A stretch of 64,000 bases of DNA from Caldimonas caldifontis (lineage in GTDB: Bacteria; Pseudomonadota; Gammaproteobacteria; Burkholderiales; Burkholderiaceae_C), in assembly GCF_002930615.1 (NCBI RefSeq), contig NZ_PSNX01000003.1, forward strand, positions 62,001-126,000, in the 5' to 3' direction. The notes below the pieces were generated by a model. It saw only the letters and a list, made by a program, of their open reading frames with translations, made no database searches and was not told the DNA's origin. A program made the translations under genes and the position numbers. Positions 1 to 64,000 of the stretch are shown in pieces. How positions within the stretch are numbered: the first letter of the stretch is position 1; the number at the start of each line of letters is the position of its first letter.

Positions 1-796
1 CGACCCCAACAAGGTGCAGTTCGTCCCCACCACCACGCAGAACCGCTTCACGGTGCTGCAGTCGGGCGAGGTGGACATCCTCTCGCGCAACACCACCTGG
101 ACCTCCTCGCGCGACTCCACGCTGGGCTCCGTCTTCGCAGGCACCTGGTTCTATGACGGCCAGGGCTTCATGGTGAAGAAGGCGGCCAACATCAAGAACG
201 CCTCCCAGCTCAACGGCGCCACCATCTGCGTGCAGCCCGGCACCACCACCGAGCTGAACCTGAGCGATTACTTCCGCAGCAAGCGCATGACGTTCAAGCC
301 GGTGGTGATCAGCGACCTGGCCCAGATCCAGCAGGCCTTCTTCGCGGGGCGCTGCGACGTCTTCACCACCGACATCTCGGGCCTGGCCGCCACCCGCCTG
401 GCAGCGCCCAACAAGGACGACCTGGTGATCCTGCCCGACGCCATCTCCAAGGAGCCCCTGGGCCCCATGGTACGCCGCGGTGACTGGGAGTTCTACACCA
501 TCGCCAAGTGGGTGCTCTACGGTCTGATCGAGGCTGAGGAGTACGGCGTGACCTCGGCCAACGTGGACAAGCTGAAGGCCGAATCCAAGGACCCGCAGAT
601 CCAGCGCATCGTCGGCAACACCGGTGACGTGGGCAAGGGCCTGGGCCTGGACAACGACTGGCTGGTGCGTGCCATCAAGGCGGTGGGCAACTATGGCGAG
701 ATCTACCAGCGCAACATTGGCCCGCTCGGCCTGGAGCGCGGCCAGAACGCGCTGTGGAAGGACGGCGGTCTGATGTACGCCCCGCCGCTGCGCTGA
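1..796 (+). CDS. aapJ: General L-amino acid ABC transporter, substrate-binding protein (5' truncated)
   Basis: This periplasmic solute-binding protein of the AapJQMP/BztABCD type delivers amino acids to the AapQM permease. The frame is already open at base 2, so about 264 C-terminal residues are present. The N-terminus, including any signal peptide, lies outside the window; family members are near 340 residues. Visible family features are the SGEVDILSRNTTWTSSRD stretch near the start and a second lobe containing DVFTTDISGLAATR. It is the first gene of a four-gene operon: aapQ, aapM and aapP follow on the same strand. A GTG at 14 is an internal valine codon, not the start. The family assignment is secure; the substrate range is inferred from the family. 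Confidence 0.93.
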   Translation, partial: DPNKVQFVPTTTQNRFTVLQSGEVDILSRNTTWTSSRDSTLGSVFAGTWFYDGQGFMVKKAANIKNASQLNGATICVQPGTTTELNLSDYFRSKRMTFKPVVISDLAQIQQAFFAGRCDVFTTDISGLAATRLAAPNKDDLVILPDAISKEPLGPMVRRGDWEFYTIAKWVLYGLIEAEEYGVTSANVDKLKAESKDPQIQRIVGNTGDVGKGLGLDNDWLVRAIKAVGNYGEIYQRNIGPLGLERGQNALWKDGGLMYAPPLR

Positions 797-823
797 TCCT
801 GCGCACCCTGCGTGTCTGAGGAC

Positions 824-847
824 GGCGGCCCGCGCGAGCGGGCCGCC
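824..847 (+). promoter_or_regulatory. Intercistronic hairpin between aapJ and aapQ
   Basis: A perfect 9-base-pair stem (GGCGGCCCG with CGGGCCGCC) encloses a 6-base loop. It lies 28 bases after the aapJ stop and 42 before the aapQ start. No T-run follows, so it is not a classical terminator. Stem-loops at this place in binding-protein operons commonly protect the upstream message and give more binding protein than permease; that role is inferred here. Confidence 0.55.
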
Positions 848-888
848 CCGTATCTGCCACTCATCCTTCCTTCGAGGTCGAAGCACCG

Positions 889-2031
889 ATGTTCAGCAAC
901 GAACGTGTCCGTGGCATCGCCTACCAGGTCCTGCTGCTCGCCGCCGTGGTCGGCGTGGGCTGGTACCTGGTCTCCAACACCCTGCACAACCTCTCCACGC
1001 GCCAGATCCAGGTGGGCTTCGGCTTTCTGGGTCGTGAGGCGGGGTTCGAGATCGCCGAGAAGCTGATCGAGTACGACGCCACCCACACCTATGCGCGCGC
1101 TTTCGGCGTGGGCCTGCTCAACACGCTGAAGGTGGCCGTGCTGGGGGTGGTGCTGGCCACGGTGCTGGGCACCCTGATCGGCATTGCCAGGCTGTCCAGC
1201 AACTGGCTGCTGGCCAAGCTGGCCTCGGGCTATGTCGAGGTGATGCGCAATGTGCCGCTGCTGCTGCAGCTCTTCGTCTGGTATGGCCTCTTCACCGAGC
1301 TGCTGCCGCCCGTGCGCGAAGCCATCACCCTGGGCGACTGGCTGTTTGCGACACAGCGGGGCTTCTGGTTCGCCTGGCCCGCCGCCCACCCCGCCTGGAC
1401 AGCGGCCGCCTGGGCCTTGCTGGCCGGCATCGTCCTGGCCTGGGTGTGGCGCATGGCCGCGGCACGCCATCAGCAGGCCACGGGCCAGCGCTGGCCTGTG
1501 GGCTGGGTGAGCGCTGCCCTGATCCTGGGTCTGCCGCTGCTGGCCTGGGCCGTCATGGGCGCCCCCACCGAGATGGATGTGCCCCAGGTGGGCGGCTTCA
1601 GCCTGCAAGGTGGCCGTTCGATCTCGCCCGAGTTCACGGCGCTGCTGCTGGGCCTGTCCACCTACACCGCGGCCTTCGTGGCCGAGGTGGTGCGCGCGGG
1701 CATCCTGGCCGTCGATCGCGGCCAGACCGAGGCTGCTCAGGCCCTGGGCCTGAACGCCGGCCAGCGGCTGCGCCTGGTGACCCTGCCCCAGGCCCTGCGC
1801 GTGATCATCCCGCCGATGACCAGCCAGTACCTGAACCTGACCAAGAACTCCTCGCTGGCGGTGGCCATCGGCTACCCCGACCTGGTGGCCGTGGCCAACA
1901 CGACGATGAACCAGACCGGCCAGGCCATCGAGGCCATCGCCATCCTGATGGCCGTGTACCTCACGATCAGCCTGGCGATCTCGCTGTTCATGAACTGGTA
2001 CAACGACCGCGTCAAGCTGGTGGAACGATGA
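889..2031 (+). CDS. aapQ: General L-amino acid ABC transporter permease AapQ
   Basis: This 380-residue inner-membrane permease forms the channel with AapM. The N-terminal segment (about residues 10-30) is hydrophobic. A NTLKVAVLGVVLATVLGTLIG helix and a VEVMRNVPLLLQLFVWYG segment follow, typical of the polar amino acid (HisM/GlnP) permeases. The EAA-type cytoplasmic loop that docks the ATPase begins near residue 281 (EAAQALGLNAGQRLRLVTLP). A long insertion between the first and second halves is characteristic of AapQ as opposed to the shorter GlnP permeases. The gene ends in an ATGA overlap with aapM, so translation is probably coupled. Confidence 0.93.
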   Translation: MFSNERVRGIAYQVLLLAAVVGVGWYLVSNTLHNLSTRQIQVGFGFLGREAGFEIAEKLIEYDATHTYARAFGVGLLNTLKVAVLGVVLATVLGTLIGIARLSSNWLLAKLASGYVEVMRNVPLLLQLFVWYGLFTELLPPVREAITLGDWLFATQRGFWFAWPAAHPAWTAAAWALLAGIVLAWVWRMAAARHQQATGQRWPVGWVSAALILGLPLLAWAVMGAPTEMDVPQVGGFSLQGGRSISPEFTALLLGLSTYTAAFVAEVVRAGILAVDRGQTEAAQALGLNAGQRLRLVTLPQALRVIIPPMTSQYLNLTKNSSLAVAIGYPDLVAVANTTMNQTGQAIEAIAILMAVYLTISLAISLFMNWYNDRVKLVER

Positions 2032-3146
2032 GCACGACCATGGATAAGCCCCTCGCGCCCGCCAGCGCCTCGCTGCCCCCGCCCCGCCGCCAGACCGGGG
2101 CCTGGGCCTGGGCGCGCGAGAACCTCTTCTCCACCCCGCTCAACAGCGCCATCACCCTGGTGACCCTGGCCCTGCTCGCCTGGGCGCTGCCCAAGGTCCT
2201 GGGCTGGTCGGTCTTCAACGCCGTGTGGGGACACGCCACGCTCGAGCAGTGCCAGGCCGCCCGCGGTCAGGGCGCCTGCTGGGCCGTGGTGTGGGAGAAG
2301 TTCCATTTCATGATGTTCGGTGTCTACCCGTTCGAGGAAAGCTGGCGCCCGGCGCTGGCCATCGGGGTGATGTGCGGCCTGCTCGTCGTCTCGGCCCTCA
2401 AGCGCTTCTGGAACGCATGGCTCATCCTCATCTGGATCGTCGGCCTGTCCGTCACCTTCTGGCTGATGGGCGGCGGGCTGGGCCTCGCACCGGTGCGCTC
2501 GGAACAGTGGGGCGGCCTGCCGGTCACGCTGATCCTGTCGATCTTCGGCATCGGTTTCGCGTTTCCGCTGGGCGTGCTGCTGGCCCTGGGCCGGCGCTCG
2601 AAGCTGCCGCTGATCCGTGCCTTCTCCATCATCTACATCGAGGTGGTGCGCGGGGTACCCCTCATCACGGTGCTCTTCATGGCCTCGGTGATGTTCGCCC
2701 TCTTCCTGCCCGAAGGCCTGCGCATCGACCAGCTCATCCGCGCCCAGGTGGCCATCATCCTGTTCGTCGCGGCCTACCTGGCCGAAGCGGTGCGCGGCGG
2801 CCTGCAGGCCGTGCCCAAGGGACAGTACGAAGCCGCCGAAGCCCTGGGCCTGCCCTACTGGAAGATGATGGGGCTGATCATCCTGCCGCAAGCCTTGCGC
2901 CTGTCCATCCCGCCCATCGTCAACAGCTTCATCTCGTTGTTCAAGGACACCTCGCTGGTGGTGATCATCGCCATCTACGACTTCGCCTATGCGGTGAAGA
3001 AGTCCGTCGAGACCGACTTCAGCTGGAAGCCCTACTTCATCGAGGCCTTCCTCTTTTCCATCATCGTGTACTGGGTGTTCTGCTACGCGATGTCGAAGTA
3101 CAGCCAGTGGCTCGAGCGCGATCTGGCGCGTGGCCACCAGCGTTGA
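2028..3146 (+). CDS. aapM: General L-amino acid ABC transporter permease AapM
   Basis: This is the second permease subunit, 372 residues from the ATG at 2028, which overlaps the aapQ stop by four bases. The N-terminal 35 residues are Pro/Ala-rich and cytoplasmic. Several membrane helices follow, with an extended periplasmic region containing a CQAARGQGACW segment. The EAA loop starts near residue 268 (EAAEALGLPYWKMMGLIILP) and precedes the NSFISLFKDTSLVVII helix conserved in polar amino acid permeases. A longer in-frame extension to 1446 lies inside aapQ in another frame and is not used. aapP follows after 18 bases. Confidence 0.93.
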   Translation: MSTTMDKPLAPASASLPPPRRQTGAWAWARENLFSTPLNSAITLVTLALLAWALPKVLGWSVFNAVWGHATLEQCQAARGQGACWAVVWEKFHFMMFGVYPFEESWRPALAIGVMCGLLVVSALKRFWNAWLILIWIVGLSVTFWLMGGGLGLAPVRSEQWGGLPVTLILSIFGIGFAFPLGVLLALGRRSKLPLIRAFSIIYIEVVRGVPLITVLFMASVMFALFLPEGLRIDQLIRAQVAIILFVAAYLAEAVRGGLQAVPKGQYEAAEALGLPYWKMMGLIILPQALRLSIPPIVNSFISLFKDTSLVVIIAIYDFAYAVKKSVETDFSWKPYFIEAFLFSIIVYWVFCYAMSKYSQWLERDLARGHQR

Positions 3147-3164
3147 ACCTCACCGGAGACCCCC

Positions 3165-3935
3165 ATGGCAGATGCTGCCCTCAAGACCTCGGCCGCCGGC
3201 GACGTAGCCATCCGTATCGAAGGCCTGAACAAGTGGTATGGCGAGTTCCACGTCCTGAAGAACATCGACCTGCAGGTGGCCAAGGGCGAGCGCATCGTGA
3301 TCTGCGGCCCCTCGGGCTCGGGCAAGTCCACGCTGATCCGCTGCATCAACCGGCTCGAGCAGCACCAGCAGGGCCGCATCGTGGTCAATGGCGTGGAGCT
3401 CACCGACAACCTCAAGAACATCGACACCATTCGCAGCGACGTGGGCATGGTGTTCCAGCACTTCAACCTCTTCCCGCACCTGTCGGTGCTGGACAACTGC
3501 ACGCTTGCGCCCATCTGGGTGAAGAAGCAGCCGCGTGCCCAGGCCGAGGCCACCGCCCGTCGCTTTCTCGAGCGCGTGCGCATCGGCGAGCAGGCCCACA
3601 AGTATCCCGGGCAGCTGTCGGGTGGCCAGCAGCAGCGCGTGGCCATCGCGCGCGCGCTGTGCATGAATCCGTCCATCATGCTCTTCGACGAGCCCACCTC
3701 GGCCCTCGACCCGGAGATGGTGAAGGAGGTGCTCGACACCATGATCGACCTCGCGCGCGAAGGCATGACCATGCTGTGCGTGACCCACGAAATGGGATTT
3801 GCGCGCGCCGTGGCCGACCGGGTCATCTTCATGGACGCCGGCGAGATCGTCGAGCAGAACACGCCCGAGGCCTTCTTCGGCAACCCGCAAAGCGAACGCG
3901 GACGCCAGTTCCTCAGCCAGATCCTGGACCGGTGA
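3165..3935 (+). CDS. aapP: General L-amino acid ABC transporter ATPase AapP
   Basis: This 256-residue cytoplasmic ATPase energises the AapQM permease. Walker A is GPSGSGKST near residue 48, the signature is [15 protein letters not shown] near 150, and Walker B is [12 protein letters not shown] near 172, followed by the switch histidine in [11 protein letters not shown]. Length and motifs match the polar amino acid (GlnQ/AapP) ATPases. A GGAGAC ribosome binding site lies just before the ATG. It is the last gene of the aap operon; the next gene starts 135 bases later with its own strong ribosome binding site. Confidence 0.95.
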
Positions 3936-4070
3936 GCGGCACCTCGAACCGGGGCGCAATCTCCTGGGGGACATCCCACTAGAGGCGCCACTCCAAATCC
4001 GTCTAGAGAAACACCTGATGGGCGCGGCGTCAGCCTTCCGTCAGAATGATGGGTTGATTTGGAGGAATCC

Positions 4071-5744
4071 ATGGAAAAAACCTGGCTGAAGCACTACCCC
4101 GCGGGTGTCCCGCACGAGATCAACCCCGACCAGTACACCTCGCTGGTGGCGCTGCTCGAGGAGAGCTTCACCAAGTATGCCGAGCGGCCGGCCTTCAAGT
4201 TCATGGGCAAGACGCTCACCTTCGGCCAGCTCGACGAGTACTCGCGCGTCTTTGCCGCCTACCTGCAGTCACTGGGCCTGAGCCAGGGCGATCGGGTGGC
4301 CATCATGATGCCCAACGTGCCGCAGTACCCCATCGTGGTGGCAGCCATCCTGCGCGCCGGCTACGTCGTCGTCAACGTCAACCCGCTCTACACCGCACGC
4401 GAACTCGAGCACCAGCTCAAGGACTCCGGGGCCAAGGCCATCGTCATCATCGAGAACTTCGCGCGCACCCTGCAGGAGTGCATCGCCAGGACGCCTACCC
4501 AGCACGTGGTGCTGGCTGCGATGGGCGACCTGCTCGGCTTCCCCAAGGGCGCCATCGTCAACTACGTGGTGCGCAAGGTGAAGAAGATGGTGCCGGCCTT
4601 CGAGCTGCCGGGTGCCGTGCGTTTCAACGACGCCATGGCCAAGGGCCGTGGTCTCACGTTGCGCCAGCCCGATCTCAAGAGCACCGACATTGCCGTGCTG
4701 CAATACACCGGCGGCACCACCGGCGTGAGCAAGGGCGCCGTGCTGCTGCACCGGAACATCATCGCCAACGTGCTGCAGTCCGAAGCCTGGAACGGCCCGG
4801 CGCTCAAGAAGATCCCCGCCGGTGAACAGACGGTCACCGTCTGCGCGCTGCCGCTCTATCACATCTTCGCCTTCACGGTGAACATGATGCTGTCCATGCG
4901 CATGGGCGGCTGCAACATCCTCATCCCCAACCCGCGTGACATTCCCGCCGTGCTGAAGGAACTGTCCAAGCACAAGTTCCACAGCTTCCCGGCCGTCAAC
5001 ACCCTCTTTGGTGCCCTGGCCAACCACCCCGACTTCAACAAGGTGGACTGGAGCCACCTCAAGATCAGCGTGGGCGGCGGCATGGCCGTGCAGTCGGCCA
5101 CCGCCAAGCTGTGGCTGCAGAAATCGGGTTGCCCCATCTGCGAAGGCTACGGCCTGTCGGAAACCTCGCCCTCGGCGAGCTGCAACCCCACTGACAGCAC
5201 CGAATTCACCGGCACCATCGGCCTGCCCTTGCCCTCCACCGAGTTCAAGCTGCTCGACGACGAAGGCAACGAAGTCCCGATGGGCACCCCGGGCGAGATT
5301 GCCATCAAGGGTCCGCAGGTCATGGCCGGCTACTGGCAGCGCCCCGACGAAACCGCCAAGGTGATGACGCCCGACGGCTTCTTCCGCACCGGCGACATCG
5401 GCACCGTGGATGAGCGCGGCTTCTTCAAGATCGTCGATCGCAAGAAGGACATGATCCTGGTGAGCGGCTTCAACGTCTATCCGAACGAGGTGGAAGACGT
5501 GGTGGCCCAGCTCGACGGCGTGCTGGAGGTGGCGGCCGTGGGCGTGCCCGACGAAAAGTCGGGCGAGGCCGTCAAGCTCGTGATCGTCAAGAAGAACCCG
5601 GCCCTGAGCGAAGCCGACGTGCGCGCCTACTGCGAGCAGAACCTCACCGGCTACAAGCGCCCGAAGATCATCGAGTTCCGCACCGAGCTGCCCAAGACCC
5701 CGGTGGGCAAGATCCTGCGGCGCGAGCTGCGCGACAAGAAGTAA
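4071..5744 (+). CDS. fadD: Long-chain fatty acid-CoA ligase
   Basis: This 557-residue AMP-forming acyl-CoA synthetase activates fatty acids with ATP and CoA for beta-oxidation or lipid synthesis. The P-loop-like motif YTGGTTGVSKGAVL lies near residue 212, YGLSETSP follows, and the C-terminal hinge and lid contain GFFRTGDIG and DRKKDMILVSGFNVYPNE. A lysine in TPVGKILRREL near the end is the expected catalytic residue. I chose the ATG at 4071 because GGAGGA sits four bases upstream; a TTG at 4059 would add four residues without a site. It precedes the MTA/SAH nucleosidase by 20 bases. Chain-length specificity is inferred from overall FadD-like composition. Confidence 0.93.
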   Translation: MEKTWLKHYPAGVPHEINPDQYTSLVALLEESFTKYAERPAFKFMGKTLTFGQLDEYSRVFAAYLQSLGLSQGDRVAIMMPNVPQYPIVVAAILRAGYVVVNVNPLYTARELEHQLKDSGAKAIVIIENFARTLQECIARTPTQHVVLAAMGDLLGFPKGAIVNYVVRKVKKMVPAFELPGAVRFNDAMAKGRGLTLRQPDLKSTDIAVLQYTGGTTGVSKGAVLLHRNIIANVLQSEAWNGPALKKIPAGEQTVTVCALPLYHIFAFTVNMMLSMRMGGCNILIPNPRDIPAVLKELSKHKFHSFPAVNTLFGALANHPDFNKVDWSHLKISVGGGMAVQSATAKLWLQKSGCPICEGYGLSETSPSASCNPTDSTEFTGTIGLPLPSTEFKLLDDEGNEVPMGTPGEIAIKGPQVMAGYWQRPDETAKVMTPDGFFRTGDIGTVDERGFFKIVDRKKDMILVSGFNVYPNEVEDVVAQLDGVLEVAAVGVPDEKSGEAVKLVIVKKNPALSEADVRAYCEQNLTGYKRPKIIEFRTELPKTPVGKILRRELRDKK

Positions 5745-5764
5745 GGCCAGCGGGCCTCGCGGTC

Positions 5765-6517
5765 ATGACGCTTGCGATCATTGCCGCGATGCACGAGGAG
5801 CTGTCGGCCGTCCTCGACCTCATGCCCGATGAGCGGCGCGAGCGTGTGGCCGGCCGCGAGTTCTGGGTGGGGCACCTGGGCGGGCAGGCGGTGGTGGCGG
5901 TGCTCTCGGGCATCGGCAAGGTGGCCGCGGCCACCACGGCCACGCTGGCCATCCAGCGCTTCGGCGCGCAGGCCCTGCTCTTCACCGGCGTGGCCGGCGG
6001 GCTGGGCAAGGGAGTGCGCGTGGGCGACCTGGTGGTCGCCACCGAACTGCTGCAGCACGACATGGATGCCTCGCCGATCTTTCCTCGGCATGAACTGCCG
6101 CTTTATGGCCTGTCGCGCCTGCGCACCGATGCGGCGATGAGCCGGCGCCTGCTCCAGGCGGCGCGCTCAGTGGCCGCCGACGCCGCACGCGTGCTCGGCT
6201 CCGACGCCCGGGCCGCCTTCGGCATCGCCACCCCGGCAGTGCACGACGGGCTGATCATCAGCGGCGACCGTTTCGTGTCCACCAGCGCCGAAAGCGCGGC
6301 CTTGCGCCGAGAGCTGCCCGACGCCCTGGCCGTGGAAATGGAAGGTGCGGCGGTCGCCCAGGTCTGCCATGACCACGGCCTGCCCTTGGCCGTGCTGCGC
6401 ACCATCTCCGACCGGGCCGATGACCAGGCCCATGTCGATTTCAGTGCCTTCGTCCAGCACGTGGCGCGCAGCTACACGGTCGCGCTGGTCGAACGCTATC
6501 TGGCCATCTCGGCCTGA
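5765..6517 (+). CDS. mtnN: 5'-methylthioadenosine/S-adenosylhomocysteine nucleosidase
   Basis: This 250-residue Pfs/MTAN-family enzyme cleaves the glycosidic bond of methylthioadenosine and S-adenosylhomocysteine, recycling methionine and purine; in many bacteria it also makes the AI-2 precursor. The catalytic-base region IIAAMHEE carries the N-terminal Glu near residue 12. The nucleoside-binding part includes FTGVAGGLGKGVRVGD and VEMEGAAVAQVC, and the catalytic Asp sits in TISDRADD near residue 216. It is slightly longer than the E. coli enzyme. It may be co-transcribed with fadD. Its 3' end overlaps the convergent methyltransferase gene by 22 bases. Confidence 0.93.
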   Translation: MTLAIIAAMHEELSAVLDLMPDERRERVAGREFWVGHLGGQAVVAVLSGIGKVAAATTATLAIQRFGAQALLFTGVAGGLGKGVRVGDLVVATELLQHDMDASPIFPRHELPLYGLSRLRTDAAMSRRLLQAARSVAADAARVLGSDARAAFGIATPAVHDGLIISGDRFVSTSAESAALRRELPDALAVEMEGAAVAQVCHDHGLPLAVLRTISDRADDQAHVDFSAFVQHVARSYTVALVERYLAISA

Positions 6518-7731
6518 GTGCGCTCGCGCATCGACCCGCTCACCAGGTCGAAGCGGAACAGGCGGCACTCGATGGGGCCGTTCCACATGGGGATGCGCCG
6601 CGCCTCCTTCAGGCGCATGCGCGTGGGCAGCTTCATCTCGGGGCTGAGCACCCAGGCCGTCCAGCCGCCGAAGTGGCGCTTCCAATGCGCGGCCAGGCGC
6701 GGATAGAAATCATCGGCCATGCCGGTCTGCTCGGTGCTGCGCGCCACGCTGCCCCGCGCCTCGATGCGCTCGCCGTAGGGCGGGTTGAGCATGAGCGTGC
6801 GGGCCAGGCCGTCGGGCAGGCGCGGGGCCGGGCGCTCGAGCACGTCGCCGCCGTGGAACTCGATCGCGTGCGCCACGCCCGCACGCTCGGCGTTGCGGCG
6901 TGCGAAATCGACCATGCGGAAGGCCACGTCGCTGGCGAACACCGGCACCGCGGGGGCGTGGATGCGCGCCTGTGCGGCCTGCTTCAGGGCCTGCCACTGC
7001 GCACGGGCCTGGGGCCCGGCAAAAGGCGCCAGACGCTCGAAGGCGAAGCGGCGCTTCAGGCCCGGCGCGATGCCGCATGCGATCTGCGCAGCCTCGATGG
7101 CAATGGTGCCGGAGCCGCAGCAGGGATCGAGCAGCGCGCCACCGGCCTCGGGTGTGCCGCGCCAGCCGGCCGCCGCCAGCATCGCCGCCGCCAGGGTTTC
7201 CTTCAGCGGGGCATCGCCCTTGTCTTCGCGCCAGCCGCGCTTGAAGAGAGGCTCGCCCGAGGTGTCGATGTACACCGTGGCCTGGTCTTCCGTGAGGTGC
7301 AGCATCACGCGCACGTCCGGGTGGCGGATCTCGACGTTGGGCCGTTCGCCCACCTCCTCGCGCAAGACGTCGCACAGCGCGTCCTTGATGCGCAGGCCGG
7401 CGAAATTGAGGCTGCGCAGCGGCGAGCGCTGCGCCGTCACGTCCACCTTGAAGGTCTGTCTCGGGCTCATCCAGGCCGGCCAGGGCACCTGGCGGGCCAG
7501 GGTGTAGAGGTCGTCCTCCTGGCGATAGGGGCCACGTGCCACCTGCACCAGCACGCGCTGGGCGAGGCGGCTTTCCAGGTTGAGCGCCATCACCGCGCGT
7601 GCATCGCCGCTCAGGGCGATGCCACCGCGCTCGATCGTGCCGTGGGTGTCGGGTCCGAGGATGTCCATGGCCTCTTCGGCCAGCCATTCTTCGACGCCAC
7701 CGGCGCAGGGGAGGAACAGCGAGAAGCTCAC
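6496..7731 (-). CDS. THUMP-domain class I SAM-dependent RNA methyltransferase (RlmL N-terminal type)
   Basis: This 411-residue protein resembles the single-module methyltransferases related to the N-terminal half of RlmL, which makes N2-methylguanosine in 23S rRNA. An N-terminal ferredoxin-like/THUMP region (about residues 1-160) precedes a Rossmann methyltransferase with the SAM motif DPCCGSGTIAIEAA near residue 201 and the amino-methyltransferase motif NPPYGERI near residue 314. Its start overlaps the rpoN stop by four bases (ATGA), which indicates coupled translation with the sigma factor. It is not the large fused RlmKL. The exact target nucleotide cannot be read from sequence. Confidence 0.88.
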   Translation of the reverse strand: MSFSLFLPCAGGVEEWLAEEAMDILGPDTHGTIERGGIALSGDARAVMALNLESRLAQRVLVQVARGPYRQEDDLYTLARQVPWPAWMSPRQTFKVDVTAQRSPLRSLNFAGLRIKDALCDVLREEVGERPNVEIRHPDVRVMLHLTEDQATVYIDTSGEPLFKRGWREDKGDAPLKETLAAAMLAAAGWRGTPEAGGALLDPCCGSGTIAIEAAQIACGIAPGLKRRFAFERLAPFAGPQARAQWQALKQAAQARIHAPAVPVFASDVAFRMVDFARRNAERAGVAHAIEFHGGDVLERPAPRLPDGLARTLMLNPPYGERIEARGSVARSTEQTGMADDFYPRLAAHWKRHFGGWTAWVLSPEMKLPTRMRLKEARRIPMWNGPIECRLFRFDLVSGSMRERTQAEMAR

Positions 7732-9242
7732 AGCGATTTGCGCAGGTTGGCGGGCGCGATCTTCAGCGCCTCGCGGTACTTGGCGACGGTGCGGCGCGCC
7801 ACCTGGATGCCCTGTTCCTCCAGCATCTGGCTGAGCTGGCTGTCCGACAGCGGCTTGGCCGGGTCTTCGGACGACACCAGCTGCTTGATGAGCGCACGCA
7901 CCGCCGTGCTGGAGGCATTGCCCCCTGCTTCGGTGTTCAGCGAGGAGCCGAAGAAGTACTTCAGCTCGAAGGTGCCGAAGGGCGTGGCCATGTACTTGGC
8001 CGTCGTCACACGCGAGATGGTGGATTCATGCAGGCCCAGCTCGTCGGCGATCTCGCGCAGCACCAGCGGCTTCATCGCGATCTCGCCGTGGGTGAAGAAA
8101 TTCTTCTGCCGCTCGACGATGGCCTGCGAGACCCGCTGGATGGTGTCGAAGCGCTGCTGGATGTTCTTCATGAACCAGCGTGCCTCCTGCAAGCGTGCGC
8201 CCAGGGCCTGCCCGGAATCGCTGCCGCGGTGCTGGCGCAACGCCTGGGCGTAGAGGTCGTTGATGCGTAGCCGGGGCATCACGTCGGGGTTGAGCACCAC
8301 CTTCCAGCCCCGGCCCGCCTTCTGCACGATCACGTCGGGCACGATGATGTTGGCCTCAGCGCGCGTGAAAGGCCGCCCCGGCTTGGGCTCGCAGGCCACG
8401 ATGAGCGCCTGGGCCTGCTTGATCAGCTCCTCATCGGCGCCGGTGGCGGCCATCAGCTTCTTGATGTCTCGCCGGGCCAAGGCCTCGAGGAGGCCTTTGC
8501 AGATGAGCAAGGCCACCACCTGGGCTTCGCTGCGCGGCAGCGCACGCAACTGCAGGCACAGGCATTCGGAGAGGTCCCGCGCGCCCACACCGGTGGGTTG
8601 CAGGTTGTGCAGCCACTTCAGGGCGCAGCGCAGTCGGTCGAGCAAGTCCTCCCGCGCCTCGTCGTCATCACCGGCCAGGTGAGCCGCGATCTCTTCGAGC
8701 GGGTCGGCCAGGTAGCCGTCCTCGTCGAGCGACTCGATCAGCACCATCACCGCCGCCGCGTCCTCGGGCGCCAGGCGCATGCCCAGCAGCTGCTGGCGCA
8801 GGTGGTCCTGCAGGCTGATGCCAGGGCTGGCCCGGTCGATGGGGTCGAGCTCGTCGTCATCGCTGCCGCTGCGACTGCCCGGGGTCTCGCGGATGCCGTC
8901 GAAGTCGTCGCGCTCGGTGCCGTTCTCCCAATCGTCGCGTTCGGTGGCGCCGGCCTCCAGCGTGTCGACCCCGCCGGCATCGGCCGCCTCGAAGCCGTCG
9001 CCGGTCTCGGCGTCGGCCTGGGCTTCGCGCTCGCGGGTGACCGGTGCCTCGGGCAGCGAGGACAGGCCCGGCATCGGATCGCCGCCGTCGTCCTCGGGCT
9101 CCAGGAAGGGGTTCTGCTCCAGCATCTGCTCCACCTCCTGGTGGAGTTCGAGCGTGGACAGTTGCAGCAGGCGGATGGACTGCTGCAGCTGCGGCGTGAG
9201 CGCCAGGTGCTGGGACAGGCGGACCTGCAGCGAGGGTTTCAT
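7728..9242 (-). CDS. rpoN: RNA polymerase sigma-54 factor RpoN
   Basis: This 504-residue alternative sigma factor directs polymerase to -24/-12 promoters that need enhancer-binding ATPases. Region I (about residues 1-48) is Gln-rich and contains LALTPQLQQSIRLLQLSTLE. Region II (about 50-150) is strongly acidic with many Asp/Glu. The C-terminus holds the helix-turn-helix (ESTISRVTTAKYM) and the RpoN box ARRTVAKYRE near residue 480. It follows lptB with a gap of only one base. The usual downstream hpf and ptsN genes are absent; the RNA methyltransferase takes their place. Confidence 0.97.
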   Translation of the reverse strand: MKPSLQVRLSQHLALTPQLQQSIRLLQLSTLELHQEVEQMLEQNPFLEPEDDGGDPMPGLSSLPEAPVTREREAQADAETGDGFEAADAGGVDTLEAGATERDDWENGTERDDFDGIRETPGSRSGSDDDELDPIDRASPGISLQDHLRQQLLGMRLAPEDAAAVMVLIESLDEDGYLADPLEEIAAHLAGDDDEAREDLLDRLRCALKWLHNLQPTGVGARDLSECLCLQLRALPRSEAQVVALLICKGLLEALARRDIKKLMAATGADEELIKQAQALIVACEPKPGRPFTRAEANIIVPDVIVQKAGRGWKVVLNPDVMPRLRINDLYAQALRQHRGSDSGQALGARLQEARWFMKNIQQRFDTIQRVSQAIVERQKNFFTHGEIAMKPLVLREIADELGLHESTISRVTTAKYMATPFGTFELKYFFGSSLNTEAGGNASSTAVRALIKQLVSSEDPAKPLSDSQLSQMLEEQGIQVARRTVAKYREALKIAPANLRKSL

Positions 9243-9243
9243 G

Positions 9244-10023
9244 TCACATGCGGAAATGCTCGCCGAGATAGACCTTTCGCACGTCGGCGTTCTCGACGAT
9301 CTCGGCAGGGGTGCCCTGGGCCAGGACCCGGCCCTCGCTGATGATGTAGGCGTGGTCGCAGATGCCCAGGGTCTCGCGCACGTTGTGGTCGGTGATGAGC
9401 ACCCCGATGCCGCGCGACTTGAGGAAGCTGATGATGCGCTGGATCTCGATCACGGCGATCGGATCGACGCCGGCGAAGGGCTCGTCCAGCAGAATGAAAC
9501 GCGGCTGCGTGGCCAGGGCGCGCGCGATCTCCACGCGACGCCGCTCGCCGCCAGACAAGGCCGGGGCCGGCGAGTGGCGCAGCTTTTCGATCGACAGGTC
9601 GCCCAGCAGCTGGTCGAGCTGGCGCGTGAGGCTGGCTTCGTCCAGCGGACGGCCCTGGGCGTCGCGCTGCAGTTCGAGCACGGCGCGGATGTTGTCCTCC
9701 ACCGTGAGCTTGCGGAAGATCGAGGCCTCCTGCGGCAGGTAGCTCAGGCCCAGGCGCGAGCGTTCGTGGATGGGCCGGCGCTCGACGCGCTGGCCATCGA
9801 TGCGGATCTCGCCAGCATCCACGGGCACCAGGCCCACGATCATGTAGAAGCTCGTGGTCTTGCCGGCGCCGTTGGGGCCCAGCAGGCCCACCACCTCACC
9901 GCTTTTCACCGACAGGCGCACGTCCTTGACCACCTGACGCGCCCCGTAGCGCTTCTGCAGGCCCGACACCTCCAGGCGGCTGCCGGCACTGTCCGGCCTG
10001 TCCTTCACCCCAGGCAACGTCAA
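9244..10023 (-). CDS. lptB: LPS export ABC transporter ATPase LptB
   Basis: This 259-residue cytoplasmic ATPase powers extraction of lipopolysaccharide from the inner membrane with LptFG. Walker A GPNGAGKTTS is near residue 45, the Q-loop stretch SYLPQEASIFRKLTVEDNI is diagnostic for LptB, and the signature LSGGERRRVEIARAL and FILLDEPFAGVDP follow. The C-terminal YLGEHFRM is typical. About 17 extra N-terminal residues precede the fold start. It overlaps lptA by four bases and rpoN follows, the conserved lptA-lptB-rpoN order. Confidence 0.97.
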   Translation of the reverse strand: MTLPGVKDRPDSAGSRLEVSGLQKRYGARQVVKDVRLSVKSGEVVGLLGPNGAGKTTSFYMIVGLVPVDAGEIRIDGQRVERRPIHERSRLGLSYLPQEASIFRKLTVEDNIRAVLELQRDAQGRPLDEASLTRQLDQLLGDLSIEKLRHSPAPALSGGERRRVEIARALATQPRFILLDEPFAGVDPIAVIEIQRIISFLKSRGIGVLITDHNVRETLGICDHAYIISEGRVLAQGTPAEIVENADVRKVYLGEHFRM

Positions 10024-10586
10024 CGTGTGCCTCCGCGGCTGCTGGCCGGCGCCGGCGTCAGGACCCCGCGCACCCGGCCGTCGGGGCTGCCCTCGCCCCC
10101 CCCTTGCACGGTGAAGGTCTCGGCCGTGTTGTCCCAGGTGATGGTCTGGCCCTGGATCTCGTCGGCCAGGTCGTTGCCGCGCAGCCGACGGATCATGGCA
10201 TTGCCGCTCAGCCGCACCGTGTCGGTGCGGCTGTCGTAGTCGATGCGCGCGGCCCGGCCTTCGACATGCTCATCGACGCCTTCACGCTTTTGCCGGAAGT
10301 AGGCGGGCTCGCCCGTCCCGGTGGCCTGGGCGCTGTGGTGGCCTTCTGCCGACTGACGCACCTCCACGCGCTCGGCCCGCAGCAGGAGCGAGCCCTTGGT
10401 GATCTCGACCCGCCCGGTCAGGACATTGACCCGCCGCGCGTCGTCATAGCGCAGGGCATCGGCGGTGAAGCGCAGGGGCTGGTCCCGGTCCGCCCGCTCG
10501 GCGCCTGCCGGGCCCGCCGCAACGGCCAACCCCCACAGGCTGGCGCAGACCGCCAGGCGGACGGTGGAGGAACAAAACGGGCTCAT
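10020..10586 (-). CDS. lptA: Lipopolysaccharide transport periplasmic protein LptA
   Basis: This 188-residue periplasmic protein bridges inner and outer membranes in LPS export. It has an N-terminal signal peptide (hydrophobic LAVCASLWGLAVAAGPAGA, cleavage near residue 30) and an OstA-like beta-jellyroll with DALRYDDARRVNVLTG and repeated GRVEITKG-type strands. The C-terminal tail is Gly/Arg-rich. Its start codon directly abuts a nested inverted repeat and has no purine-rich ribosome binding site. The genes usually upstream, kdsC and lptC, are not here; dsbA is upstream instead, on the same strand, 101 bases away. Confidence 0.93.
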   Translation of the reverse strand: MSPFCSSTVRLAVCASLWGLAVAAGPAGAERADRDQPLRFTADALRYDDARRVNVLTGRVEITKGSLLLRAERVEVRQSAEGHHSAQATGTGEPAYFRQKREGVDEHVEGRAARIDYDSRTDTVRLSGNAMIRRLRGNDLADEIQGQTITWDNTAETFTVQGGGEGSPDGRVRGVLTPAPASSRGGTR

Positions 10587-10619
10587 TGCGGCATGAAACT
10601 TGCAGTTTGCCGCATTCTA
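10587..10619 (-). promoter_or_regulatory. lptA: lptA leader: nested inverted repeat with -10 candidate
   Basis: Read on the plus strand, TGCGGC (10587-10592) pairs with GCCGCA (10609-10614). Inside it, AAACT (10596-10600) pairs with AGTTT (10604-10608) across a three-base loop, leaving a three-base bulge. The outer arm touches the lptA start codon. On the minus strand TAGAAT at 10619-10614 is a good -10 match, which would place the start site inside the repeat; no convincing -35 is visible. The site may be an operator or an RNA hairpin that limits initiation. Both roles are inference. Confidence 0.45.
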
Positions 10620-10687
10620 GCCCAGCGCGGCTGCCTGAGGGAGGGCCACCGAGCATTTTTCATGCCGAGCCAGCGCCCGGCAGACGA

Positions 10688-11323
10688 TTACTTGCCGGCG
10701 CGGGCCTGGGCGATCAGGAAGTCGGCCACCTGCAGCGAACGCTCCAACGAGCCGGCCAGCGCCCCCGAGGTGTAGTAGCGGCCATTCACGCCGATGGCGG
10801 GCACGCCATCGATCTTGTAGGCCTCGGCCGTCTGTTTGGCCTGACGGGTCTTGGTCTGCACGCCGAAGGAGTTGTAGGCCTCCAGGAACTTGGCACGGTC
10901 CCCCCCGTGGCGGGCGACGAAATCGGCCATCGCTTCGGGCTTGTTCAGGGGGTTGCGCTCCACGTGCACCGCATGGAACACGCGCTTGTGCATCTTCTCG
11001 AGTTCGCCCATGGCTTCCAGCGCGTAGTACAGACGCTGATGGACCGTGAATTCGTCGCGGAAGGCCACCGGCACGCGGCGGAAGCTCACGTCAGCGGGCA
11101 ACCTGGCCGCCCAGGGCTCGATCACCGGCTGGAAACGGTTGCAGTGCGGGCAGCCGTACCAGAAGAACTCGACCACCTCGACCTTGCCATTGGCACCGCC
11201 AGCCAGCGGCTGGCGCAGCACCACGTAGTCCTTGCCGGCTGCCGGGGCCTGGGCCCAGGCGGCGGGCAGGGCGAGCCCGGCCAGCGTGGCGGTCAGTCCG
11301 GTGGCAAATGCGCGTCGTTTCAT
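10688..11323 (-). CDS. dsbA: Thiol:disulfide interchange protein DsbA
   Basis: This 211-residue periplasmic oxidase introduces disulfide bonds into exported proteins. A signal peptide (MKRRAFATGLTATLAGLALP, cleaved after AWA near residue 24) precedes a thioredoxin fold with the active site FFWYGCPHCNRFQP, Cys near residues 57 and 60. The cis-Pro motif is in DGVPAIGVNGRYY. The helical insertion expected for DsbA is present. AAAGGA lies upstream of the ATG. It sits in a minus-strand run after argS and the SPOR gene, upstream of lptA. Confidence 0.95.
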   Translation of the reverse strand: MKRRAFATGLTATLAGLALPAAWAQAPAAGKDYVVLRQPLAGGANGKVEVVEFFWYGCPHCNRFQPVIEPWAARLPADVSFRRVPVAFRDEFTVHQRLYYALEAMGELEKMHKRVFHAVHVERNPLNKPEAMADFVARHGGDRAKFLEAYNSFGVQTKTRQAKQTAEAYKIDGVPAIGVNGRYYTSGALAGSLERSLQVADFLIAQARAGK

Positions 11324-11423
11324 GAATGTTGTCCTTTCGTCTGCACGTGTGTAACGCCTGACAGATGGATCAGGCCGACACCGTGAAGTTCAGCCGCCGG
11401 TCTGCTGCCGTGCGACGTTCGTC

Positions 11424-12026
11424 TCAGCGCTGGGCGCGCACCAGGGCCGCGTCGATGCCCTGGCTGCTGAGCTGGGTCTGGGCCCGGTCGGCCTCGGCCT
11501 GGGTGTCGTAGGGGCCCAGACGCACACGGTAGACCGTGCGCCCGCTCTGTTCCAGCTCGGTCACGCGGGCGGTGAGCCCCATCATGGCCAGGCGGGCGCG
11601 CTGTTGCTCGGCATCGGCCGCGCGGGTGTAGGCCCCGGCCTGCACGAAGTAGATCAGGCTCGGCGGCGCCGTGGGAGAGGCGCCGGGCGTGACAGCGCCA
11701 GAAAGGATGGCGGCTGGGTCGCGCGCGGGTGCCGTGCCCTGGCGCAAGCCGGGCGGCACGTCAGGCAAGGCCCCGCCGGCGGCCGGCGCGGTGGGCGCAG
11801 AAGCGCCAGCGGCCGGGCTGCCGCGCCCTTGCAGCGGTGCATTCGGGTTCCAGTTGCGGTTGCGCTCGGCCTCGGCCGCCTCCTGCTCTGCCGAGCGGGC
11901 CGGCACCTTGTTGACGAAGGGGACCGGCACCTTGGTGACGTACAGCGCCACCGCCAGCGCCACGGCCAGGCCGATGAGCACGCCCACCACCAGACCCAGG
12001 GCAAAACCGCCGCGTTGCTTTTTCAT
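11424..12026 (-). CDS. SPOR-domain membrane protein (FtsN-like)
   Basis: This 200-residue single-pass inner-membrane protein likely binds denuded septal peptidoglycan. Residues 1-7 are positively charged, a hydrophobic helix (FALGLVVGVLIGLAVALAVA) follows at about 8-30, then a Pro/Ala-rich periplasmic linker of roughly 90 residues, then a SPOR domain at about 125-198 with YFVQAGAYTRAADAEQQRARL and VYRVRLGPYDTQAEADRA. The layout matches FtsN-like proteins of Burkholderiales, which often lie next to argS. It follows argS by 58 bases. A division role is inferred from the domain. Confidence 0.88.
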   Translation of the reverse strand: MKKQRGGFALGLVVGVLIGLAVALAVALYVTKVPVPFVNKVPARSAEQEAAEAERNRNWNPNAPLQGRGSPAAGASAPTAPAAGGALPDVPPGLRQGTAPARDPAAILSGAVTPGASPTAPPSLIYFVQAGAYTRAADAEQQRARLAMMGLTARVTELEQSGRTVYRVRLGPYDTQAEADRAQTQLSSQGIDAALVRAQR

Positions 12027-12084
12027 CCGACATTCAATCCTTGCAGGAGGGCCTGGTCCATTGTGGCGCAGACCGACCCGGAGT

Positions 12085-13770
12085 TCACATCTTGGCCGGC
12101 GCGCTCACGCCCAGCACGGCCAGGCCGTTGTGCAGCACCTGGCGCGTGGCCACGAGCAGCGCCACGCGGGCGCGCGCGAGTTCGGCATCATCCACGAGGA
12201 AGCGCTCGGCTGCGTAGTAGGCATGGAAGGCGCTCGCCACGTCGCGCAGGTAGAAGGCCACGTCGTGGGGCGCGAGGTCACGCGCAGCAGCCGACAGCAT
12301 GCCCGGGTACTCCGCCAGCTTGAGCATCAGCGCCGCCTCGGCCGGCATCACCAGGCGGCCCAGATCGGCCCGGGGCAGCAGGTCGAGGTCGCCGCCGTGC
12401 TGGCTGCGCCACTGCTCGACCACCGAGCAGATGCGCGCATGGGCGTACTGCACGTAGTACACCGGGTTCTCGTCGTTCTGCTTGAGCGCCAGGTCCACGT
12501 CGAAGGTGAACTCGGTGTCAGCCTTGCGGCTGATCAGGAAAAAGCGCACCGCATCGCGGCTGGTCCAGTCGATGAGGTCGCGCAGGGTCACGTAGGAACC
12601 GGCACGCTTGGAGATCTTCACCTCCTCGCCGCCCTTCATGACCGTGACCATCTTGTGCAGCACGTAGTCGGGGTAGCCCACTGGAATGCCCACGCCGGCA
12701 GCCTGCAGACCAGCGCGCACGCGCGCGATGGTGCCGTGATGATCGGTGCCCTGGATGTTGATGACCCGGGTGTAGCCACGCTCCCACTTGGTGATGTGGT
12801 AGGCCACGTCGGGCACGAAGTAGGTGTAGCTGCCATCGGACTTGCGCATGACGCGGTCCTTGTCGTCACCGTATTCGGTGGTGCGCAGCCACAGCGCGCC
12901 GTCCTGCTCGAAGGTCTTGCCGGCCTCCACCAGGCGCTGCACGGTGCGTTCGACCCGCCCGCTCGTGTAGAGGCTCGACTCCAGGTAGTAGTGGTCGAAC
13001 TTCACACCGAAGGCCTGCAGGTCCAGGTCCTGCTCGTGGCGCAGGTAGGCCACCGCGAACTGGCGGATGCCGTCGAGGTCGTCCGGGTCGCCCGAGGCGG
13101 TGAACTCGCGGTCGTCGGCCTTGACGGTCTTCTTCGCCAGGAAGTCGGCCGCGATGTCGGCGATGTACTCGCCGTTGTAGGCCGACTCGGGCCAGCCGGC
13201 GTCGCCAGGCTTGAGGCCCTTGATGCGGCATTGCGTGGACTCCGCCAGCGTCTGGATCTGCACGCCGGCGTCGTTGTAATAGAACTCGCGCGTGACCTGG
13301 TCGCCCTGCGTCTCGAAGAGACGACAGATCGCATCGCCCAGCGCGGCCTGGCGGCCGTGACCCACGTGCAGCGGCCCGGTGGGGTTGGCTGAGACGAATT
13401 CCACCATCACGTGCCGGCCAGTGGCGGCCTGGCGGCCGTAGGCCTCACCGCTGGCGAGGATGTCGGCCACCACGGCCTGCTTGGCCGCGGGCTTGAGGCG
13501 CAGGTTGATGAAGCCGGGCCCGGCGATCTCCAGGCTGTCCACCCAGCGCGCGAAACCTTCGCGCTGTTGCAGGCCCGCCACCAGGGCTTGCGCGAGTTCA
13601 CGTGGGTTTTTCTTCAGGGGCCTGGCCAGTTGCATCGCCGCCGTGATGGCGAGGTCGCCATGCGACGCCTGCTTGGGGCTTTCAAACGTGGCTGCCGGGG
13701 CCAGCTCGGGTGCGAGCGCCGCCAGCTCGGCGGCGAGGTCATCCAGGAGTTCTTGCTTGGCGCGGATCAT
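12085..13770 (-). CDS. argS: Arginyl-tRNA synthetase
   Basis: This 561-residue class I aminoacyl-tRNA synthetase charges tRNA-Arg. The HIGH motif appears as HVGH in [13 protein letters not shown] near residue 134, and the KMSK equivalent is KISKR near residue 384. The C-terminal anticodon-binding DALR domain ends the protein ([20 protein letters not shown]). Length is normal. It heads the minus-strand run argS-SPOR-dsbA and is divergent from the kinase gene, 95 bases apart. Confidence 0.97.
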
Positions 13771-13865
13771 TCCCGGATTCTACGTTTTGGCCTCGTCACA
13801 CCTCGATACACCTGACGTGACACCGGCTTGCGCGGGGGGCGCCGCAGTGAAATGATGCGCTGACC

Positions 13866-15227
<1,362 letters not shown>

Positions 15228-15272
15228 AGCGCCTCGTCCACCTCATCGAGGGGCTGCCTCGGGCAGGATCGA

Positions 15273-15728
15273 TCAGCGGGTCCAGATGCCACGTGCGAGC
15301 AGGGTGCCCGCCAGCGGCAGCAGCAACAGCACATGGGCCTGGATCATGACCCAGCGGCGCGCCTGGCGCACCTCGCCTTCCGAGGGGAGCCCCTGCCCGG
15401 CAGCCAACGCCGCGCGCCAGCGGCGGTAGGCCCGCGCCGGCGGGAGGGCCATCAGGCCGATGACGATGAACACCGTGAGCTTCAGGTGCAGCAGCGGCTG
15501 GCTCCAGGTCCAGTCCCAGCCCTTGGCGCCCCACCAGGCCCGTGCCAGGCCGGTGGCCAGCACGGTGAGGGCGGCGATGTCGGTGAGGCGGTCCAGACGA
15601 CCCAGGCGGTGCACCACCGCCTCGTTCATCCACTCCACGCGGCACAGTGCCGCCTGGCTGGTCATGAACACGACGAGGCCGAGGATGGCACCGATGTGGG
15701 CGTAGGCCAGCAGGGCTTCCAGCAGCAT
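15273..15728 (-). CDS. DUF2214 family membrane protein
   Basis: This 151-residue protein has four predicted membrane helices: about 1-25 (LLEALLAYAHIGAILGLVVF), 45-65, 80-98 and 125-147. Charged loops such as CRVEWMNEAVVHRLGRLDRL match DUF2214. The ATG at 15728 is chosen because GGAGA lies just upstream. It begins two bases after the stop of the LysR regulator, so the two are one transcriptional unit. No function is established for the family; the histidine at the end of the first helix (AHIGA) could be a ligand, which is speculation. Confidence 0.78.
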   Translation of the reverse strand: MLLEALLAYAHIGAILGLVVFMTSQAALCRVEWMNEAVVHRLGRLDRLTDIAALTVLATGLARAWWGAKGWDWTWSQPLLHLKLTVFIVIGLMALPPARAYRRWRAALAAGQGLPSEGEVRQARRWVMIQAHVLLLLPLAGTLLARGIWTR

Positions 15729-15730
15729 CG

Positions 15731-16666
15731 TCAGGTCTCCTTCGAAGGGGTGGTCGGCGCAGGCGAGGTCCAGTAGGCCGCATCGCCATAGGTGTGCTTG
15801 AGGAAGTCGATCCACAGGCGCACGCGCAGCGGCAGGTGCTTGCGCTGAGCGAACACCGCGTAGATGCCATTGGGGGGCGCGGCGAAATCGTCGAGCACGC
15901 TCACCAGGCGGCCGGCGGCGATGTCGCCTTCCACCTCCCAGGTGGAGCGCCAGGCCAGGCCGAGGCCGGCCAGGCACCAGTCGTGCAACACCTGGCCATC
16001 GGAGCAGTCCACGCGCGAGGGCGGCCGCACATGGGTCAGTTCACCGTCCACCGTGAAGGCCCAGCCCCGCGTCTGGCTGGCGTCGGAGCTCAGCGTCAGG
16101 CAGTCGTGCTGGCTCAGCTCGGACGGATGCTGCGGCGCCGGACGGCGCTTGAGGTAGGCCGGCGAGGCCACGCACAGCCGCCGGTTGTCGGCCAGGCGCA
16201 GGCTCACCAGGCTGGAGTCGGGCAGATCGCCCACGCGCACGGCGCAATCGAAGCCCTCGTTGACGATGTCCACCACCCGGTCGGACAGGTTCAGCGACAG
16301 CGAGACTTCCGGATGCAGGCCCAGGAAGCGTGGCACCAGCGGCGCGACGTGGCGGCGGCCGAAGCCGGCCGGCGCGGTGATGCGCAGGTGGCCGCTGGCC
16401 TTCACGCCGCCGGCCGAGACGCTGGCTTCGGCATTGGCCAGGTCGGTGAGCAGGCGCTGGCAGTCCTCGAGGAAGGCGCTGCCTTCGTGGGTGAGGGTGA
16501 TGCGCCGGGTGGTGCGCACCAGCAGCTTCACCCCCAGCCGCGCCTCCAGCGCGTCGATGCGCCGGCCGATCACCGCCGGCGCCACGCCTTCGAGGTTGGC
16601 GGCGGCCGTCAGGCTGCCTTTCAGGGCCACCTGGGTGAAGGATTCGAGCTGCTTGAGCTTGTCCAT
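15731..16666 (-). CDS. LysR-family transcriptional regulator
   Basis: This 311-residue DNA-binding regulator has an N-terminal winged helix-turn-helix (LKQLESFTQVALKGSLTAAA, about residues 4-60) and a LysR effector-binding domain of the CrgA/DmlR-like group (residues 90-300). I chose the ATG at 16666 (MDKLKQ); an upstream GTG at 16714 would add 16 unlikely residues and lies inside the promoter. It is divergent from malate synthase G with 166 bases between starts, so it may regulate glcB as well as itself. The DUF2214 gene follows. Its effector is unknown. Confidence 0.88.
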   Translation of the reverse strand: MDKLKQLESFTQVALKGSLTAAANLEGVAPAVIGRRIDALEARLGVKLLVRTTRRITLTHEGSAFLEDCQRLLTDLANAEASVSAGGVKASGHLRITAPAGFGRRHVAPLVPRFLGLHPEVSLSLNLSDRVVDIVNEGFDCAVRVGDLPDSSLVSLRLADNRRLCVASPAYLKRRPAPQHPSELSQHDCLTLSSDASQTRGWAFTVDGELTHVRPPSRVDCSDGQVLHDWCLAGLGLAWRSTWEVEGDIAAGRLVSVLDDFAAPPNGIYAVFAQRKHLPLRVRLWIDFLKHTYGDAAYWTSPAPTTPSKET

Positions 16667-16692
16667 ACAGGGGTGCTTCCGGGTTTCGCCGC

Positions 16693-16721
16693 AGATTACG
16701 ACCCAAAAAGTCAAAGATCAA
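16693..16721 (-). promoter_or_regulatory. Sigma-70-type promoter for the LysR gene
   Basis: On the minus strand TTGATC (16721-16716) and TAATCT (16698-16693) are separated by exactly 17 bases. This would start transcription about 20 bases before the LysR start codon. It lies in the shared LysR/glcB control region, next to several AT-rich patches that could be regulator sites. Confidence 0.5.
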
Positions 16722-16775
16722 GCGCCATGTTTGGGATTAATCATGGGCCATGGTTTGAATAAAGTGTGGCTCAAA

Positions 16776-16790
16776 GGCCCTGAAAGGGCC
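16776..16790 (+). promoter_or_regulatory. glcB: Small hairpin in the glcB leader
   Basis: GGCCCT and AGGGCC form a perfect 6-base-pair stem with a GAA loop, ending 42 bases before the glcB start. An AT-rich stretch just upstream (TTTGAATAAAG, 16754-16764) may hold the -10 element. A role in message stability or regulation is possible but unproven. Confidence 0.3.
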
Positions 16791-16832
16791 GCGCCTTCCC
16801 CTGCATCTGCCCATTGAGCAAGGACACGACCC

Positions 16833-19013
16833 ATGAGCAACCGCATCACCGTCCACCGACTGCAAGTCGCCCACGAGCTCCACCGCTTCATTGAAGATCA
16901 GGTTTTGCCCGCCACCGGCGTGAACAGCAGCACCTTCTGGGCCGGCTTCGACGCCATCGTGCACGACCTGGCCCCCAGGAACGTCGCCCTGCTGGCCGAA
17001 CGCGACCGCCTGCAGGCCGAACTCGACGCCTGGCACGCCGCCCACCCCGGCCCCATCACCGACATGCCGGCTTACCGCGCCTTCCTGGAGAAGATCGGCT
17101 ACCTGGTGCCCCCGCCCCGGAACGTGCAGGCGACCACCGCCAACGTGGATGCCGAGCTGGCCTTGCAGGCTGGCCCGCAGCTCGTGGTGCCCATCCTGAA
17201 TGCCCGCTACGCGCTCAACGCCGCGAATGCCCGCTGGGGCTCGCTCTATGACGCCCTGTACGGCACCGACGCCATCCCCGAGACCGACGGCGCCGAAAAG
17301 GGCAGCGGCTACAACCCCGTGCGCGGCGCCAAGGTCATTGCCTACGCCCGCAACGTGCTCGACCAGGCCGTCCCGCTGGCCAGCGGCTCGCACAAGGACG
17401 CCATGGCCTACCAGGTCGAAGGCGGCCAGCTGCGCGTCACGCTGCGCAACGGCAGCACCGGCCTGAAGGATCCAACCCAGTTCGTGGGCTACCAGGGTGA
17501 GCCGGCCGCGCCCAGCAGCGTGCTGCTGAAGCACCACGGCCTGCACCTCGACATCCGCATCGACCGCAGCAAGGGCATCGGTGCCACCGACCCGGCCGGC
17601 GTGGCCGACGTGGTGCTGGAGGCTGCGCTGTCCACCATCCTCGACCTGGAAGACTCGGTGGCCGCCGTGGATGCCGCCGACAAGGTGGCCGGCTACCGCA
17701 ACTGGCTGGGCATCCTCGACGGCACGCTCACCGAAGAAGTGAGCAAGGGCGGCAAGACCTTCACGCGCGGCCTCAACCCCGACCGCCACTACACCGGCGC
17801 CAACGGCCAGCCGCTGACACTGCACGGCCGCTCGCTGATGTTCCTGCGCAACGTGGGCCACCTGATGACCAACCCCGCCATCCTCTACGACGGCGGCAAG
17901 GAGATCCCGGAAGGCATCCTCGATGCGGTGGTGACCACGACCATCGCGCTGGTGGACCTCAAGCGCCGCACCAATTCGCGCACCGGCAGCGTCTACATCG
18001 TCAAGCCCAAGATGCACGGCCCGGCCGAGGTGGCGTTTGCCGCCGAGCTGTTCGGGCGTGTGGAGCAGCTGCTGGGCCTGCCCGACAGCACCGTGAAGCT
18101 GGGCATCATGGACGAGGAGCGCCGCACCAGCGTGAACCTGAAGGCCTGCATTGCCGCGGCCGCCAGCCGCGTGGCCTTCATCAACACCGGCTTCCTCGAC
18201 CGCACCGGCGACGAGATGCACACCGCCATGCGCGCCGGCCCCATGCTACGCAAGGGCGACATGAAGACCACCAAGTGGATCGCCGCTTACGAGCGCAACA
18301 ACGTGCTGGTGGGCCTGAAGTGCGGCCTGCGCGGACGCGCCCAGATCGGCAAGGGCATGTGGGCCATGCCCGACCTGATGGCTGCCATGCTCGAGCAGAA
18401 GATCGCCCACCCCAAGGCGGGCGCCAACACCGCCTGGGTGCCCTCGCCCACGGCCGCCACGCTGCACGCCCTGCACTACCACCAGGTGGACGTGGCCGCG
18501 GTCCAGCGCGAGCTGGAGAAGATCGATGCCGACGCCGAACGCGACGCCATCCTGAACGACCTGCTGCAGGTGCCGGTGGCCCCGGCCCCGAACTGGTCGG
18601 ACGCCGAGAAGCAGCAGGAACTCGACAACAACGTGCAGGGCATCCTGGGCTATGTGGTGCGCTGGATCGACCAGGGTGTGGGCTGCTCCAAGGTGCCCGA
18701 CATCCACAACGTGGGCCTGATGGAAGACCGCGCGACGCTGCGCATCTCCAGCCAGCACATCGCCAACTGGCTGCTGCACGGCGTGGTGAGCGAGGCCCAG
18801 GTGCGCGCCACCTTCGAGCGCATGGCCGCCGTGGTGGACCAGCAGAACGCCGGCGATCCGCTCTACCAGAAGATGTCGGGTCGCTTCAGCACCTCAGCGG
18901 CCTTCCAGGCCGCGCTGGACCTGGTCTTCAAGGGCGTCGAGCAGCCCAGCGGCTACACCGAGCCGCTGCTGCACGCCTGGCGCCTGAAGGTGAAAGCCGC
19001 TCAGTCCAGCTGA
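16833..19013 (+). CDS. glcB: Malate synthase G
   Basis: This 726-residue enzyme condenses glyoxylate and acetyl-CoA to malate and coenzyme A, in the glyoxylate bypass or glycolate use. Size and sequence match isoform G rather than the shorter isoform A. Visible features are [19 protein letters not shown] with the active-site Arg, the [14 protein letters not shown] stretch and the long [17 protein letters not shown] segment. AAGGA precedes the ATG. A LysR regulator is divergent. No glycolate oxidase or isocitrate lyase gene is in the window. Its 3' end overlaps the convergent HIT gene by 13 bases. Confidence 0.97.
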
Positions 19014-19411
19014 AGCTTCGCCGCGAGCTCGCGCAGCCGCTCGATCCCGGGCTCCTTGCGCGGCCAGACCAGCCCCACGCCGTCGCCCTCGTGGCGCGGC
19101 AGTACATGCAGGTGCAGGTGGGGCACGGTCTGCCAGCCGGCCGGCTTGTTGGCCTGCAGCACCGTGATGCCCGCCGGCTGGAAGGCCGCCTGCACCGCGC
19201 GGGCGATGCGGCGGGCCGCGCGCATCAGCGCGGCGGCCTCATCTTCGGTGCAGTCCAGCAGGGTCTCGCAGGGCCGCTTGGTGGCCACGATCACGTGGCC
19301 GTCGTTGACCTGGCCGGCATCCATGAAGGCAAAGACCAGGTCGTCTTCATAGACCTTGGCACAGGGCCATTCGCCCGACAGCAGGCGTTGGAAGACGGTG
19401 GGGGCGGTCAT
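19001..19411 (-). CDS. HIT family nucleotide-binding hydrolase
   Basis: This 136-residue histidine-triad protein hydrolyses or transfers nucleotides on small phosphoramidate or dinucleoside substrates. The triad HLHLHVLP is near residue 97, preceded by [12 protein letters not shown]. The start MTAPTVF at 19411 fits the family N-terminus; an extension to 19579 has no similarity. It is convergent with glcB and follows the DksA-like gene on the same strand by 53 bases. The physiological substrate is unknown. Confidence 0.88.
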
Positions 19412-19464
19412 GGGCGGGTCTCCTCGTCGGTCAAAGCCCCGATGATGGCGCACCCCGCCAGGGT

Positions 19465-19848
19465 TCAGCGAGCGGGCGGACCCGATCCTTCCCGCGCGCC
19501 CTGGCAGCTCACGCAGCGCCGCGCGGCCGGGTTGAGCCGCAGGCGGTCGAAGGGGATGGTCGCACTGCAGTCCTCGCAAAGACCGTAGTCATCATCGCCC
19601 ACGCGCTCCAGCGCATGCGTCACCTCGCGCAGTTCGATCTGCTCCAGGTCGGTCAGCGCCTGATCGACCTCGCGGTCGGACGCGCGGGCGGGGGCGTCGT
19701 CATCGTCCTGGGTCAGCACCTGGCGCGCGTGGTCCACGCGGGAGCGCCCCTCTTGATGAAGATCGCGCTGGCGCAACAGATCCTGCAGACGCAGGCGCAG
19801 GGTGTTTTCCAGCATCGCGCGCTGTCCGGCCGTCAGATGGTGGCTCAT
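19465..19848 (-). CDS. TraR/DksA family zinc-finger protein
   Basis: This 127-residue protein has an N-terminal helical part (QRAMLENTLRLRLQDLLRQRD) suggesting the coiled-coil that enters the polymerase secondary channel, and a C4 zinc finger with CEDC near residue 90 and CVSC near residue 112. It is shorter than true DksA (about 150) and lacks its N-terminal extension, so it is probably a DksA paralogue. The ATG at 19848 is preceded by AAAAGGAG. An acidic DDDDAPARASDREVDQAL stretch covers the expected coiled-coil tip, where DksA has its catalytic acidic residues. Confidence 0.85.
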   Translation of the reverse strand: MSHHLTAGQRAMLENTLRLRLQDLLRQRDLHQEGRSRVDHARQVLTQDDDDAPARASDREVDQALTDLEQIELREVTHALERVGDDDYGLCEDCSATIPFDRLRLNPAARRCVSCQGAREGSGPPAR

Positions 19849-19964
19849 GGGAGGCTCCTTTTCACCTTCACATCGTCGCACCCGAGCAGGTCGCCGATCT
19901 TGATATCGCGCAAGACCGGCCGACGGCACAATCACTGGATCGTGAGCTTTTGCAGGATCCACGC

Positions 19965-20735
19965 ATGTGCCAGTTGCTCGGCATGAACTGCAACACCCCC
20001 ACCGACATCGTGTTCAGCTTCACGGGCTTTGCCACGCGTTCGCAGGAGCATGCCGACGGCTTCGGCATCGCCTTCTTCGAGGGCAAGGGCGCGCGGCTCT
20101 TCGTCGACCCGCAGGCGGCCCTGCATTCCCCGGTGGCCGACCTGGTGCGCCGCTACCCGATCCGCAGCACCAATGTGATCGCCCACATCCGCAAGGCGAC
20201 CCAGGGCGAGACCCGGCTGGAGAACTGCCACCCCTTCGTGCGCGAGCTCTGGGGCCGGTACTGGGTGTTTGCGCACAACGGCGACCTGAAGGGCTATGCA
20301 CCGCACCTGCATGCCGCCTTCCGACCCGTGGGCGACACCGACAGCGAGGCCGCCTTCTGCTGGCTCATGCAGGAACTGGCCAAGAACCACGCGCGCGTGC
20401 CCACCCCCGAGCAGCTCACCGACACCCTGACCGAGCTCGTGCCGCAGGTGGCGCGGCATGGCACCTTCAACTTCATGCTCAGCAACGGGCATGCGCTGTG
20501 GGCGCACTGTTCGACCCATCTGCACTACCTCGTGCGCGAGCATCCCTTCCGCCCCGCCAGACTGCAGGACGAGGACCTGAGCGTGAACTTCGCCGAACTG
20601 GCCTCGCCCCAGGACCGGGTGGCCGTGATCGTCACGGAGCCGCTCACCCGCGATGAGGCCTGGACGGCCTTCGCGCCGGGCGAGCTGATCGCCTTCGTGG
20701 ACGGGCAGCCCCTGCGCAGGCCGGCCCGGCCCTGA
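19965..20735 (+). CDS. Class II glutamine amidotransferase (YafJ-like)
   Basis: This 256-residue Ntn-type amidotransferase starts MCQLLGMNCN, with the nucleophile Cys exposed at position 2 once Met is removed; this fixes the start at 19965 rather than a TTG at 19950. The glutaminase signature HIRKATQGETRLENCHPF and FAHNGDLKGY are present. It has no synthetase domain, like E. coli YafJ and related stand-alone glutaminases of unknown partner. It is convergent with the porin gene, seven bases apart. Confidence 0.87.
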   Translation: MCQLLGMNCNTPTDIVFSFTGFATRSQEHADGFGIAFFEGKGARLFVDPQAALHSPVADLVRRYPIRSTNVIAHIRKATQGETRLENCHPFVRELWGRYWVFAHNGDLKGYAPHLHAAFRPVGDTDSEAAFCWLMQELAKNHARVPTPEQLTDTLTELVPQVARHGTFNFMLSNGHALWAHCSTHLHYLVREHPFRPARLQDEDLSVNFAELASPQDRVAVIVTEPLTRDEAWTAFAPGELIAFVDGQPLRRPARP

Positions 20736-20742
20736 CACAGCC

Positions 20743-21750
20743 TCAGAAGCGGTGGCGGATGCCGAAGGCCACCGTGTTGCCGCTGTCGGTGTCGCGGATC
20801 TTGTCGTACATGTAGACCGCGTAAACGTCGGTGCGCTTGGACAGGAAGTGGTCGTAGCCCAGGCTGGCGATGTCGCGCTTGGACTCGGTGGTGCCGGTGG
20901 TCTTGCGCGAGCCGTAGGACGCCAGCACCGAGCCTTCACCGATCCTGTAGGACGCGCCGAGCTGGAAGATCTTGTCCTTGCTGTCGACGGCGCCCTGATC
21001 TTCGCGGATCTGGCCGTATTGCCCGAAGAGCTTCACCGCACCCAGGGCGTAGCTGGCGCCCAGCTGCACGGCCGTCTCGTCCCCGCTGTCGAACACGGCC
21101 TGTACCCGCTGCGCGGAGAAGCTCAGGCCGAGTGGGCCGGCGAAGTACAGCACATTGCCGCCGATGTTGGCATCGCGTGCGCCCGGCGTTTCGTCCAGGG
21201 CATAGGTGACCGTGGCGCTGAGGCCGCCGAAGCGCGGCGAGGCGTAGGTGATGCCGTTGCTCCAGCCGGAGTCGCCCGCGAGCGTGCCCGTGCTGCCGTA
21301 GTAGCTGCGGATGGCCGGCGAGAAGCCGAAGGAGTCGCCGAAGGGGTTGAACAGCAGCGTTGACACGAACATGGGTGTGGAGCGGCGACCCAGGGTCACC
21401 GTCCCGAAGCTCCCGCTCAGTCCCACATTGGCGTTGCGCGCCCAGAAGGCATCACCGTTGAACCGTGCGGCCTCCCCGGTGTCGGCGCGCAGGAAGTGAT
21501 CCAGGGCAAAGTTCACGGCCAGGCCGCCGCCCAGGTCCTCCTTGCCACTGAAGCCGATGTAACTCGTGGTCATGCCGCCGGACTCGACGCGGCCGAGTCG
21601 GGAGGATCCGCTGGTCTCATAGGACCCGACCGCCAGGTCGATCAGGCCATACAGCTGGACCGACGATTGGGCCTGCGCGCCCACACAGGCGCCCACGCCC
21701 AGGGCCATGGCCGCGCCCAGACGGGCCACGCGACAGGGGGACAACTTCAT
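20743..21750 (-). CDS. Gram-negative porin (betaproteobacterial 16-strand type)
   Basis: This 335-residue outer-membrane trimeric porin has a signal peptide (LGAAMALGVGACVGAQA, cleavage near residue 27). The mature start SSVQLYGLIDLAVGSYE is typical of the Burkholderiales porins. The conserved SGKEDLGGGLAVNFALDHF and a terminal aromatic strand ending in RHRF are present, as needed for assembly by the Bam complex. GAGGAG precedes the ATG. The start at 21750 excludes 32 upstream residues without signal character. It is divergent from the isoquinoline-oxidoreductase genes, so co-regulation is possible. Confidence 0.92.
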   Translation of the reverse strand: MKLSPCRVARLGAAMALGVGACVGAQAQSSVQLYGLIDLAVGSYETSGSSRLGRVESGGMTTSYIGFSGKEDLGGGLAVNFALDHFLRADTGEAARFNGDAFWARNANVGLSGSFGTVTLGRRSTPMFVSTLLFNPFGDSFGFSPAIRSYYGSTGTLAGDSGWSNGITYASPRFGGLSATVTYALDETPGARDANIGGNVLYFAGPLGLSFSAQRVQAVFDSGDETAVQLGASYALGAVKLFGQYGQIREDQGAVDSKDKIFQLGASYRIGEGSVLASYGSRKTTGTTESKRDIASLGYDHFLSKRTDVYAVYMYDKIRDTDSGNTVAFGIRHRF

Positions 21751-21910
21751 GATGTTCTCACTCCTCAAGGGTTGCAGAAGATGTTGCATCGTTTTGTATG
21801 CAAGAGCTGTGCCCATGCCCGGCGCCATCCGATGGTGCGTTGGCATTCGAAACGGACCGATTCCGGGTCACAATGCCTGGAACCTGAGCTTTCGCTGAAC
21901 CCGCACCCCG

Positions 21911-22414
21911 ATGCAGCTGCAGATCAACGGTCAGACCCGCGACGTTCCCGATGACGCCACGGACCCTTCGATGCCCCTGTTGTGGGTGCTGCGCGATGTG
22001 CTGCAGCTCACCGGCACCAAGTTCGGATGCGGCATTGCGGCCTGCGGCGCCTGCACCGTGCGGGTGGACGGCCAGGCCGTGCGCTCCTGCGTCACGCCGC
22101 TGTCCTCGGTGCAGGGGCGCAGCATCCAGACCATCGAGGGGCTGGCCGGCGACAAGGAGCCCCATCCGCTGCAAGCGGCTTGGGTGGCGCACCAGGTGCC
22201 CCAATGCGGCTACTGCCAGAGCGGCATGCTGATGGCCGCCGCCGCCTTGCTCGACACCACCCCGGAGCCCACCGATGCACAGATCGATGCGGCGATCACC
22301 AACCTGTGCCGCTGCGGAACCTACCCCAGGGTGCGGGCCGCCATCAAGACGGCCGCCGCCCAGCTCAGGCCCACCCGTCCTCCGCGCGGTCCTTTGCGCG
22401 TGAAAACCGCATGA
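21911..22414 (+). CDS. iorA: Molybdenum hydroxylase small subunit with two [2Fe-2S] clusters (IorA-like)
   Basis: This 167-residue electron-transfer subunit has a plant-ferredoxin-type cluster with Cys near 40, 45, 48 and 60 ([14 protein letters not shown]) and a second cluster with Cys near 99, 102, 133 and 135 (QCGYCQSGM and [11 protein letters not shown]). It pairs with the molybdopterin subunit encoded next, with which it overlaps by four bases. The two-gene arrangement without a FAD subunit is that of isoquinoline 1-oxidoreductase and related aldehyde or N-heterocycle hydroxylases. The gene symbol is by similarity; the substrate is not known. Confidence 0.85.
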
Positions 22415-24717
22415 AGCGCCGCACCTTCGTCCTCAGCGGGGCGGCGCTGGGCGGAGCCCTCCTGGTGGGCTGGGGCGCGATGCCGCCACGCGACCGGGTG
22501 GGACGCCGCGGCCCGCTGACCTCGACCGACAACGAGGTGCGCCTGAACGGCTGGATCCGCATCGCCGCCGACGGCCGCGTGCTGCTGGCCATGAACCGCA
22601 GCGAGATGGGCCAGGGCGTGCACACGGCCTTGCCGATGCTCGTGGCCGAACAGCTGGACATCGGTCTGGACCGCATCCAGCTCGAACAGGCCGGACCCGA
22701 GGCGCTGTACGGCAACGTGGCGATGTTCCTCGGGGCCCTGCCTTTCCATCCAGACGATCGCGAGCCCGGCCACGAGACGCGTGGCGTGCGCGCCGGCCGC
22801 TGGTTCGTTGCCAAGCTGGCGCGCGAGCTGGGCATCAACGTCACCGGCGGATCGTCCAGCATCGCCGATGCCTGGGAGGTGCTGCCGCTGGCCGCGGCCA
22901 CCGCCCGCGCCGAGCTGCTGGGCGCCGCGGCATTGCAGTGGCGACTGCCGGTGGACGAGCTGCGCATCGTGAACGGGGTCATCGAACACGAATCCGGGGT
23001 GCGCGGGCACTTCGGCGAATTCGCGCGCCAGGCCGCGGCCCTCACCGTCAGCGCCCGCAACATCCACGTGAAGCCGCGCGAAGCCTGGCAGGTGATCGGC
23101 CGGCAACCGCTGCGCACCGACGTGCCGGCCAAGGTGAACGGCACGGCCGTCTTCGGCATGGACGTCAAGCCCGAGGGCCTGCTGTATGCCGTGGTGCGCC
23201 ACTGCCCGATGCTGGGCGGCAGTGCAGCGCGTGTGGATGTCGATGCCACGCTGCGCCGCCCCGGCGTGGAGCGCGTGGTGCGCCTGGGCCGCACCGCCGG
23301 TGCCACCTCGGGCGTGGCCGTGGTGGCACGCAGCACCTGGCATGCCCTGCAGGCCGCGCGCAGCATGGACGTGGTGTGGCGCGCCCCGCCTCACGACCCG
23401 TCCGTGGGCCTGCTCGACACGCAGCGCATCGACGCATCGCTTGAACAGGCCGCTCGCGAAGCGCAGGACAACGCCGGCGGCGTGCCCTTCCATCGCCGCG
23501 GTGACGTGGACGCAGCCGAGGCCGCCGCCGCACGGCGTCACGAGGCTGTCTACCACGCCCCCTACCTGGCCCACGCCACGATGGAGCCGATGAACTGCAC
23601 GGCCCAGGTGCGCGACGGCCGCGTCACCGTGTGGGCGCCCACCCAGGCGCCCACCTTCGCACGCGAGGTGGCCGCGCGCGTGGCCGGCGTGGACGTGGAC
23701 GCGGTGGACCTGCACATCACGCTGCTGGGCGGCGGTTTCGGCCGCCGCCTGGACGTGGACTACGTGGCCCAGGCCGTGCGCATCGCGATGGAGACCGGCG
23801 GCCGCCCGGTGCAACTGGTGTGGCCGCGCGAGGAAGACTTCACCCACGACTTCTACCGCCCTGCTGGTGTTGCCGTGATGCGTGCCGCGCTGGACGCGCG
23901 CGGCCGTCCTCAGGCCCTGCGCATGACCGTGGCCGGCGACGCCATCACGCCGCGCTGGATTGCGCGCAACCGCCCCGCCTGGGCCACGCGCTTCGACGCG
24001 CCCGACAAGACGGCCGCCGAGGGCTTCTTCGATCTGCCCTATGCGGTGCCCCACCAACGGATTGCGCAGCAGGCCACGCGCAGCGGCGTGCCCATCGGCT
24101 ACTGGCGGGCGGTGGGCCATTCCCACCATGCCTTCTTCACCGAGTGCTTCATCGACGAGCTGGCGCACGAGGCTGGCCAGGACCCGGTGGCCTTCCGCCT
24201 CAGCCTGCTGGACCAGCACCCGCGCTTTGCCACCGTGCTCAAGCTTGCGGCCGACAAGGCCCAGTGGGGTCGGCCGCTGGCTCCCGGCCGCGCCCGCGGT
24301 GTGGCCCTGCACGAAAGCTTCGGCTCCATCGTCGCCGAGGTGATGGAGGTGTCGCTCGACAACGGCCGCCCGCGCGTGCACCGCGTGGTCTGCGCGATTG
24401 ATTGCGGCACCGTGGTGCATCCGGGTATCGTGGCCCAGCAGATGGAAGGCGGCGTGATCTTCGGCCTGAGCGCCGCGCTCTACGGCCGGGTGGACATCCG
24501 CAACGGCGAAGTGGTGCAGAAGAACTTCCACCAGGCGCCCATGCTCTCGCTGGCCGAAACCCCCGTGATCGAAACCCACATCGTGCCCAGCACCTTGCCG
24601 CCCGGCGGAGTGGGCGAACCCGCCACACCACCGGCCGCCCCGGCGCTGGTCAATGCCTTGTTTGCACTGACGGGCGAACGCGTGCGGCGGCTGCCCTTGC
24701 TGCCCCCGCCGGCCTGA
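22411..24717 (+). CDS. iorB: Molybdopterin-binding xanthine-dehydrogenase-family large subunit (IorB-like)
   Basis: This 768-residue catalytic subunit oxidises an aldehyde or N-heterocycle with water as oxygen source. The N-terminus [20 protein letters not shown] resembles a twin-arginine signal, so the complex is probably periplasmic. Cofactor motifs include [38 protein letters not shown], and the catalytic-Glu region [12 protein letters not shown] near residue 736. It overlaps iorA by four bases. The stop abuts the pyrF stop within one TGATCA. No cytochrome or cofactor-maturation gene is adjacent. Confidence 0.86.
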
Positions 24718-25557
24718 TCAGCGTCGCGCCGCGTTGAGCTCGTCGCGCGTGGCCATCGCAGCGCGCCGCGCGGCTTCGGCGAAGTCGGGGCCGCTGCCGG
24801 CGTAGAGCACGCTGCGGCCCACGTTCACCACCACCAGGCCGGTGATGCGGCCACCGTGCTCGCGGTAGCCCGCCTTCACGGTGGCGGTGGCGTCCCCGCC
24901 CTGGGCGCCCACCCCGGGGATCAGCAGCGGCACCGTCGGAGCGAGCTCGCGCACGCGCCCAATTTCGGCGGGGAAGGTGGCGCCCACCACCAGGCCGAGC
25001 TGGCCGGTGGTGTTCCAGGGGCCCTGGGCCAGGCGGGCGAGGTGTTCGTACAGGCGGGGTTGCCCCTCCACCTCGGCCAGGCGCTGGTTCTGCAGGTCCG
25101 AGCCGCCGGGGTTGGAGGTGCGGCACAGCAGGATGGCGCCCTTGGTCGGATAGCGCAGATAGGGCTCGATGGAGTCGAAGCCCATGAAGGGCGAGAGCGT
25201 GACGGCATCGGCCCCGTAGCGCTCGAAGGCCTCGCGGGCGTACTGCTCGGCGGTGGCGCCGATGTCACCGCGCTTGGCGTCGAGGATGACCGGCACCTGC
25301 GGTGCCACGGCGCGGATGTGCGCCATCAGCCGCTCGAGCTGGTCTTCGGCGCGGTGGGCGGCGAAATAGGCGATCTGGGGCTTGTAGGCGATGACCAGAT
25401 CGCGGGTGGCATCGACGATGGCCGCGCAGAAGTCGAAGATGCGCGAGGCATCGCCGCGCCAGGGCGACGGGAACTTGGCCGGATCGGGGTCCAGCCCCAC
25501 GCACATCAGCGAGTCGTTGAGGCGTTCGGCGGCGTGGAGCTGGTCGATGAAAGGCAT
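24718..25557 (-). CDS. pyrF: Orotidine 5'-phosphate decarboxylase
   Basis: This 279-residue enzyme decarboxylates OMP to UMP, the last step of de novo pyrimidine synthesis. The catalytic [15 protein letters not shown] motif near residue 93 and the length mark the type 2 PyrF group found in betaproteobacteria. The N-terminus [29 protein letters not shown] fixes the start at 25557. A C-terminal extension ends RDELNAARR. It is convergent with iorB, with the two stop codons adjacent. Confidence 0.95.
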
Positions 25558-25589
25558 GCCCCGATTGTAGAAGGGGCCTCCCGCGGGCC

Positions 25590-26621
25590 CTACTTGCCGC
25601 CGTACTTCTCCAGCAGGTCGCGTGCATCCTGCAGCAGCGCCTTGCCGCTCGCGCCGCGCTTGTCGATGTCGGCCACCCACTCGTCATAGAGCGAGGCCGA
25701 AGCCGCGATCCAGTTCTCCAGCTCGCTGGCCGGCACGGTGTAGAAGGTGTTGCCGCGGTCCACCGCCGCCTTGCGGCCGGCGGCCTTGCTGTCGTCCCAG
25801 ATCTGGCCGATCTGCTTCGACAGAGCCATGCCGCTGTTGCGGTCCACCACGGCCTTCAGGTCGGCCGGCAGGCTGTCGTACTTGGCCTGGTTCATGCCGA
25901 AGATGAACACGGCCGAATACAGCGCAGGCTTGGCCGGGTCGGTCTCGGAATGGAACTTCACCATCTCCTGCAGGCGCAGCGACGGCATCACCTCCCAGGG
26001 CAGCAGGAAGCCGTCGATCACGCCCTTGTTCACCGCCTCGGGGATGGCCGGCAACGGCATGCCCACGGGGGAAGCGCCAAGCTTGGTGAGCAGCTTGTTG
26101 GTCTGGCGCGTGGGCGCGCGCATCTTCAGCCCCTTGAAGTCCGCCAGGGTGCGCACGGGCCGCTCGCGGGTGTGCACATAGCCCTGGTCGTGCACCCACA
26201 CGGCCAGGATCTTGGTGCCGGGAAATTCCTTGAGCGCGTGCTTTTGCAGATAGTCCCAGGCGGCCTGTGCGCCGGATTCGGCCGAGCGGGTCATGAAGGG
26301 CAGCTCGAACACCTCCATCATCGGGAAACGCCCCGCGGTGTAGCCCGGCAGGGTGATGGTGAGGTCGGTCACGCCATCGCGCACCTGGTCCACCAGCTGG
26401 GGTGGCGTGCCGCCCAGCGACATGGCAGGGAAGATCTGGCACTTCAGGCGGTTGTTCGATTCGGCCGCGACCTTGTCGCACCAGGGCGTGATGACACGCT
26501 GCGAGGCCATGGCCTGCGTGTTCCAGATGTGGTGGAACTTGAGCGTGACCTCCTGCGCCCCGGCCGTCATCGCCAGGCTGGCGGCCGCAGCCGCCAGGCT
26601 GCATTGGATCCAGGTTTTCAT
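25590..26621 (-). CDS. TRAP transporter substrate-binding protein, DctP family
   Basis: This 343-residue periplasmic receptor has a signal peptide ([16 protein letters not shown], cleaved near residue 23) and DctP-family motifs: FHHIWNTQA at the mature start, [17 protein letters not shown] and [16 protein letters not shown], with the conserved Arg that binds a carboxylate in the LKMRAP segment. AGGAGACA precedes the ATG at 26621. No DctQ or DctM membrane subunit is adjacent, so it is an orphan receptor here. A GntR regulator is divergent. The ligand is probably an organic acid, inferred from the family. Confidence 0.9.
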
Positions 26622-26788
26622 GGGGTGTCTCCTGTCGGATGGGAATGCCGCATCGTAGGCCTGCACCGCCCCCGGCACACTGGGACAAACCGGGAGAGCC
26701 GCCACGATCGGTGCGAATGGCGCCAGTCCCACACGGCAAGGTTGGACAGCTTTGCGCCACGTCATCTGCAGCCGTGGCGACAGCGGCC

Positions 26789-26794
26789 TACAAT
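26789..26794 (+). promoter_or_regulatory. -10 candidate for the GntR gene
   Basis: TACAAT is a near-consensus -10 hexamer that lies 26 bases before the ATG at 26820 and 11 before that at 26805. No good -35 is seen, so an activator or extended element may be needed. The position favours the later ATG or a nearly leaderless message. Confidence 0.35.
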
Positions 26795-26819
26795 CATCCG
26801 ATGAATGCCTGACCCGCTG

Positions 26820-27527
26820 ATGGACACCGCACCCACCCCTCGTCGATCGCTCGTGGATGTGGCCGTTGACGCGATGCGCCAGCGGCTGGAGCGCGGTGCC
26901 TGGCGCGTGGGCGAGCGCATCCCCATCGAGCCCGAGCTCGCCGCCGAGCTCGGCGTGAGCCGCAACACCGTGCGCGAGGCCGTGCGCGTGCTGGCCTTCA
27001 GCGGCGTGCTGGAAGTGCGTCAGGGCGATGGCACCTACGTGCGCTCGGCAGTGGACACCACCGACATGGCCCAGGGCCTGAGCGGCGCTTCGCTGCGCGA
27101 GCACCTGGAAGTGCGCGCGATGCTGGAGGTGGAGGCTGCCCGGCTGGCCGCGCAGCGCCGCACGCCCGAAGACCAGGAGCGCATCTTCGCCGCCCTGGCC
27201 CTGCGCGGCGAGCGCCCCGACAAACGGCGCAAGGACGTCTTCATCGAGCACGACCTGGCCTTCCACCGTGCCGTCGTCGATGCGGCGCACAACCCGGCAC
27301 TGGGCAAGCTCTATGGCTTCTTTGCGCGCGCCGTGCGGGCCACGCTGAAAGGCATGATGGCGCGCCCCGACCTGCCCGAGCCCGATTACGCGGCCCACGC
27401 AGCGGTGGCCGAGGCCATCGCCCGGCGCGATCCCGAAGGCGCCGCCCAGGCCGCCCGCGAACTGCTCCAGCCCATCCTCGACGCCCTCGACCCCCTGCCC
27501 CCGCCACCGACGGCCCCGGAAGCCTGA
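26820..27527 (+). CDS. GntR/FadR-family transcriptional regulator with FCD domain
   Basis: This regulator of about 235 residues has an N-terminal winged helix (EPELAAELGVSRNTVREAV, about residues 33-75) and an all-helical FCD ligand-binding domain. FCD proteins sense small organic acids, often with a metal held by conserved Asp and His residues; HDLAFHRAVVDAAHNPAL is visible. An alternative ATG at 26805 adds five residues; I prefer 26820 because of the TACAAT -10 at 26789. It is divergent from the TRAP receptor, a likely target, and directly precedes an MFS permease gene, one base after its stop. Confidence 0.87.
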   Translation: MDTAPTPRRSLVDVAVDAMRQRLERGAWRVGERIPIEPELAAELGVSRNTVREAVRVLAFSGVLEVRQGDGTYVRSAVDTTDMAQGLSGASLREHLEVRAMLEVEAARLAAQRRTPEDQERIFAALALRGERPDKRRKDVFIEHDLAFHRAVVDAAHNPALGKLYGFFARAVRATLKGMMARPDLPEPDYAAHAAVAEAIARRDPEGAAQAARELLQPILDALDPLPPPPTAPEA

Positions 27528-27528
27528 G

Positions 27529-28710
27529 TTGACCGCTGCCTCCCGCCCCGCCTCGTCCGCAGGCCTGCTCATTGCCGGCCTGGTCCTCGTCTCCCTCAAC
27601 CTGCGCCCGGCGCTGTCCAGCGTCTCCCCGGTGCTGGCCTGGATCCAGGCCAGCCTGGGCCTGTCGGCCACCGCCGCGGGGCTGCTGACCACCCTGCCGG
27701 TGCTGTGCCTGGGCGTGTTCGCCCCGCTGGCGCCCCGCCTGGCCGCCCGCCTGGGGTCAGAGCGCACCATCTTCGTCGTGCTGCTGGTACTGGCAGCCGG
27801 CACGGCCCTGCGCGCCGTGCTGGGCCCCACCGGACTGTTCCTCGGGGCCCTGCTGGCCGGTGCGTCCATCGGCGTCATCGGCGTGCTGCTGCCCAGCCTG
27901 ATCAAGCGCGACTTCCCCCGGCACATCGGCACGATGATGGGGGTCTACACGATGGCCCTGTGCCTGGGTGCAGCCATCGCCGCCGGTGCCACGGTCCCGC
28001 TGATGGATGCTCTGGACGGGAGCTGGCGCGGCGCGCTGGCCGCCTGGGCCGTGCTCGCGGTGGCGGCTGCCGCGCTGTGGTGGCCGCAGGTACGCGGCCA
28101 GACCGGCGCCGCCCCGATGCCCCCTGGGGCGCCGCTCTGGCGCGACCGCCTGGCCTGGGCCGTGACGCTGTACATGGGCCTGCAGTCGGCCCTGGCCTAT
28201 TGCGTGTTCGGGTGGCTGCCGCCCATCCTGATCGAGCGCGGCGTGGCGCCGCTGCAGGCCGGCCTGGTGGTATCGGTATCGGTGCTGGTGCAGCTCGTCA
28301 CCGCCTTCACCGGCCCCTGGATCGCCATGCGCCTGGGGGCCGACCAGCGGCCCACCCTGCTGCTGATGCTGGGCCTGGCCCTGGTGGGCTGGCTGGGCTG
28401 CGTGGCCGGGCCGCTGGAAGGCCTGTGGCTGTGGGCCGTGCTGCAGGGCCTGGGGCAGGGCGGGCAGTTCAGCGTGGCGCTGCTGCTCATCGTGCTGCGC
28501 TCGCCCGATGCCCCCACGGCCGCGCGGCTGTCGGGCATGTCGCAGGGCGTGGGCTACACCCTGGCCTCGCTGGGCCCGCTGGCCCTGGGACTGAGCCACG
28601 ACCTGCTAGGCGACTGGTCGGCCGCCGGGCCGCTGTTCACCGTGGTCACGCTGGCGGCCGCGGCGGCCGGCTGGTTCGCCGCGCAGAACCGCCTCATCGA
28701 GGCGCGCTGA
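27529..28710 (+). CDS. MFS transporter, CynX/NimT-like
   Basis: This 393-residue major facilitator has about 12 membrane helices. The first helix region with NLRPALSSVSPVLAWIQ is typical of the CynX/NimT (cyanate or 2-nitroimidazole transport) group. The only near start is a TTG at 27529, one base after the GntR stop; the first in-frame ATG lies more than 100 codons in. Start by coupling with the regulator is likely. The name reflects similarity only; the substrate is unknown. It is convergent with purB, ten bases apart. Confidence 0.83.
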   Translation: MTAASRPASSAGLLIAGLVLVSLNLRPALSSVSPVLAWIQASLGLSATAAGLLTTLPVLCLGVFAPLAPRLAARLGSERTIFVVLLVLAAGTALRAVLGPTGLFLGALLAGASIGVIGVLLPSLIKRDFPRHIGTMMGVYTMALCLGAAIAAGATVPLMDALDGSWRGALAAWAVLAVAAAALWWPQVRGQTGAAPMPPGAPLWRDRLAWAVTLYMGLQSALAYCVFGWLPPILIERGVAPLQAGLVVSVSVLVQLVTAFTGPWIAMRLGADQRPTLLLMLGLALVGWLGCVAGPLEGLWLWAVLQGLGQGGQFSVALLLIVLRSPDAPTAARLSGMSQGVGYTLASLGPLALGLSHDLLGDWSAAGPLFTVVTLAAAAAGWFAAQNRLIEAR

Positions 28711-28720
28711 ATCCGCGCCT

Positions 28721-30130
<1,410 letters not shown>

Positions 30131-30157
30131 TTAGGCGTCCAGGCCGGACGCCGGGTC

Positions 30158-31183
30158 TCAACGTGCCGCCTCGCGAAAGACGGCGATGCGCTCGGCGTCC
30201 GCGGGATGGCTCGCGAAGGCGATGCCCAGCAGCGAGCGGTCGCGGCCGCCTTCCTTTGCGCCGATCTTCTCGAAGAAGCGCACCATGGCCAGCGGCGACA
30301 GGCCAGCAGCCCGCAGGATGCGGATGCTGGTGACATCGGCCTCGCGCTCGGCCGCACGAGAGTAGGCTGCCTGGCCCAGGATCACGGGCGCGGCCGCCAG
30401 CCAGCCGCTGAAGTCACCGAAGGCCACACTGGTGATCACCCCCAGCAGGCCGGTCTGCACCACCATGCGCATCCCGTGGCGGTGTTCGACATGACCCAAC
30501 TCGTGCGCCAGCACGCCCACCACCACCTCGACGTCGCCTTCGACCAGCTTCACCAGCTCGTCGGTCATCACGATGATGCCGCCGGGCAGAGCAAAGGCGT
30601 TGGGGCCGATGCGGCTCTTGTGGAAGTGCACCCGGTAGGCAGGCGCCTGGCCGGCCGGATAGGCGGCCGCGACGGCGCCGTCGAAGGCGCGTTTCAAGGC
30701 CTCCTGCTGGACCATCGGCAAGGTACTGGGTTCGAGGATCTGCCCACCCAGGGTGTGCAGGGCCGATTCGCCCAGGCGCTGGTCGACCGAAGCCGGCACG
30801 AAGCTCAGCACCCCCCGGGCGGCCGCCGGCAGGCCCCACTGGTAGAGCGCACCGGCCAGCACCGCCAGCAGGGCCACGGCCACCAGCACGCCGCGCCAGC
30901 TCTGCTGGGCGCGTTCCACCAGAGAGCCGCGATGGCCGTGTCCGGCGCGCCAGGCATCGAAGGCCGCCGGATCGTAAGCCTGGAAGCTGGCGCCGTCGGC
31001 GACATGGACGATGCGCTGCCCATGCCGCGTGCGCTCGGGCCATTGCACCTGCGACAGCGGCACCACGCGGTCCAGCGTGTCGCCGCGCAGTTGCAGGCCT
31101 TGCGGCGTCAGCGATGCAAGCGCCTTCACCGGCCGCGCCGAACGGCCGTCGAAATAGTCACCGGCAAGCTCAGAAACCGACAT
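30158..31183 (-). CDS. M48 family membrane metallopeptidase
   Basis: This 341-residue zinc protease has a cytoplasmic N-terminal region of about 90 residues (an SH3-like or DUF start with LTPQGLQLRGDTLDRVV), one membrane helix near 93-113, and a catalytic domain with HELGHVEHRHG near residue 226 and the third ligand in EREADVTSI. The ATG at 31183 overlaps the end of the DUF898 gene by 14 bases; the longer frame to 31222 is less likely. The overlap suggests that this protease and the DUF898 membrane protein are made together and work together. Confidence 0.85.
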   Translation of the reverse strand: MSVSELAGDYFDGRSARPVKALASLTPQGLQLRGDTLDRVVPLSQVQWPERTRHGQRIVHVADGASFQAYDPAAFDAWRAGHGHRGSLVERAQQSWRGVLVAVALLAVLAGALYQWGLPAAARGVLSFVPASVDQRLGESALHTLGGQILEPSTLPMVQQEALKRAFDGAVAAAYPAGQAPAYRVHFHKSRIGPNAFALPGGIIVMTDELVKLVEGDVEVVVGVLAHELGHVEHRHGMRMVVQTGLLGVITSVAFGDFSGWLAAAPVILGQAAYSRAAEREADVTSIRILRAAGLSPLAMVRFFEKIGAKEGGRDRSLLGIAFASHPADAERIAVFREAAR

Positions 31184-32453
31184 CGATGCCCATGAGTTCG
31201 TCGCCCATGTCGGCTGCCGCATCGCCGGCCTTGGGACGGATGGCCATGACCAGGTCGTCGAGATCGACGCGGCTGACCAGGGTGATGGCCTCCAGGCGCA
31301 TGCGGCGGTTGGCGACCGCCGCCCAGGGCCAGTACAGACCCAGCGTGAGGAGCACCAGCAGGTAGTTCTTGATCTGCAGGCCCAGGTAGCGAGCGAACCT
31401 GAGTTCGCTGCGGAAGCGCAGGTAGCGGTTGCCGGTCTTGGTCCACACGAGGTTCTGCATGCGCACGGTGAAGTAGGGCAGCACCACGATGTAGAAGTAC
31501 AGGCCGCCCACGATGAAGAGGATCCCGAACAGCATCATGAGCAGGAGGATCATCGGCGTACCGCCATCCAGTCCTGGAATGCCACCATGAAGCACGGCGA
31601 CGACCCCTGCGGCCAGGACAGCCGGCAGCAGGAACAGCCCGAGGGTGCGCAGGACCACCCCGTACACCGGCATCGGTCCGACACGCAGTTCCGACTGGAG
31701 CTGCCCCAGCCGGTAGTGGTTGTGCTGGTACTTCTTGAGGCGCCAGTAGAAGTAGGGCAGGGTGACCAGGAAGAGGCCCAGGGCCGCGGCCATCATCAGG
31801 AGCCACGGCGCGACCCCGCTGGTGAGTGGCGCAGCTGATGCGGGGTCGTCGGAGACCGTGTCGGCATAGGCCACCAGCGCCAGCGGAATGAGCGACAGCG
31901 CCAGCGGCACCGCCAGCACCTGGTAGGCCTCGGCCGTGCCACCGCCAAAGCCGAAACGCATGCCGCGCCAGCTGGTGTGGGCCGTGCGGAACTGCAACGC
32001 CGCGCGCAGCAGCGGGGGCCACAGGGCGCTGACCAGCACGGCCCCGATCAGCCCCGCCAGCGGCGAATAGTCCAGCGCCTGCGAGTAGACAAGGAAGAGC
32101 AGGCCCGCCAGGGCCGAGCCGCGCAGCATCTTCTTGGGCTCGCCGTGAAAGTCCAGCGCATGGCCGGCAACGAGGGTGTTGCCATAGAAGTAGCGCAAGC
32201 GCCGCACCTTCGCCCACGGGTAGTAGATCCCCAGCGTGACCAGCGTGAGCAGCAGGTTGACGATCCAGATGCGGAAGTATTCGCTGCCCGAGCCGGTGAA
32301 TTCGATGGGCACATGATGGGCCTGGTCGGGGTGCAGCAGGCGGGAGAAGATGCTGTTGGAATTGCGATCGCCGCCCATGGCGGTGACGACGCCGCTCAGC
32401 TTGCCGCTGTCGACAAGGTTGCCCGGCACCGGGCCTGGGGTGTTGGTATGCAT
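31170..32453 (-). CDS. DUF898 (YjgN-like) multi-pass membrane protein
   Basis: This 427-residue inner-membrane protein contains two copies of the DUF898 pattern: an aromatic/basic segment (EYFRIWIVNLLLTLVTLGIY with YPWAKVRRLRYFYGNT) and, near the C-terminus, a similar one (LGLYWPWAAVANRRMRLEA). About seven to eight hydrophobic helices lie between. The N-terminal 45 residues are polar with Gly and Asn. E. coli YjgN is a homologue of unknown function. It is the upstream partner of an overlapping M48 protease gene and is divergent from the glutathione transferase. Confidence 0.85.
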   Translation of the reverse strand: MHTNTPGPVPGNLVDSGKLSGVVTAMGGDRNSNSIFSRLLHPDQAHHVPIEFTGSGSEYFRIWIVNLLLTLVTLGIYYPWAKVRRLRYFYGNTLVAGHALDFHGEPKKMLRGSALAGLLFLVYSQALDYSPLAGLIGAVLVSALWPPLLRAALQFRTAHTSWRGMRFGFGGGTAEAYQVLAVPLALSLIPLALVAYADTVSDDPASAAPLTSGVAPWLLMMAAALGLFLVTLPYFYWRLKKYQHNHYRLGQLQSELRVGPMPVYGVVLRTLGLFLLPAVLAAGVVAVLHGGIPGLDGGTPMILLLMMLFGILFIVGGLYFYIVVLPYFTVRMQNLVWTKTGNRYLRFRSELRFARYLGLQIKNYLLVLLTLGLYWPWAAVANRRMRLEAITLVSRVDLDDLVMAIRPKAGDAAADMGDELMGIDVGF

Positions 32454-32585
32454 CTGTGATCCTCCAGGCGCTCAGCAATCCCACACACCGTGGCCTGGCG
32501 CCTCCCTGTTTGAGGGGGACTGTAGCACCTCCCTCGGCAGGCGGCTGGCTAGAATCGTTCGCAGTTCGTTTGACCTGGAACCCCC

Positions 32586-33206
32586 ATGAAACTGATCGGA
32601 TCGCTCACCAGCCCCTATGTGCGCAAGGTGCGTATCGTGATGGCCGAAAAGAAGCTCGACTATCGCCTGGAGCTGGAGGACGTCTGGTCGGCCGACACAC
32701 GCATCATGGCGTCCAACCCCTTGGGCAAGGTTCCCTGCCTCGTGATGGAAGGCGGTGAGGCCGTGTTCGACTCGCGCGTGATCGTCGAGTATGTGGACAC
32801 CCTGTCGCCGGTGAGTCGCCTGATCCCGGCGTCGGGGCGCGAGCGTGCCGAAGTGCGCACCTGGGAAGCCCTGGCCGATGGCCTGCTGGATGCCGCGATC
32901 GCCGCGCGCCTGGAGCTCACCTGGCCGGGGCGCACCGACGCTCAGCGCTGCACAGCCTGGGTGGACCGTCACCTGGCCAAGATCCATGCGGCGCTCAAGG
33001 CGATGAGCCTCGGCCTGGGCGAAAAGACCTGGTGCTCAGGCATCCACTTCTCGCTGGCCGATATCGCGGTGGGCGTGGCCGTGGGCTACCTCGACTTCCG
33101 TTTCCCGCAGATCGACTGGCGCGACCCTTACCCCAACCTCGCCCGCCTGCACGAGAAGCTCGCCCAGCGCCAGAGCTTCATCGACACCGCGCCGCCGACG
33201 GCCTGA
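32586..33206 (+). CDS. Glutathione S-transferase
   Basis: This 206-residue enzyme has an N-terminal thioredoxin-like glutathione-binding domain (MKLIGSLTSPYVRKVRIVMA, with the SPYVRKV active-site region, NPLGKVPCLV and the DSRVIVEYVD motif) and an all-helical C-terminal domain. It resembles the YibF/beta-like bacterial GSTs. A TAGAAT hexamer at 32550-32555 could be its -10. It is convergent with the sensor kinase. The substrate is unknown. Confidence 0.88.
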   Translation: MKLIGSLTSPYVRKVRIVMAEKKLDYRLELEDVWSADTRIMASNPLGKVPCLVMEGGEAVFDSRVIVEYVDTLSPVSRLIPASGRERAEVRTWEALADGLLDAAIAARLELTWPGRTDAQRCTAWVDRHLAKIHAALKAMSLGLGEKTWCSGIHFSLADIAVGVAVGYLDFRFPQIDWRDPYPNLARLHEKLAQRQSFIDTAPPTA

Positions 33207-33222
33207 GGTCGCGCGAGCGCCG

Positions 33223-35133
33223 TCATACGACGGCGCCGCCCAGCGCCGGGCTCACCGCAGCGTCACAAGGCAGTGGCACCGGAAAACGCAGGTCCACGCA
33301 CCAGCCTTCGGGATGAGGCCCCACCTCGACCTCCCCCCCAAGCAGAGACGCCCGGCGCTGCATGTTCGCCATGCCGCGCTTGCCCCCCTGCAGACTCAGT
33401 GGGCCGGGCTGTCCAGTGCCTGCCCGCTGGACCATGCCGTTGTCCAGCACGGTGATGCGCAGGGTCTCCCCCTCGCGGGCCAGGGTCAGCCAGACCACCG
33501 TGGCCTGCGCATGCTTGATGATGTTGGTGAAGGCCTCGCGCACGATGCGCAGGATCTGCAACGTGTGTCCGGCCGGCAGCCGGGCCTCCAGCGCATCGTC
33601 ATGCACGTTCCACACGAGGCGGATGCCCGCGGCGCGCAAGGAGGGCTCCAGCCGGAAGCGCATCTCGGCCAGGGACTCGCCCAGGCTGTGCTGCTCGGAC
33701 TCCAAAGAATCGAGTGTGATGCGCAACTCGGTGAGGCAGTCGTCCAGGGCCATGCGAAGCTCCTGCAGGGCGGTGGCCTCGCCCGTCGGGGCCGGCATCT
33801 GCTGGACCAGCGCGATGGCACTGACCAGGCGACCTCCCAGGCCATCGTGCATGTCGCGCAGCAGGCGGTCGCGCTCGGCGGCCACGGCCTGCTGGCGATC
33901 GGAATCGCGGCGTTCCAGATAGATGCGTTCGAGTTCACGCTCCTTGGCTTCCAGCGCGGCCTGCAGCCGGCGCGTCGCTTCGCGCTGTGCCGCCAGGCTG
34001 CGGGCATAGTCCTCGACGAGTTGCCACACCATCACCAGCATCAGCGCGAGGATGGCGTAGCGCGTCCAGGTATAGGCTTCGTAGTCGCGCAACACCCGGA
34101 AGGTGATCCAGTCGCGCAGGCCGAACACCCCGCCCGTGAGCGCTGCGGCCAGCAGCAGCCAGCCGGTGCGTGAATGCTGGGCCAGGGCATGCCGGCCGAG
34201 GAAGCTGGCCGTGACCACGGTGACCACCAGGGCCATGAGCAGATGCATGGTACGCAGCACCGGGAGGTTGAACCAGGCGTTGGCCAGCGACAGCGTGAGA
34301 GCTGCAGCCACGAACGCAGCGATCCAGCGGCGAGCCGTCGGGCTGTCGCGCTGCACCAGCATCAGCAGGAACATGCCCATGCAGGCCACGAAGAGCGAGT
34401 ACGACAGCTCGAACATCCAGTGCAGCACAGCCGCCCAGGGACCGGGATCGTGCAGGTGCAAGGCGCTGACCCGCCAGGCCCAGATCAGGTTGCCCAGGCC
34501 AAACCAGCCATAGACCATCTGCCGCGTGCGCCAGGCCACCAGCAGGGCCAGGGCCCCCAGCGTGGCGCTGGTGCTGGTGAGCACCCAGGCGCCGCGCACC
34601 TGCAGGTTCATGGCCCATTCATACATGGGCTCGAGCCCGGCGGCCGGCCCCACCCAGACGCTGGACAGCCCTGCCTCGCGGCGAGGTTCGCCGATCACGT
34701 CGATCACCAGCTCGTTGTCCGTGGCGCGGACCAGGTGGCGTGGCAGCCGCAGCAGGTGGGGCTCCTGACCGTAGTTCGGCAAGGGCCGACGCAGCTCGCC
34801 GACGGACAGGACGGGTTCCCCATTGAACTGCACCCGAAAGACATTGCCGACACGGCGCAGGAACAGGGCCGGTTGCTCCGTGGCCAGGGCGTCGTCCGGC
34901 AGCGCGATGCGGTAGCTGGCGCGGCCGTCCCGCGAAGGCGCCGTGTGCTCCCAGGCATCGGGCAGGCTCACCGTCTTGGTGGGAGCACCGGGCTGGGTGT
35001 GATCGGTCAGGACGGCCTCGGTGAGGCGCTGCACCCTGGGTTCGGGCGTCGAGGCGGACAGCCCACCGGCCACAGCGGCAGCCACAGCCAGGCAAGCCAG
35101 GCCGCACAGCCAGCGGCGCTGCCCAGGCTGCAT
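33223..35133 (-). CDS. NarL-type sensor histidine kinase with 7TMR-DISM-like sensor region
   Basis: This 636-residue kinase starts with a signal anchor (CGLACLAVAAAVAGGLSA), followed by a periplasmic beta-sandwich of about 170 residues (PDAWEHTAPSRDGRASYRIA, LFLRRVGNVFRVQFNG), then seven hydrophobic helices (about 200-395), a coiled coil (ALEAKERELERIYLERRDSD) and a HisKA_3 transmitter with the phospho-His in RDMHDGLGGRLV near residue 427. The ATPase domain has IVREAFTNIIKHA, LDNG and GGKRGMANMQRRA. It follows its response regulator by three bases. The signal is unknown; the sandwich looks carbohydrate-binding-like. Confidence 0.88.
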   Translation of the reverse strand: MQPGQRRWLCGLACLAVAAAVAGGLSASTPEPRVQRLTEAVLTDHTQPGAPTKTVSLPDAWEHTAPSRDGRASYRIALPDDALATEQPALFLRRVGNVFRVQFNGEPVLSVGELRRPLPNYGQEPHLLRLPRHLVRATDNELVIDVIGEPRREAGLSSVWVGPAAGLEPMYEWAMNLQVRGAWVLTSTSATLGALALLVAWRTRQMVYGWFGLGNLIWAWRVSALHLHDPGPWAAVLHWMFELSYSLFVACMGMFLLMLVQRDSPTARRWIAAFVAAALTLSLANAWFNLPVLRTMHLLMALVVTVVTASFLGRHALAQHSRTGWLLLAAALTGGVFGLRDWITFRVLRDYEAYTWTRYAILALMLVMVWQLVEDYARSLAAQREATRRLQAALEAKERELERIYLERRDSDRQQAVAAERDRLLRDMHDGLGGRLVSAIALVQQMPAPTGEATALQELRMALDDCLTELRITLDSLESEQHSLGESLAEMRFRLEPSLRAAGIRLVWNVHDDALEARLPAGHTLQILRIVREAFTNIIKHAQATVVWLTLAREGETLRITVLDNGMVQRAGTGQPGPLSLQGGKRGMANMQRRASLLGGEVEVGPHPEGWCVDLRFPVPLPCDAAVSPALGGAVV

Positions 35134-35136
35134 GGC

Positions 35137-35802
35137 TCAGCTCGTCAGACCCAGCATGGATCGCTGGCCGACTTGCAGCTTGGCGTACACCGCGCGCACA
35201 TGCGTGGCCACGGTGTGGGCCGACATCATCAGGCGCTCCCCCACCTCCTCGGCCAGATAGCCCTGGGCCACCAGGCGCAGCACGGCATGCTCGGGACGGC
35301 TGAGCTGGGGTTCCTCGGTCACCTGTCCATCAAAACCCGAGGGGCTGGCCTCGGGGCCGGCCGCGAAGCGCTTGAGCAGGTAGCGGGCGATGGCCGGCGA
35401 GATGGGCGATTCACCGTCGGCGGCGCGCTGCACCGCATGGATGAGGTCGCGGTCGGCGCACCCCTTGAGGAAGTAGCCATCGGCACCGGCCTCGATCGCA
35501 TGGATCACCTTGGCCTCGTCACCAAACACGGAATAGACGAGGATGTGCGGCCGCCACGGGCCTGAAATCTGGCTGATCTCGCGGATCAGGTCGGTGCCGT
35601 CGCCGTCCGGGAGACCCAGGTCGGACAGCAACACTTGCGGGCATCGTGAGGGAAGTTCCTCGCGCGCCACCGCCAGGCGGTCGGCATGGCCCACGCACTC
35701 GATGCCGTCGGCCTGGGCGAGGGCATCGAGCACATGGCGTGCGAGCAGAGGGTCGTCCTCGACCAGGTAGACGGTCAGCACAGGGAGTTCGGCTTGGGAC
35801 AA
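35137..35802 (-). CDS. LuxR/NarL-family response regulator
   Basis: This 221-residue regulator has a receiver domain (residues about 8-125) with acidic residues EDD near 15-17, phosphoacceptor Asp in LLSDLGLPDGDG near 60 and the conserved Lys in GYFLKGC. A C-terminal LuxR helix-turn-helix follows (about 150-215; LSRPEHAVLRLVAQGYLAEE and SAHTVATHVRAVYAKL). It is co-transcribed with the downstream sensor kinase, its likely partner. Its targets are not evident. It is divergent from the SEC-C protein gene. Confidence 0.9.
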   Translation of the reverse strand: MSQAELPVLTVYLVEDDPLLARHVLDALAQADGIECVGHADRLAVAREELPSRCPQVLLSDLGLPDGDGTDLIREISQISGPWRPHILVYSVFGDEAKVIHAIEAGADGYFLKGCADRDLIHAVQRAADGESPISPAIARYLLKRFAAGPEASPSGFDGQVTEEPQLSRPEHAVLRLVAQGYLAEEVGERLMMSAHTVATHVRAVYAKLQVGQRSMLGLTS

Positions 35803-35878
35803 GGGTCATCGATGGTACTGAACGAGTTCCCTGCGCCGCAGCCCCGCGGTTGGGGGGCGGTGCTGCGACAATCGCAAC

Positions 35879-36628
35879 ATGGCTGCCCCTTCCGCCCCCC
35901 TGACCGAAGCCGATCTCGACCGGCTGGAACAACTCCTGTCCTCGATGGCCGAGCGCGACGAGGCCGTGCCCGACCTCGAACAGCTCGACGGCTTCCTCAC
36001 CGCCCTGGCCTGCGGGCCGCGGCGCATGACGCTCGAGGACGCATTGCCGGCCTTGCTCGGCGAAACGCCGGCCTTTGCCGACCTGGCGCAGCGCCAGGCC
36101 TTTCTCGATCTGGCGGGTCGTCGCGCCAGCGAAGTCCTGCGCGCCATCGATGCGCCGGTCCAGCGCCTGGACGACGAACGCGCCCTGAGCCCCCTGCTCA
36201 CGGACTGGGAGGCCGTGCGCGAACACACCCCGCAAGCCGAGCGCGGCGCCCCCGAAGACTGGCCTCGCCTGGGCGCCGTCTGGGCGGGCGGCTTCCTGCA
36301 GTGTGTGGACGCCTTCGAGGACGACTGGCTGCTGGAGGCTGACGATCCTGGCAACGAATTCGTCGATGGCTGCCTGCAGCTCTTCGAGATCCTGGCCAGC
36401 GATGAGGCCGAGATGCCGCCGGAAGCCCGCGCGATGACCCCCGATGAGCGCCTCGCCGATGCGCTGTGGGCGGCTTACGACCTGCGCGACTTCTGGCGCG
36501 AGCGCGCCTCGCGCCAACCGGTGGCCACCGTGCGCAAGGCCGCCGAACCCGGCCGCAACGACCCCTGTCCCTGCGGCAGCGGAAAGAAGTACAAGAAGTG
36601 CCACGGCGCGCCCGGCGCCGCCGCCTGA
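35879..36628 (+). CDS. UPF0149 (YecA/YgfB) family protein with C-terminal SEC-C zinc motif
   Basis: This 249-residue acidic helical protein has the YgfB-like pattern ([34 protein letters not shown]) and ends with a SEC-C zinc motif, [18 protein letters not shown], the same type found at the SecA C-terminus, where it binds zinc, SecB or ribosomes. E. coli YecA has the same architecture and binds ribosomes. The linker before the motif is basic. It is convergent with the TPR methyltransferase, four bases apart. Confidence 0.87.
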
Positions 36629-36632
36629 CGTC

Positions 36633-37727
36633 TCACGCAGTCCGCCGCAGCCACACCAGCCAGCCCGGCACCGGCTGGCGCTGGTCTTCGCGCAGGGCGT
36701 GCGGCTGCAGGTCGGTCACCTCGAAGCCGTGCTCGGCCGCGAGCCGCCTCAGGTAGTCTGGTGAATGGCCGTAGGTGAGGCTCGGGCGCAGCACGAAGTC
36801 ACGTGAGGCATCGCCCTGCTCGGCCGAAAAGGCGAAGACGCCGCCGGGTTCGAGCACACGTCGCACGCCCGCGAACACCGGGGCCAGGTCACCGATGTAG
36901 ATGAAGACATCGGCCGCCACGACGAGGTCGTAGCGTCGATCGGTCACCTGCAGCTGCGTCACGGCATCGGCCAGGAACACGTCACGGTACAGGCCGCGCT
37001 CACGCGCCTTGGCCACCATGCGTTCGGACAGGTCCACGGCATCGACGGCGCCAGCCAGCGGGGCCAGCAGCGGCGCACACAGGCCGGTGCCACAACCCAG
37101 GTCGAGCGCCTGACCGAATCGTTGCCCCTCGATCGGGCCGACCAGTCGCTGCGGCACGTCGTAGTGCAGCACCTCGACGAGGTGCTCGTCGAAGTCGTCG
37201 GCGTAGTCGTCGAAGAGGGTCTGCACATAGGCTGCCGGCGCCACCGCCGGCGGGGCCTTGCGGGCCGCCACCGAGGCCAGGAAGTAGCGCGTGGTATCCG
37301 AGTCGTCGCCCAGCGTGATCGCGCGCTCGAAAGCATCGGCCGCTTCTTCCGTGCGGCCGGCCAGCCGCAGGAGGCTGCCGCGCCGGCTCCAGGCCAAGGC
37401 ACGGTTCGGGTCAAGCGCCAGGCAGCGGTCGTAGTCGGCCAGGGCTTCGTCGTGGCGATCGAGCTGCAGCAGCACTTCGCCGCGGCACAGCCAGGCCTCG
37501 GCGTCCTCGGGTTGCACGCGCACCAGTTCGTCGAAGGACTGCAGGGCGTCATCGAGGCGGCCCATACGACGGCGCACGGTGCCCAGGTTGCTCAGCGTGG
37601 AGGGGCGGCCCGGCACGAGCGTGAGCGACTCGGCGAAGGCGCGCTCGGCCTCGCCGAGGCGGCCGGCTTCCAGGTGGGCCAGGCCGTCGAAGAAGAGCGC
37701 CTTGGCGCGTTCGAAGGGGTCGCTCAT
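36633..37727 (-). CDS. TPR-repeat protein fused to a SAM-dependent methyltransferase
   Basis: This is a 364-residue two-module protein. Residues about 5-165 hold four to five tetratricopeptide repeats ([40 protein letters not shown]). Residues about 185-330 form a class I methyltransferase with the SAM motif [15 protein letters not shown] near 208 and [20 protein letters not shown]. TPRs probably recruit a protein substrate. Its start overlaps the end of the aminotransferase by four bases. The substrate is unknown. Confidence 0.84.
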
Positions 37728-38932
37728 GCAGGGGTCACTCCATCGGCCTTGAACATGGCCTTGATGCCGCGCACCGCCTGGCGGATGCGCGATTCGTTTT
37801 CGATGAGGGCAAAGCGCACATGGTCGTCACCGTGGTCGCCAAAGCCGATGCCCGGCGAGACGCAGACCTTGGCGCGCGCCATCAGTTGCTTGGAGAACTC
37901 CAGCGAGCCCAGCGTCCGGTAGCGCTCGGGGATGCGCGCCCAGATGTACATCGAGGCCTTGGGGGTCTCGACCGGCCAGCCCGCCTCGCGCAGGCCCTTG
38001 ACCAGCACGTCGCGGCGGCGCTGGTATTGCGCGGCAATGTCCTTCACGCACTGCTGGTCGCCTTCCAGCGCGGCGATGGCCGCCACCTGCACGGGCGTGA
38101 AGCTGCCGTAGTCGTGGTAGCTCTTGATGCGGGCGAGTGCGGCCACCAGGTCGGCATTGCCCACCATGAAGCCCACGCGCCAGCCGGCCATGTTGTAGCT
38201 CTTGCTCAGCGTGAAGAACTCCACCGCCACGTCCTTGGCGCCGCTCACCTGCATGATGGAGGGTGCCTTCCAGCCGTCAAAGACGATGTCGGCATAGGCC
38301 AGGTCATGCACGACGAGGATCTCGTGCTTCTTGGCCAGCGCGATCACCCGCTCGAAGAAGTCGAGCTCCACGCATTGGGCGGTGGGGTTGCTCGGAAAAC
38401 CCAGCACCATCATCTTGGGCTTGGGGTAGCTGCCGCGGATGGCGCGCTCCAGCTCGGCGAAGAAGTCCACGCCGGGCACCATGGGGACGGAGCGGATGTC
38501 GGCCCCGGCAATCACCGCGCCATAGATGTGGATGGGATAGCTCGGGTCGGGCACGAGCACCGTGTCGCCACGGTCGAGCGTGGCCAGCATCAGGTGGGCC
38601 AGGCCTTCCTTGGAGCCGATGGTGACGATGGCCTCGCGGTCGGGGTCGATGTCCACCCCGTAGCGGCCCTGGTACCAGTGGGCGATGGCCCGGCGCAGCC
38701 GCGGGATGCCCTTGGAAGCCGAGTAGCCGTGGGTGTCGGGTCGCTGGGCCACCTCGGCGAGCTTGGCCACGATGTGCGCCGGCGTGGCGCCATCGGGGTT
38801 GCCCATGCTCATGTCGATGATGTCCTCGCCGCGACGGCGGGCGGCCAGCTTGAGCTCGGCCGTGATGTTGAAGACGTAGGGAGGCAGGCGGTCGATGCGC
38901 GCAAAGCGGCGCTGACCCGGAGTGCTGGTCAT
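37724..38932 (-). CDS. alaC: Pyridoxal-phosphate aminotransferase (AlaC-like, class I/II)
   Basis: This 402-residue fold-type I transaminase resembles glutamate-pyruvate transaminase AlaC. The PLP lysine is in [17 protein letters not shown] near residue 242. [16 protein letters not shown] and the C-terminal [17 protein letters not shown] carry the substrate-carboxylate Arg. The ATG at 38932 is chosen for the family-like start ([20 protein letters not shown]); the frame continues to 38989 without similarity. It heads an operon with the TPR methyltransferase. Two inverted repeats lie just upstream. Confidence 0.88.
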
Positions 38933-39013
38933 GGGGAGACTTTCAACGTGAGCGCCCGGAACCGTCCGAGCGACGTGGGGCCGGCACAAGCACGCAGCCT
39001 TGCACGCATCCTA

Positions 39014-39060
39014 GCGCAATCTTGCGCACCCCGATCGCGGACCCGCAATGGAGCGTTGCG
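39014..39060 (-). promoter_or_regulatory. Paired inverted repeats upstream of the aminotransferase gene
   Basis: GCGCAA and TTGCGC flank a TC pair at 39014-39027, and CGCAA and TTGCG flank seven bases at 39044-39060. The first lies immediately upstream of the minus-strand TAGGAT -10 candidate. Two similar palindromes about 31 bases apart, three helical turns, suggest a dimeric regulator binding twice on one DNA face. Confidence 0.4.
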
Positions 39061-39204
39061 GATCCTGCAATGATGAGCCCGGCAGGCCAGGACATGAGCG
39101 TCCGACCCCTCGCAAACCCGCATGCGTGCTTGATGTGGGCCCCGGATGGGCCAGGCACGGTGCGTTCAAACCCACTGTGGCGGACATCGCAAACCCAGGC
39201 TTGA

Positions 39205-39221
39205 CCCTAGGGTTTCTACCC
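39205..39221 (+). promoter_or_regulatory. CCCTAGGG-N5-ACCC motif upstream of porin
   Basis: CCCTAGGGTTTCTACCC has two GGG/CCC palindromic parts and follows a TTGACC hexamer. It ends 107 bases before the porin ATG. A similar site in opposite orientation lies at 58711-58728 upstream of the Liv-type operon. It is probably an activator or repressor site; the binding protein is unknown. Confidence 0.4.
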
Positions 39222-39328
39222 AGTTGCGTCACGTCCGAATGGTTCACTTCGCCTGGCCCGTCGCTTCCCCCGCGACAGCCCGAGCGCCCCGGCGCCCGGA
39301 ACGTCAACTCATCCCCGAGGTAGAAGAC

Positions 39329-40267
39329 ATGAAGAAATCGCTCATCGCACTTGCCGTGCTCGGCACGCTGGCCGCCACGGCCCAGGCCCAGTCCAACGTC
39401 ACGCTCTACGGTCGCGTGGACCTGGGCGTCGCCCGCAACCTGGGTGACGACTACATGGTCATGCAAAACGGCTCCGGCAGCCGTCTGGGTGTGCGCGGCG
39501 TGGAAGACCTGGGCGGCGGCCTGAAGGCCCTGTTCAACATCGAGCACCGCTTCAATGCCGACACCGGCGCCGTGAACAGCACCAGCAGCTTCTGGAACGG
39601 CCGCTCGGTGGTGGGTCTGGAAGGCGGCTTCGGTCAGGTCGTGCTGGGCCGCGAGTACACGCCGGCACGCAACATCGCCAACCGTGCCGACCCCTGGGGC
39701 GGTGACACGGTGGCCCGCATGGAGCCCATCCTGTTCGGCGCCATCCTGCCCACTCGCCAGAACAACTCCATCACCTACACCTCGCCGAGCTTCAACGGCC
39801 TGCGCGCCCAGGCCCAGCTGACCATGGACGAAGTGCCCGGCAACGACAACAAGGCCTTCTATGGTCTGAACCTGAGCTACGGCGCCGGCCCGCTGTCGCT
39901 GGCCTACGGCTACGACAAGTCCGGTGTGGACGACAACACCTGGCATCTGGTCACGGCCGGCTATGACTTCGGCAGCTTCCGCCTGATCGGCGCCTACGGC
40001 CAGGGCACGCCCGAGGGCGTGGCTGCCGCTGACAAGCATCGCAGCTACATGATCGGTGCCACCGCGCCCGTGGGAGCCGGCGAAGTCAAGCTGGCCTACG
40101 GCAAGCTCGAAGCCGTCGATCCCGACCAGGATGTGTCCAGCAAATTCGCTGTCGGTTACCACTACGCCCTGTCCAAGCGCACCACGGTGTACTTCGACGT
40201 GGCCAATGACCGTGAACTGGCCGACAACAAGACCGGCTTCGACTTCGGCCTGAAGCACAACTTCTGA
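39329..40267 (+). CDS. Gram-negative porin (betaproteobacterial type)
   Basis: This 312-residue outer-membrane porin has a 20-residue signal peptide (MKKSLIALAVLGTLAATAQA). The mature start QSNVTLYGRVDLGVARN, the RGVEDLGGGLKALFNIEHRF motif, and a C-terminal strand ending FGLKHNF provide the Bam recognition aromatic residue. GAGG lies upstream of the ATG. It differs clearly from the porin at 20743-21750 in loops and length. A strong terminator follows, so it is probably monocistronic and highly expressed. Confidence 0.93.
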   Translation: MKKSLIALAVLGTLAATAQAQSNVTLYGRVDLGVARNLGDDYMVMQNGSGSRLGVRGVEDLGGGLKALFNIEHRFNADTGAVNSTSSFWNGRSVVGLEGGFGQVVLGREYTPARNIANRADPWGGDTVARMEPILFGAILPTRQNNSITYTSPSFNGLRAQAQLTMDEVPGNDNKAFYGLNLSYGAGPLSLAYGYDKSGVDDNTWHLVTAGYDFGSFRLIGAYGQGTPEGVAAADKHRSYMIGATAPVGAGEVKLAYGKLEAVDPDQDVSSKFAVGYHYALSKRTTVYFDVANDRELADNKTGFDFGLKHNF

Positions 40268-40315
40268 TCGCACCTGTTGCAACTATCTCCTGGGGGTTCG
40301 CCCCCGCGAGATTTC

Positions 40316-40344
40316 AGGGCCCCTGTCCGCAGGGGCCCTTTTTT
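40316..40344 (+). terminator. Rho-independent terminator after the porin gene
   Basis: A perfect 10-base-pair stem (AGGGCCCCTG with CAGGGGCCCT) with a TCCG loop is followed by a run of six T. It is the clearest intrinsic terminator in the window and insulates the porin from the metallo-hydrolase gene 36 bases later. Confidence 0.92.
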
Positions 40345-40379
40345 CATGGGGCGCCCGGCTTTCGGCTAAGGTTCGGTCC

Positions 40380-41018
40380 ATGCTGCGCTACCACACCGTC
40401 CCTGTCACCCCCTTCCAGCAGAACTGCTCCATCGTCTGGTGCGACGACACGAAACGCGCCGCCATCATCGACCCCGGTGGCGACCTGCCGCAGCTGCTGG
40501 ACGAGGTGGAGCGCCTGGGTGTGACACTGGAACAGATCTGGCTCACCCACGCCCACATCGACCATGCCGGGGCCACGGCCCAGCTGGCGCGCGAGCAGGG
40601 CCTCCCGATCATCGGCCCGCACGAGGGCGACCAGTTCTGGATCGATGCCCTGCCCCAGCAGGGCGCCATGTTCGGCTTCCCACCCAGCGAGCGCTTCACC
40701 CCCACGCGCTGGCTGCACGATGGCGACACCGTGACCGTCGGACACTGCACGCTGCAGGTGCGCCACTGCCCTGGCCACACGCCCGGCCATGTGGTGTTCT
40801 TCTCGCCCGAGGCCCGGCGCGCCTTCGTGGGCGACGTGCTCTTTGCCGGCAGCATCGGCCGCACCGACTTCCCCGGCGGCAACCACCAGGACCTGATCGA
40901 CGCCATCACGCAGCGCCTGTGGCCCATGGGTGACGACGTGGTCTTCATCCCCGGCCACGGCCCCGAGAGCAGCTTCGGCCAGGAACGACGCACCAATCCT
41001 TTCGTGGGCGGAACCTGA
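40380..41018 (+). CDS. Metallo-beta-lactamase-fold hydrolase (YcbL/glyoxalase II-like)
   Basis: This 212-residue zinc hydrolase has the ligand motif THAHIDHAG near residue 57, a His in HCPGHTPGHVVF, an Asp in FVGDVLFAGSIGRTDF and the final His in VFIPGHGPES. Length and the MLRYHTVPVTPFQQNCSIVW start match the YcbL-type short glyoxalase II-like group, which acts on thioesters such as S-lactoylglutathione in some cases. It lies just after the porin terminator and 46 bases before the AI-2E gene. The exact substrate is unknown. Confidence 0.88.
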   Translation: MLRYHTVPVTPFQQNCSIVWCDDTKRAAIIDPGGDLPQLLDEVERLGVTLEQIWLTHAHIDHAGATAQLAREQGLPIIGPHEGDQFWIDALPQQGAMFGFPPSERFTPTRWLHDGDTVTVGHCTLQVRHCPGHTPGHVVFFSPEARRAFVGDVLFAGSIGRTDFPGGNHQDLIDAITQRLWPMGDDVVFIPGHGPESSFGQERRTNPFVGGT

Positions 41019-41064
41019 ACGAGGCCTCACAATCGGGCCCCTGTCCCGTGTGACGCGCCTCACC

Positions 41065-42195
41065 ATGAACACCCCCGACCTGCACCGCAAGATCTTCCTC
41101 GGCCTGCTGGCGGCTGTGAGCCTGGCCTTCCTGGCCATCCTCTGGCCTTTCTACGGCGCAGTCTTCTGGGGCGCCATCCTCGCCCTGATCTTCATGCCCT
41201 TGCATCGCCGGTTGCTGGCGCGCATGCCGCGGCGGCGCAACCTGGCGGCGCTGGCCACGCTGTCGGTGTGCCTGCTGATCGTGGTCCTGCCGGTGGCGCT
41301 GATCTCGGCCTCGCTGGTGCAGGAGGCCGGCACGCTGGTGTCGAGGCTGCGTTCGGGCGACCTGAACTTCGGCAACTACCTGCAGCAGGTGCTCAGCGTG
41401 ATGCCCCCCTGGGTCCTGGAGCTTCTGGAACGGGTCGGGCTGGACGACGTGAGTGCCGTGCAGGCCCGCCTGGCGACGATGGCCTCCCAACTCAGCCAGT
41501 TCGTGGCGACGCAGGCGCTGACGATCGGGCAGAACACCGTCCACTTCGTGGTGAGCCTGGGCATCCTGCTCTACCTGCTGTTCTTCCTGCTGCGTGACGG
41601 GCAGGAGCTGGCCTTGCGCATCCGGCAGGTCCTGCCCCTGGACGAAGCCCACAAGCGCGACCTGCTGGCCAAGTTCGCCACCGTCATTCGCGCCACCGTC
41701 AAGGGCAACGTCATCGTGGCCGTCACGCAGGGCGCGCTGGGTGGCCTGATCTTCTGGATCCTCGGCATCCAGGGTGCCGTGCTGTGGGCCACGCTGATGG
41801 CCTTTCTGTCTCTGCTTCCGGCTGTGGGGGCGAGCCTCATCTGGGGGCCCGTGGCGATCTACTTCCTGGCCACCGGCGCTTTGGTGCAGGCGGTGGTGCT
41901 GATCGCCTTCGGGGTGTTCGTGATCGGGCTCGTGGACAACCTGCTGCGCCCCATCCTGGTGGGCAAGGACACCAAGCTGCCCGACTACGTGGTGCTGATC
42001 TCGACGCTGGGGGGCATGTCGATCTTCGGCATCAACGGGTTTGTCATCGGCCCCTTGATCGCGGCGTTGTTCGTGGCCGTCTGGGACCTCTTCGCCGCCA
42101 CCCGCGGCACGCCGCCGGACGGCGCGCCCAGCGAGGATGCGCCGCTGGCTCAGGCCGGCTCGAAGCGCCGCGGCGGCCGGGGGGCACGCTCGTAG
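41065..42195 (+). CDS. AI-2E family (PerM-like) transporter
   Basis: This 376-residue inner-membrane protein has about eight helices with the family pattern: an N-terminal pair (LGLLAAVSLAFLAILWPFYG), a soluble middle segment, and C-terminal helices with DNLLRPILVGKDTKLPDYVV and ISTLGGMSIFGINGFVIGPL. Despite the family name, substrates vary and are mostly unproven. The ATG at 41065 gives the family-like N-terminus; no clear ribosome binding site is seen. The gene ends within the convergent M48 protease gene (46-base overlap). Confidence 0.86.
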   Translation: MNTPDLHRKIFLGLLAAVSLAFLAILWPFYGAVFWGAILALIFMPLHRRLLARMPRRRNLAALATLSVCLLIVVLPVALISASLVQEAGTLVSRLRSGDLNFGNYLQQVLSVMPPWVLELLERVGLDDVSAVQARLATMASQLSQFVATQALTIGQNTVHFVVSLGILLYLLFFLLRDGQELALRIRQVLPLDEAHKRDLLAKFATVIRATVKGNVIVAVTQGALGGLIFWILGIQGAVLWATLMAFLSLLPAVGASLIWGPVAIYFLATGALVQAVVLIAFGVFVIGLVDNLLRPILVGKDTKLPDYVVLISTLGGMSIFGINGFVIGPLIAALFVAVWDLFAATRGTPPDGAPSEDAPLAQAGSKRRGGRGARS

Positions 42196-43100
42196 AGCGG
42201 CAGCACCCGTGGCAGGACCGACTCGATCTCGCGGATGCGCGTCGTGCCCGCCGGGTGCGTGGACAGGAACTGCGGCGGCGCCCCTTTGCTGGCCTCCATC
42301 ATCTTGTTCCACAGGCTCACACCTGCGCGAGGGTCGTAGCCGGTGCGCGCCCCCAGATCCAGCCCCACGAGATCAGCCTCGCTTTCATCCTCGCGGCTGA
42401 ACTTCAAGGTGAGAAGCTGGGCTCCCATGCCCAGCACCATGTCGCCGGCACCGCCCAGCCCGAGCAGGCTGGACAGCAGGCTCGCCCCCACGCGGGTGGC
42501 CGCCGTCTTGCCCATGCGCTCGCGCGCGTGCTCCCGCAGCGCGTGGGCCATCTCATGGCCCATGATCATCGCCACCTCGTCATCGGTGAGCTTGAGCTGC
42601 TGCAAGATGCCGGTGTAGAAGGCGATCTTGCCGCCCGGCATGCAGAAGGCGTTGATCTGCTTCGAGCCGATCAGGTTGATCTCCCACTGCCATTGGCGCG
42701 ACCGTGCGTTCCAGGGATGGGCATGCGGGATCATGCGATCGGCAATGAAACGCAGACGCACCACCTGGGGGTGCTGTGGTCCGGCCAGGGCCTTCTGGGC
42801 TTCGGCCTCGCGCATCATCTGGCGGTATTGCTGGGCCGCAGCCTGCTCCACCTGCTCGGCCGACACGACCCGTGCGAAGCCCGAGGTGCGTCCCACATCC
42901 ACGCCTTCACGCGGGGGATTCTGCTGGGCCTGTGCAGGCACCACGGCGCCCAGGCCCGAGGACAGCAGCGCGCCGGTGAAGAGCCGGCGCCCGGGGTTGA
43001 CAGGCGCCAGTCGTGCAGGCGCCGCCGCATTCACCGCGGCCATGGCCTGGCACAACGCGCAATGCGCGCGCTCGTTCAGCGAAGCATGCAGTGTGTCCAT
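42150..43100 (-). CDS. M48 family metallopeptidase, exported
   Basis: This 316-residue zinc protease has a long basic N-terminus and then RRLFTGALLSSGLGAVVPAQA, a twin-arginine-like signal near residues 38-60. The catalytic motif GHEMAHALREH is near residue 181, and the third ligand in EDESEADLVGLDLGARTGYD follows. This resembles the BepA/LoiP group of periplasmic M48 enzymes but without TPRs. An internal Met (at 43043) could also be the start. It lies five bases after the AmpG-like gene, so the two form an operon. Confidence 0.87.
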   Translation of the reverse strand: MDTLHASLNERAHCALCQAMAAVNAAAPARLAPVNPGRRLFTGALLSSGLGAVVPAQAQQNPPREGVDVGRTSGFARVVSAEQVEQAAAQQYRQMMREAEAQKALAGPQHPQVVRLRFIADRMIPHAHPWNARSRQWQWEINLIGSKQINAFCMPGGKIAFYTGILQQLKLTDDEVAMIMGHEMAHALREHARERMGKTAATRVGASLLSSLLGLGGAGDMVLGMGAQLLTLKFSREDESEADLVGLDLGARTGYDPRAGVSLWNKMMEASKGAPPQFLSTHPAGTTRIREIESVLPRVLPLYERAPRPPRRFEPA

Positions 43101-43105
43101 GATCG

Positions 43106-44638
43106 TCAGACCTCGTGTCGCTCCTGTTGTTCCAGCATCGTGCGCACGCGAAGCAGCAGCAAATAGGCCGGGAAGGACAGCCAGAAGGTCAGGAAGAAAT
43201 AGGCCGCATAGCCCATCTCCTGCGCGCCGATGCCGCCCGCCCAGCCGGCCACGGCGCGGCTGAAGGCGAAGATGGACGAGAGGATCGCATACTCGGTGGT
43301 GGCCTTGGCGCGGCTGGTGATGGCCATCAGGAAGGCCAGGAAGGCCCCGGTGCCCAGGCCGCCGGTGAAGCTCTCCAGGGCGCTGGCGGCGTACACGGCC
43401 GCCTGGTGCACCAAGGGCAGGTCAACCGGCTGCACGATGCCATCGGCCCCCGGCAGCACGCGCGGCACGTACCAGGCCGCCGCGGCGTAGCCCAGGTTGG
43501 ACAGCGCCTGCCACAGGCCCAGCACCCACAGGCCCTTGAAGATGCCAGCACGGTCCACGTACCAGCCCCCCACCAGCCCCCCGGCGATGGACAGCACGAG
43601 GCCGAGATTCACGCTGACCAGGCCGATCTGCTCGGCCGAAAAGCCGCTGTCCACCCAGAAGGGCTTGACCATGAAGCCCATGGCTGCATCGCCCAGCTTG
43701 AACAGCAGTATGAAAAGGATGATGCCGATCATGCCCCGGCGCGACAGCAGTTCCACCCAGGCGCCGAAGACCGGGCCGTTGCGCATCAGCTCCGCACGCG
43801 GACCGTTGGCGGCGGTGACCATCAGGCCGGCGCCGGCGAACATCAGCCCCACAGGAATGGCCCCGCGGAACCACCAGGTGTTGGCCACGGCCGCGATGTC
43901 CGTCCAGCCCAGCGTGCGCGAGAGCGGACCCAGCACCGGCCACAGCAGGCCGAGGAGCACCAGGCCCAGGGCCAGCACCCACAAGGGCTGGTCGCGCAGC
44001 AGCCGCAGTTCGGTGGCCACGCTGCCCGGCGGCGTGCCGGGGCGCTGGCCCTCGCGCGGGGCCAGCAGCACGATCAGGCCGTTGCACAGGAAAACGCCCG
44101 CCCCCAGCAGGTAGGCCATCGACCAGCCGAACCAGCCTGACACCATGAGCAGCACGCCGGCCGTCAGCATGCCCACGCGGTAGAAGCCGATGCGAAAGCC
44201 GTTGGCCAGGCCGTATTCCTTGCGGGTGAGCAACTCGATGGTGTAGCCGTCGGTGGCGATGTCGTTGGTGGCCGAGAGCATCGTGAACACCCCGATGGCC
44301 ACCCACACCCAGGGACCGAAGCCCAGTTCGCTGGCGAACAGGCCCATCACCGCCGCCATGCCGAAGTTGGCGCCAGCAATCCACCAGCGGTGGCGGCGCG
44401 CCCAGTCCACCGCCGGCGCCCACAGGAACTTCACCGTCCAGGCCAGACCCAGCAGGCTGAGCAGACCGATGTCGGCCAGGCTCACGCCCTGCTGGCGGAA
44501 ATGCACCGGGAAGATGTCGTAGAAGACCCCGAGCGGCAGGCCCTCGGAGAAGTAAAGCAGCGCCACCCAGAAGAGCTTGCGCTTGTAGACGGGGGTGAGC
44601 GTCTGCTCGCCGGATGCCGGCTTGGGGGTGTCGGTCAT
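43106..44638 (-). CDS. MFS permease, AmpG-like
   Basis: This 510-residue major facilitator has 12-14 helices. The N-terminal LFWVALLYFSEGLPLGVFYD matches the AmpG (muropeptide permease) pattern, as does DWARRHRWWIAGANFGMA. The C-terminus carries FLTFWLSFPAYLLLLRV. AmpG imports anhydro-muropeptides for cell-wall recycling; this assignment rests on pattern only and a different substrate is possible. It is followed after five bases by an exported M48 protease gene and is divergent from the diguanylate cyclase gene. Confidence 0.75.
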   Translation of the reverse strand: MTDTPKPASGEQTLTPVYKRKLFWVALLYFSEGLPLGVFYDIFPVHFRQQGVSLADIGLLSLLGLAWTVKFLWAPAVDWARRHRWWIAGANFGMAAVMGLFASELGFGPWVWVAIGVFTMLSATNDIATDGYTIELLTRKEYGLANGFRIGFYRVGMLTAGVLLMVSGWFGWSMAYLLGAGVFLCNGLIVLLAPREGQRPGTPPGSVATELRLLRDQPLWVLALGLVLLGLLWPVLGPLSRTLGWTDIAAVANTWWFRGAIPVGLMFAGAGLMVTAANGPRAELMRNGPVFGAWVELLSRRGMIGIILFILLFKLGDAAMGFMVKPFWVDSGFSAEQIGLVSVNLGLVLSIAGGLVGGWYVDRAGIFKGLWVLGLWQALSNLGYAAAAWYVPRVLPGADGIVQPVDLPLVHQAAVYAASALESFTGGLGTGAFLAFLMAITSRAKATTEYAILSSIFAFSRAVAGWAGGIGAQEMGYAAYFFLTFWLSFPAYLLLLRVRTMLEQQERHEV

Positions 44639-44738
44639 TCGCCCATTCTAGGGAGAGGCACGCCCGCCCCTGTGGGTCACAATGCGGTCCGTGGCCGACC
44701 GGCCGCACGGGCGGTCATGGTGGACCGCGGGTTCCAGC

Positions 44739-46472
44739 ATGAAAATCGGCGCTCCCCTGTCCCTGCGTGCGTTGCTCACGATCCCCTACGTGAGCCTGGT
44801 CGTCGCCCTGGCGATGGCCATCGGCGCCCTGTCCTACCAGGCGGGACGCCAGGCCGTGGACACCGTGGCCGACCACCTGCTGCTGGAAACCGTGCACCGC
44901 ATCGGCCAGGCCGTGGAGCGCCACGTGGTGGGCTCGGGCGCCGTGCTGGAGGCCGCCTTTCCCAACGGCATGGCGGCGCCCCGGTCGGTCGAGGAGGAAT
45001 TCGACGCGCTGCGCACGCGCTTCTGGATCGCCACCTCCTTGCATCTCGACCCGAACAACTATGTCTATTACGGCAACCGCGAAGGCCAGTTCTTCGGCCT
45101 GTGGCGCTTCGACGAGCAGGAGGCCCAGCTGCGGCTGCGGCTCACCTCGGGCGTGCCGCGCACGCTCTACCGCTTCACGGGCATCCACGGTGAGCTGCGA
45201 GAGCCCCAGCTCGAAGAGCGGGTCTTCGAACCCCGCACCCGGCCCTGGTACCTCGCGGGGCGCGATGCATCCACCCACACCTGGACGTCGATCTACATCG
45301 ACTTCCGCACCCAGAGCCTGGTGGCCACGCGCGCGCGCCGCGTGCTGCGTCCGGACGGCAGCATCGAAGGCGTGGTGGCCACCGACGTGGCGCTCAAGGG
45401 CCTGAACGACTTCGTGCGCAACCTCGACCTCACGCCCAACGGCTTCGCCTTCATCATCGAGCCCGACGGCCAGCTCATCGCGGCCTCCAACGCCCCCAAC
45501 ATCACGCAGGATGACGCCGGCGCGGCCGCTCGCCTGGCCGCGCGCGAGAGCGGCAACCCCTTGCTGGCGGCCACGTATGCCGAACTGAGTCCCTTGCTGG
45601 CCGACGCCAGCGCCGATGCACGGCCGCGCACGCGGCAGTTCGCGGCTCCCGACGGCCAGCTCATGCAGGCCGCCTTCTCGCGGGTGACCGACAGCGCCGG
45701 GCTGGACTGGTTCATCGTGGTGGCCGTGCCGCACAGCGACTTCATGCACGGCGTCACCGACAACGTCAAGCGCACCGTGATGCTGGGCGCCGCCGCCGCT
45801 GCCCTGGTGGTGATGGTGGGGCTGCTGATCCTGAGCTGGGTGGCGCGCGACCTGCGCCGGCTGTCACAGGCGGCGCGTGCCATCGGGGAAGGCGATCTCA
45901 ACGTGCCGCTGCACATCCGGCGGCGCGACGAGATCGGCGACCTCGCGCGCAGTTTCGTCGTGATGCAGCACAAGCTGCGCACGGACCGTCTCACCGGCCT
46001 GGTCAACCGCGAAACCCTGCTGCGCCGGCTCGACGAACGCGTGGCCTTCCATCGGCGGGCCGAGGACCAGCGGCCCTTTGCCGTGCTCTTCATCGATCTC
46101 AACGGCTTCAAGGCCATCAACGACCGCCACGGCCATGACGTGGGCGACCGCGTGCTGGTGGCCCTGGGGCGCCGGCTGCGCCAGGGCATGCGCGAGGGCG
46201 ACCTCGTGTCCCGCTATGCGGGCGACGAGTTCGTCGTTCTCGTCGAGCACGTGGCTCACCGCGAGGTGGCCGAGCAGGTGCGCGCCCATGTCGAGGCCCT
46301 GCTGCGCGAGCCGCCGGCCGATGACGTGGGGCTGGGCCCGAAAGCCACGCTGGACGTGGGCGGCGCCGTCGGCCTGGCCGTCTACCCCGACGATGGCCGC
46401 GACAGCGACAGCCTGCTGCAAAGCGCCGATCGGGACATGTACGAGCGCAAGCGCCGCGACCGCTGCTCCTGA
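44739..46472 (+). CDS. Membrane diguanylate cyclase with double-Cache sensor and HAMP
   Basis: This 577-residue protein has a first helix near 10-32, a periplasmic dCache domain (about 35-340) with RPWYLAGRDASTHTWTSIYI and GVVATDVALKGLNDFV, a second helix near 345-368, a HAMP domain and a C-terminal GGDEF domain. The active-site loop reads AGDEF near residue 494, a tolerated variant. An RxxD inhibitory site (REGD) lies five residues upstream, so product feedback is expected. No EAL domain is present. The start at 44739 (MKIGAPL) gives a proper N-terminus; an upstream alternative is at 44682. It probably makes cyclic di-GMP for surface growth control. Confidence 0.9.
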   Translation: MKIGAPLSLRALLTIPYVSLVVALAMAIGALSYQAGRQAVDTVADHLLLETVHRIGQAVERHVVGSGAVLEAAFPNGMAAPRSVEEEFDALRTRFWIATSLHLDPNNYVYYGNREGQFFGLWRFDEQEAQLRLRLTSGVPRTLYRFTGIHGELREPQLEERVFEPRTRPWYLAGRDASTHTWTSIYIDFRTQSLVATRARRVLRPDGSIEGVVATDVALKGLNDFVRNLDLTPNGFAFIIEPDGQLIAASNAPNITQDDAGAAARLAARESGNPLLAATYAELSPLLADASADARPRTRQFAAPDGQLMQAAFSRVTDSAGLDWFIVVAVPHSDFMHGVTDNVKRTVMLGAAAAALVVMVGLLILSWVARDLRRLSQAARAIGEGDLNVPLHIRRRDEIGDLARSFVVMQHKLRTDRLTGLVNRETLLRRLDERVAFHRRAEDQRPFAVLFIDLNGFKAINDRHGHDVGDRVLVALGRRLRQGMREGDLVSRYAGDEFVVLVEHVAHREVAEQVRAHVEALLREPPADDVGLGPKATLDVGGAVGLAVYPDDGRDSDSLLQSADRDMYERKRRDRCS

Positions 46473-46476
46473 CGGA

Positions 46477-47376
46477 TCAACGCCGGTTGACCAGCCAGAT
46501 CCCCACCGCCACGCCGCACAGGGCCAGCGCAAGACGCAAGGTGATCGCCTCGCCCAGCAGCAACCAGCCCATCAGCAGACCGAACAGCGGGGTGAGAAAG
46601 GTGAAGGACGCCAGCCGCGTGGCCGGGTAGTGTCGGATCAGCCAGAACCACACCAGGTAGCTGGCAAACGCCACGACCACCGCCTGGAAGAACATCGAGG
46701 CCCACAGGGTCGCCGTCCAGTCGAAGGCCCACGACTCCCCGGTGAGGGGCGACAGCACCGTCAGCACCACGCCCGACACGGCGAGCTGATAGAACAGCGT
46801 CTTCTCCGGCGACGCCGTGCTCAGGCGCGTGGCACGGATGGCCAGGGTGGTGGCGCCCCACAGCAGCGCGGCCAGCACCGCCAGGGCGTCGCCCAGCCAT
46901 TGCGTGGACCCGGCCGGCGCGGCCGCACCGCTGAACCCTTCACTGAACGCCAGCACCACGGCCAGGAAGCCCAGCCCCAGGCCCATCATCTGGCGCGGCG
47001 ACAAGCGCTCGGAGGCGCTGATGAAGGGCATGCCGGCCGCCACCACGAAGGGCGACAGGTAGAGCAGCACCACCAGCCGCGAGGCCGCCGTGTGGCCCAG
47101 GCCGATGTAGATGCAGACGAACTCGGCCGCGAAGAGCGCCCCGGCCAGCAGCCCTGGCCCCGCCGTTCCGTCGCGCGAGAAGAGGGGGATGCCGCGCCAT
47201 GAGGCCCAGGCCCACACCAGCAGCGCCGCCACACCCGAGCGCAGCGCCGCCTGCGCGATGGGCGGCATCAACGGCAGCGTGGCCTTGACGACGATCTGCT
47301 GCAGGCCCCAGAGCAGGCAGCAGCCCAGCAACAGGGTGACGGCACGGGAGTCCAGGTGGGCGCGGCGTTCAATCAT
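46477..47376 (-). CDS. EamA/DMT family permease
   Basis: This 299-residue drug/metabolite transporter has ten helices in two EamA repeats (about 10-140 and 155-295). Visible patterns are LLLGCCLLWGLQQIVVKATL in the first and AVLAALLWGATTLAIRATRL in the second. It is convergent with the cyclase gene, four bases apart, and lies downstream of thioredoxin 2. The substrate is unknown; exporters of amino acids or metabolites are common in the family. Confidence 0.88.
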   Translation of the reverse strand: MIERRAHLDSRAVTLLLGCCLLWGLQQIVVKATLPLMPPIAQAALRSGVAALLVWAWASWRGIPLFSRDGTAGPGLLAGALFAAEFVCIYIGLGHTAASRLVVLLYLSPFVVAAGMPFISASERLSPRQMMGLGLGFLAVVLAFSEGFSGAAAPAGSTQWLGDALAVLAALLWGATTLAIRATRLSTASPEKTLFYQLAVSGVVLTVLSPLTGESWAFDWTATLWASMFFQAVVVAFASYLVWFWLIRHYPATRLASFTFLTPLFGLLMGWLLLGEAITLRLALALCGVAVGIWLVNRR

Positions 47377-47431
47377 CCGATGATTGTGCCGCCTTCCGGG
47401 GCGCCGTGCTCAGGCGGCGCCGGGGCGAGGG

Positions 47432-47851
47432 TCACCCGGCCTGCAGCCAGCGCACCAGCTCGCGCGCGCCCATCGCGCCAGACACCCGCCGTTGCTCCTG
47501 CCCCCCTTGCAGCAGGACCATCGTCGGGATGCTGCGGATGCGGTGGCGCACCGAGGTCTTGGGGTTGTCGTCGCTGTTGACCTTGGCGAAGAGCACGCGC
47601 CCCCCCAGCTCACGGGCGGCCTGCTCGAACTGCGGCGCCATCATCCGGCACGGCCCGCACCACGGTGCCCAGAAGTCCACCACCACGGGCAGCTCGGTGC
47701 GGGAGACCACTGCATCGAAGTTGGCGTCGGTCAGCACGACCGGCTCGTCGGGGGTCAGGCTGCGCTTGCACTGGCCGCACACCGGCCCATCGGCCAGGCG
47801 CTCGTCGGGCACGCGGTTGAGGGTCTGGCAATGGGGACAGGCGATGAGCAT
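47432..47851 (-). CDS. trxC: Thioredoxin 2
   Basis: This 139-residue thioredoxin has an N-terminal zinc-binding extension with CPHC and CGQC (residues 5-28), the mark of TrxC, and the redox site WAPWCGPCRMMAP near residue 63, followed by cis-Pro in IRSIPTMVLL. In E. coli TrxC responds to oxidative stress. It is on the same strand as the flavin reductase upstream (70 bases) and the EamA permease downstream. Confidence 0.94.
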   Translation of the reverse strand: MLIACPHCQTLNRVPDERLADGPVCGQCKRSLTPDEPVVLTDANFDAVVSRTELPVVVDFWAPWCGPCRMMAPQFEQAARELGGRVLFAKVNSDDNPKTSVRHRIRSIPTMVLLQGGQEQRRVSGAMGARELVRWLQAG

Positions 47852-47921
47852 GGCAGGCTCCGGGAGTGGTCTGCCACCACAGATGGCGTTGCCTGAGGCG
47901 AGTTCAAGCCCGCCGGCCGGC

Positions 47922-48440
47922 TCACAGCGGCAACTCGGTGAAGTAGCGCCCGCCGTGGAAGATCAGTGGCAAGGCGCCGGGGCGCTGCTCGCACCGTTCC
48001 ACCTCGCCGACGAAGATGACATGGTCACCCTCCTCGTAGCGGCTGCGGTTGAAGCATTCGAACACCGCGGCTGCGCCATCGAGCAACGGCGCCCCGCCCG
48101 CACCTTCGCGCCAGGACAGTCCGGCAAACCGGTCCACGCCCTTGGCAGCGAAGCGCTCGGCCAGGGCCATCTGTTCGGCCGCAAGGATGTGGATGGCGTA
48201 GTGGGAGCCCCGCTCGAAGGCCGGCATCGAGCCCGCCAGGCGTGACAGGCTCCACAGCACCAGCGGCGGGTTGAGCGAGACGGAATTGAAGGAATTGGCC
48301 GTGAGCCCGATGAGCCGCCCGTCGGCCGCACGGGCGGTAACGATGGTGACCCCCGTCGCAAAGCTGCCGAGCGCCTGTCGGAACTCGACCGAGGAGAAAC
48401 TGGGGGCGGCGGCCCGGCGGGGTGGGTTCACGACTTCCAT
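47922..48440 (-). CDS. Flavin reductase-like (HpaC-type) FMN-binding oxidoreductase
   Basis: This 172-residue protein has the short-chain flavin reductase fold: FRQALGSFATGVTIVTARAA, GLTANSFNSVSLNPPLVLWS and FVGEVERCE. These enzymes pass electrons from NAD(P)H to free FMN or FAD, often for a partner monooxygenase, which is not seen nearby. The ATG at 48440 is chosen; one at 48458 adds six residues. It may be independent of xthA, 85 bases upstream. Confidence 0.87.
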   Translation of the reverse strand: MEVVNPPRRAAAPSFSSVEFRQALGSFATGVTIVTARAADGRLIGLTANSFNSVSLNPPLVLWSLSRLAGSMPAFERGSHYAIHILAAEQMALAERFAAKGVDRFAGLSWREGAGGAPLLDGAAAVFECFNRSRYEEGDHVIFVGEVERCEQRPGALPLIFHGGRYFTELPL

Positions 48441-48525
48441 GATCGGCGGAGGACCCATTATTCCCCAGCCCCGCCCCATGGGAAGGGCCCATGCCCCCCC
48501 TCTTTGCGTGGGCTCAGCGCCATGC

Positions 48526-49317
48526 TCAGAGCGTGAGGTCGTACTCGATCGTGAGCGGCGCGTGGTCGGAGAAGCGCTGCGCCTTGTAGACGCTGGCCGC
48601 CCGTGCAGTGGCGGCCACGGCGGGGCTGGCAACGTGGTAGTCGATGCGCCACCCCACGTTGTTGGCCCAGGCCTGGCCGCGGTTGCTCCACCAGGTGTAG
48701 GCCTCGCCGGTGGTGTCGGGGTGCAGACGGCGGTACACATCCACCAGGCCGATGTCCTCGACCAGACGCGTGAACCAGGCGCGCTCCTCGGGCAGGAAGC
48801 CGCTGTTCTTCTGGTTGCTCTTCCAGTTCTTGAGATCGATTTCCTTGTGCGCGATGTTCACGTCGCCGCACAGCACGAACTCGCGCTCGGCCTTCAGGCG
48901 CTGCAGGTGGGGAAAGAATTCGTCGAGGAAGCGGAACTTGGCCTGCTGCCGCTCTTCTGAACTGGAGCCGCTGGGGAAGTAGCAGCTGATGACCGAGAAC
49001 TTGCGCGAGGGCGTGTCGAAACGGGCTTCGACGTAGCGACCCTCGGCATCGAATTCGGTACTGCCGAAGCCGATCTTCACGTCGCTGGGTGCGTGGCGAC
49101 TGTACAGACCCACGCCGGAATAGCCCTTCTTCTCGGCACAGTGGAACCAGCCCTGCAGGCCGTGCGGGGCGCGCATGGCGTCGGTCAGGTCGCCGTCCTG
49201 GGCCTTGAGTTCCTGCAGGCAGACGAAGTCAGCCTGCTGCTGGGCCAGCCAGTCGAAGTAGCCCTTGTTCGCCGCCGAGCGGATGCCGTTGAGGTTGGAG
49301 GAGATGATGCGCAGCAT
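48526..49317 (-). CDS. xthA: Exodeoxyribonuclease III
   Basis: This 263-residue AP endonuclease/3' exonuclease has the EEP fold: MLRIISSNLNGIRSAANKGY with the first Asn, LQELKAQ with the catalytic Glu, YSGVGLYSR, CGDVNIAHKEIDLKN and the terminal DHAPLTIEYDL with the catalytic His. Length is normal. It lies 34 bases after rfbC and could be partly co-transcribed with the sugar genes, but DNA repair is unrelated to them. Confidence 0.95.
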   Translation of the reverse strand: MLRIISSNLNGIRSAANKGYFDWLAQQQADFVCLQELKAQDGDLTDAMRAPHGLQGWFHCAEKKGYSGVGLYSRHAPSDVKIGFGSTEFDAEGRYVEARFDTPSRKFSVISCYFPSGSSSEERQQAKFRFLDEFFPHLQRLKAEREFVLCGDVNIAHKEIDLKNWKSNQKNSGFLPEERAWFTRLVEDIGLVDVYRRLHPDTTGEAYTWWSNRGQAWANNVGWRIDYHVASPAVAATARAASVYKAQRFSDHAPLTIEYDLTL

Positions 49318-49351
49318 GGGCGCGAGCTTACCTCCCCCGCCCGGCGCCTGC

Positions 49352-49903
49352 TCAGGCGAACACCTCCGCCTGGGCCAGGCTCACGCCCTGGGCATCCTTG
49401 GCCGACACCTGCGGCGCCATGCCGGTGTCGGGCCAGTCGATGCCGAGGGCCGGGTCGTCCCAGCGGATGCAGCGCTCGGCCTGCGGAGCGTAGTAGTTCG
49501 TGGTCTTGTAGAGGAAATCGGCGCTGTCGCTGAGCACCAGGAAACCGTGCGCAAAGCCCGGCGGCACCCAGAGCTGGCGGTGGTTCTCGCCGCTGAGCTC
49601 CACACCCACCCATTGGCCGAAGCGTGGGCTGGAACGGCGCACGTCCACCGCCACGTCGAGCACGCGGCCTTGCGTGACACGCACGAGCTTGCCCTGGGCG
49701 GCCGGGTCGAGCTGGTAGTGCAGCCCGCGCAGCACCCCGCGGCTGGAACGCGAGTGGTTGTCCTGCACGAAGTCGAAATGGGTTCCGACGGCTTCGTCGA
49801 AGACGTTCTGGCGGAAGCTTTCCAGGAAGAAGCCGCGCTCGTCGCCGAAGACGCGCGGCTCGAAGATCAGCACTTCCGGCAATCGGGTGGGGGTGACCTT
49901 CAT
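49352..49903 (-). CDS. rfbC: dTDP-4-dehydrorhamnose 3,5-epimerase
   Basis: This 183-residue cupin enzyme epimerises dTDP-4-keto-6-deoxyglucose at C3 and C5 for L-rhamnose. The core motif DNHSRSSRGVLRGLHYQ carries the catalytic His, and PPGFAHGFLVLSD follows. Its start shares one base with the rfbA stop, indicating coupled translation. It ends the rfbBDAC group. Confidence 0.96.
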   Translation of the reverse strand: MKVTPTRLPEVLIFEPRVFGDERGFFLESFRQNVFDEAVGTHFDFVQDNHSRSSRGVLRGLHYQLDPAAQGKLVRVTQGRVLDVAVDVRRSSPRFGQWVGVELSGENHRQLWVPPGFAHGFLVLSDSADFLYKTTNYYAPQAERCIRWDDPALGIDWPDTGMAPQVSAKDAQGVSLAQAEVFA

Positions 49904-50787
49904 CAGAAGACCTTTTCGTTGAGCACCTGCTGAAGATACTGGCCATAGCCGCTCTTGGCCAGCGGCGCGGCCAGGGCGGCGAGCTGATCCGCGCTGATCC
50001 AGCCCTGACGCCAGGCGATTTCTTCGGGGCAGCAGATCTTGAGGCCCTGGCGCTTTTCCAGCGTCTGGATGAACTGGCTGGCCTCGATCAGGGAGTCATG
50101 CGTGCCGGTGTCGAGCCAGGCATCGCCACGGCCCAGCACCTGCACGTCCAGCTCACCGGCGTCGAGGTACACGCGGTTGAGGTCGGTGATCTCGAGCTCG
50201 CCACGCGGGCTGGGCTTGAGCGCACGCGCGCGTTCGACCACCTGGGCGTCATAGAAGTACAGGCCCGTGACCGCATAGCGGCTCTTGGGCTGCTTGGGCT
50301 TTTCTTCCAGGCTGATGGCCCGGCCGCTGGCGTCGAACTCGACCACGCCATAGCGCTCGGGGTCATGCACCGGGTAGGCAAAGACCGTGGCGCCGTCGCG
50401 CCGGCCCATCGCGGCCTTCAGGCGCGACGCCAGGTCGTGGCCGTAGAAGATGTTGTCGCCCAGCACCAGCGCGCTGGGCGCGCCGTCCAGGAAACCTTCA
50501 CCGATCAGGAAGGCCTGGGCCAGGCCGTCCGGGCGGGGCTGCACCGCGTACTGCAGCGACAGGCCCCAGGCGCTGCCATCGCCCAGCAGCTGCTGGAAGC
50601 GCGGCGTGTCCTGCGGCGTGGAGATGATGAGGATCTCGCGAATGCCCGCCAGCATCAGGGCCGACAGCGGGTAGTAGATCATGGGCTTGTCGTACACCGG
50701 CAGCAGCTGCTTGCTGATCGCCAGCGTGGCCGGGTGCAGCCGGGTGCCGGAACCCCCGGCGAGGATGATGCCTTTGCGGGTGGTCAT
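49903..50787 (-). CDS. rfbA: Glucose-1-phosphate thymidylyltransferase
   Basis: This 294-residue enzyme makes dTDP-glucose from glucose-1-phosphate and dTTP, the first step of dTDP-rhamnose synthesis. The nucleotide motif [20 protein letters not shown] at the N-terminus, with [16 protein letters not shown] and [16 protein letters not shown], is diagnostic. It is separated from rfbD by a GC-rich palindromic element, the only real gap in the rfb run, and shares one base with rfbC. Confidence 0.97.
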
Positions 50788-50819
50788 GACAACCCCCCGG
50801 CGTCCGTTCCGTCCGCCAC

Positions 50820-50859
50820 CCCCCCGAGGGGGGCCGGGCCTGGCTTGGGGCGGCCCGGC
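50820..50859. repeat. GC-rich double palindrome between rfbD and rfbA (REP-like)
   Basis: CCCCCC/GGGGGG around 50820-50833 is followed by GCCGGGCC (50833-50840) pairing with GGCCCGGC (50852-50859) across 11 bases. Intergenic elements of this look are frequent in Comamonadaceae-type genomes as I recall, but only one copy is in this window. It sits in the single long gap of the rfb run and may affect relative message levels of rfbA-rfbC against rfbB-rfbD. Confidence 0.5.
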
Positions 50860-50896
50860 GCGGCGGCCCGGGTCCGTGCTGTGAATTGAGGGTGTT

Positions 50897-51798
50897 TCAT
50901 ATGTTCCGCGAAAGGATTTCTGAAAGCATGCGTTCCACCCCGTGCTGCCAGGGCGGCAGGCACAGGCCGAAGGCCTCGCGCAGGCGGGTGGTGTCGAGGC
51001 GGGAATTCAAGGGTCGCCGCGCCGGCGTGGGAAACGCGGTCGTGGGCACCGGCTCGATGGCCTGCGGCGCCACACGAACGGCGTGCCCGTGCGCGCGGGC
51101 CCATTCGATGACATGGCGGGCGTAGTCGAACCAGCTCGTCTCGCCGGCCGCCACGAGGTGGTACAGGCCCGACAGCTCGGGCCGCGCCTGGGCGGTGCGC
51201 AAAGCCTGGGCGGTCACGTCGGCGATCAGCTCGGCCCCGGTGGGCGCGCCGATCTGGTCGTTCACCACGGTCAGGCGGTCGCGCTCTCCGGCCAGGCGCA
51301 GCATGGTCCTGGCGAAGTTGCCCCCACGCGCGGCATAGACCCAGCTCGTGCGGAAGATCAGGTGACGACAGCCACTCTGGGCGATGAGCTGCTCGCCTTC
51401 GAGCTTGCTGCGGCCATAGACGCTCAGGGGCGCCGTCGGGTCGTCTTCCTGCCGCGCCTGGTGGCCGCTGCCGTCGAAGACGTAGTCGGTGCTGTAGTGC
51501 ACCAGCCAGGCGCCCAGGGCCGCGGCCTCGCGGGCCAGCACACCGGGCGCGGTGGCATTGAGCAGGGTGGCCAGTGCGGGCTCGCTCTCGGCCCGGTCCA
51601 CCGCGGTGTGGGCCGCGGCATTGACGATCACGTCCGGGCGCACCGCCCGCACGGTGGCGGCCAGGCCATCGAGCTGCGCGAGATCGCCGCACAGCACATC
51701 ATGGCCGCGTCGGTCGAGCGCCACGACCTCGCCCAGGGGGGCCAGGGCGCGCTGCAGCTCCCAGCCGACCTGGCCGTTCTTGCCCAGCAGGAGGATCT

Positions 51799-51802
<4 letters not shown>
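50897..51802 (-). CDS. rfbD: dTDP-4-dehydrorhamnose reductase
   Basis: This 301-residue short-chain dehydrogenase reduces the 4-keto sugar to dTDP-L-rhamnose. The NAD(P) motif is [17 protein letters not shown], the catalytic YGRSKLEGE pair lies mid-protein, and [10 protein letters not shown] is typical. The ATG at 51802 overlaps the rfbB stop by four bases; the frame continues upstream without family similarity. It is separated from rfbA by a palindromic gap of 109 bases. Confidence 0.95.
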
Positions 51803-52872
<1,070 letters not shown>

Positions 52873-52906
52873 GGTGAAGTCCGAAACGAAGCAGGGAACC
52901 GTTCAC

Positions 52907-52932
52907 CGGGCACCCGGTGTGCTGAGTGCCCG
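52907..52932 (-). promoter_or_regulatory. rfbB: Palindrome in the rfbB leader
   Basis: CGGGCAC (52907-52913) and GTGCCCG (52926-52932) form a 7-base-pair inverted repeat with a 12-base spacer. On the minus strand CACAAT (52939-52934) adjoins it and may be the -10, placing the start site in the repeat. This could be an operator or a leader hairpin. Confidence 0.3.
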
Positions 52933-53011
52933 TATTGTGGGGGGGCACAGGCCACGCAGCCAACCTCGCCCCACCCCCATGTTGAGGGTTCTGATTCTCG
53001 CATCACTGGCT

Positions 53012-54133
53012 TCAGAGGCTCTTCAGCAGATCGGCACACCCGTGCTGCCTCAGCCGTCGTCGCACCAGCGGGCTGGCCACCGTGATGGCACAGCCCCGGC
53101 CCAGCCGCTGCTGGTGGGCCTGCACCAGCAGCAGCAGGCCCATCGCCTCGGCGTCGAGTTCTTCGACCGCCTGCAGGTCCAGGCGCAGGTCACATGACAG
53201 CGCCAGCGCATCCTTGCAGGCCTGGCGCAATGCCGGGACCGTGGCCGCAACGCACACGCCCCGCAGGCGCAGGGTCACCGCGCCCGCGGCAGGAGCTTCG
53301 AGGTGGGTGTCGAGTCGGCTTGCATGCCGATCGCGCCGAACCCGAGCCCACCACAGCGGCAGGACGCTGCCCCAGAGCATGGGCAGCAACGCCCGTGCAT
53401 CGCCGGCATACCGGCGCCACAGCGCCGGTTCCTGCATGATGCGCCACAACCACTCGAGGCCCAGGCGGCGCCACAGCGGCGGTGCACGGCGCACCGTGCC
53501 GGCCTCGAAGTTGACCACCGCGCCCAGCGGCCCGATCACCGGCGCCATGAGGCGGTGTCGGTTGCGCTCGATCCAGGCCTGCCCCTTCTTGGCGCCCAGC
53601 GACACGACCACAAAGTCCGGTTGGGTTGCATTGATGCGCTCAATCACCGCATCGGTGCTCATGCTGTCCAGCGACCCGAAACCCGGCGAGTCGAAGCCCA
53701 CGCAATGCAGCCCCCCACCCAGTGCGTTGATGCGCCGGCTGGCCGCCTCGGCCGCGCCGTCGGGCCCCCCGAAGAAGTAGGCGCGCACCGGGCGGGCTGC
53801 GTTGCCGTGGTGCAGGGCCTCGAACACGTCGGAGCCGGCCACGCGTTCGCGCAGCGGCAGGCCCAGCAGGCGGGCCAGCCACACGATGGGCATGCCGTCG
53901 GCCACGCTCAGTTCGCTGTGCAGCACCGTGCGTCGGAACTCAGGATCCTGACGGGCCGCGATCAGGAAGTTGAGATTGGGCGTGGACAACCAGCAGCGCC
54001 GGCGTTGAGCGATCGCATCGCGCACCTCCTGCAAGGTTTCGTCCAGGGTGAGTACGTCGAACGGCAGACCGAGCAGGCACACGACGCGCCGATCGAGCTG
54101 GGACAAGTCAGCGCCAGGCGTCGCGGTCGTCAT
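53012..54133 (-). CDS. WecG/TagA/CpsF glycosyltransferase fused to a STAS domain
   Basis: This is a 373-residue two-part protein. Residues about 15-250 form a WecG/TagA-family glycosyltransferase (WLSTPNLNFLIAARQDPEFR, ELSVADGMPIVWLARLLG, and NFEAGTVRRAPPLWRRLGLE), which transfers a sugar to a polyprenyl-linked acceptor at the inner membrane. Residues about 285-373 form a STAS domain (GAVTLRLRGVCVAATVPALR) whose usual phosphorylatable Ser/Thr region reads LDAEAMGLLLL, with Ala in place of Ser, so it probably cannot be phosphorylated. It overlaps the upstream reductase gene by four bases. Confidence 0.85.
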   Translation of the reverse strand: MTTATPGADLSQLDRRVVCLLGLPFDVLTLDETLQEVRDAIAQRRRCWLSTPNLNFLIAARQDPEFRRTVLHSELSVADGMPIVWLARLLGLPLRERVAGSDVFEALHHGNAARPVRAYFFGGPDGAAEAASRRINALGGGLHCVGFDSPGFGSLDSMSTDAVIERINATQPDFVVVSLGAKKGQAWIERNRHRLMAPVIGPLGAVVNFEAGTVRRAPPLWRRLGLEWLWRIMQEPALWRRYAGDARALLPMLWGSVLPLWWARVRRDRHASRLDTHLEAPAAGAVTLRLRGVCVAATVPALRQACKDALALSCDLRLDLQAVEELDAEAMGLLLLVQAHQQRLGRGCAITVASPLVRRRLRQHGCADLLKSL

Positions 54134-55049
54134 GCCATGTGCGGCGCAGCGGCCTGCTCGGCATCGAGCATCCACGCCAGGGTCTCGGTCAGCGGCACGG
54201 TCGGCAACGGTCCCACAGCCGCCACGAGACGGGCCGGATTCCCCACCAGGCGGCGCACCTCGTTGGGTCTCACAAAGGCCGGGTTGACTTTCACCTCAGG
54301 GCGGAAGCCACACCGGCGCTCCAGCAGGCTCAGGATGTCCATGAGGCTGTGCCCCTGCCCGGAGCACACGTTGTAGACCTGGCCCCTGGCGGGTTGTTCG
54401 AGCAGGCGCACATAGGCTTCGACCACCGTGCGCACGTCGGAGAAGTCGCGTTCGACCTCGAGATTGCCCAGTTCGAGCACCGGGGCGCGGCGCGCGAAAT
54501 GGCCGACGATCTTGGGCACCAGGAAGTGCGCGGCCTGTCCCACGCCCGTGTAGTTGAAGGGCCGCACCAGCGTGATCGGCAGCCTGTGTGTCCACAGCCG
54601 CGCCATGTGCTCCATGGCCAGCTTGCTGACGGCATAGTCGTTCGCGGGTGCCGGCGGCGTGCTTTCGTCCAGCATCCCCTCGACGGCATTGCCATAGACG
54701 TTGGCACTGCTGGCCAGCAGCACATGACGGACCGACCCGCGCCGGGCCAGCGCATCGAGCAGGCATCGGGTGCCGATCAGGTTGGTGCGATAGATCGCCT
54801 CGACGTCCCCGTGGGCGACGAAGGACACGGCCGCCAGGTGGACCACGACCTCGGGACGCTCATCGTCCAGCAGCGATGCCAACCGTCCGGCATCGAGGAG
54901 ATCGCCCTCGCACAGCCTGTCCACGCCGGGCAAGGCGTTCGCCGCTGCATCCTGCACCAGACCGCACACCCGGTAGCCACGGGCCTGCAGCGCCGGGGCG
55001 AGGTAGCGGCCGGTGAATCCGGCCACCCCGGTGACAAAGGCCGTTCGCA

Positions 55050-55050
<1 letters not shown>
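54130..55050 (-). CDS. rmd: GDP-6-deoxy-D-mannose reductase-like sugar dehydrogenase
   Basis: This 306-residue extended short-chain dehydrogenase has the NAD(P) motif VTGVAGFTGRYLAPAL, LLASSANVYGNA and the catalytic YAVSKLAMEH pair. Placement directly after gmd, sharing one base, suggests it reduces GDP-4-keto-6-deoxy-mannose to GDP-D-rhamnose. It does not look like the fucose synthase Fcl. The symbol is assigned by context and fold. A GDP-talose product is an alternative. Confidence 0.8.
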
Positions 55051-56084
<1,034 letters not shown>

Positions 56085-56120
56085 GAGGTCGGAATGTCTG
56101 TCAGATAGAAGTAGGGGCGG

Positions 56121-57557
56121 TTATCGGCCGTAGCTGTCTTCGAAGCGCACGATGTCATCTTCGCCCAGGTAAGTCCCCGACTGCACCTCGATCATCTCCA
56201 GCGGCACCCGGCCCGGGTTGGCCAGTCGGTGGCGCTGGCCGAGCGGGATGTAGGTGGACTGGTTTTCGGACAACAGGAAGGTGCGGTCTTCGCAGGTGAC
56301 TTCAGCGGTGCCGCGCACGACGATCCAGTGTTCGGCCCGGTGGTGGTGCATCTGCAGACTGAGCTGGGCACCGGGCTTGACGACGATGCGCTTGACCTGG
56401 AAGCGGTCGCCACCGTCGATCGCGTCATACCAGCCCCAGGGGCGGTAGACCTTGCGGTGCTGCAGCGCCTGCTGTTCGCCATCGCGGCGCAGGCGCTCGA
56501 CGATCTTCTTGACGGACTGGGTGTGGTGCTTGTCCGCCACGAGCACCGCATCCGGGGTCTCGACCACGACGACATTGTCCAGCCCCACAGCCGCGACCAG
56601 GCGCGAGCCCGCCATCACGAGGCTGTTGCGGGTGTCTTCGAGCAAGGCCTTGCCTCGCACGACATTGCCGGCCTCGTCCTTGTCGGCCACCGACCACAGC
56701 GCATCCCAGGCCCCGACGTCCGACCAGCCGCAGCTCATCGGCACGACCACACCGGCCCCCAGGTCGGGGTGGTCGGCCAGCTTTTCCATCACGGCATAGT
56801 CGATGGAATCGGACGGGCAGGCCGCAAACGCGGCGCCGTCCACGCGCAGGAAGTCGTGGTCAGGACGCGCGGCCGCCAGTGCCTTCTCGCAGGCCGCCAC
56901 GATGGTCGGGTGCAGGCGGCGCATCGCCCCCAACCAGGCGGAGGCCCGCAGCAGGAAGATGCCGGCATTCCAGAAGTATTCGCCACTGGCCACATAGGCC
57001 GCGGCCGTCGCGGCATCGGGCTTCTCGACGAAGGCCTGGATGTGGCAGGCTGCCCCGCTGTCCGTGCATCGGCCCCCGGCGCGGATGTAGCCATACCCGG
57101 TCTCCGGGCGGTCGGGCAGGATGCCGAAGGTCACGAACGCACCCTGCGCGGCGTGGACAGCGCCCTCGGTGACGGCCCGCCCGAAGGAGGCCAGGTCGCG
57201 CACCACATGGTCGGACGGCATCACCAGCAGGAGCGGGTCGCTCGCATCGGCGGTGGCCACCAGGGCGGCCAGGGTCAGGGCCGGCGCCGTGTTGCGGCCC
57301 ATCGGCTCGAGCACGATGCGCGAGGCGTGCCCGATCTGCCGGAGTTGCTCGGCAATGACAAACCGGTATTCCTCGTTGGCCACCACCAGCGGCGGCAGGC
57401 TGCTGAATCCCGTCAGTCCGTCCAGCCGCCGGGCTGTCGCCTGGAGCAAGGTGTCCTGATCCACCAGGGCCAGGAGCTGCTTGGGGTGGTGTTCACGCGA
57501 GGCGGGCCACAGGCGGGTGCCCGCTCCGCCGCACAGGATGACGGGCTGGATCTGCAT
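56121..57557 (-). CDS. manC: Mannose-1-phosphate guanylyltransferase / mannose-6-phosphate isomerase
   Basis: This 478-residue bifunctional enzyme has an N-terminal GDP-mannose pyrophosphorylase (CGGAGTRLWPASREHHPKQL, FVEKPDA and WNAGIFLLRASAWL) and a C-terminal cupin isomerase (RPWGWYDAIDGGDRFQVKRI and HHHRAEHWIVVRGTAEVTCE). It supplies GDP-mannose to gmd, the next gene. Length and two-domain layout match ManC/XanB/AlgA. Confidence 0.96.
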   Translation of the reverse strand: MQIQPVILCGGAGTRLWPASREHHPKQLLALVDQDTLLQATARRLDGLTGFSSLPPLVVANEEYRFVIAEQLRQIGHASRIVLEPMGRNTAPALTLAALVATADASDPLLLVMPSDHVVRDLASFGRAVTEGAVHAAQGAFVTFGILPDRPETGYGYIRAGGRCTDSGAACHIQAFVEKPDAATAAAYVASGEYFWNAGIFLLRASAWLGAMRRLHPTIVAACEKALAAARPDHDFLRVDGAAFAACPSDSIDYAVMEKLADHPDLGAGVVVPMSCGWSDVGAWDALWSVADKDEAGNVVRGKALLEDTRNSLVMAGSRLVAAVGLDNVVVVETPDAVLVADKHHTQSVKKIVERLRRDGEQQALQHRKVYRPWGWYDAIDGGDRFQVKRIVVKPGAQLSLQMHHHRAEHWIVVRGTAEVTCEDRTFLLSENQSTYIPLGQRHRLANPGRVPLEMIEVQSGTYLGEDDIVRFEDSYGR

Positions 57558-57661
57558 GGGTGGACGATACCAGGGAAGACGCGCATTGGACCGCCAACCG
57601 CCCTGGCTGTCACCCCCGCCTTCGTGGGATGCCGAGCGTCATCGACCCGTCACGCACCTCC

Positions 57662-58633
57662 TCAGGGCGTGGCCTCCCCCAGCAAGCGCCGGGTGTGTTC
57701 GCGGTAGTCGCTGGGCGGCATGCCGAAGCGCGACTTGAAGACGCGGCTGAAGTGGGCCAGGTTGGAGAAGCCATGGGCCAGCGCGATCTCGGTGACCGAG
57801 CGGGGGCAGGGGGCCGGGCGCAGCAGTTCGCGGCGGCAGGCTTCCAGGCGTTCGCGCAGGATGTAGCCCGCCACGCCCTCGGCTTCGTCGGAGAAGGCGT
57901 TGTAGAGATGACGGCGGCTGCAGTTGAGCGCAGCGGCGATGCTGTCCACGTTCAGCGCCGGGTCCGCCAGGCGGGCCGTCACCTGCTGCTTGATGCGCTC
58001 GCGCAGGGCTTCGCGCTGGGACATCGCACTGCCGCGGCCGGCGAGCTCGATGAGGGAGAGGTGAACGAACTGGGTGATGGCATCGCCCGCCGCGCGCGCG
58101 GCTTCGTCATGCATGCCGGGCAGTTCGCGGTAGACGCTGCGCATGGTCTCCAGCGCCAGGCGGGCCACACCGCCGCTGCCGCCCAGTCGGCGGGCCATCA
58201 GTTCGTCAAGCACCAGGCCCCGCTCGACCAGATGCGCCTTGGGCACCATCACGATGAGATGCTCCACCCGCACCGGGTTGGCCACTGCATAGGTGTCCGT
58301 GGTGTCGTAGATGCTCCATTCACCCGGCGTGACCCAGGCCAGCCGACCCTGTTGTTCAACACCGGCGCAGCCGGTGAAGGGCGCCACGATCTTGAGGTAG
58401 CCGTTGTCGCTGGCGCGGATCTTCTCGCGCGAGCGCATCACACGGTGGCGGTTGGCCTCCAGCCGCGTCAGGATGACCGCACCGGCATGGGCACTGACCA
58501 TGCGGCCGTCGAAGTCGGTGTCACCATAGACATCGGACTCCAGGCCGCAGAACAGGCGGCTGATCCAATCCGACCAGAAAGGCACACGCTCGCGGGGGGC
58601 GACCTCGTCGGTGCTCATGACGGCGGTTTGCAT
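57662..58633 (-). CDS. AraC-family transcriptional regulator
   Basis: This 323-residue protein has an N-terminal AraC-binding-type domain (about 10-180; FWSDWISRLFCGLESDVYGD) of the sort seen in FeaR/NphR regulators of aromatic catabolism, and a C-terminal double helix-turn-helix (about 215-320; LNVDSIAAALNCSRRHLYNA and IALAHGFSNLAHFSRVFKSR). AGGAG lies upstream of the ATG at 58633; an ATG at 58618 is also possible. It is divergent from the Liv-type operon, its likely target. The inducer may be aromatic, inferred from the family and the aldehyde dehydrogenase downstream. Confidence 0.88.
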   Translation of the reverse strand: MQTAVMSTDEVAPRERVPFWSDWISRLFCGLESDVYGDTDFDGRMVSAHAGAVILTRLEANRHRVMRSREKIRASDNGYLKIVAPFTGCAGVEQQGRLAWVTPGEWSIYDTTDTYAVANPVRVEHLIVMVPKAHLVERGLVLDELMARRLGGSGGVARLALETMRSVYRELPGMHDEAARAAGDAITQFVHLSLIELAGRGSAMSQREALRERIKQQVTARLADPALNVDSIAAALNCSRRHLYNAFSDEAEGVAGYILRERLEACRRELLRPAPCPRSVTEIALAHGFSNLAHFSRVFKSRFGMPPSDYREHTRRLLGEATP

Positions 58634-58710
58634 GGTGCGGCTCCTGGGGCGGGGGACGCCCATTATTCGGGCCCCGGCCCGGCCGGAAAAGCCTATCGGA
58701 GCCATAGCCC

Positions 58711-58728
58711 GGGTAAATCCCCAGGGGG
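58711..58728 (-). promoter_or_regulatory. GGGTAAATCCCC-type palindromic site
   Basis: GGGTAAATCCCCAGGGGG lies in the 218-base divergent region between the AraC regulator and the Liv operon. Its reverse complement has CCCTGGGG-ATTT-ACCC, close to CCCTAGGG-TTTCT-ACCC at 39205-39221 before the second porin. It is a candidate operator for the AraC protein or for a shared regulator. Confidence 0.4.
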
Positions 58729-58851
58729 TGTGCACGGATCGTCAAGCGGCAGTGCATGGGCGGCAAAGCAGCCCGCGGGCAGGCTTCCTACCATCGCCCT
58801 CACAAGCTGCCGGCGCATGGACCCGGCGGCACCACCGAGAAGGAGACCGCC

Positions 58852-60096
58852 ATGACCTCGTCCGACCGCCGCCCCTCCCGCCGCACCCCGGCCTGCGGGA
58901 CTTCCCTGAGCCGGCGCAGCGCCGTGCAGGCCCTGGCCGTGGGCGCCGCCGCCCTGGCCGCCCCCGCCCTCACACGCGCCCAGTCCGGCCCCGTGCGCAT
59001 CGGCTACGCCATCGCCCGCACGGGCCCCTGGACGCCCGGCGCCCAGGTCAGCCAGGAGCCCAACTACCTGCTGTGGGCCGAACAGGTCAACGCCGCGGGC
59101 GGCCTGGACGTGCGCGGCACGAAGCGCCCCATCGAGCTGATCAGCTCCGACGACCGCAGCGACATCGAGACCTGCGTGCGCTCCTACCAGAAGCTGATGG
59201 GCAGCGACAAGGTCGACCTCATCCTCCCGCCCTGGGGCAGCAACGCCAACTTCGCCGTGGCCCCGCTGGCCAACCGCATGGGCTACCCCTTCCTCGCGCC
59301 CACGGCCCTGTCGCGCCGCCTGGTGGAGATGAAGCTGCCCTACTTCTTCCTGCTGCTGCAGCAGCCTGCGCCGATGATGAATGCGCTGGTGGACATGCTC
59401 AAGGCCAACGGCGTGAAGACCGTGGCCACGATCTACATCGACGACCTCTTCGGCCTGGAGAACTACGCCGCGTTGAAGGTGGCCCTGCAGGGCACCGGCA
59501 TCAGCCTGGTGGAGGACAAGAGCTATCCCGCCGGCGTGAAGGACCTCTCGCCGGTGCTGCGCTCGATCAAGGACAAGAACCCCGATGCCTTCATCGGCAT
59601 CACCTACCCGCCCGACACCATCCTGGCCAGCCGCCAGAGCAAGGAGATCGGCTTCAACCCGAAGTTCTTCTATGCCTCGGTGGGCACGGCCTTCCAGCTC
59701 TACCGCAACGTGATGGGCCCGGGCGCCGAAGGGGTGCTGGGCATGGGCTCGTGGAACCCCAAGACCAGTGCCGGTGCCAAGGCCTACTTCGACGCCCATG
59801 TGGCCAAGTTCGGCGCCCAGAAGGAACCCGACCGCTGGGCCAGCGGCCATTGCTGGGCCGGGTTGCAGATCCTGCAGGCGGCCGTGGCCAAGGTGGGCCT
59901 GGACCGCAAGGCCATCCGCGACTACGTGGCGGGCACCGAGCACGACACCATCATCGGCAAGGTGAAGTTCACGGGCAGCGAGAACACCGCCACGCCGGGC
60001 ACGGTGAGCCAGTGGCAGAAGGGCGAGTTCGAGGTGGTGTGGCCGCGCAGCATGGCCACCGCGCCGCTCATCACGCAGAAACCCGCCTGGGTCTGA
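58852..60096 (+). CDS. Branched-chain amino acid-type ABC transporter substrate-binding protein
   Basis: This 414-residue receptor of the LivJ/Peripla_BP_6 type has a long N-terminus with SLSRRSAVQALAVGAAALAA, a twin-arginine-like signal cut near residue 43. The mature part has RIGYAIARTGPWTPGAQ, ISSDDRSDIETCVRSYQKLM and FIGITYPPDTI. AAGGAGA precedes the ATG. Members of this group bind amides, aromatic acids or amino acids. It is followed by a complete LivHMGF set, so it is the operon's receptor. Confidence 0.9.
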   Translation: MTSSDRRPSRRTPACGTSLSRRSAVQALAVGAAALAAPALTRAQSGPVRIGYAIARTGPWTPGAQVSQEPNYLLWAEQVNAAGGLDVRGTKRPIELISSDDRSDIETCVRSYQKLMGSDKVDLILPPWGSNANFAVAPLANRMGYPFLAPTALSRRLVEMKLPYFFLLLQQPAPMMNALVDMLKANGVKTVATIYIDDLFGLENYAALKVALQGTGISLVEDKSYPAGVKDLSPVLRSIKDKNPDAFIGITYPPDTILASRQSKEIGFNPKFFYASVGTAFQLYRNVMGPGAEGVLGMGSWNPKTSAGAKAYFDAHVAKFGAQKEPDRWASGHCWAGLQILQAAVAKVGLDRKAIRDYVAGTEHDTIIGKVKFTGSENTATPGTVSQWQKGEFEVVWPRSMATAPLITQKPAWV

Positions 60097-60105
60097 GCCG
60101 CGTCC

Positions 60106-60981
60106 ATGTCCTTCGGTGCCTGGCTTGAACTGATCGCCTCCGGTCTCATCACCGGGGGCGTCTATGCCCTGGTCGCGCTCGGCCTGAACCTGCAGTACGG
60201 GCTGATGCGCATCCTCAACATCGCGCACGGCGAGTTCCTGATGGTGGGGGCCTTCCTCACCTGGCTGATGCAGACGCAATTCAGCGTCTCGCCGCTGCTG
60301 ATGGTGCCCGTGAGCTTTGCACTGCTGATGGGCGTGGGCCTGATCGTGCACCGGCTGTGGTTTCGCCCGCTCACCGCCACCTCGCCCAATCTCGATGTCT
60401 TCGAGGCGCGCGGCCTGATGGTGTGTTTTGGCCTGATGTTCCTGGTGCAGAACTTCGCCTCGCTGATCTGGGGTGGCGACCTGCGCGGCTACGACTACCT
60501 GACCCAGCCGGTGGCCATCGGCGGGGCGCAGTTTGCGGTCAACAAGCTGGTGGTCTTCGGCCTGGCGCTGTTCTTCAGCGGCGCGCTCATCGTGCTCCTG
60601 CGCACCACGCTGCTGGGCAAGGGCGTGCGCGCACTGATGCAGTCGCCCACCGGGGCGCAGCTCGTGGGCATCAACACCCAGCGGCTGCACCCGCTGATGT
60701 TCGGCATCGGCCTGGGCCTGTCGGGCGTGGCGGGGTGCCTGCTGTCGATGACCTATGCCATCACGCCCTCGATGGGCGAGCCCTACACCGTGACCGCCCT
60801 CATCGTCATCACGCTGGGTGGCTTCGGCAGCATGAGCGGGGCGCTGGCCGGCGGCTTGCTGCTGGGCGTCATCGAGGCGCTGGGCATGCACTTCACCAAC
60901 CCCTCGCTGAAGTCCCTGCTGAGCTACAGCGTGTTCATCGCCGTACTGCTGTTGCGGCCGAACGGGCTGTTCAAGAAATGA
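60106..60981 (+). CDS. livH: Branched-chain amino acid-type ABC transporter permease LivH
   Basis: This 291-residue inner-membrane permease has eight or so helices: IASGLITGGVYALVALGLNL, LMRILNIAHGEFLMVGAF (family signature with NxAHG) and the ITLGGFGSMSGALAGGLLLG segment. It pairs with LivM, whose start codon overlaps its stop by four bases. The symbol reflects the family; transport of branched-chain amino acids themselves is not shown. Confidence 0.9.
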   Translation: MSFGAWLELIASGLITGGVYALVALGLNLQYGLMRILNIAHGEFLMVGAFLTWLMQTQFSVSPLLMVPVSFALLMGVGLIVHRLWFRPLTATSPNLDVFEARGLMVCFGLMFLVQNFASLIWGGDLRGYDYLTQPVAIGGAQFAVNKLVVFGLALFFSGALIVLLRTTLLGKGVRALMQSPTGAQLVGINTQRLHPLMFGIGLGLSGVAGCLLSMTYAITPSMGEPYTVTALIVITLGGFGSMSGALAGGLLLGVIEALGMHFTNPSLKSLLSYSVFIAVLLLRPNGLFKK

Positions 60982-61940
60982 ACGATCGCACCCTTCTGAC
61001 CCGGGATCTCCTGGTGCTCTTCGCCCTCGCGGGCTGGGCCCTGGCCATTCCCCACTACGGCAGCGAGTTCGTGCTGTCGCTCACGCTCACCTGCCTGATG
61101 TACATCGCGCTGTCGTCGAGCTGGTCGCTGTTCTGCGGCACCACGCGCTACCTCTCGCTGGCCACCGCCGCCTTCTTCGGCATCGGTGCCTACACCAGCG
61201 CGCTGGTGCTGGAGCAGTCGTCGTGGCTGTCGGCCGTGGGCCTGGGGGCGCTGATCGCCGCGGCTGTGGCGGTGGTGATGGGGGCGGCGGTGCTGCACCT
61301 GCGCGGCACCTACTTCGCCGTGCTCACCTTCGGCATGACCGAGCTGATCCGTCACGCCATCACCTACTTCGAGAAGCAGGTGACCGGCACGGTGGGCCGT
61401 GTGCTGGTGGTGGTGCCCGAGGGCGACACGGTCTACCTCACCGTGCTGGCGCTGGCGGTGCTGGCGCTGGCCACCTCCATCGTCGTGCGGCGCAGCCGCT
61501 TTGGCCTGGCCCTGGTGGGCATCGGGGCCGACGAACAGCGTGCCCAGACCCTGGGCGTGAACACCCGGCTCGTGAAGATCGGCGGCTTTGCGCTGACCGC
61601 AGCCTTCGCCGGCGCGGTGGGTGCGGCCATGTCGGTGCGATGGACCTACATCGACCCCACCACCGTCTTCAACCCCTTCATCGGCTTCCAGACCGTGCTG
61701 ATCGCGCTCATCGGCGGTGCCGCCACGCTGTGGGGGCCGCTCATCGCCGCCATCGTCTTCAGCCTGCTGGCCGAAACCCTGCGCCTGCAGCTGCCACAGC
61801 TTTACATGATGTCGCTGGGCCTGCTGCTCATCCTGTGCGTGCTTTACCTGCCCGGCGGCCTGGCCTCACTGCGCTGGAGCACCTTCGGGGGCTGGTGGCG
61901 CGACAGCCGCGGATGGTGGAAGGAGCAGCGCCATGGCTGA
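60978..61940 (+). CDS. livM: Branched-chain amino acid-type ABC transporter permease LivM
   Basis: This 320-residue second permease starts at an ATGA overlap with livH. Family features are LSSSWSLFCGTTRYLSLATA, AAFFGIGAYTSALVL, HLRGTYFAVLTFGMTEL and ALIGGAATLWGPLIAAIVF. It overlaps livG by eight bases. The gene order H-M-G-F is standard. Confidence 0.9.
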   Translation: MNDRTLLTRDLLVLFALAGWALAIPHYGSEFVLSLTLTCLMYIALSSSWSLFCGTTRYLSLATAAFFGIGAYTSALVLEQSSWLSAVGLGALIAAAVAVVMGAAVLHLRGTYFAVLTFGMTELIRHAITYFEKQVTGTVGRVLVVVPEGDTVYLTVLALAVLALATSIVVRRSRFGLALVGIGADEQRAQTLGVNTRLVKIGGFALTAAFAGAVGAAMSVRWTYIDPTTVFNPFIGFQTVLIALIGGAATLWGPLIAAIVFSLLAETLRLQLPQLYMMSLGLLLILCVLYLPGGLASLRWSTFGGWWRDSRGWWKEQRHG

Positions 61941-62679
61941 GCTTCTGCTCGACGCCCAGGGCGTGACGGTACGCTTCGGCGGACTGGTGGCCGTTGACCA
62001 GGTCGATGCGACCTTCCACGCCGGTGAGCTGGTGGGCATCATCGGGCCCAACGGTGCGGGCAAGACCACCTTCTTCAACGCGATCTCCGGCGTGATCGCC
62101 CCCACCAGCGGACGGCTCGTGGCGCAGGGGCATGAGCTCACGGGCGCCAAGCCGCATGCCTATGCGCGGCACGGCATCGCGCGCACCTTCCAGACGCCGC
62201 GGGTGTTCGCCGAATTGCCGGTGGCCGCCAACATCGACTTCGGCCTGAAGTTTGCCGGCCGTCGCCGCACCGCCTCGTGGCTGCTGAAGGACGCGGGGAG
62301 CATCCTCAACGTGATCGGCCTGTCGGCCCAGGCCGCGCTGCCTGCCGCGGCCATCACGCCCTCGCAGCAGCGCCTGCTGGAGATCGGCATGGCGCTGGCC
62401 AGGCGGCCGCGCCTGCTGCTGCTCGACGAAGTGGCCGCCGGCCTCACCGAGGCCGAGGTGGAGAACATGGCCCAGCTCATCCGCCGACTGCGCGACGAGT
62501 TGGACCTGACCGTGGTGTGGATCGAGCACGCCGTGACCACGCTCCTGCGCCACGTCGAGTGGGTGCTGGTGCTGCACCAGGGCCGCAAGATCGCCGATGG
62601 CACGCCGGGCGAGGTGGTGCGCAACGCCGAGGTGATCGAGGCCTACCTGGGGGACGAAATGGCCGAGGCGGTGGCATGA
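61933..62679 (+). CDS. livG: Branched-chain amino acid-type ABC transporter ATPase LivG
   Basis: This 248-residue ATPase has Walker A GPNGAGKTTFFNAISG near residue 38, the LivG-type RTFQTPRVFAELPV segment, a modified signature (ITPSQQRLLEIGMALARRP, where LSxGQ is replaced by TPSQQ) and Walker B LLLLDEVAAGLTEAE. The unusual signature may reduce its ATPase activity or mark it as the weaker half of the pair with LivF. It overlaps livF by four bases. Confidence 0.9.
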   Translation: MAELLLDAQGVTVRFGGLVAVDQVDATFHAGELVGIIGPNGAGKTTFFNAISGVIAPTSGRLVAQGHELTGAKPHAYARHGIARTFQTPRVFAELPVAANIDFGLKFAGRRRTASWLLKDAGSILNVIGLSAQAALPAAAITPSQQRLLEIGMALARRPRLLLLDEVAAGLTEAEVENMAQLIRRLRDELDLTVVWIEHAVTTLLRHVEWVLVLHQGRKIADGTPGEVVRNAEVIEAYLGDEMAEAVA

Positions 62680-64000
62680 AGAACGACATTGAACAAGCCC
62701 TGGGCGCCGGCCACAGACTGGCGCACCTGAAGGTCAAGGGCCTGAGCGCCGGCTATGGCGGTTTCCTGGTGCTGCGCGACCTGAAACTCGAAGCCAGACC
62801 CGGCCTCACCGTGATCCTGGGCCCCAACGGCGCGGGCAAGACCACGCTGCTCAAGGCCATCGCCGGGCTCATCCCCCGCGCGGGCGAGGTGCTGCTCGAC
62901 GACGAAGCCCTGCCGACGGAGAAGCCCGACGAGATCGTGCGCCGCGGCCTGAGCCTGGTGCCCGAGGGCCGCCAGCTCTTTGCCCAGATGACGGTCACCG
63001 AGAACCTCGAGCTGGGTGGCTGGCTGGTGGACAAGGCCGAGCGGGCGCGCCGCCTGGCCCAGGCCTTCAAGGACTTCCCCAAGCTCGCAGAACGGGCCCA
63101 GCAACTGGCCGGCACGATGAGTGGCGGCGAGCAGCAGATGGTGGCCGTGGCGCGCGCGATGATGAGCGCCCCCCGCCTGCTGATGCTCGACGAACCATCG
63201 CTGGGCCTCGCACCACGCATGGTCGATGAACTCCTGGCCATCGCCCGTCGCATCGCCGATGCCGGCACCACGGTGCTGATGGTCGAACAGAACGTGCGCA
63301 AGGCCCTGGCGGTGGCCGACCGGGGCTATGTGCTCGAACGTGGCGTGCTCGTGGCCAGCGGCCCGGCCACGCTGCTGTCGCGCTCCACGGTGATCCGCCA
63401 GGCCTATCTGGGCGCCCCCTCGGGCGCTGCCTCCTCTTCCTCATCCTCTTCCACCGACACGAAGGAGAAGTCCATGTCCGACCTGTCCATGCTCATCAAC
63501 GGCCTGGCCGTTTCCGCCGAAAAGGGCGCCACCTTCGAACGTCGCAACCCGCTCGACGGCAGCGTGGCCACGCGCGCCCCTGCGGCCAGCACCGCCGACG
63601 CGGTGGCTGCGGTGGAGGCCGCCGCCGAAGCCTTCAAGACCTGGAGCCAGACGGGCCCCGGCGAACGCCGCGCCCTGCTGCTCAAGGCCGCCGACGCGCT
63701 GGAGGCCAAGACGCCGAAGTTCGTGGAAGCCGTGCCGGCCGAGACCGGCGCCACCGGCATGTGGGCCGGCTTCAACGTCTTCCTGGCCGCCGGCATGTTG
63801 CGCGAGGCCGCCGCCCTCACCACGCAGATCGCCGGCGAGGTGATCCCCTCCGACGTGCCCGGCTCGCTGGCCATGGGCGTGCGCCAGCCCGCCGGCGTGG
63901 TGCTGGGCATCGCCCCGTGGAACGCCCCCGTCATCCTGGGTGTGCGCGCCATCGCCACACCGCTGGCCTGCGGCAACACCGTCATCCTCAAGGGCTCCGA
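62676..64000 (+). CDS. livF: Predicted LivF ATPase-aldehyde dehydrogenase fusion (3' end outside window)
   Basis: This frame opens at an ATGA overlap with livG and stays open to the end of the window. Residues about 1-245 are a full LivF ATPase: Walker A GPNGAGKTTLLKAIAG near 49, signature MSGGEQQMVAVARAMM near 148, LLMLDEPSLGLAP near 168, and the usual terminal motif RQAYLG. Where LivF normally stops there is no stop codon; a linker with seven serines (about 250-256) leads in frame into an aldehyde dehydrogenase at residue 267. Neither other forward frame has a stop in the linker. Either a real fusion or a lost stop is possible, and the dehydrogenase also has its own ribosome binding site. 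Confidence 0.8.
   Translation, partial: MKNDIEQALGAGHRLAHLKVKGLSAGYGGFLVLRDLKLEARPGLTVILGPNGAGKTTLLKAIAGLIPRAGEVLLDDEALPTEKPDEIVRRGLSLVPEGRQLFAQMTVTENLELGGWLVDKAERARRLAQAFKDFPKLAERAQQLAGTMSGGEQQMVAVARAMMSAPRLLMLDEPSLGLAPRMVDELLAIARRIADAGTTVLMVEQNVRKALAVADRGYVLERGVLVASGPATLLSRSTVIRQAYLGAPSGAASSSSSSSTDTKEKSMSDLSMLINGLAVSAEKGATFERRNPLDGSVATRAPAASTADAVAAVEAAAEAFKTWSQTGPGERRALLLKAADALEAKTPKFVEAVPAETGATGMWAGFNVFLAAGMLREAAALTTQIAGEVIPSDVPGSLAMGVRQPAGVVLGIAPWNAPVILGVRAIATPLACGNTVILKGS
63474..64000 (+). CDS. Aldehyde dehydrogenase (vanillin/benzaldehyde-type), internal start candidate, 3' truncated
   Basis: The first 175 residues of an NAD-dependent aldehyde dehydrogenase are visible: a family-like start with LSMLINGLAVSAEKGATFER, AAAEAFKTWSQTGPGERRAL, and the nucleotide-binding IAPWNAPVILGVRAIATPLA. 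The catalytic Cys and Glu are beyond the window. It resembles the vanillin/salicylaldehyde dehydrogenase group. AAGGAG lies ten bases before the ATG at 63474, so it can be translated alone, but the same frame is continuous with livF upstream. This entry is the independent-start alternative to the fused reading. Confidence 0.75.
   Translation, partial: MSDLSMLINGLAVSAEKGATFERRNPLDGSVATRAPAASTADAVAAVEAAAEAFKTWSQTGPGERRALLLKAADALEAKTPKFVEAVPAETGATGMWAGFNVFLAAGMLREAAALTTQIAGEVIPSDVPGSLAMGVRQPAGVVLGIAPWNAPVILGVRAIATPLACGNTVILKGS

Follow-up and report, generated by a model that had tools for sequence, protein, structure and literature searches.

A LivF-type ABC ATPase continuous in frame with an aromatic-type aldehyde dehydrogenase: a probable fusion gene closing an older importer operon in Burkholderiales

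ABC importers of the HAAT type (LivFGHMJ / UrtABCDE-like) bring together in one operon a binding protein, two permeases and two ATPases, an arrangement shared by the locus considered here, where a LivF-type ATPase is encoded beside LivG, a pair of permeases and a binding protein; at this locus, in contrast, LivF runs in frame into an aldehyde dehydrogenase (ALDH). It has often been proposed that an importer is physically tied to the enzyme that first acts on the imported substrate but, to our knowledge, such ties are seldom realized as one gene in ABC systems. That a single frame can give rise to a long and a short product is not without precedent: the formation of Cas11b from cas8b is described as such a case (PMC11899642), and SctQ is described as the product of a gene that gives a long and a short protein by means of an internal in-frame start (PMC4295842). 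Among the matches listed from the open-access literature, at the level of titles and the beginnings of abstracts, neither a LivF-ALDH fusion nor its operon is described, most subscription papers being outside this scope; within the same limits, the statement of the first-pass annotation of this DNA that no described fusion of this kind is known is upheld. Domain-architecture databases, for example, may contain this architecture as an uncommented entry. Below we argue that the locus probably carries a genuine fusion gene, which closes an older importer-ALDH operon, was likely selected in one lineage of Burkholderiales, and would yield both a tethered and a free ALDH.

The window, that is, the whole stretch of DNA that was analysed (64,000 nucleotides of Caldimonas caldifontis, assembly GCF_002930615.1, contig NZ_PSNX01000003.1, positions 62,001 to 126,000 of the forward strand), contains the features collected in Table 1.

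Table 1. Position and identification of the fused gene, its parts and the adjoining operon (coordinates of the window)
Feature	Coordinates	Strand	Basis and remarks
AraC-type regulator, FeaR-like, divergent	57662..58735	-	NF007243 FeaR 145.8 bits, below cut-off 199
Periplasmic substrate-binding protein of the transporter	58756..60096	+	weak UrtA/LivK-type match, 50.2 bits, below cut-off; conserved synteny
livH-type permease	60106..60981	+	UrtB 174.5 bits, LivH 96.6 bits, both below cut-off
livM-type permease	60978..61940	+	NF008450 90.1 bits, below cut-off 366; ATGA overlap with livH
livG-type ABC ATPase, presumed partner of LivF	61933..62679	+	NF008449 LivG 197 bits, below cut-off 362
LivF-type ABC ATPase half	62676..63413	+	residues 1-246; Pfam ABC_tran 101.5 bits at 34-175
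In-frame linker, 20 residues, Ser-rich	63414..63473	+	residues 247-266; translation
Internal Shine-Dalgarno-like AAGGAG	63462..63467	+	in frame, read as Lys-Glu
Aromatic-type ALDH half, complete	63474..64000, on to window-equivalent 64928 (L009:10929)	+	residues 267-750; Pfam Aldedh 491 bits, residues 282-739

The genes follow one another in the order FeaR-like regulator, binding protein, LivH, LivM, LivG, LivF and ALDH, and ATGA overlaps join livH to livM and livG to livF, the start ATG of the LivF half overlapping the livG stop. For the four transporter genes other than livF, all of the listed Liv/Urt models score below their curated cut-offs. The order of the operon is conserved across beta- and alpha-proteobacteria, with the livG-type gene kept beside livF-aldh in the relatives, and it is found with livF and aldh unfused in Polaromonas, Curvibacter, Acidovorax, Variovorax, Comamonas, Paracoccus, Shinella, Microvirga, Bradyrhizobium and others. 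Since the same order with unfused genes is so widespread, the functional pairing of the two looks old and the fusion appears to be a later step. The FeaR-like regulator is upstream and divergent in 11 of the best 80 named loci (L050, L051, L055, L063-L065 and L071-L075), some of the other loci ending short upstream. On the 3' side, outside the window, the next long open reading frame on the same strand as the fused gene (L009:11136-13727) belongs to the family of the T6SS effector BTH_I2691 (434 bits, cut-off 150).

The first-pass annotation had described an open frame from 62676 to the end of the window that encodes a complete LivF ATPase and then an ALDH, and translation bears this out: the frame is stop-free up to position 64000 and, beyond the window, extends to a total of 750 codons, with the stop at L009:10927-10929 (window-equivalent 64926-64928). 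The fusion has a calculated mass of 78.6 kDa, and an ALDH made from the internal start one of 50.4 kDa. The LivF half is an ABC ATPase domain with GPNGAGKTT at residue 49, MSGGEQQ at 148 and LMLDEPS at 169, which we take to be the Walker A, signature and Walker B motifs, respectively; the family motif RQAYLG, placed by the annotation near residue 243, occupies residues 241-246. The Met codon at 63474 is codon 267, as had been proposed, and opens a member of the ALDH superfamily with a full-length domain (positions 5-461 of the 461 of the Aldedh model) and the motifs PWNAP at 414, ELGGK at 517 and GQICMS at 548, the latter two being presumably the catalytic Glu and Cys motifs. Among the family models that match the fused protein, all of the 25 listed out of 224 are ALDH models. 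Both halves are complete and carry their motifs.

The two halves are separated by a linker with a run of seven serines, noticed already at first sight, that starts at residue 253; the other two forward frames are free of stops across 63411-63473, again as had been claimed. Ser, Thr, Ala, Pro and Gly together make up 71% of the linkers in 29 fused sequences. In the structure model of one fused relative (L071; mean pLDDT 88.5), residues 250-260 of the linker fall below 50 between two confident domains, so that the linker is probably a disordered tether, its length of 13-29 residues being that of the gap after subtraction of Leu-Gly. Linkers diverge readily between close relatives: the window's sequence (G000) and that of its congener G003 differ by six synonymous and five amino-acid changes in 20 codons, and L148 and L149 by one synonymous and eight amino-acid changes in 29 codons. 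Judged from such comparisons, the sequence of the linker is largely free, but its frame is not.

A single stop-free, GC-rich spacer of 20 codons, taken alone, is unremarkable, and, with a single assembly of the window's genome, the absence of a LivF stop might be ascribed to an error of sequencing or assembly. The probability of this explanation is, in our judgment, negligible. A stop-free LivF-ALDH junction was found in 33 distinct sequences from Burkholderiales after removal of duplicates (Roseateles L052 and Burkholderiaceae L054/L147 proved to be duplicates of genomes already counted); these sequences come from different genomes and have different linkers, which rules out an error that erased a stop. 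One of them is the congener G003, with halves 92% and 94% identical to those of the window; in the genus as a whole, the fused form is present in two of nine genomes. Comparison of the junction in related genomes, which had been suggested as a check, thus shows that the fusion recurs.

The 33 fused sequences comprise 23 from the window's family (f1), nine from a second family (f10) and one named Rubrivivax record. The searches covered 299 genomes of the window's family, a partly overlapping set of 397 genomes of the same family that were at least 90% complete, 399 genomes of the order, 74 genomes of family f10, and named genomes, from which the best 80 loci of at least 591 confirmed ones were taken. 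Within the set of 397, the match spanned both halves without a stop in 22 genomes and contained a stop in 17; one genome matched over the ALDH half alone, and the other 357 gave nothing at the strict limit. Relatives with LivF more than 70% identical but with separate genes number 31. As the operon remains unfused in these close relatives, the fusion is not needed for its basic function. Outside Burkholderiales and outside the final tree, Hyphomicrobium L057 is also fused, with a gap of 162 nt, whereas a search of 398 genomes of the phylum with this Hyphomicrobium fusion revealed no further fusion outside Burkholderiales: 29 loci were analysed, LivF lay beside ALDH in ten, and the sole fused one was the window's own. 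In the same Hyphomicrobium strain (sp. CS1BSMeth3; the two unusual frames lie at L057:8038-9717 and 9710-12019), livM and livG share one open frame of 559 amino acids. Among plasmids, the fused protein matched 250 records, three of them over at least 80% of its length; by annotation, two of the three (H1 and H3) carry separate genes for an ABC ATPase and an ALDH, and the third (H2) is unannotated.

Several other variants of the operon deserve mention in their own right. In L157 (genome G945), the LivF frame stays open for about 950 nt past the ALDH start, in a frame that differs from that of ALDH, reflecting either an assembly frameshift or a real arrangement. In seven operons, mostly from alphaproteobacterial records (L106, L112, L115, L116, L119, L121 and L122), LivF has a C-terminal tail of 144-181 residues, Pro/Ala-rich in most, and the ALDH is 40-44% identical; the tails share short motifs, which in L119, L121 and L122 are found also at the very end, and three of the tails had no match when scanned against Pfam. 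Such a tail is possibly a docking tail. Two other genomes of the window's genus (L011 in G001 and L012 in G004) have livF and aldh as separate genes in a distantly related form of the operon, with 48-49% LivF identity; in a midpoint-rooted quick tree, this form groups with the alphaproteobacterial branch, suggesting horizontal exchange.

What goes beyond chance is the persistence of the open junction, which 33 distinct sequences retain despite at least 16 changes of length. Ten gap lengths, ranging from 45 to 93 nt, separate the LivF core from the start of ALDH, and each of the at least 16 changes mapped on the tree is a multiple of three, the chance of which is about (1/3)^16 on the assumption of independent indels of all lengths. 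Rows were scored as fused only when in frame; the test is informative only because the clade of 31 fused rows holds no row that is stopped or out of frame. Selection against a scrambled LivF tail could be a partial cause of this frame-keeping. As for stops, shuffled linkers contain about 0.015 per codon, or 8.0 in the 534 codons of 29 fused sequences, and none of 2000 shuffles of the whole set of 29 linkers was free of them, in a test that ignores kinship. Neutral simulation along the tree, however, produced runs without any stop in 26 of 2000 cases at the calibrated rate, in 183 at half that rate and in 317 at rate 1, so that the absence of stops, by itself, is a moderate test.

These data bear on the possibility that the LivF stop was simply lost, that the resulting read-through is harmless, and that the whole task falls to a free ALDH initiated internally, the tether being without a role. 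Under this explanation, which the simulated frequencies accommodate, a stop in the linker would cost nothing; yet there is none in the 602 linker codons of the 33 fused sequences (the shifted frames contain two and two), and the consistent keeping of the frame is equally unexpected. The existence of close relatives with separate genes fits a dispensable tether. On balance, we consider tolerated read-through rather unlikely and prefer a fusion maintained by selection.

Trees built on LivF and ALDH, with the linker excluded, allow the history of the fusion to be outlined. The final set left out exact duplicates and loci with LivF identity below 70%, except for two kept as an outgroup. In the careful tree of 57 rows, there are two changes between the fused and the separate state, and starred branches place a group of 19 separate rows within the 29 fused ones; a single change was seen in 0% of 200 bootstrap trees, and a constraint that unites the 29 fused rows in one clade was not rejected (p-AU 0.415). 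It follows from the position of the 19 separate rows that one loss of the fusion is possible, and such a reversal to separate genes is also what a roleless tether would allow. The larger quick tree of 66 rows, which has four additional fused and seven additional close separate rows, unites 31 of the 33 fused rows in one clade, with L038 and L040 just outside it (support 83), and requires two state changes, one of them forced by starred branches; the mean for shuffled states is 22.3, and none of 500 shuffles was as low. The first-pass annotation had named relatives with separate genes and a stop in the same place as a finding that would refute a fusion: separate-gene relatives with a stop do exist, but none of them falls inside the 31-row fused clade of this larger tree. 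For Burkholderiales, one gain or one gain plus one loss would be equally short, and two gains would also be compatible with the trees; in Hyphomicrobium L057, the fusion has apparently arisen again, independently. The likely starting point is illustrated by the unfused L190 and L191, just outside the group that contains all fused rows, which have short LivF tails, a stop, and an ALDH in the same frame that starts 12 and 18 nt further on, respectively. Most likely, the fusion would have originated by loss of the LivF stop in such a short spacer that was already in the ALDH frame.

The internal ribosome-binding site AAGGAG, pointed out by the annotation, is present, and its GGAG core is retained 6 or 9 nt upstream of the old ALDH start in all 33 fused sequences, the start codon being ATG in 27 and GTG in six; thus, a conserved ribosome-binding site and start codon persist within every fused frame. 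The separate rows, namely the 31 close relatives and two outgroup rows, have GGAG 5 to 9 nt upstream in 30 of 33 and an ATG start in all 33. Every one of the 33 fused sequences uses GAG for the Glu of this site, compared to a share of GAG of 1065 out of 1348 Glu codons in the aligned parts of both domains (counts uncorrected for kinship). The invariant GAG and the retention of GGAG and start argue that ribosomes also start there and give a free ALDH, which is most likely made in addition to the fusion; the same retention in 33 of 33 would be expected if the read-through were merely tolerated. It has also to be considered that the fusion serves expression, with translation through LivF setting the ALDH:LivF ratio and proteases cutting the linker, after which the parts act separately. 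The composition of the linkers and their predicted disorder in L071 are compatible with cleavage, and the ATGA overlaps indicate that coupling is a theme of this operon; however, most separate relatives have a GGAG of their own before ALDH, and no shared cleavage motif was noticed upon reading the linkers by eye. Such a role in expression appears improbable to us.

With regard to the substrate, the best PDB matches of the ALDH half, near full-length, are vanillin dehydrogenase 9ihb (E 2.3e-196) and the salicylaldehyde dehydrogenases 6qhn (5.7e-191) and 4jz6 NahF (4e-170). Its top three solved relatives being aromatic aldehyde dehydrogenases, the assignment of an aromatic type made at first reading is strengthened, and our best guess for the predicted substrate is an aromatic aldehyde or its precursor. 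In Bradyrhizobium, a copper amine oxidase gene (L127:12876-14987) adjoins the livF-aldh operon and its FeaR-like regulator. A route via amine oxidation, prompted by this neighbour, was rejected: copper amine oxidase was found in none of 28 fused genomes (those of all fused sequences but L071, G1150, G1185, G1198 and G1200) and in one of 14 control genomes. For Acidovorax GW101-3H11, which has the unfused operon, no fitness data were found in the open-access literature.

Returning to the fusion maintained by selection, its consequences can be envisaged as follows. As the LivF part lacks a stop, any LivF produced from this gene has an ALDH attached, barring later cleavage or early termination, and each assembled importer would hold ALDH at the inner side of the membrane. 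There, free ALDH from the internal start could join the tethered subunit to make up a full oligomer, and the tethered enzyme would oxidise the aromatic aldehyde, whether imported or formed locally, right where entry takes place and so keep its cytosolic level low; the benefit would be the local oxidation of a toxic aldehyde. Such a membrane-docked assembly for uptake and oxidation, its oligomer filled by free ALDH, having arisen probably once in Burkholderiales and apparently again in Hyphomicrobium L057, is put forward tentatively, as a possibility suggested by the sequences. The retention of the join across many beta-proteobacterial species suggests that import and oxidation of aromatic aldehydes are physically linked there. 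With 33 fused sequences and 31 unfused close relatives sharing the same operon, it becomes possible to test by comparison what is gained when an enzyme is tethered to a transporter.

In relation to known systems, close counterparts are the unfused livF and aldh operons of Acidovorax, Variovorax, Polaromonas, Comamonas, Bradyrhizobium, Paracoccus and others, which share the gene order and, in several cases, the FeaR-like regulator, but have a LivF stop of their own, with the ALDH following 9 to 207 nt later (at ALDH identity of at least 60%). The solved dehydrogenases 9ihb, 6qhn and 4jz6 are chains of 467-500 residues that consist of ALDH alone, whereas here an ABC ATPase precedes the enzyme. 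With Cas8b/Cas11b and SctQ, the locus would share an in-frame internal start that provides a free C-terminal part; unlike those systems, it joins two whole proteins of different kinds, and its internal start sits where the ALDH gene of the unfused relatives begins.
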